DNA from: a virus
Strand: one strand, 5' to 3'
Virus record (IMG/VR): IMGVR_UViG_3300029448_000437
Coordinates: 1-24,038 of that record
DNA length: 24,038 bases
Shown here: one piece after another, positions 1 to 24,038 of the stretch
Layout of the letters: the number at the start of each line of letters is the position of its first letter
How positions within the stretch are numbered: the stretch's first letter is position 1
Notes under the pieces: generated by a model
What the model was told of the DNA's origin: nothing
Database searches by the model: none
Seen by the model: only the letters and a program-made list of their open reading frames with translations
Translations under genes and position numbers: made by a program

Positions 1-864
1 ACGTCAGGTGGTTATCGTGGTAAAGATTTAAAAGACACTAACTGGGTAACTAACTCATTAGCTCGTTATTTTCAAGAACCAGCAGCGGCAGATACAAATG
101 GTATTTGCGCTTCACAAACAACTTCAGCGGCAGCTAACTTGACATTAAATGGTGCTTTATGTGCTACTGTTAATGGTAATTCAATTTATGCACCAGCTCT
201 TGGAAGTGCAGTTTCAACAACTGCTGACGCAGCGTGGGCAAGAAAAATTGGCATTACAAGTTCTGGTAATGATTCAGGAATTACTTTCACTGTCACTGGA
301 ACAGATGTTGATGGCAAAGCTTTAAGTGAAACTATCACAGGTCCAAATGCTGGTACTGTTTATACTACTAATAGCACAGCAGCGAACTTTAAGAGCGTAA
401 CTAAAATTGCTACAAGTGGTGCTACCACTGGTAATATTACCGTGGGAACAGCGGCTGTGGCAGGAGATGTTTATTGCAGAGCGCTAGGAATTATTCCTTA
501 CCAATCTACCATTACTGGTATTAAGGTGTGGGTGGCAGAAGCGTTTAATGCTGGAACAGCAGATCCAATGGAAATTGGAAAATCTGATGATCAGGATTAT
601 TTAGCAGACATTGCTACTGCTGTTATGCGTGCAGTTACAACTACTGGTAATACTGGTGGAGCTGTAACTGTGGATGCTACACAAAATGCAGTTTGGAAAA
701 GCGTATCTCAATCAGAGACTGGTTCAGACGGAGTTTCTTATAACTCAGATGTACAAGCAGTATTAACTTATACTCCAACTGGAACATTATCTACAGCTGG
801 TCAAGCATGGATTAAAGTTGACTTTATGCAAGGTAAAAACCTTGCTTCAGGAAATACTTGGTAA
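1..864 (+). CDS. Beta-rich virion structural protein, 5' end missing
   Basis: The frame is open from the first base, so the true start lies left of the window; a TTG at 139 is internal, because the codons before it (TSGGYRGKDLKDTNW...) read as normal protein. At least 287 codons are visible. The protein is rich in Thr, Ser, Gly and Ala. Its middle (ITSSGNDSGITFTVTGTDVDG, then ETITGPNAGT and ATSGATTGNITVGTA) resembles a beta-sandwich repeat that I remember from many phage virion proteins of unknown role. It is followed by a 56-base gap with a hairpin, then by neck genes, so a capsid-decoration or minor structural role is plausible. The function is inferred from composition and position only. 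Alternatives are a head fibre or a tail knob protein. Confidence 0.75.
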   Translation, partial: TSGGYRGKDLKDTNWVTNSLARYFQEPAAADTNGICASQTTSAAANLTLNGALCATVNGNSIYAPALGSAVSTTADAAWARKIGITSSGNDSGITFTVTGTDVDGKALSETITGPNAGTVYTTNSTAANFKSVTKIATSGATTGNITVGTAAVAGDVYCRALGIIPYQSTITGIKVWVAEAFNAGTADPMEIGKSDDQDYLADIATAVMRAVTTTGNTGGAVTVDATQNAVWKSVSQSETGSDGVSYNSDVQAVLTYTPTGTLSTAGQAWIKVDFMQGKNLASGNTW

Positions 865-878
865 AATAATATAACCGT

Positions 879-902
879 GGGTGGGGAGTAATGTCCCCAT
901 CC
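879..902 (+). other. Intergenic stem-loop
   Basis: GGGTGGGGA pairs with TCCCCATCC across a six-base loop (GTAATG): nine pairs including one G-U. It fills the only sizeable gap in the left part of the window, between the stop at 864 and the Shine-Dalgarno of the next gene (AAGGGGA, about 909-915). No T-tract follows, so it is a poor classical terminator. It could be a weak terminator, an RNA-processing site or an mRNA-stabilising hairpin below the upstream structural gene. Confidence 0.4.
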
Positions 903-920
903 TTATACAAGGGGAATTAA

Positions 921-1334
921 ATGGCACAATATACAAAAAAATTATTTGACGGAGATAGAAAAGCTATCTATTCGTTTACAGCTACAATAGCTGCAACTAC
1001 AGCTGAAACTTTTAAAGTTGATGCATCTAATCTTAAAGCAAGAAATGACGGGACAGCATGTACTTATATTAACATAAATAGAATATGGTGGAGTTCTAGT
1101 GTTTCTAGCCCTACTAAACCACTTTTAATAGAGTGGGATAACAGTGGAACAAATCCAATTGCATGGGTATGTGATACATCTGACGATATGGATTTTGGTT
1201 CTATTGGAACTTTACAAAATACAAAAGCAACCAATTATTCAGGGGATGTAAATATTAATTTTTCTTCTGTAACCAATGGTGATAGCGCTGCTGTAGTTAT
1301 TGAGTTTATGAAAGAATACGATCCTATTTCGTAG
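921..1334 (+). CDS. Small virion-like protein, 137 aa
   Basis: Starts at ATG 921 after a good Shine-Dalgarno (AAGGGGA). The 137-residue product has no signal peptide or membrane segment. It looks like one compact beta domain: alternating hydrophobic residues, several Trp (residues about 55-56 and 70-90), and a closing strand VVIEFMKEYD. I do not recognise a named family, although proteins of this type recur beside structural genes in marine podovirus contigs as I remember them. It is eight bases from the gp4-like adaptor gene and clearly in the same transcription unit. A minor head or neck component is an inference from position. Confidence 0.75.
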   Translation: MAQYTKKLFDGDRKAIYSFTATIAATTAETFKVDASNLKARNDGTACTYININRIWWSSSVSSPTKPLLIEWDNSGTNPIAWVCDTSDDMDFGSIGTLQNTKATNYSGDVNINFSSVTNGDSAAVVIEFMKEYDPIS

Positions 1335-1342
1335 GAGGTTAG

Positions 1343-2101
1343 ATGGCTTATTCAGGAACTAAAACATTTAATCTTACTATAGAAGAAATTATTGAAGAAG
1401 CATTTGAAAGATGTGGACTTGAAGTTTTAAGTGGTTATGATTTAAAAACAGCTAGACGTTCTTTAAATTTAATATTTTCAGAATGGGCTAACCGTGGATT
1501 AAATTTATGGACCATTTCTTATGGTACTCAAACTATGACTGCTGGAACTAATTATTATAATATACCAGTAGATGTGGTAGATATTCTAGATGCTACTATT
1601 ACTACAACAGGTGCTTCAGCTGGAGCAACTGCTAATTTATCTAGTAATAGTAATACAACAGATGTAACCATAACTAAAATTTCTAATACTGATTACATGA
1701 ATCTTTCTCGTAAAGAACAACAAGCTGCAGGTGATGCTAGGCCTACTCAATATAGTTTAGTAGCTGGCGAAGTTACCACTGAATCAGGATCTAACTATGG
1801 TAGACCAGAACATCCTATGGCTTTATTTGTATACCCTAGTCCAAATACTGATTATATAATGAAATACTTTTATATAGGAAGAATTCAGGATGCTGGTGGT
1901 TATACTAATTATGCAGATGTTCCTTTCTTTTTTCTTCCTTGCTTAACAGCGGCTTTAGCTTATTATATAGCTATAAAAAGAGCGCCATCTTTGGCTGGAG
2001 GATTAAAAACTATTTATGAAGAAGAGTTTCAAAGAGCGGCAAATTCTGACAGGGAGCGAGTAGCGTTCCGTGTTAAACCTGCACAAGCATACATACCATA
2101 G
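1343..2101 (+). CDS. Head-tail adaptor, P22 gp4-like (tail accessory factor type)
   Basis: ATG 1343 follows a strong GGAGG. Residues about 8-56 are strongly helical and contain the pattern EEIIEEAFERCG, then DLKTARRSLNLIFSEWANRG and LNLWTI. I associate this pattern with the gp4-like packaged-DNA stabilisation/adaptor proteins of podoviruses, which bind below the portal ring and extend the DNA channel. The middle (residues about 57-150) is Thr-rich and beta-like, with RKEQQAAGDARPTQYSL. The C-terminal part has FVYPSPNTDY, then a helix (FFLPCLTAALAYYIAIKRAP) and a charged tail. At 252 aa it is longer than P22 gp4 (166 aa), as is common in marine relatives. Its stop TAG is part of the Shine-Dalgarno of the next small gene. 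The connector assignment is from remembered sequence pattern and context. Confidence 0.8.
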   Translation: MAYSGTKTFNLTIEEIIEEAFERCGLEVLSGYDLKTARRSLNLIFSEWANRGLNLWTISYGTQTMTAGTNYYNIPVDVVDILDATITTTGASAGATANLSSNSNTTDVTITKISNTDYMNLSRKEQQAAGDARPTQYSLVAGEVTTESGSNYGRPEHPMALFVYPSPNTDYIMKYFYIGRIQDAGGYTNYADVPFFFLPCLTAALAYYIAIKRAPSLAGGLKTIYEEEFQRAANSDRERVAFRVKPAQAYIP

Positions 2102-2109
2102 GAGGTAAT

Positions 2110-2220
2110 ATGCCAATATGTAAACATTGTGATCATGAGTGTCATTGTAGTAACGGCGGTTCTTGCTGCGGTGGACAATGTACTTGTGGAAATTGTGAAT
2201 GTAAAAAGGAGGACGAATGA
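2110..2220 (+). CDS. Metallothionein-like Cys-rich mini-protein, 36 aa
   Basis: A complete ORF of 36 codons begins at ATG 2110, nine bases after a strong TAGGAGGT, and ends with the TGA at 2218-2220, sharing ATGA with the next gene. Ten of 36 residues are Cys: positions 4, 7, 11, 13, 19, 20, 24, 26, 29 and 31. The spacing is C-x2-C-x3-C-x-C-x5-CC-x3-C-x-C-x2-C-x-C. His occurs at 6, 9 and 12, there are no aromatic residues, and the tail is acidic and basic (KKEDE). CxC and CC motifs without hydrophobic core residues are the hallmark of metallothioneins, so Zn, Cd or Cu(I) binding is likely. The gene sits inside the neck operon and is translationally coupled on both sides. It could buffer metal in the infected cell or be a small metal-stabilised virion part. 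Alternative: a zinc-ribbon-like fragment, but there are too many Cys for that. Confidence 0.78.
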   Translation: MPICKHCDHECHCSNGGSCCGGQCTCGNCECKKEDE

Positions 2221-2495
2221 GTAACCCACATTATAGTAAAGTGGCCAACACTAGAGATGCTTCTACTAAAAAAATAGGACATTATGGTAGAGGTCAAATA
2301 GCTGATCCAAAAATTCATGCTAATACTGGAGCTGCAACCACGAAAGGAAATGCACCAACAGGAACTAATAGAGAACTAGGTGGAGAAGAGATTAAAATTA
2401 CTAAAGGGACTGTTAGTGGAACTGCTCAAGGTATGGGCGCTGCCAAAAAAGGTGGTAAATATACTTGGGTTGGACCAAACGATAGTAAGTGGTAA
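2217..2495 (+). CDS. Small basic Gly/Thr-rich protein, unknown function
   Basis: ATG 2217 lies five bases after a strong AAGGAGG that is itself within the codons for the last residues of the Cys-rich peptide, and the two genes overlap by ATGA, so their translation is coupled. The 92-residue product is basic and rich in Gly, Thr, Lys and Asn. It has no long hydrophobic stretch and is probably largely disordered; segments such as GGEEIKITKGTVSGTAQGMG and GGKYTWVGPNDSKW stand out. I do not recognise a family with a known function. Its place between adaptor genes suggests a minor virion or assembly protein, but nothing in the sequence proves it. Confidence 0.75.
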   Translation: MSNPHYSKVANTRDASTKKIGHYGRGQIADPKIHANTGAATTKGNAPTGTNRELGGEEIKITKGTVSGTAQGMGAAKKGGKYTWVGPNDSKW

Positions 2496-2503
2496 TATAA
2501 TAA

Positions 2504-3052
2504 ATGGCTTACGCTAACGGAAAGTATGCTTTATTTATTTCTGATCGTAGTGGATTACAATTTCCCTACACAGAAATGGTAACAGAATGGAACGGTGCAA
2601 AAGTTCACACAAGTGAATATGAACCTAAGGCTCCGCAAATTCAACCACAAATTCATACACCTGATGCGATTCCTTTATTAGATCCAAGACCTGCACGTAT
2701 AGCACCAGTAACTACACAATTACTTCCACCAAATCCATTTAGATTTACAGCTGGAAGTAAAAATGTTTCTGTTTTTAATCCAGGTAATACCTATACAACT
2801 TCTGATACAATTATGTTTTGGAATGCAGCTAACAGTGGCACTGAAGGATCTACTACACAATTTCAAGGAATGGGTGTAACTGGAACTGATCGTTTTGGTG
2901 TACCACCTTCTGAATTAATGTCCGCTTCTGGATTTACTCCAACAAGTGTAAGTGATGATTTTATTAATATAACCATTACTTCAACACCTTCTGCAACTGG
3001 ACCAGGTGGTGGAAATGTGGTATTTATTGGACCAACTACGGTGAGCGCATGA
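2504..3052 (+). CDS. Conserved phage neck-region protein, 182 aa, unknown function
   Basis: ATG 2504 is eight bases after the previous stop, with no clear Shine-Dalgarno. The N-terminus (residues 1-40: YANGKYALFISDRSGLQF, then PYTEMVTEWNGAKVH and TSEYEPKAPQ) matches a pattern I remember from many phages, always near neck/adaptor genes and without an assigned role. Residues 40-90 are Pro-rich and probably extended. The C-terminal half is Thr/Ser/Gly-rich, with beta character, and contains FQGMGVTGTDRFGVPPSELM. Its end overlaps the next gene by ATGA, which is why I expect it to be made in step with the second adaptor. A structural neck role is inferred. Confidence 0.75.
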   Translation: MAYANGKYALFISDRSGLQFPYTEMVTEWNGAKVHTSEYEPKAPQIQPQIHTPDAIPLLDPRPARIAPVTTQLLPPNPFRFTAGSKNVSVFNPGNTYTTSDTIMFWNAANSGTEGSTTQFQGMGVTGTDRFGVPPSELMSASGFTPTSVSDDFINITITSTPSATGPGGGNVVFIGPTTVSA

Positions 3053-3792
3053 CAACATATACTGAATTAGTAAATCAAATAAGAGATTACACAGAAACAA
3101 ATACAACAAATTCTGCTGGTGCTTATAATGGTGTCTTAACTGATACTATAGTTAATGATTTTATTGAATTTACTGAAAATAAAATACTAAGAGATTTAGC
3201 TTTACCTAATTTTACATCACATCAATATGCAAATTTTACAATTGGAAATGGCTTTTTAAGTTTACCTGGTGCAACAGGTATTAATCCTACTTTATTTTCT
3301 ACAATTAATAGTCTTATGATTTACCCTGCATCTGGTTCTGGAGACAGAACTTTTCTTGATAGAAAAGATGTAAGTTTTATGAATGAATATTGGCCTGATA
3401 GATCTCAAACAGGGACACCAAAATATTATTCACAATGGGATGATAATACTGTATACGTAGTGCCTACTCCAAGTGCAGCTTTTACTGTAGAGTTAAGTAT
3501 GTCTAAATTACCGGATAGACTTACTTCTAGTAATCCTACTACTTGGATTGGAGATAACATACCTAAGTTATTACTACATGGGTGTCTTATTGAAGCCTTT
3601 AATTATTTAAAGGGTCCAGCAGAAATGCTGCAAATTTATACTCAATCGTATGAAACCACTTTACAAGAGGTTGCTGCGCAACAAATGGGTCGTGGAAAAC
3701 GTGATGAATATTCAGCTGGTGTACTTAGAGTACCTAGACCTTCATTTCAACCAGGACTTGGATCACAAAAATTAACTCAAGGAGGACAATAA
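3049..3792 (+). CDS. Adaptor / tail tubular A-like connector protein
   Basis: Starts at ATG 3049 within the ATGA overlap. The N-terminal helix (TYTELVNQIRDYTET) and the following DFIEFTENKILRDLALPNF are typical of podovirus adaptor proteins of the T7 gp11 / SU10-adaptor kind as I remember them: they form a ring under the portal and connect to the tail nozzle. The centre is beta-rich with FLSLPG, a conserved spacer, TPKYYSQWDDNTVYVVPTP and a strand run. The C-terminal helices (IPKLLLHGCLIEAFNYLKGP, then MLQIYTQSYETTLQEVAAQ) resemble the usual end of this family. At 247 aa it is slightly longer than T7 gp11 (196 aa). It is the second adaptor-like protein in the window (compare 1343-2101). The call is by pattern recall, not a search. 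Confidence 0.75.
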   Translation: MTTYTELVNQIRDYTETNTTNSAGAYNGVLTDTIVNDFIEFTENKILRDLALPNFTSHQYANFTIGNGFLSLPGATGINPTLFSTINSLMIYPASGSGDRTFLDRKDVSFMNEYWPDRSQTGTPKYYSQWDDNTVYVVPTPSAAFTVELSMSKLPDRLTSSNPTTWIGDNIPKLLLHGCLIEAFNYLKGPAEMLQIYTQSYETTLQEVAAQQMGRGKRDEYSAGVLRVPRPSFQPGLGSQKLTQGGQ

Positions 3793-4238
3793 TGGCAATA
3801 GGATCTTCAGCTGTAGCAAACAGTTTTAAACAAGAAGTTCTTGTCGGAACACATAACTTCACCGCTTCAAGTGGTGATACTTTTAACTTAGCATTGTACA
3901 CAAATAGTGCTTCAATAGATGCATCTACAACTGCTTACTCTACAGGTTTATCTGGACAAGTAGGTACTAGTGGAACTGGGTATACTACTGGGGGAAAACC
4001 TCTAGTTAGTGCTACACCAACATTAGATGGATCAGTTGCAATTTGTGATTTTACATCTGCTGTTTCGTGGTCAGCAGCTACGATCACAGCGCGTGGTTGT
4101 TTAATTTACAATACAAGTAAAAGTGATAAAGCAGTGTGTGTATTAAATTTTGGTGGAGATAAAACAGCAACAGCTGGTACTTTCACTATAGAATTTCCGG
4201 CGCCGGCAGCAGCAACTGCTATCATACAATTAGCGTAG
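3792..4238 (+). CDS. Small beta-rich virion protein, 148 aa
   Basis: The ATG at 3792 shares its A with the upstream stop (TAATG), and GGAGG at 3781-3785 gives a Shine-Dalgarno. The product is beta-rich: FTASSGDTFNLALYTNSA near residue 30, then ARGCLIYNTSKSDKAVCVL and NFGGDKTATAGTFTIEFP in the C-terminal third. I remember this last pattern from short proteins in fibre/neck regions of marine phages, without a function. There is no signal peptide or membrane segment. It is the last small gene before the fibre array, so a tail knob, collar or fibre-base protein is a reasonable inference. Confidence 0.75.
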   Translation: MAIGSSAVANSFKQEVLVGTHNFTASSGDTFNLALYTNSASIDASTTAYSTGLSGQVGTSGTGYTTGGKPLVSATPTLDGSVAICDFTSAVSWSAATITARGCLIYNTSKSDKAVCVLNFGGDKTATAGTFTIEFPAPAAATAIIQLA

Positions 4239-4245
4239 GTACCTC

Positions 4246-4911
4246 ATGGTATTTAAAGTTAATGATAGGGTAAAAGAAACCACTACGACTGCTGGTACAG
4301 GTGCGGTAGCACTTGGAGGTACGTCAACTGGTTTTGATACTTTTGCTACTGGTATTGGTAATAGCAATACTACTTACTATACTATCGCTCATCAAACAGC
4401 CGATGAATGGGAAGTAGGATTAGGTACACTTGATGGATCTAGTGCTAATTTAACAAGAACAACTGTTTTTACTAATTCAAACGGTAATACTAGTCAGGTT
4501 AATTTTGCTGCAGGAACTAAAGATGTATTTGTTACTCAACCTGCAAGTAAAATTATGGAAGAAATTTTAACTACTCAAGGTGATGTTTTGTATGCGTCCT
4601 CAGCAAATACACCAGCAAGATTAGCTAAAGGATCCGCCAACCAAGTATTAGCAATGAATGCAGGAGCGACTGCACCAGAATGGCAATCACCTACAACAGG
4701 TGATATAACTGCTGTAACAGCAGGAACAGGATTATCAGGTGGTGGTTCATCTGGAGATGTTACAGTTAACTTAGCAAACACGGCTGTCACGGCAGCATCA
4801 TACACAAATGCTAGTCTAACAGTAAACGCTCAAGGACAATTAACCGCGGCATCATCAGGAAGCGCTGGTGCATCGGCTGGCTTTGCCATTGCAATGGCCG
4901 TGGCCCTCTGA
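4246..4911 (+). CDS. Tail fibre-like protein, 221 aa
   Basis: Starts at ATG 4246, seven bases after the previous stop. Residues 1-105 (FKVNDRVKETTTTAGTGAVA, then GIGNSNTTYYTIAHQT and VFVTQPASKI) form an N-terminal domain that I recall from marine phage fibre proteins. Next comes a shaft segment with LTTQGDVLYASSANTPARLA and KGSANQVLAMNAGATAPEW, a motif very common in phage fibres. Then follow ITAVTAGTGLSGGGSSGDVT and a low-complexity, hydrophobic end (GFAIAMAVAL). A distinct receptor-binding tip is missing, so it may be a short fibre, a linker or the base section of a larger fibre completed by neighbours. It opens the long fibre array. Confidence 0.75.
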   Translation: MVFKVNDRVKETTTTAGTGAVALGGTSTGFDTFATGIGNSNTTYYTIAHQTADEWEVGLGTLDGSSANLTRTTVFTNSNGNTSQVNFAAGTKDVFVTQPASKIMEEILTTQGDVLYASSANTPARLAKGSANQVLAMNAGATAPEWQSPTTGDITAVTAGTGLSGGGSSGDVTVNLANTAVTAASYTNASLTVNAQGQLTAASSGSAGASAGFAIAMAVAL

Positions 4912-4925
4912 TATAAGGATAATAT

Positions 4926-5252
4926 ATGGCACAAAATTTTAGAAGATATACATCAAACGCAGTAGGAACAAGTCCAGCAACTTTAGTCACAGCTAACTCT
5001 TATGATACCATCGTTGGTATTTCTGTATCAAATATTTTAGGATCTACAATTCTTGCAGATGTCTACATTAACGATGGAAGTAATGACATTTACTTAGTTA
5101 AAAATGCGCCAATCCCTAGTGGTGGTGCTTTACAGGTATTAGCCGGCGGTGCAAAATTTGTTATGCAAGCCAGTGATGTTTTAAAAGTTAAATCAGATAC
5201 AGCTTCTTCCGCAGATGTGTGGGTTTCAGCAGTTGACGATATAAGTACATAA
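4926..5252 (+). CDS. Small beta-rich virion protein, 108 aa
   Basis: ATG 4926 is fourteen bases after the previous stop, with AAGGATAA as a weak Shine-Dalgarno. The 108 residues read as one beta-sandwich: RRYTSNAVGTSPATLVTANS, then a run of short strands around ILADVYINDGSNDIYLVK, a Gly turn (PSGGALQVLAGGAKFVMQA), and a closing VLKVKSDTASSADVWVSAVD. The layout resembles the protein at 15508-15843, so the two may be distant paralogues. Small single-domain proteins of this kind sit at fibre bases or decorate virions in other phages. The exact role is unknown. Confidence 0.72.
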   Translation: MAQNFRRYTSNAVGTSPATLVTANSYDTIVGISVSNILGSTILADVYINDGSNDIYLVKNAPIPSGGALQVLAGGAKFVMQASDVLKVKSDTASSADVWVSAVDDIST

Positions 5253-5262
5253 GGAGGATTAA

Positions 5263-6240
5263 TTGCCCTACGTAGGTAACATACCAGCAGAATCATATGC
5301 GGCGTTTAATGTCCAGTACTTTACAACAAGTGCAACTGCAACGTATACATTAGACCGTGCTGTAGCCAATGAACTAGACATCCGTCTAGTTATCAATAAC
5401 GTAATTCAAGAACCAGGATCTGGTAAAGCATACACAGCGGCAGGCACAACTTTAACACTTTCAACTGCAACAACAGGATCAGACACAATGTATTGTGTGT
5501 ATATTGGCAAAGCGGTACAAACCGTAAACCCAGGTGCAGGATCAGTTGGAACAACAGCGCTTGCAGATAACGCCGTTACAGAAGCTAAACTTAATGTATC
5601 AAACTCACCAACTAATGGTTATGTTCTCAGCGCCCAATCAGGTGCAGCAGGTGGACTTACATGGGCAGTGGATGCAGGAGGAGCAGCTTTAACGGGTTCT
5701 ACTAATAATACAATTACTACAGTAACAGGTGCTAATGCTATTCAAGGTGAAGCCAACTTAACTTTTGATGGAACAGATTTAACTTTAGGAACTGGAAATA
5801 TAGTTTTTGGTACAGCTTCTAAAGGAGTTTATCTTGGAGTCACTGCAGCAACAGCTTCTAATTTATTAGATTATTATGAAGAAGGTAGTTTTACTCCTAC
5901 TTGGATAACAAGTGGAGGTAATTTATCTCCTAGTGGCTCAGTAACTCCTGCTTCTACTTCTGGAACATATACAAAAATTGGTGATTTAGTTACTGTACAA
6001 TTTATCACAGGTTTATTTAGTGTAACAGGTACAAGTGGTTCTTATCAAATAACAAACATGCCTTTTACTACTAATTCAGCACAACCTGCAGTAGGTACAG
6101 TTCGTGAGTATGGTCAAACAGGACATTTAGGTTATTGTTATATGAATGGTAATTCAACTACAGCAGTAGTTTATGGCACTCCAAGTGCAGGACAAGTAAA
6201 CAATCCATATTTTTATGGGTGCATAACATATAAGGTTTAA
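5263..6240 (+). CDS. Tail fibre protein with T7-fibre-like N-terminus and YEEGSFTPTW tip
   Basis: The start is TTG 5263: AAGGAGG at 5251-5257 is well placed, and the translation (PYVGNIPAES...) matches the start of the paralogue at 7658. Residues 1-110 form an anchor domain seen in many fibres (ATYTLDRAVANELDIRLVIN, then NNVIQEPGSGKAYT and GTTLTLSTATTGSD). NAVTEAKLNVSNSPTNGYVL is the usual hinge into the shaft. From residue about 200 the tip begins with YYEEGSFTPTWITSGG and TYTKIGDLVTVQF, a widespread phage fibre C-terminal pattern. It ends in a Tyr-rich strand. The product probably trimerises and binds a host receptor. Its partner is likely the small protein that starts four bases after its stop. 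Confidence 0.8.
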   Translation: MPYVGNIPAESYAAFNVQYFTTSATATYTLDRAVANELDIRLVINNVIQEPGSGKAYTAAGTTLTLSTATTGSDTMYCVYIGKAVQTVNPGAGSVGTTALADNAVTEAKLNVSNSPTNGYVLSAQSGAAGGLTWAVDAGGAALTGSTNNTITTVTGANAIQGEANLTFDGTDLTLGTGNIVFGTASKGVYLGVTAATASNLLDYYEEGSFTPTWITSGGNLSPSGSVTPASTSGTYTKIGDLVTVQFITGLFSVTGTSGSYQITNMPFTTNSAQPAVGTVREYGQTGHLGYCYMNGNSTTAVVYGTPSAGQVNNPYFYGCITYKV

Positions 6241-6244
6241 TTAA

Positions 6245-6511
6245 ATGGCAATAACAGAAGAAAAAAAATTAGTTAAAACAGAAATTGTAAGTGATTATAA
6301 AATTATTCAAGTTGCTTATGATATTATTTATAAAAAAGATGGTGTTGAAACTATGAGAAAAAGATGGAGAAATTCTTTTCAACCAGATGCAGATGTTTCT
6401 GAAGAAGAACAAGAAATAAAAGATTTAGCAACTTTGTATTGGACAGATGAATTAAAAGCATCTTGGCAAACAAAAGTTGAAAACGATAACAAACTAGGAA
6501 AAGATAGATAA
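6245..6511 (+). CDS. Small charged fibre-accessory protein, 88 aa
   Basis: ATG 6245 follows the fibre gene by four bases. The product is highly charged: basic and acidic residues alternate, with VSDYKIIQVAYDIIYKKDGV, a middle RKRWRNSFQPDADVSEEEQE and a C-terminal helix with TLYWTDELKASWQTKV. From memory, short proteins with this plan (a DGVE turn, a PxxDVS motif, then a W-T-x-E helix) commonly follow phage fibre genes and have been treated as hypothetical or assembly helpers. It overlaps the next fibre gene as TAATG. I infer an accessory or chaperone role for the fibre just upstream; catalytic activity is not suggested. Confidence 0.75.
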   Translation: MAITEEKKLVKTEIVSDYKIIQVAYDIIYKKDGVETMRKRWRNSFQPDADVSEEEQEIKDLATLYWTDELKASWQTKVENDNKLGKDR

Positions 6512-7311
6512 TGGCACTAAGTAAAATAGATGTGAGCAAAATGATAACCGGTGTTACCCCATTAGCAAATGGTGGAACTGGTGGCACATCAATACCAGCT
6601 ACTAACCTAGCTTCAGGTGTAACGGGAACGTTGCCTGTTGGTAGTGGAGGCACAGGATTAACGTCTGGTACAACAGATCAATTCTTAAAGTTTACAGGAA
6701 GTACAACAGTAGCAAGTGCGGCTGTAGTAGCAGATTCAGGATTAGCTTCACAACAAGTTTTTACTTCTAGCGGAACATGGACAAAACCTACTGGAATTAC
6801 TAAAGTAAAAGTCACTGTAATAGGTGGAGGTGGCGGTGCTTTCACTGCTACTAACACTAGAGGTGGTGGCGGTGGCGCTGGTGGAACTGCTATAGAAATT
6901 ATAGATGTATCTTCTGTTTCAAGTGTTACAGTTACTGTTGGAGCCGGTGGAGCTGCAGGTAGTACCAGTGGTGCAACTGGTTCAACATCTTCTTTTGGAT
7001 CATATTGTACAGCTACTGGTGGTGGCGGTGGTATTCAATCAGGAACAGGAGGTTCATTTTATCCTGGTAACGGAGGAGTAGGTTCTGGAGGAGATATTAA
7101 TTTAAATGGCCAAGGCGCAAACGGAGAAGAAGGTGGAACTGGGGGTAATAGTTATATGGGTGGCGGTGGTCGTCCTTCAAATGATGATGGTACTCATCAC
7201 TGGGCAGGTGCAGGTTATCAAGGCGGTGGCGGCGGTGGCCAAGCTAGTAATAATGGCGGTGCTGGCGGTGCTGGTGGCGCTGGTCTAGTAGTAGTTGAGG
7301 AATATAAATAA
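6511..7311 (+). CDS. Glycine-rich tail fibre / adhesin
   Basis: Starts at ATG 6511 in a TAATG overlap. Residues 1-75 hold two GGTG cassettes (TPLANGGTGGTS and TGTLPVGSGGTGLTSGTTDQ), the latter nearly identical to a stretch in the fibre at 10977. Residues about 80-110 (QVFTSSGTWTKPTGITKVKV) introduce a Gly-rich C-terminal domain with many GGGG runs, ending GGAGLVVVEEYK. This 'SGTWTxPxGvtkv' plus polyglycine plus VVVEEY layout is a known type of phage fibre tip; comparable polyglycine sandwich folds occur in the T4-type adhesin gp38. The glycine runs could be slippage-prone and favour variation of the tip loops. It is followed directly by a gene with a tail-assembly chaperone motif. Confidence 0.8.
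   Translation: MALSKIDVSKMITGVTPLANGGTGGTSIPATNLASGVTGTLPVGSGGTGLTSGTTDQFLKFTGSTTVASAAVVADSGLASQQVFTSSGTWTKPTGITKVKVTVIGGGGGAFTATNTRGGGGGAGGTAIEIIDVSSVSSVTVTVGAGGAAGSTSGATGSTSSFGSYCTATGGGGGIQSGTGGSFYPGNGGVGSGGDINLNGQGANGEEGGTGGNSYMGGGGRPSNDDGTHHWAGAGYQGGGGGGQASNNGGAGGAGGAGLVVVEEYK
6664..6700 (+). repeat. Direct repeat, copy 1 (copy 2 at 11157-11193)
   Basis: These 37 bases match 11157-11193 at 35 positions; both differences are silent (GAT/GAC and CAA/CAG). They encode SGTTDQFLKFTG in two different fibre genes. The similarity extends at protein level to 32 of 38 residues (ASGVTGTLPV... to ...VASAA). Such a repeat could mediate homologous recombination between fibre genes. Confidence 0.7.
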
Positions 7312-7658
7312 TGAAAGCATTAATTTTAAATAATAAAGTTGTAGATTTAAAAGAAGTAGAATTTAAAGTTCATTCAAGTTTAACATGGGTAGATTGTGAT
7401 AACACTGTAGAAATTGGATATGATTATAATGGTTCAACATTTTCAAAACCTGAAATAACTTTAAGTATGAAAATGGAAAATATTAGAAGTAATAGAAATT
7501 TTTTAATTAAAAAAACAGATTGGTGGGCATCGTCAGATATTACAATGACAGATGCCGATAAAAAATATAGACAAGATTTACGCGATATAACAAATGGCTT
7601 AGACACGTTAGATAAAGCTAACAATGTAACATGGCCAACTAATCCAAGAGAAGTTTAA
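7311..7658 (+). CDS. Tail-fibre assembly chaperone-like protein, 115 aa
   Basis: Starts at ATG 7311 in a TAATG overlap with the Gly-rich fibre. Residues about 57-95 read IRSNRNFLIKKTDWWASSDI, then MTDADKKYRQDLRDIT, followed by WPTNPREV at the end. This R-N-x-L-I-x-x-T-D-W-W...M-T...Y-R-Q-x-L-R-D-I pattern is the signature of the phage tail (fibre) assembly chaperone families found after fibre genes. The N-terminal part (residues 1-50) is a small beta domain. Position just after the fibre fits a dedicated folding/trimerisation helper. No signal peptide or membrane segment. Family assignment is by motif recall. Confidence 0.82.
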   Translation: MKALILNNKVVDLKEVEFKVHSSLTWVDCDNTVEIGYDYNGSTFSKPEITLSMKMENIRSNRNFLIKKTDWWASSDITMTDADKKYRQDLRDITNGLDTLDKANNVTWPTNPREV

Positions 7659-8107
7659 TGCCATACGTAGGACGCGATTTAAGTATAGGGGATAGAAAGA
7701 TATTGACGCCAACTGGTTCAACGCCGGCGACAACATATACCTTACAGAATGCTTCTGTGGATTACCATCCATCAGCTGCGCAAAATTTAATCGTGTCAGT
7801 TGGAGGAATTATACAAGCACCTACAACAGCGTATACAATTTCAGGGGCTACGATAGACTTCTTAGGAGTATCTGTAGCGGCAGCAAATATTGACTTTATT
7901 GTTGCGATGGGTGAAGATGTTGATGTGGGTACCCCTTCAGATGGGACCATATCTGCAGCAAAATTGTCCTCGACTTTTTACGCAGAAAACCCTAAAACAT
8001 ACTCAGATATAACAATAAGTTCTGCTAGTAATGGCATGGCCGCTGGGCCAATAACTATTACTGGTACTTTAACAATTCCTTCGGGATCAACCTTTACGGT
8101 AGTATAA
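7658..8107 (+). CDS. Minimal tail fibre protein (anchor domain plus short end)
   Basis: Starts at ATG 7658 (TAATG). The N-terminus MPYVGRDLSIGDRK is related to the fibre at 5263. Residues about 20-105 are the same type of anchor domain (TTYTLQNASVDYHPSAAQNL, then VSVGGIIQAPTTAYTISGAT and DGTISAAKL). After that only about 40 residues remain, ending SASNGMAAGPITITGTLTIP and then PSGSTFTVV, a pattern I recall at the ends of marine phage fibre genes. With 149 aa there is no large receptor-binding tip. It may be a base plug onto which another fibre, possibly the next gene product, assembles, or a fibre that lost its tip. Confidence 0.77.
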   Translation: MPYVGRDLSIGDRKILTPTGSTPATTYTLQNASVDYHPSAAQNLIVSVGGIIQAPTTAYTISGATIDFLGVSVAAANIDFIVAMGEDVDVGTPSDGTISAAKLSSTFYAENPKTYSDITISSASNGMAAGPITITGTLTIPSGSTFTVV

Positions 8108-8946
8108 TGAGTGAAATATTAGCAAATAAATTATCACCATCAACAGGTACTTCTGTTCAATTAGGAGACTCAGGCGATACGTTCAATATACCATCCGGTG
8201 TAACATTAACAAATAGTGGAACAATGAATGCTTCAGCAATTACAGCTGGAACATTACCAATTGCACGTGGTGGCACAGGTTCATCATCAACAACCTTTGT
8301 CAACGCAGCAACAAACATTACAGGTAACCTACCCGTAGCAAATCTTAACGGTGGATCATCAGCTTCTTCAAGCACATTCTGGCGTGGAGATGGTGCCTGG
8401 GCAGCAGCTGGTGGTGCTTGGAACTTAATTTATTCAGATGATGTTTCTGGCATGGGTAGTAATACTAATGCATATACAGATTCTAATATGTTTTCTTCTA
8501 CTTATAATTTTTATAGAATTTACATTTTAGATTGGGAGCCACAAAGTGATGGTATAAATTTAGAAATACAATTTAAACTAGGTGGGGTTACAAGAACAGC
8601 AGATTATAAATGGAATGTAACAAGACAAACTAGTAACGCTGGTAGTCCAACAAGTAACTACTCTAATGGAGATTCCGATTTAAGAATTTGGTATGGTTGT
8701 GGAAATGGTACAGGTGAAAGCATGTCTGGTTGGTTTGAATATACAAATCCTACTGGTGATACTGGTAATTGGTACACTACTCAATCTATGTACACTGGAG
8801 TAAATGACTATGGATATGCAACAGGTGGTGTGGGTGCGGGAACAAATCAAAATAGCACAGGTGCTATGACAGGTTTTACTATTATAGCTAATTCTGGGGG
8901 TTTAGGTAATTATAAATTAAGAGCATATGGATTGGCACAATCATGA
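8107..8946 (+). CDS. Tail fibre protein with NIPSGVTL/GGTG shaft and unique tip
   Basis: Starts at ATG 8107 (TAATG). The first 40 residues (MSEILANKLSPSTGTSVQLG ... NIPSGVTLTNSGTM) share 26 of 40 positions with the fibre at 9299. The shaft continues with TLPIARGGTGSSSTTFVNAA and SSASSSTFWRGDGAWA, a common fibre motif ahead of the tip. From residue about 105 the C-terminal domain is distinct (WNLIYSDDVSGMG, then FYRIYILDWEP) and rich in Trp, Tyr, Asn and Gly, suiting carbohydrate binding. It ends YKLRAYGLAQS. The stop overlaps the next small gene as ATGA. Function as a receptor-binding fibre is inferred from architecture. Confidence 0.8.
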   Translation: MSEILANKLSPSTGTSVQLGDSGDTFNIPSGVTLTNSGTMNASAITAGTLPIARGGTGSSSTTFVNAATNITGNLPVANLNGGSSASSSTFWRGDGAWAAAGGAWNLIYSDDVSGMGSNTNAYTDSNMFSSTYNFYRIYILDWEPQSDGINLEIQFKLGGVTRTADYKWNVTRQTSNAGSPTSNYSNGDSDLRIWYGCGNGTGESMSGWFEYTNPTGDTGNWYTTQSMYTGVNDYGYATGGVGAGTNQNSTGAMTGFTIIANSGGLGNYKLRAYGLAQS

Positions 8947-9302
8947 GTAATAGTACAATTAATGGAAGATATAGAATACATTATCCTTTTGATAAAGATG
9001 ATGTTCAAGGTGTTGGCACAGAAAATTTAACTGATGCTGAAAAAACAACAATAGCTAATGAATGGAATACTTCACATGAAGCTAATAATAATTATGTAAA
9101 GAAAAGAGTAGAAGGAAAAATTACTTCATCTTATAATTCAACAACAGGTAAAAGAGAAAATATCGTCAGACAAGAAGGTTACGCTGAAATAGGCGAACAG
9201 CTTGATAAACTGTGGCACGATATAGACGAAGGTAAATTAGATAAAACTGGAAGTTTTTATACTTCTATTAAAACAATTAAAGATAGATGGAGTAAACCAT
9301 GA
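8943..9302 (+). CDS. Small fibre-accessory protein, QLDxLWHDID family
   Basis: Starts at ATG 8943 inside the ATGA overlap with the upstream fibre gene. The 119-aa product is hydrophilic. Its C-terminal 40 residues contain YAEIGEQLDKLWHDIDEGKL, then GSFYTSIKTIKDRWSKP. From memory this is a recurrent motif of short phage proteins placed after fibre genes. The gene at 10007 has a shorter version (YGDIGDQLDEIFKDID ... IKDANPKG), so the two are paralogues. Amphipathic helices in this motif fit protein-protein contact, consistent with a chaperone or a cap of the upstream fibre. The exact activity is unknown. It overlaps the next fibre gene by ATGA. Confidence 0.78.
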   Translation: MSNSTINGRYRIHYPFDKDDVQGVGTENLTDAEKTTIANEWNTSHEANNNYVKKRVEGKITSSYNSTTGKRENIVRQEGYAEIGEQLDKLWHDIDEGKLDKTGSFYTSIKTIKDRWSKP

Positions 9303-9973
9303 GTAAAATATTTGTAGACCAGGTAGATCCAAAAACAGGTACCTCGTTAACACTTGGTACATCAGGCGATACGGTAAACATACCGTCAGGCGTTACATTA
9401 GCAAACGCAGGAACTATGACAGGAGTGCCAGCACCAACAAGTGGCGTTGCAGCTTCAGCTATTGATTCAGGAACTATTGCTACAGCTAGACTTGGTTCAG
9501 GCACAGCGTCATCTTCTACATTCTTAAGAGGAGACCAAACATATGCAACAGCAGGTTTTTCAACATACGGTGCTTCAGCGTATTCAAATGCAACGCAAAC
9601 TATAGCTACTGGTACTAATACTAAAGTTTTATTACCTAATGAATATACTGATTCAAATGGAGAATTTGCTAGTTCCACATATACAGCTACTAATGCTGGT
9701 GATTATTTACTATCTGCGCAAGTTTATGAAAATGGTGAAACAGGTGCAAATGTTCAATGGCAAGTTTATATATATAAAAATGGAAGTTTATTTTTAAGAG
9801 GTGCACAGACGACAGACTATGCTGTGGCATATACATTTCCTATATCAGCAGTAGTCGTTCCTTTAGCAGCAAGTGATACAATAGAATTATATACATTTCA
9901 TAACAAGGGATCTAATGCAAATATTAACTTTGATAATAAAGGTACATTTTTAAATATTTGGAGATTAAAATAA
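9299..9973 (+). CDS. Tail fibre protein with C1q-like C-terminal domain
   Basis: Starts at ATG 9299 (ATGA overlap). Residues 1-42 are related to the fibre at 8107 (PKTGTSLTLG, NIPSGVTLANAGTM). A shaft segment TARLGSGTASSSTFLRGDQT follows. From residue about 90 the protein reads like a C1q/TNF-type jelly roll: a first strand with ATQTIATGTNTKVLLPN, YTATNAGDYLLSAQVYEN, VQWQVYIYKNGSLFLRG, then PISAVVVPLAASDTIELYTF and a final GTFLNIWRLK. Such domains form compact trimers and are used at the tips of phage fibres. Its stop codon overlaps an orphan ATG (9973) of a decayed fibre start. The likely helper is the gene at 10007. Confidence 0.8.
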   Translation: MSKIFVDQVDPKTGTSLTLGTSGDTVNIPSGVTLANAGTMTGVPAPTSGVAASAIDSGTIATARLGSGTASSSTFLRGDQTYATAGFSTYGASAYSNATQTIATGTNTKVLLPNEYTDSNGEFASSTYTATNAGDYLLSAQVYENGETGANVQWQVYIYKNGSLFLRGAQTTDYAVAYTFPISAVVVPLAASDTIELYTFHNKGSNANINFDNKGTFLNIWRLK

Positions 9974-10026
9974 TGACATTAACAACGATTTTAAAAGGAG
10001 GTCTATATGGCACAGCTATCAACTAA
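9973..10026 (+). pseudogene. Stranded 5' end of a lost fibre gene
   Basis: ATG 9973 sits in a typical TAATG overlap with the upstream stop but opens only 17 codons (MTLTTILKGGLYGTAIN). The first 17 bases equal the start of the fibre gene at 10977 except for one base (ACAACG versus ACAACA), giving the same MTLTTI. After that the similarity ends, and the Shine-Dalgarno (AAAAGGAGGT) of the gene at 10007 follows at once. I read it as the leftover beginning of a fibre gene removed by recombination. It may still be translated as a short leader that couples the next gene. Confidence 0.55.
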
Positions 10027-10336
10027 GATTAAACTTTATGCGGAAGCAAATAGTAAAACTATTGATTTCAATAAAGATGTAATTTTACAGGATGACTCTG
10101 ACGGTAATGGCCCGTACATAAAAGAATGGAACGTAACAGGATTGGCACAGCCAACTGACGCAGACTTAGCAACTTATGATGCGGCAGCAACTACTGAAGA
10201 GACAAACAATACTGTAAGAGGTACAAGAAGAGAGCTTTATGGTGATATTGGCGATCAGCTTGATGAGATATTTAAGGATATTGACGCGTGGAAAACACGT
10301 ATTCAAGGGATCAAAGATGCAAACCCTAAAGGATAA
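10007..10336 (+). CDS. Small fibre-accessory protein, paralogue of 8943 gene
   Basis: ATG 10007 has one of the best ribosome sites in the window (AAAAGGAGGT, about 9989-9998). The 109-aa product is acidic to neutral and hydrophilic: an N-terminal STKIKLYAEANSKTIDFNKD, a middle rich in Asp/Gly, then a helical C-terminus RRELYGDIGDQLDEIFKDID ... IQGIKDANPKG. This end is the same motif as in the protein at 8943, about seven residues shorter between its two halves. It follows the C1q-tipped fibre at 9299, separated only by the decayed start, so a helper role for that fibre is the simplest view. No enzymatic motif is seen. Confidence 0.78.
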   Translation: MAQLSTKIKLYAEANSKTIDFNKDVILQDDSDGNGPYIKEWNVTGLAQPTDADLATYDAAATTEETNNTVRGTRRELYGDIGDQLDEIFKDIDAWKTRIQGIKDANPKG

Positions 10337-10340
10337 ATAA

Positions 10341-10973
10341 ATGGCGAGTACAATACAAGTAGATAAAATTACCGATATTGGTGGTAACACCATAATCTCG
10401 AGTAATGGCTCAGGTACGTTCACAAGTAATTTACCTGCAGTTGCACCAAATGTATCTACAGCTACTGGCACATTACCTATAGCTAACGGTGGCACGGGTG
10501 CAGCTACTCTTGCTGCTGCAGGATTAACTAATACTCCTGCTTTCTTTGTAGCTTTAACAACAAATGTAAGTATTAGTGATAACACTTTTACTAAAATACC
10601 TTTTGCTACTGAAGTATATGATACTGATAATGCATATGACGCATCAACTAATCATAGATTTACTGTACCAAGTGGGCAAGCAGGAAAATATTGTTTTACA
10701 TTTCAAGGTCCAATGGGAATTTTAAAACATTATCAAATGGTAGTTTACTTAAAAAAGAATGGTTCTTATATAGGAACCGAGTCTTTAGTTACAAATGGCT
10801 ATGAACAATCTGCTGATACTAATATAACAAATCGTTACACAACTACACTAGACTTGGCAGTAGCCGATTATATTGAAATGTGGGTTAAAATAAATAATAA
10901 TGGAACTTCATCAGCTTTTTTACATGGGGATAGTTACACAACATTTTTTGCAGGACATAAACTAATAGGATAA
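10341..10973 (+). CDS. Tail fibre protein with C1q-like tip
   Basis: ATG 10341 follows the preceding stop closely, with AAAGGATAA as ribosome site. Residues 1-65 are anchor/shaft (STIQVDKITDIGGNTIISSN, then TGTLPIANGGTGAATLAAAG). From residue about 73 a C1q-like domain is clear: PAFFVALTTNVSISDNTFTK, then FATEVYDTDNAYDASTNHRF, TVPSGQAGKYCFTFQ, MVVYLKKNGSYIG, LDLAVADYIEMWVK and a final TTFFAGHKLIG. The N-x-Y-D-x-x-T-x-x-F-T-V-P-x-x-G-x-Y-x-F core is very typical of C1q jelly rolls. It is the second protein of this tip type within 1.5 kb. A trimeric receptor-binding tip is expected. Confidence 0.83.
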   Translation: MASTIQVDKITDIGGNTIISSNGSGTFTSNLPAVAPNVSTATGTLPIANGGTGAATLAAAGLTNTPAFFVALTTNVSISDNTFTKIPFATEVYDTDNAYDASTNHRFTVPSGQAGKYCFTFQGPMGILKHYQMVVYLKKNGSYIGTESLVTNGYEQSADTNITNRYTTTLDLAVADYIEMWVKINNNGTSSAFLHGDSYTTFFAGHKLIG

Positions 10974-10976
10974 TAT

Positions 10977-11648
10977 ATGACATTAACAACAATCAACCTC
11001 GCAGCTTTAGGCGATACAATAAATTTAAGCACCGAAGTTACAGGCACACTACCCACGGGTAATGGTGGTACTGGCTCAACAGCAACAACGTTTGTTAATG
11101 CAGCTTCTAATGTGACGGGTACTTTACCTGTTCCTAACGGTGGCACTGGCCTAGCTTCTGGTACAACAGACCAGTTCTTAAAGTTTACAGGAACAACTAC
11201 ACTTGCAAGTGCTGCAGATAATGCTGGTAAAGTTTTACAAATAAAAAATTTAGCTTCTACTGCTTCTACTGCAACTTCATCAAGTAGTTACACAGCTACT
11301 GCATTAGACTTATCTATCACACCAACTTCATCAAGTAGTAAAATTATAATTCATTGTTCTACTAATACTGATAACGAAGCTGCTGGAAGGCAAGGTGAGG
11401 TAGGATTATGGAGAGAAATAGGTGGTGCCAATAACGTAGTTATAGGAGGTAATTCTCAAGCTATGGCTTCTTATGGTGTAGGATCAAGAATAGTAACAAG
11501 CACAGGTTTCGTGTACATGGATTCTCCAGCCACAACTTCAGTTGTAAGGTACCGTGTAGTTATAAAAAGTAATACAGGTAATCAACTTTTATTTGGTGCT
11601 TACATGGGAAGTAATTCAACTATAATTTTACAAGAGGTAACTGTATAA
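10977..11648 (+). CDS. Tail fibre protein with double GGTG cassette
   Basis: ATG 10977 is three bases after the previous stop. The opening MTLTTINLAALGDTINLS gives the intact version of the start stranded at 9973. Residues 20-75 hold two cassettes (EVTGTLPTGNGGTGSTATTF and VTGTLPVPNGGTGLASGTTD), the second almost the same as in the Gly-rich fibre at 6511. The tip (residues about 80-223) has KVLQIKNLASTAST, SITPTSSSSKIIIHCSTNTD, a middle with GEVGLWREIGGANN and an end STIILQEVTV. This SKI-x-I...ILQEV type of C-terminal domain is widespread in phage fibres. Its stop overlaps a 71-aa gene as TAATG. The receptor is unknown. Confidence 0.8.
   Translation: MTLTTINLAALGDTINLSTEVTGTLPTGNGGTGSTATTFVNAASNVTGTLPVPNGGTGLASGTTDQFLKFTGTTTLASAADNAGKVLQIKNLASTASTATSSSSYTATALDLSITPTSSSSKIIIHCSTNTDNEAAGRQGEVGLWREIGGANNVVIGGNSQAMASYGVGSRIVTSTGFVYMDSPATTSVVRYRVVIKSNTGNQLLFGAYMGSNSTIILQEVTV
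11157..11193 (+). repeat. Direct repeat, copy 2 (copy 1 at 6664-6700)
   Basis: Second copy of the 37-base repeat (35 of 37 identical) encoding SGTTDQFLKFTG. It lies in a fibre gene whose C-terminal domain is unrelated to that of the first copy, as expected if shaft cassettes are exchanged while tips differ. Confidence 0.7.
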
Positions 11649-11863
11649 TGACAGATAACGAAAAATTTCAAAGTGCAATTAATACTTTAAAATCTGGTGT
11701 GCAATATTCATACACAGGAGATGTTCCAGTAACAGAAGAATTATTTAATAATATAAAATGGACAACTGGAGAAGATAGTGTTGGTCTTGCAATAGAAACA
11801 ACTACTTGTCCTCATAGTGAAATTACTTGGTCTTTATTTAAGACTGAATACGATAAACTCTAA
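11648..11863 (+). CDS. Small acidic fibre-accessory protein, 71 aa
   Basis: Starts at ATG 11648 (TAATG with the upstream fibre) and ends in another TAATG. The 71 residues are acidic and mixed helical/beta: TDNEKFQSAINTLKSGVQYS, a middle VPVTEELFNNIKWTTGEDSV, and an end WSLFKTEYDKL. I do not recognise the family. Position after a fibre gene is the same as for the helper-like genes at 6245, 7311, 8943 and 10007, though its sequence is unrelated to them. A fibre helper or small tail part is an inference from the repeating gene order. Confidence 0.72.
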   Translation: MTDNEKFQSAINTLKSGVQYSYTGDVPVTEELFNNIKWTTGEDSVGLAIETTTCPHSEITWSLFKTEYDKL

Positions 11864-12375
11864 TGTTCTACGGCGCAGCAGCATATGCGACCGAAACTTT
11901 TGCCCAGGGTCAATCATCATTTGGTAGCATAATTGTTGTACCTACAGGGGTACGTGCAACCTTTGGTTTAGGTACTGTTACTGTAACTGGAAACAGTGTT
12001 ATTGATGATGTAACTGGGGTTCGTGCTACTTTTGGGGTAGGCTCACTTGCTGTTACAGGTGATTCTAACTTTATACCAACTGGGGTTCGTGCTACTTTTG
12101 CTGTTGGAAATACTACTGTTACAGGTGATTCTAACTTTACTTTAGTAGGTGTACGCTCGACATTTAGCACAGGAAGTGTTACAATAGAATCTAAGTATGA
12201 CGTTACTGGTGTTCGTGCAACTTTTGCGCAAGGATCAGTAGTTGTAACTGGTACAGCTACCGTTACATTAGAAGGTGTAAGATCTACTTTTGCAACAGGT
12301 GTACCAAAATTAACAATATGGAACGGTGTGGATGATTCTAACACAGACATCTGGACTGTAGTACCAACAGGATAA
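11863..12375 (+). CDS. Repeat-built virion protein (GVRATF repeats)
   Basis: Starts at ATG 11863 (TAATG). After a 28-residue start (FYGAAAYATETFAQGQSSFG) the protein is built of six repeats of 20-23 residues, each beginning GV-R-A/S-T-F followed by x-x-G-x-x-x-V-T. The last runs into a short Trp-containing end (TIWNGVDDSNTDIWTVVPTG). Such two-strand repeats probably stack as a beta solenoid or beta-sandwich row. I recall comparable GV-x-A-T-x-x-x-G repeats in marine phage structural genes of unknown function. It is probably a virion surface or fibre-linked protein. Repeat number could change by recombination. There is no signal peptide. Confidence 0.75.
   Translation: MFYGAAAYATETFAQGQSSFGSIIVVPTGVRATFGLGTVTVTGNSVIDDVTGVRATFGVGSLAVTGDSNFIPTGVRATFAVGNTTVTGDSNFTLVGVRSTFSTGSVTIESKYDVTGVRATFAQGSVVVTGTATVTLEGVRSTFATGVPKLTIWNGVDDSNTDIWTVVPTG
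11947..12315 (+). repeat. Six tandem 20-23-residue protein repeats
   Basis: Units begin at codons 11947, 12016, 12082, 12148, 12208 and 12274, with lengths of 23, 22, 22, 20 and 22 residues before the last, incomplete unit. The constant core is GVR(A/S)TF, then a Gly three residues later; the second half is often VTGDSNF or similar. Confidence 0.8.
12012..12143 (+). repeat. Recent 66-base tandem duplication
   Basis: Two adjacent 66-base units (12012-12077 and 12078-12143) share an identical first 23 bases (AACTGGGGTTCGTGC...) and an identical later block (TGTTACAGGTGATTC...; 12051 onward and 12117 onward), while the middle differs. This is the youngest-looking pair in the six-repeat region. 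Confidence 0.75.
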
Positions 12376-12382
12376 AAATAAG

Positions 12383-13462
12383 ATGGCAGATTCACCTATA
12401 TTAAATTTAAACTTGATGACTACAGGATCTAATTCTGGAACCTGGGGTAATATAACAAACGAAAATTTACAAAAATTAGAACAAGCATTAAAAGGTTACA
12501 TTGCAGTAGCTATTGGTGGTGCTTCTACTCAAGCATTAACAGTAGCAAGTGGTGGCACAGGAAGTGGTGTACAACAACCTAACGCAGCTTTAAAATTTAC
12601 AGGTTCGATGTCTACAAATGTGACAGTAACATGTGAAGCTACAGCTAACTGGTATATTATTGATGACGCTACAACTAAAAATGGATACACACTAAGTTTT
12701 GGACCTGCAGGAGGCACAGCTGTTGATCTTGTTGCAGGGTCTAAACATTTAATTTATACTGATGGCTCTACTGCTTTTGATGTTTTATCAGACGCTGGAA
12801 ATATTAAAGCTAATGGAACATTGCAAGCAACAGGTGATGTTACTTTAAACGGAGGTTCTTTTTCTTTTAACTCAAGTTTAGCTGACAAAGATGCTGTCTT
12901 TGCTGGTGATACACAGGCAAATTTATTATTTACGGATGCAAGCACAGACCGTGTAGGAATTAACACAGCTTCCCCAACAACCCAATTAGACGTTGCAGGA
13001 ACTTTTAGAGCAACAGGTGCGGCTACTTTATCATCTACGTTAGGTGTTACAGGATTACTTACTGCATCAACTTTAACAGCTACCGGAAATGTAGAAATAG
13101 ATGGAGGTAATTTTACTTTTAATGAAACAGGTGCTTTACTAGATGCTAGATTTGAAGGAGATAATGACCCTAATCTTTTAGTTACTTATGGTAGCACTGA
13201 TCGTGTAGGTATAGGAGTAAACGTACCAACCAATGCTAAATTAGAAATTAATCAAAATGATGCTTCAGCAGCTATTTCATGTTTAAGCTTGGACCAAGAT
13301 AAAGTTGATCAAGACTTTATTCATTTTGAAGGAACATCAGCTGGTGATAGTTCTAGAAGCATATCTTCTTCTACGGCGGAAGCTGGAGCAAAAGGAGGAG
13401 CTATTATGATTAATGTTAATGGTTCCGTTAAATGGCTTAGATTTTACGATTCAGCTGTATAG
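12383..13462 (+). CDS. Long fibre/structural protein with duplicated module, 359 aa
   Basis: ATG 12383 is eight bases after the previous stop, without a strong Shine-Dalgarno. The N-terminus (SPILNLNLMTTGSNSGTWGN, then ITNENLQKLEQALKGYI) is a pattern I remember from marine phage virion proteins: a 'NTGTWG' turn followed by a helix and a beta domain with NVTVTCEATANWYIIDDATT. The shaft has NIKANGTLQATGDVTLNGG and two 49-residue modules ending S-T-D-R-V-G-I-x-x-x-x-P-T. This VGI...P-T motif is typical of fibre shafts, often ahead of peptidase-type tips; no such tip is present here. The end (GGAIMINVNGSVKWLRFYD) is a short beta hairpin. It lies just before the gp10-like gene, so it may attach to the tail hub. 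Confidence 0.78.
   Translation: MADSPILNLNLMTTGSNSGTWGNITNENLQKLEQALKGYIAVAIGGASTQALTVASGGTGSGVQQPNAALKFTGSMSTNVTVTCEATANWYIIDDATTKNGYTLSFGPAGGTAVDLVAGSKHLIYTDGSTAFDVLSDAGNIKANGTLQATGDVTLNGGSFSFNSSLADKDAVFAGDTQANLLFTDASTDRVGINTASPTTQLDVAGTFRATGAATLSSTLGVTGLLTASTLTATGNVEIDGGNFTFNETGALLDARFEGDNDPNLLVTYGSTDRVGIGVNVPTNAKLEINQNDASAAISCLSLDQDKVDQDFIHFEGTSAGDSSRSISSSTAEAGAKGGAIMINVNGSVKWLRFYDSAV
12833..13231 (+). repeat. Two 49-residue duplicated shaft modules
   Basis: Codons 12833-12979 and 13085-13231 encode two 49-residue modules of equal length that align without gaps at 26 of 49 residues. Shared positions include GG at 7-8, the F-x-F pair at 10 and 12, and the closing STDRVGI...PT. The 35-residue linker between them (TLSSTLGVTGLLTASTLTAT) is itself repetitive. 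Confidence 0.72.
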
Positions 13463-13470
13463 GAGTTTAA

Positions 13471-15345
13471 ATGCCACTTGTTAAAATGCCTTTTCAACCA
13501 GGAGTAGACAAACAGGATACTGAATATGGTGCAGAAGGTAAATGGTTTGATTCAGACAACATGCGTTTTCGGTATGGACTCCCAGAAAAAATAGGTGGTT
13601 GGGTTAAGGTTACAACAGACGCACTTGTAGGAGCTACAAGGGGAATTCTTACTTGGTTTGATAATGATGGTGATCAATATACTATCATAGGAACTAATAA
13701 AAAAGTATATGTCTATGCTGATGGTGCATGGTCCGATATTACACCGATAAGATCAGCGACTAATGCTATCACTGTTATTACTACTAACACCACAGCAGGT
13801 ACAGAATCTAATGTAACTATCACTGACGTATCACACGGTGCTATTACAGGGGACTTTGTTACTATTTCTGGAACACCTGGCGCAGTAAATGGTATAACAC
13901 AAACACAATTATTAGGTGAATTTGAAATTATAGAAGTTCTTTCTACCTCACAATATATTATTACCACAACAGGTACAGCTACTTCTGCGGGCGCTGTAAG
14001 TGTTAGTGGAACAAATGCTTCATATGAAATTAATACAAAACCTGCTGTGTCCGTAGCCGGATACGGATGGGGTACAGGAACATGGGGGCTATCTACATGG
14101 GGCACATCACGTGCAGGTATTACAGGTGCTGATGCGGTTCAACTAGATTCAGGTAAATGGTCTTTTGATAACTGGGGAGAAGATGTTTTATGTCAACAAT
14201 TTAATGGTGGACTTTTTTACTGGGATACATCAGGTGGTGTAACTGTTCCAGCAGTAAAATCCACAGTTACGAATGCACCAACACGAAGTAGGTTTATTTT
14301 AGTTTCTGGTACAGATCGTTTTGTTATATGTTTTGGTACGGAAGAAACAATTGGAACTACATCTAGTCAAGATGACATGTTTATTAGATGGAGCTCACAA
14401 AATAACCCTAATATATGGGTTCCTACCTCTACAAACACTGCTGGTTTTCAAAGACTCACAGACGGAAGTAGATTAGTAAGTGCAGCACGTTCACGTGGTG
14501 CTGTTTTAATTTGGTCAGACACAGCTTTATATCAAATGCAATTAATTGGCGCACCATTAGTTTTTGGTTTTACACAACTAGGTGCTAAGTGTGGATCAGC
14601 TGGATTGCATGCAGCTATAGATGTTAATGGAACTGCTTATTGGATGGGACGTGATTCTTTCTTTGGATTTGATGGTAAGGTTAGTAAAATTCCTTGCTCT
14701 GTAGAAGATTATGTATTTGGTGATATTGACGAAGCATCACAAAAAGATACTTTTGCTGCTGCTAACAGTGAATTTAACGAAGTTACATGGTTTTATTGTT
14801 CTAATGGATCTTCACAAATAGATAGATGTGTTACATATAATTATGAAGAAAAAGTTTGGAGTGTTGGAACATTAGACCGTACGTCTTGGGCTGATAAAGG
14901 TGTATATAATTTTCCTTATGCAACAAGTTATGAAGCGTCTGATACTTCTTCTACCATTACAACTATTAATGGATTAACTGCCGGAAGAACTTTTATGTAT
15001 GCACAGGAAAATGGTGTTAATGCGGATGGTGCTGCCATGACTTCTTTTATAGAGTCTGGAAGTTTTGTTATACCGCAAGCAGGAGAAAACTTAATGTCTA
15101 TTAGACGGTTTATTCCTGACTTTAAAAACTTAGCGGGCACTGTAGATGTATCTTTAAAATTTAGATTATATCCAACATCAGAACAAATTACTAATGGACC
15201 ACATGAGGTGGCAACTACTACTGAATTTGTAGACACACGTGCACGTGGTAGGCAAGCTGCGGTACGTATTGAAAGTAGTACATTAGATTCAACATGGCGT
15301 TACGGCACATACCGTGCTGACGTACATCCAGACGGAAGACGATAA
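13471..15345 (+). CDS. Packaged-DNA stabilisation / tail hub protein, P22 gp10-like
   Basis: ATG 13471 follows AGGAGTTTAA. The 624-aa product begins with LVKMPFQPGVDKQDTEYG, then WFDSDNMRFRYGLPEKIGGW (residues about 26-45), an opening that I associate with gp10-like stabilisation proteins of podoviruses. These form the hub below the gp4-type adaptor, close the DNA channel and carry the tail parts. Further support: a Gly/Trp-rich GYGWGTGTWGLSTWGTSRAG near residue 200, RWSSQNNPNIWVPTSTNTAG near 305-325, then SRLVSAARSRGAVLIWSDTA and a series of strands (YWMGRDSFFGFDGKVSKIP) suggesting a beta-propeller-like core. It is longer than P22 gp10 (472 aa). No membrane segment. The role is assigned by pattern recall and by the presence of gp4-like genes. 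Confidence 0.8.
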   Translation: MPLVKMPFQPGVDKQDTEYGAEGKWFDSDNMRFRYGLPEKIGGWVKVTTDALVGATRGILTWFDNDGDQYTIIGTNKKVYVYADGAWSDITPIRSATNAITVITTNTTAGTESNVTITDVSHGAITGDFVTISGTPGAVNGITQTQLLGEFEIIEVLSTSQYIITTTGTATSAGAVSVSGTNASYEINTKPAVSVAGYGWGTGTWGLSTWGTSRAGITGADAVQLDSGKWSFDNWGEDVLCQQFNGGLFYWDTSGGVTVPAVKSTVTNAPTRSRFILVSGTDRFVICFGTEETIGTTSSQDDMFIRWSSQNNPNIWVPTSTNTAGFQRLTDGSRLVSAARSRGAVLIWSDTALYQMQLIGAPLVFGFTQLGAKCGSAGLHAAIDVNGTAYWMGRDSFFGFDGKVSKIPCSVEDYVFGDIDEASQKDTFAAANSEFNEVTWFYCSNGSSQIDRCVTYNYEEKVWSVGTLDRTSWADKGVYNFPYATSYEASDTSSTITTINGLTAGRTFMYAQENGVNADGAAMTSFIESGSFVIPQAGENLMSIRRFIPDFKNLAGTVDVSLKFRLYPTSEQITNGPHEVATTTEFVDTRARGRQAAVRIESSTLDSTWRYGTYRADVHPDGRR

Positions 15346-15515
15346 TGGCAAAAATAAATATTCCACGTTTACCACAAGCCCAAGTTGATTATGATGAAAG
15401 ACAACTTAACCAAATGATTCAATCATTGGATCAATTAATAACATTGCTTAACAGTACTTACACACCGGAAACGTTGCGTAATGATGATGAAGCGTTTGCG
15501 TGGTTTAATGGGTAA
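15345..15515 (+). CDS. Conserved 56-aa phage protein
   Basis: ATG 15345 shares its A with the stop of the gp10-like gene (TAATG); the frame runs 56 codons to TAA 15513-15515. Sequence: MAKINIPRLPQAQVDYDERQ, a helix LNQMIQSLDQLITLLNSTYT, then an acidic end with ETLRNDDEAFAWFNG. The IPRLP start and the leucine/isoleucine helix are a pattern I remember from many marine phage genomes in this same place. The amphipathic helix may form a coiled-coil trimer. It overlaps the next gene by eight bases. Function unknown; a tail-hub accessory or trimerisation peptide is a guess. Confidence 0.72.
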   Translation: MAKINIPRLPQAQVDYDERQLNQMIQSLDQLITLLNSTYTPETLRNDDEAFAWFNG

Positions 15516-15843
15516 CGTATATACAAACGCTAAAAAAGATTTAGCTACAAATACCAATCCTGTAGTATTATATACAGTGCCAGATAAGGTACAGGCTATA
15601 ATTAAATCTATAAGAGTCAGTGATGATTCAGGTTCTGGCAGCACAATTACAGCCACTATTACAGATTCAGCAAGTGCAGTGTTTAGTTTAGGTAAAGATA
15701 TAGTGGTAGGAGCCGCGGTTCCTGTAGAATTATTGACTGAACCTCTTGTTGGACAGCAAGGAGAGATAATTACTGTTACACCAGGACATGCAGATAGGCT
15801 ACATGTAGTGCTTTCGGTGCTTGAAATAACAAATAATACTTGA
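15508..15843 (+). CDS. Small beta-rich virion protein, about 111 aa
   Basis: The frame has ATGs at 15481, 15484, 15487 and 15508. I prefer 15508 (MGNVYTNAKKDLATNTNPVV) because it overlaps the previous gene by only eight bases and the residues before it are unlike a protein start; none has a clear Shine-Dalgarno. The product is a beta-sandwich-like domain: VLYTVPDKVQAIIKSIRVSD, TITATITDSASAVFSLGKDI, EPLVGQQGEIITVTPGH, and a final RLHVVLSVLEI. Its layout resembles the protein at 4926-5252. This type of small 'tail collar/spike base' domain is common in phage virion blocks. Function inferred only from fold-like pattern and position. Confidence 0.7.
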   Translation: MGNVYTNAKKDLATNTNPVVLYTVPDKVQAIIKSIRVSDDSGSGSTITATITDSASAVFSLGKDIVVGAAVPVELLTEPLVGQQGEIITVTPGHADRLHVVLSVLEITNNT

Positions 15844-15857
15844 TATAAGGAGTAAAT

Positions 15858-16106
15858 ATGCCTATAAAAGACGATAGTGTAATAGAATATGTAGAGATCA
15901 ACGGGGAACAAGTTCCTAAGGTTGTGGTCCCTGCAGAAATAACTATTACCAACACGCTAACAGGTAAAGAGTACGGTTCAGCAGAAGAAGCTGATGCCGA
16001 TGTTGCTGACCCTGCAACCGACACACAGTCACACCACATCAGACAGGATGTAAAAGTTAGTGTCGCTATCCACAAAATATTAGAGGGAGTTGTAGGAGAA
16101 GTTTAA
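15858..16106 (+). CDS. Small acidic protein, 82 aa, unknown function
   Basis: ATG 15858 follows AAGGAGTAAAT, a good ribosome site. The product is acidic: EYVEINGEQVPKVVVPAEIT, then ITNTLTGKEYGSAEEADADV, ADPATDTQSHHIRQDVKVSV and a short hydrophobic end AIHKILEGVVGEV. I know of similar short proteins in marine phage genomes but not of a function. Two beta strands followed by a helix seem likely. It is coupled to the next gene by TAATG. It stands at the switch from tail genes to internal virion genes, so it might be a scaffold-like or regulatory part; nothing in the sequence proves that. Confidence 0.7.
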   Translation: MPIKDDSVIEYVEINGEQVPKVVVPAEITITNTLTGKEYGSAEEADADVADPATDTQSHHIRQDVKVSVAIHKILEGVVGEV

Positions 16107-16606
16107 TGCCAGGTTACGATTATCTAAATACAAACAGAGAAAATTATATCGCGAATATGAATTCAGGAATAATGAGTGCTGCTGATAACAACACAACTTA
16201 TTCTGGAATGCCAACTTATAATCCAATGAATCCTTATAGTGATGGAAACCCATCATTTGTTTATGAATCCAATCCTGGTGCAGTTCAAGGTGACTTTAGA
16301 TATGAGGGAGTAAATCCTGCATTAAATCCTAGTGCACCACGTGACGACTATAAAGTTTTTGATAGACAACCTATGAATCAAGGCTTAGGTATGTATTATG
16401 ATGCAAATGTAGATCCATCGGACTGGAGAGTTATTCAACAAATCATGGGCGCAGGTGGTAATCCGGATGACTATATTGAAACAGCAGATTCTTATTCTCC
16501 AGTGAATTTAATTCAGATGTTAATGGATGCTCAAGATGCAGGAGATGACGACTTAATAGAATTATTACAAGGAGACCTAGAGATGATGTATCCTAGTTTA
16601 GTATAA
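16106..16606 (+). CDS. Tyr/Asn/Pro-rich protein, 166 aa, unknown function
   Basis: Starts at ATG 16106 (TAATG). The first 100 residues are rich in Tyr, Asn, Pro and Met with little hydrophobic core (GYDYLNTNRENYIANMNSGI, PTYNPMNPYSDGNPSFVYES), thus probably unfolded or extended. The last 60 residues are more ordered: SDWRVIQQIMGAGGNPDDYI, then NLIQMLMDAQDAGDDDLIEL and LQGDLEMMYPSLV, acidic amphipathic helices. No family recognised. It directly precedes the internal virion proteins and is coupled to them, so packaging with or assembly of that complex is plausible. Confidence 0.7.
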   Translation: MPGYDYLNTNRENYIANMNSGIMSAADNNTTYSGMPTYNPMNPYSDGNPSFVYESNPGAVQGDFRYEGVNPALNPSAPRDDYKVFDRQPMNQGLGMYYDANVDPSDWRVIQQIMGAGGNPDDYIETADSYSPVNLIQMLMDAQDAGDDDLIELLQGDLEMMYPSLV

Positions 16607-17775
16607 TGGGATTTTTAGACAAAGCATTTAAGAATGTATTTAGAGGGGCTAGAGATTTTATAAATAGCCCAGCAGGAATTGCAACTTTAGCAATTGCTTC
16701 ACCATTTGCCATGAGTGCAATGTCATCAGGAGCAGGTGGTAGTGGATTTTTAGGAAGTCTATTAGAAAAATATCCAATGCTTGGAAAAATTGGATCAGCT
16801 GCAACTAAGTCACCACTTGTGACAAACGCTGCTAAAAACGCAGCAATGAACTATGGTATAGCTACATTAACAGGATCAGAAAATCCTGAAAAGGCAGCTT
16901 TGTATGCAGCCGCATCGTCAGTACCGTTTTCTTTTATGAAAGCAAACAACATGGCTAAATCTTTTAATGAAAAAAATTTATTAGGTGGTGAAGATAAATT
17001 AAGTTACTTGGATATACTTACAGGAAAAGTAAATCCTAGCACGGGTTATGAAATACCGGGTGCAATGACTAAAACTTTCACTGATCCCACAAATACAATA
17101 TATGATAAAGCAAATTTTGATAGTATGAATGTTCCAAGATCTTTACAAAGCATGGAAGTACCTGCAATGGGTCCTCCGCAAGTATCAACTTCTTTTGGTG
17201 CACCAAGAAACATAGACATAGATGCAATGCAATATTTTGGTAGAGATGGTTCAGCTATGGCAAAACAATTATCAGAAAATCCAGGACTAGCAGGATTAAT
17301 CCCAGGACTAGGATTAGAAAATGTAGACATTATGGCAACTTTAGTACCGCAAGTAGCAGGACTATATGGTGGTCGTATGAGTGAAGCAAGAAAATGGGAA
17401 AAATTTAAAGAACAACAAATTAAAAGAATGGCTTTTCAATATGGTATTCCATATGAAGAAGCTAAAGAAATATTTAAAGATGGTTACCGTAACCCTTATT
17501 ACACTACTACATCAGCAGGAGACTATGGTGATATAGAATTTAATAAAGGTGGTTCACCAGCATATAGAGATAGCTATATTGCAGGTGGGAAAGTAGTAGG
17601 ACCTGGTACAGGTAAATCTGATGACGTTCGTCCAGTAGCATTATCTAATGATGAATTTGTTATTACAGAAAAGGCAGCTAAAAACTTTCCAGGTGGACAT
17701 GCAGGATTATATTCAATGATGAATAAATTAGATCCTGAATCAGAAACAATTGAAGAAGCAAGGATGATGGTATAA
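16606..17775 (+). CDS. Internal virion / ejection-type protein with GPGTGxSDD motif
   Basis: Starts at ATG 16606 (TAATG). Residues 1-20 are basic (GFLDKAFKNVFRGARDFINS); residues about 21-53 are hydrophobic and small (AGIATLAIASPFAMSAMSSG), a possible membrane-active segment. Residues 327-364 hold GGKVVGPGTGKSDDVRPVAL, then SNDEFVITEKAAKNFPGG. This 'G-P-G-T-G-x-S-D...P-x-x-L-S-x-x-E-F-V-x-x' motif recurs near the C-termini of phage internal virion and tape-measure-like proteins. At 389 aa it is the first of four such proteins in a row. It probably sits inside the capsid near the portal and is ejected with DNA. Biochemical role not shown by sequence. Confidence 0.72.
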   Translation: MGFLDKAFKNVFRGARDFINSPAGIATLAIASPFAMSAMSSGAGGSGFLGSLLEKYPMLGKIGSAATKSPLVTNAAKNAAMNYGIATLTGSENPEKAALYAAASSVPFSFMKANNMAKSFNEKNLLGGEDKLSYLDILTGKVNPSTGYEIPGAMTKTFTDPTNTIYDKANFDSMNVPRSLQSMEVPAMGPPQVSTSFGAPRNIDIDAMQYFGRDGSAMAKQLSENPGLAGLIPGLGLENVDIMATLVPQVAGLYGGRMSEARKWEKFKEQQIKRMAFQYGIPYEEAKEIFKDGYRNPYYTTTSAGDYGDIEFNKGGSPAYRDSYIAGGKVVGPGTGKSDDVRPVALSNDEFVITEKAAKNFPGGHAGLYSMMNKLDPESETIEEARMMV

Positions 17776-18635
17776 TGGCAGAGTCAGATTATCCTTCAGG
17801 TTTTGATGTAAACACACAGCAAAGTAGCATGTCTCCAGAAATGGAGGCTAAGTATCTTTGGCTCATGGACCAAGCAGTCAAGTTTGGTCAAAATCAATTT
17901 GGTGGCCAAGGACCAATTACACCACAATCAATAGCTGGATTTAATCCAGAGCAAGTTAAAGCATTACAGATGGCACAGTCTGGTATTGGTGCTTATCAAC
18001 CAATGATGGACAAAGCAGAATCTGCTACTGATAGTATGGTTAATGCAACATTTGATCCGTCATCTTATGAAGATTATTTAAACCCTTTTCAAGATTATGT
18101 AACACAAGGAATATCAGATCAATATGATAAAGCTATAAACCAAGCTAACATGGGTGCTGCTTCACAAGGAGCGTTTGGCGGTTCAGGTACAGGAATTATG
18201 AATGCAGAATTATTAGGAGGAAAGTCACAAGCTATTGGGGAGTCATTAGCTTCCGGTTATGGAAATGCAATGAACATGGCGAGAGGAGATTTTGAAAATC
18301 AAATGACACGTTATGGTGCTGGTGCACAAATGTATGGAAACATGGCTGGACAAACACAGCAAATGCAACAACAAGACGTGGCATCATTGATGGGCGCAGG
18401 ATCTGTTATGCAACAGAACACACAACAAGGACTAGATGCTAACTACCAAGCTTACTTACAGAATAGACAAGATCCATATCAACGATTTGGATTTATGAGT
18501 GACATATTTAGAGGAGTACCATCTGGGCAAATGACAACTACGATGGGAACTGCTCCCGTAACAAATCCTTTATCCCAAGCATTGGGTGCAGGTATTTTTG
18601 GCGCAGGAATAGCATCGGGTTATCAAAACACATAG
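17775..18635 (+). CDS. Internal virion / DNA ejectosome-type protein, Gln/Ala/Gly-rich
   Basis: Starts at ATG 17775 (TAATG). The 286-aa product is rich in Gln, Ala, Gly and Met. Mid-protein motifs are typical of a phage ejection-protein class I remember: GFNPEQVKALQMAQSGIGAY, PSSYEDYLNPFQDYVTQGIS, QANMGAASQGAFGGSGTGIM, NAELLGGKSQAIGESLASGY. Long amphipathic helices extend to residue about 235 (QTQQMQQQDVASLMGAGSVM). The end is Gly/Ala-rich and weakly hydrophobic (LGAGIFGAGIASGYQNT). It probably lines the channel for DNA transfer through the host envelope together with its two neighbours. The next gene follows after eight bases with the same ATAGGAGTTTAAATG start region as the gp10-like gene. 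Confidence 0.72.
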   Translation: MAESDYPSGFDVNTQQSSMSPEMEAKYLWLMDQAVKFGQNQFGGQGPITPQSIAGFNPEQVKALQMAQSGIGAYQPMMDKAESATDSMVNATFDPSSYEDYLNPFQDYVTQGISDQYDKAINQANMGAASQGAFGGSGTGIMNAELLGGKSQAIGESLASGYGNAMNMARGDFENQMTRYGAGAQMYGNMAGQTQQMQQQDVASLMGAGSVMQQNTQQGLDANYQAYLQNRQDPYQRFGFMSDIFRGVPSGQMTTTMGTAPVTNPLSQALGAGIFGAGIASGYQNT

Positions 18636-18643
18636 GAGTTTAA

Positions 18644-20698
18644 ATGGTTTCGTACCTACGACCTCTTTTTAAAGTTGGCTACAACGCTTTACGATCACAG
18701 TATGGTAAAGGAACACCACGTGTGTTTGAAAATTTTAATGATTCAGCAAGAGAAGCATTTAAAAATCCTTACGTTAAAAATTACTTAGATGCAGCATCTA
18801 ACAAACAAGGAATTGTACGTACAGCTGCAGCTACATCATTACCTTTTATGGCATATGATGAAATATCAGGGTTACTTCCAGAAAGAGTACAAGAATCTAC
18901 AAAAATAGAAACACCAAATAAAGCTGAAGCTGGTCCTGGACCATGGAACGAATTTAACTCAGTTAAAAAACCAGAGATTATTAATACAACGGAAATTCTA
19001 AAAGAAAACCCTAATAAAAAATTAGATAATTTAGAAAAAGATTTTAATGAGCAGTATGATGGCACAGGAACCAACACTGCTTCTACTAATTCAGCAACGG
19101 TTAATGCAACAAATAGTGCAGGTACTGATACTATTGAAAGTGATGCGGTAACACGTGTTAAAGCGTACAAAGATATTGTTCGTCAATTTGTAGGCAGTGG
19201 AGATCAAAGTGCACAGATGCAGAAGCAAGCATTGCTGATGAATATTGGTGGCATGTTAATGGCAGGGAAATCTAAAGACCCAGGCATGGCAGGGTTTACA
19301 GAAATCATTGGACAAACAGCCATGGCAACAGCCCCTATGTTATTTCAAATGGGAGCAGAGCAAGGTAAAGCAGAACGTGAAATAGGTCAAGCAGCTATGC
19401 AATTGTACATGGAAGATTTAAATGAAGATGATGATCGTAGTGGTGACTTTACTGCTGTGTGGCAAAATGAATACAAGCGTGGTGAAAATGGTGAGGTTAT
19501 GTATGATCAATTAACAGGTACACCTATTGTTACTGACAGAAAATTAGTAAGCCAGTTCCGTGCTAACAGTGATGAAACAAATTGGTTCTTAGATCAAAAC
19601 AATGCACTTGGTTTTCCTCGTTATACATTCCAACCATCAAGCGCTACGGGCCCAGGTCTTTTTGGAGTAAGTGGAACACAAGAAGGTGGGGCAATGTTAA
19701 TGTCAAAAGCTGGTAAAGATTCAATGATTAAATTTGCTGACTATACTAGACGTGGGTTGATACCAATGGCACAAATGATTATGCCAATGATGATTGAAAA
19801 CCGTGACAGTTTAATTGGTTACAAAGGATTTCTAGGAAGAAACGTAGGTCCTACTGCTTTCTTAGCAAGTGAAGCTGTTAAGGGATTAAAAGCAGGGTTT
19901 GGAGAAAATTCTATTACACAACTTGGAGATGAATCATTCCAAGTTAATCGTAATAGTGAACTTGGTAAATTTTATAGCCAAGTACTAGGTAGTGGCCCTA
20001 ATGGACAAGCTTACGATCAAGTAGGTGATGGTATGTCATTTGCTGTATTAGAAGCACCAACTGATGGTGCTTTTGTAGAGATACCAGGTCTAGGTGAGCA
20101 ACCAGTCTTTGTAGATACAGGTGGTAAGTATGGTGTGCGAGGAGCAGAATATTTAACAAGATCTAATTTAGAAAAAGTTTTATTTGATCCACGTAAAGGT
20201 CAATTAGAAATCTTTGAAACAACTTTAGGTTTAATGTTGGCAAGAAACAGACAGCCAACAGGTCGTATGTTAGCAGACGTTCTTCGAAGATCATTTGAAG
20301 AAACATCTATGACATCTTTGATGGGTAAATCCAACATGCCTGAATATGTTATTGGTAAATACGTAAGTATCTATAATGAATTATATACTAACATGAGCCA
20401 AGCATTAAACTTAGCTGGGTATGTGTCAAGCGATGCACAAAAAACCAATGCTTCTCAAATTGTATCACCAGGAGCATTTGAAATTCCTGGTATAGAAAAC
20501 TTTTATAATTCTTATTATAATTTAAGAGCTAATGATCCAGCATACTCAGTTGCTGGTTACAATATTGAAGGTGTTAACGTTCCACAATATCCTGATTGGA
20601 ATGGTGGTAACGGTGCAGTAGTGTATCAAGATAATCTTCAAACAAATCAAAACACAGAAAGTGTGTTTGATAAATGGAATAACATATTTGATGAGTAA
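18644..20698 (+). CDS. Large internal virion protein, 684 aa
   Basis: ATG 18644 follows AGGAGTTTAA. The N-terminus is basic (VSYLRPLFKVGYNALRSQYG). Residues about 95-165 form a low-complexity Thr/Asn/Ser linker (ASTNSATVNATNSAGTDTIE). Residues about 167-250 are a strong helical part: VTRVKAYKDIVRQFVGSGDQ, then QKQALLMNIGGMLMAGKSKD and TAMATAPMLFQMGAEQGKAE, a Met-rich amphipathic region. The rest is a soluble mixed domain with many Asp/Asn, ending in FDKWNNIFDE. No catalytic motif of a lytic transglycosylase or peptidase could be found by eye. Size, order and coupling to the next, even larger gene match the internal core proteins of T7-like and P22-like phages. The function is inferred. Confidence 0.72.
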   Translation: MVSYLRPLFKVGYNALRSQYGKGTPRVFENFNDSAREAFKNPYVKNYLDAASNKQGIVRTAAATSLPFMAYDEISGLLPERVQESTKIETPNKAEAGPGPWNEFNSVKKPEIINTTEILKENPNKKLDNLEKDFNEQYDGTGTNTASTNSATVNATNSAGTDTIESDAVTRVKAYKDIVRQFVGSGDQSAQMQKQALLMNIGGMLMAGKSKDPGMAGFTEIIGQTAMATAPMLFQMGAEQGKAEREIGQAAMQLYMEDLNEDDDRSGDFTAVWQNEYKRGENGEVMYDQLTGTPIVTDRKLVSQFRANSDETNWFLDQNNALGFPRYTFQPSSATGPGLFGVSGTQEGGAMLMSKAGKDSMIKFADYTRRGLIPMAQMIMPMMIENRDSLIGYKGFLGRNVGPTAFLASEAVKGLKAGFGENSITQLGDESFQVNRNSELGKFYSQVLGSGPNGQAYDQVGDGMSFAVLEAPTDGAFVEIPGLGEQPVFVDTGGKYGVRGAEYLTRSNLEKVLFDPRKGQLEIFETTLGLMLARNRQPTGRMLADVLRRSFEETSMTSLMGKSNMPEYVIGKYVSIYNELYTNMSQALNLAGYVSSDAQKTNASQIVSPGAFEIPGIENFYNSYYNLRANDPAYSVAGYNIEGVNVPQYPDWNGGNGAVVYQDNLQTNQNTESVFDKWNNIFDE

Positions 20699-23600
20699 TG
20701 GCTGAAGCAGATAATAAAAGAATAAAAAAATATCAAGAAAGTGTTTTTGGTAATATGCCAAGCGGACAAGGTCCGACAGATACAAAATTTACAACTACAT
20801 CTGAGACTGGTATTCCTATTACAGAATCACAAGATATAATTCAAGGCAATCAAAAATACGCAACTGATTTACCTTTAGCGCCTTTTCAAATTATAGGTAA
20901 TGCTATAATGCCAGGCCAACCTTTTGGTAAAAAAAATCAATGGTTACAAAATGAAGAACAAAAAAAGATTTATGAAGCTAAAGTTATGGAGTCGCAAGCT
21001 TACACGGCACGTAAGGAACAAGTACGATCACAACTAGCAACAATATTTGATAAAGCAGATAAACGTTTTAAAGAAACAGGTGATGAAAAATATCATCAAA
21101 TGGCAATGCAAGCTAAGAATGAAATATTTTCAGCTGCAGGTTTTACCGATGGTGATTTTTTACCTGTAGGACCAGAAACATACAGTCAGTATGATGAGTT
21201 TGGTTTGTTTACTAATCAACCTAATCCTTATCCAATGATAAATGCTCTTGGCGAAGGAGTTATAGGAACAGTAGGTGCTGTTAAAGGATTTAACATGACT
21301 AAACCTGGATTTGGTTTAGTTAAAAAAGTAGCTGAAGGCATGGCTAAAGGTTTTGTCAAAGGTAAAGGTGGATGGGCAACACGTGCATTGAGTAGTATTA
21401 TATATGGAGGTGCAGCTGTAGCTGCAGCTGACTTTGGTTATGAAACAGTGCTTGATACAATGGACCGTGCAGGAAAAGCAAAAGCATATCTTGCAATGGA
21501 ACCTGAGGAAAGAAGTGGTGCTGTAGATGCAGAAATGAATACGCTTTTAGATAAAGCTTTAAGACCTGTTGATATGGTATTAGCACAAGCACCGCGTGCT
21601 TTAACATTTGGTGCAGAAGGAATTAATAGACCTAAGTTAGGAGAAAGAACACAAGCAGCTATTGATGAGGGATTATTTGATGCAGGAATTAGTACTGCTT
21701 TCTTTGGTATACGTCCTTTGTATCTAGGTTTAAAAGCAATAGGTGGTTCTTTGGCTGGTTTAAAAGCAGTTTCTCCATCTTCAAAAGTTTTTGGTAAAGA
21801 AATGGAAGATCCAATAGCTAAAGAAATGTTTAAAGATTTTGGTTCTCCAACGCCACAAGAAATTGTAGCAGCTGAACAACGTTTAATGAAATTTGATCCT
21901 AAAGATCCCATGGTAGTTGGTGTCGGTGGACGTGCATTACTTCCGTTTGGAAATATAAAATCTATTCCTGCTAAAGAAGAAGTACAAATGAACATACCAG
22001 TTATTGGTAAAGCATTTAGTCATATCATAAACAGTAAAGCATTTAATTGGTTAGGCCCTGCAAATAATAAAAGTAAATCTTTTGTTCCAGGAGATACACC
22101 GTTAGATGAAATAGCTGGAACTACCCTTCCTCGTTTCTCCGTAGCTGGTCGTCCATACATTGGAGCGTTTGTAAATGCGTTTCAACGTGTACCTGCATTT
22201 GGTGGTCCTATTAGAGCCGGCATACAAGTAGCCGGTGAAGCTCAAAAAGTAAGAGCCATGGAAATGCTCGGAAGATTTGCTCCTTACATTACAACAGCTG
22301 ACATGGGTGTTGATTACATTAAGTTAGCAGGAAAAACAGCTAAAGGATTTAGAGAACAAGCAGTTAAATATGATAAAGAAATTTTACAAGCAGCAAAAAG
22401 TGCAGGTGCTATTGTAGATAAAACTCAATCAGTTAACACAGCTAAAGAAATTTTATTTCGTTATAGTAAAATGGGAATGGATGAACAAAGAAAGTATGGA
22501 GCGTTTGCTAGATTTTTAAACAAAGAAATCTTACAAGCACCAGAAAACTTTGTCCCAGGCACACAATTATTAGCACAAAATAAAATAAAAATTGGTGACA
22601 TGTATGCACTGAAAAAAACATTAGATAGTAACTATCAAAATTGGGCAAAGAGTCCTGACATAGGAACCATGGGTGATGATATTAATTTATTATACAAAGC
22701 ATTTGAAACAGATGTGGGTAGCCTAGCAAAAACACCTTATGCTAATGTGTCAAAACTTTGGGCAGAGTATGAGCAATTCCTATCAAATGGTATGCTTTTG
22801 TTTGGTACAAATGTCGGAAAAAATTTAGCAAATGTAAAACGTTTTGGTTTTAATGTAGCAGTAGGGGAAAGCCCAGCTAATGCTAGTAAAAATTTATGGA
22901 ATGTTTTAGCCAAATCAACTGACACTGGTGCATTTGTTCCAGATAATCTTTTAGCTTTAAAAAATATTGTAGGAGAACAAGCATACAATTCTGGTTTAGG
23001 TCATTACATAACAAATATTATAAAAAAATCTGTCTCTGACGTAGAAGGTATTCAATATATAAATCCAGATTTATTAGCAGCTGGCATGGGTATCGGTAAA
23101 AGTGGCTCTCCTATTCAAGAGTTATTTAAAAAAGCTTTACCTGGCCCAACTATTCCAGAATATAAAATATTTAATGGAGCAAAAAACAGATGGGAAAACT
23201 GGTATGAAGATTTATGGGGTAAGATTCCAAGTAATATTCCAAGGTCAGAAGTAAAAGCTGTAACAAGTAGTCTTCCTACGTATAAAGATTTTGAAGATTT
23301 AAATTTAGTATTAGATCGTATCTTTAAATATGGTATGCCTAATCAAAGTACATTCCTTGCACGTTCAACTGTCCTTCAAGGACCTGTAGGTGCAATGAAG
23401 TCTAGTTCACCAGCTGCAGGTATGTTAACTGCTTATGGTACATCCACAGCAGCAGGAGCAGTGGCACCTATCTTAGCGATGGCACCTTTCTTTGGCTTTC
23501 GTTATCTAGGTAAGATTGTAACTAACCGTATTCGTATGCGTAACTGGAAAAACGCTATGGATGATACATTACCTTTAGTTCTTCGAACAAGAAACTTGGA

Positions 23601-24038
23601 ACGATTAATTCAAGAAATGCCAGATGAATATGAAGAATGGTATGCTACAGTAAAAGACATGGAATCAGCTAATCGTAAAAGAAACATGATGAATTTAAAT
23701 AACAATGCAATGAAAGATATGCAACAAAATGTTAGTGAGGCTATACCAGGTATACTACAAGGCGTAGGAAATGCTGTAGATGCAATACCTGCACCTCTTA
23801 GACAACCTGTAACAGAAACAATAAAAGAATCCATAACACCAGAACAAAACACCTATCAAGATGGCACCGCTGCTTATACAAGTGGTGGAGGTAGCACTGG
23901 ATCTGCTATAACAGGAAGCAACGTTATGAATTCAAATGCAGCTGCGTCTTTGTATACAGGTAACACGGACCAAGCACTTGCTAATCAATACAGTATGAAT
24001 CAAGGTGGTGCTGTTGAATTAAATCCAGTTATGGGTAA
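20698..24038 (+). CDS. Giant internal virion protein, 3' end beyond window
   Basis: ATG 20698 overlaps the previous stop (TAATG), and the frame stays open to the last base; at least 1113 codons are visible and the final codon is cut (AA-). The N-terminus is charged (AEADNKRIKKYQESVFGNMP). A helical segment lies near residues 100-145 (QVRSQLATIFDKADKRFKET). Residues about 226-250 (ATRALSSIIYGGAAVAAADF) and 918-940 (AAGAVAPILAMAPFFGFRYL) are hydrophobic enough to meet a membrane, and the second is followed by a basic stretch (NRIRMRNWKN). The remainder is a long soluble helical protein, with a Ser/Thr/Gly-rich segment near the edge (TSGGGSTGSAITGSN). It corresponds in position and size to T7 gp16-like core/ejection proteins, but no N-terminal transglycosylase domain is visible. 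Confidence 0.75.
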   Translation, partial: MAEADNKRIKKYQESVFGNMPSGQGPTDTKFTTTSETGIPITESQDIIQGNQKYATDLPLAPFQIIGNAIMPGQPFGKKNQWLQNEEQKKIYEAKVMESQAYTARKEQVRSQLATIFDKADKRFKETGDEKYHQMAMQAKNEIFSAAGFTDGDFLPVGPETYSQYDEFGLFTNQPNPYPMINALGEGVIGTVGAVKGFNMTKPGFGLVKKVAEGMAKGFVKGKGGWATRALSSIIYGGAAVAAADFGYETVLDTMDRAGKAKAYLAMEPEERSGAVDAEMNTLLDKALRPVDMVLAQAPRALTFGAEGINRPKLGERTQAAIDEGLFDAGISTAFFGIRPLYLGLKAIGGSLAGLKAVSPSSKVFGKEMEDPIAKEMFKDFGSPTPQEIVAAEQRLMKFDPKDPMVVGVGGRALLPFGNIKSIPAKEEVQMNIPVIGKAFSHIINSKAFNWLGPANNKSKSFVPGDTPLDEIAGTTLPRFSVAGRPYIGAFVNAFQRVPAFGGPIRAGIQVAGEAQKVRAMEMLGRFAPYITTADMGVDYIKLAGKTAKGFREQAVKYDKEILQAAKSAGAIVDKTQSVNTAKEILFRYSKMGMDEQRKYGAFARFLNKEILQAPENFVPGTQLLAQNKIKIGDMYALKKTLDSNYQNWAKSPDIGTMGDDINLLYKAFETDVGSLAKTPYANVSKLWAEYEQFLSNGMLLFGTNVGKNLANVKRFGFNVAVGESPANASKNLWNVLAKSTDTGAFVPDNLLALKNIVGEQAYNSGLGHYITNIIKKSVSDVEGIQYINPDLLAAGMGIGKSGSPIQELFKKALPGPTIPEYKIFNGAKNRWENWYEDLWGKIPSNIPRSEVKAVTSSLPTYKDFEDLNLVLDRIFKYGMPNQSTFLARSTVLQGPVGAMKSSSPAAGMLTAYGTSTAAGAVAPILAMAPFFGFRYLGKIVTNRIRMRNWKNAMDDTLPLVLRTRNLERLIQEMPDEYEEWYATVKDMESANRKRNMMNLNNNAMKDMQQNVSEAIPGILQGVGNAVDAIPAPLRQPVTETIKESITPEQNTYQDGTAAYTSGGGSTGSAITGSNVMNSNAAASLYTGNTDQALANQYSMNQGGAVELNPVMG

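Follow-up and report, generated by a model that had tools for sequence, protein, structure and literature searches.

A small cysteine-dense gene behind a phage head-tail adaptor and its candidate metallothionein-like family

The mini-gene located at positions 2110-2220 (+ strand) of the window, i.e. the whole 24,038-nt stretch that was analysed (IMG/VR record IMGVR_UViG_3300029448_000437, positions 1 to 24,038), is a real gene under selection. This mini-gene and its relatives are best read as a new, so far unrecognised metallothionein-like phage family, whose function we infer from sequence. With a probability of about 0.6, the encoded 36-aa protein would be a metallothionein-like protein holding d10 metals in a thiolate cluster and buffering metals and thiols late in infection.

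The mini-gene and its conservation behind the adaptor

Translation of the 36 codons gives MPICKHCDHECHCSNGGSCCGGQCTCGNCECKKEDE, an acidic peptide with 10 Cys (positions 4, 7, 11, 13, 19, 20, 24, 26, 29 and 31), 3 His (positions 6, 9 and 12) and neither F, W nor Y. The cysteines form three CxC, one CC and two CxxC motifs. A sequence-only reading of the window had described the ten Cys, the three His and the lack of aromatics in 36 codons, all of which translation confirms. The remaining genes of the window contain 22 Cys in 7,289 residues (0.3%), and the probability of at least 10 Cys in 36 residues by composition alone is about 1.5e-17.

The mini-gene is preceded by a Shine-Dalgarno sequence (AGGAGG, 2100-2105, + strand) that overlaps the TAG stop codon of the adaptor gene (2099-2101), and its TGA overlaps the ATG of the next gene (ATGA, 2217-2220, + strand), an arrangement predicted to couple their translation. 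Both the strong Shine-Dalgarno and the ATGA overlap had been pointed out in the same reading. Among 77 relatives, the most frequent contexts upstream of the start codon contain a Shine-Dalgarno motif, and the junction with the next gene is ATGA in 44 and TAATG in 33. The Shine-Dalgarno of the next gene (AAGGAGG, 2206-2212, + strand) falls within the mini-gene codons for Lys-Lys-Glu-Asp, and all 77 relatives have a Shine-Dalgarno-like motif within the final 25 nt of theirs. Since this signal is embedded there, AAG GAG is forced on the KKE codons, against the preference of the other genes of the window for AAA/GAA (~87% of the time). Hence, the conservation of the C-terminal KKE is partly due to the embedded Shine-Dalgarno and not to selection on the protein. 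Open reading frames in other frames or on the antisense strand were also considered over the mini-gene and rejected: no alternative frame stays open in every relative, and frame +2 is interrupted in all of them.

Upstream, the mini-gene adjoins a SU10-type head-tail adaptor gene (1343-2101, + strand, 252 aa; PF24175 SU10_adaptor, 8.3e-7; phrog_12985, 8.9e-22). Downstream, on the same strand, are located a small gene without Pfam or PHROG match (2217-2495, 92 aa), a conserved gene (2504-3052, 182 aa; phrog_28581, 5.7e-40) and a second SU10-type adaptor gene (3049-3792, 247 aa; PF24175, 1.5e-24; family phrog_10775). Placing the mini-gene in a neck operon between adaptor genes was right, as both adaptors match PF24175; two genes separate it from the second one. 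The small gene (2217-2495) accompanies the mini-gene, both being missing in HTVC023P, where gp54 abuts gp55, and the 182-aa gene directly follows the adaptor in phages that have no mini-gene.

Elsewhere in the window, a protein with a C1q-like domain (PF00386, 10341-10973) and another with a glycine-rich domain (PF21722, 6511-7311) are probably tail-fibre or receptor-binding parts. In addition, a 1,113-aa open reading frame without Pfam match (20698-24036) runs past the window end. The DNA of the region had no match in INPHARED, and tblastn with the capsid region, carried out for host placement, gave no match either. The nearest isolates by adaptor (~43% identical) are listed one on Gammaproteobacteria and the other on Pelagibacter.

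A first set of 80 loci was collected from IMG/VR using the upstream adaptor as sole bait, and a Cys-rich ORF is found immediately 3' of the adaptor in every locus with enough downstream sequence. All 77 readable relatives selected in this way (77/77) carry a complete, aromatic-free ATG ORF, 25-38 aa long and containing 7-11 Cys, located 5-9 nt past the adaptor stop. Adding the loci found by motif brought those with sequence to 165, with two seeming exceptions that proved to carry the mini-gene as an extended ORF (L116) or with a GTG start (L187). Using the L116 adaptor as a second bait, a script found the mini-gene in 71 of 72 readable loci, and the remaining one (L517) carries a variant with additional residues. 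As some contigs occur more than once, distinct adaptor sequences give a better count than loci: over all searches there are 168, of which 109 have a mini-gene behind them and 59 do not. The latter belong to HTVC023P-like pelagiphages, whose adaptor gene is directly adjacent to the next conserved one. When 71 adaptor representatives were placed in a tree, the 20 rows without mini-gene were all split from the others by a single branch (support 99/98). The sequence-only reading had asked whether close relatives lose the ORF while keeping its neighbours; no loss was found among close relatives.

Other Cys-rich ORFs were observed in the HTVC023P-like phages. Four of their contigs, without a mini-gene behind the adaptor, have a longer relative located ~2.5-3.3 kb upstream of the adaptor (L236:733-891, L242:1216-1359, L262:397-552 and L265:217-393). 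HTVC023P (MN698239, ~29014-29175; L189 locus, 7500-7661) has an unannotated Cys-rich ORF, FCFECHHDCHCDKICPKCSCYTCN, which begins inside purM in a different frame and is possibly a diverged family member at another site. Furthermore, a second recurrent small Cys-rich ORF (MWKKICKWIKK..MRACCKS..RKAFCCC) is located upstream of the adaptor in these phages (L189 11378, + strand; L194 2445; L261 3597), and its frame in L189 differs from that of the annotated gp52.

Selection was analysed on 27 distinct long-form sequences picked by their adaptor only. The eight framework Cys, Cys19, His9 and His12 are invariant in all of them, and Cys20 is replaced by Thr in one subgroup. At the nucleotide level, both TGT and TGC occur at Cys19 and at six of the eight framework positions. 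Close pairs show four synonymous and no non-synonymous changes in Cys codons, compared with 14 and 8, respectively, in the other codons, and the median dN/dS of the mini-gene in the adaptor-selected set is ~0.24. The Cys codons, where the sequence-only reading had proposed to look for selection, are thus under purifying selection in these adaptor-selected long forms.

The central CC segment is present or absent among close relatives, the number of Cys varying from 7 to 11, and the CxxC, CxC and CxCxxCxC framework is retained throughout. Such gain and loss with the framework kept is what a flexible chelator, and not a rigid fold, would be expected to show. The short forms (25-30 aa) lack the CxH part. 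The adaptor tree requires several switches between mini-gene forms, a number that is only indicative because the forms were assigned with a crude pattern that mislabels some of them. Two loci (L003 and L004) have adaptors 98% identical to that of the window, yet a short form of the mini-gene behind them. This pattern suggests that alleles are exchanged or that the central Cys segment is rapidly lost.

Members in other phages

Viral contigs were scanned with two motifs, CxCxxCxCKKE and CxxCxHxCHCx5C. The latter retrieved at least 100 peptides, and 96 of those listed are not located behind an adaptor of the window type; the family is larger than the scans list. Its consensus is C-x2-C-x-H-x-C-H-C-[SG]-N-G-x-x-C-...-C-x-C-x2-C-x-[CH], and the framework common to the members in other phages, C..C.H.CHC..C.C..C.[CH], defines here the mini-family. 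Neighbouring genes encode a virion structural protein, a head maturation protease/scaffold, a portal, a T4-like baseplate wedge, a terminase, an exonuclease or a DNA polymerase, as well as a tail lysozyme, a holin or a regulator. For instance, a member from a distant phage (L171) is again located directly behind a SU10 adaptor (PF24175, 1.2e-16), and another (L084) lies near a phrog_10775 tail protein, i.e. the family of the second adaptor of the window. One 73.6-kb contig carries two members. Just upstream of another member, an arginyl-tRNA-protein transferase C-terminal domain (PF04377, 1.6e-8) is encoded at L318:519-1292.

Members are also carried by three cultured pelagiphages: Mosig EXVC030M (Mosig_00110, QOI69074), HTVC106P (gp37, QGZ18080) and HTVC008M (AGE60383, diverged), all deposited as hypothetical proteins. 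These isolate members were reached via neighbour genes; tblastn of the window peptide and of longer members in INPHARED returned nothing useful, the low-complexity filter probably masking them.

The sequence-only reading had seen novelty in the very short form and in the place between adaptor genes. Neither is unique to this mini-gene, equally short relatives being found at many late-gene and a few replication-gene positions. Because the family occupies many other positions, the place is better evidence of late expression than of a role specific to the adaptor or the virion. The late-gene setting is itself not universal, since some members adjoin an exonuclease, a DNA polymerase or a regulator.

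In a collection of bacterial and archaeal genomes (257 Gb), the 111 in-frame motif matches listed are all low-complexity or in unrelated frames. Moreover, the family profile found no member at 1e-5 in 385 Alphaproteobacteria genomes drawn around a Phaeobacter genome. As a positive control, this profile gives 5e-13 to 7e-15 for contigs already known to contain members and finds HTVC106P, which is outside the sequences of the profile, at 1.2e-4; it misses the Mosig and HTVC008M members at E 0.001, which sets the limit of this cellular control. On the matches listed and these 385 genomes of one class, the mini-gene family looks virus-specific.

Proposed role, rival explanations and significance

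An acidic, aromatic-free and Cys-dense chain with fixed CxC spacing would be best explained by a thiolate-cluster metal binder. We infer from these features that the mini-protein binds metal, as well as which metal and to what physiological end. The eight framework Cys (plus two in the long form of the window) and the conserved His would wrap a few d10 metal ions in a thiolate cluster, Zn(II) being the most likely and Cu(I) or Cd(II) possible. Its operon position and translational coupling imply that the mini-gene would be made together with neck and tail proteins; as its translation would be tied to that of the head-tail adaptor and the tail genes, it would be expressed late, a timing predicted from gene order and supported by the recurring late-gene neighbours. 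The most likely role would be to buffer metals and thiols inside the infected cell during virion assembly. This buffering may consist in holding Zn released as host proteins are dismantled, in shielding the assembling proteins from thiophilic metals or in supplying late phage enzymes with Zn. For the marine metallothionein BmtA, roles in donation and storage have been proposed (PMC9337993). A more far-reaching and rather doubtful extension is that the mini-genes form a virus-specific metallothionein family, common in marine phages and absent from the annotation libraries that were searched, which is used as a standard tool of late infection; with it, phages would seize the Zn/Cu pool of the host during assembly and may also charge the virion with metal or transport metal with it.

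The mini-protein could instead be a minor virion or assembly protein, either a Zn-stabilised mini-module on the adaptor or neck or an assembly metallo-chaperone, and would for this reason be locked behind the adaptor. We consider this unlikely. It would agree with the absolute positional conservation within the adaptor clade, with the positions of the L171 and L084 members and with those of members adjoining portal, protease/scaffold and baseplate genes. However, the neighbours vary widely and include holin, exonuclease and DNA polymerase genes, HTVC023P-like phages possess the adaptor with no mini-gene at the same spot, and the free variation of length and Cys number in close relatives is unusual for a fixed binding surface. 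A virion role, though possible, is thus weakened by the variety of neighbourhoods and the elastic length. The chance is smaller still that the protein is primarily a thiol redox buffer, whose ten Cys would remove reactive oxygen or protect structural proteins from oxidation, metal binding being secondary. Its high Cys density would suit such a function, and metallothioneins also scavenge reactive species (PMC7387436), but the conserved His and the strict CxC/CxxC spacing indicate metal ligation, whereas a plain redox buffer needs no fixed spacing.

Slightly less probable again is a small Zn-finger regulator acting on RNA, DNA or a host protein. The CxxCxHxCHC start does look like a compact zinc-binding module, and bacterial metallothioneins include a zinc-finger fold (PMC10612145). 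Nevertheless, a single finger would not require as many as eight to ten Cys in 36 residues, the CxH part is missing from the short 25-30 aa forms, no recognisable fold appears in a model of middling confidence, and the acidity of the peptide argues against nucleic-acid binding. Finally, it is scarcely credible that the ORF is a non-functional spacer bearing the Shine-Dalgarno of the next gene. The motif embedded near its end in 77/77 relatives agrees with a spacer but accounts for the last codons only; this explanation is contradicted by the invariant Cys with silent changes elsewhere, by the strong Shine-Dalgarno of the mini-gene itself and by its relatives in unrelated contexts.

To our knowledge, metal handling in phages is almost unexplored. 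The presence of the mini-gene in every member of the clade examined, together with its recurrence in many unrelated phages of the ocean, implies that the benefit is strong and general. The family has been overlooked because low-complexity ORFs of 25-40 aa escape gene callers, domain libraries and masked searches. These data suggest that marine phages provide a metal-binding protein of their own in late infection, a question that is directly testable since the cultured phages Mosig and HTVC106P carry members. If metal binding is true, viral lysis would free protein-bound Zn or Cu in metal-scarce surface waters; if the virus-specific takeover of the metal pool late in infection is also true, the mini-gene family would be a viral part of ocean trace-metal cycling.

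Comparison with metallothioneins

The window peptide matches no family of Pfam, PHROG or NCBIfam at E up to 1, and searches with PF00131, PF01439, PF02067, PF02068 and Metallothio_Pro gave no match at E up to 1 either. Among 33 members of the family, hits to Pfam metallothioneins are weak and scattered (best 0.0017, composition-prone and below the curated cut-off), and Metallothio_Pro matches none of the 33. Against the PDB, the profile of these 33 members retrieves five sequences at non-significant E of 0.08-0.95, all metallothioneins and mostly beta-domains, with no bacterial metallothionein among them. Three of the beta-domains score 38-40 bits, compared with shuffle maxima of 31-32; they exceed all 3000 shuffles and no fewer than 2998 of 3000 permutations in which the Cys stay in place, these hits having been pre-selected as the best. 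Because of this choice, common descent with animal metallothioneins is not claimed, convergence with their beta-domains being as likely. The AlphaFold2 model of the peptide is of middling confidence (pLDDT 70, pTM 0.34), and Foldseek with this model found no PDB match, nor did it match the SmtA-type fold that contains a zinc finger.

According to the sequence-only reading, phage-encoded metallothioneins have already been reported; no such report was found among the openly accessible papers searched, pelagiphages and Caudoviricetes included. A paper on HTVC023P-type pelagiphages mentions neither cysteine, zinc nor metallothionein (PMC9599517).

The window peptide and its 77 relatives share the class traits of metallothioneins: they are smaller than 10 kDa, Cys-rich and aromatic-free. 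The class trait of conserved CxC, CC and CxxC clusters under selection is present as well and supports the metallothionein-like Cys spacing that was first noticed. The framework C..C.H.CHC...C.C of the window peptide is shared by Mosig_00110, HTVC106P gp37 and HTVC008M AGE60383; the HTVC106P and HTVC008M members deviate from it at single positions, Ser replacing one Cys in HTVC008M. The neighbours of these cultured-pelagiphage members differ from those of the window, being in a T4-like baseplate region or at other sites.

With the beta-domain of animal metallothioneins (1m0j, 1dft, 2mrt and 2mhu), the phage peptides share the spacing C-x-C-x5-C ... C-x3-C-x-C-x2-C-x-C-K, S/G/K positions between Cys and the absence of aromatics. 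They differ by a CC where the animal proteins have CxC, by an additional N-terminal CxxCxHxCHC with His and, unlike vertebrate-type metallothioneins, by their single domain with no alpha-domain. No SmtB- or Zur-type regulator was seen beside the mini-gene. The bacterial metallothioneins SmtA, BmtA and PmtA resemble the phage peptide in being small and Cys-rich, in their His ligands and in their prokaryotic setting. They also contain a CxCxxCxC segment, as it does; the phage peptide is shorter, lacks a hydrophobic/aromatic core and has its segments ordered differently. The His of the phage peptides is both a likeness to bacterial metallothioneins, of which it is typical, and a contrast to those of animals, of which it is not (PMC10612145).
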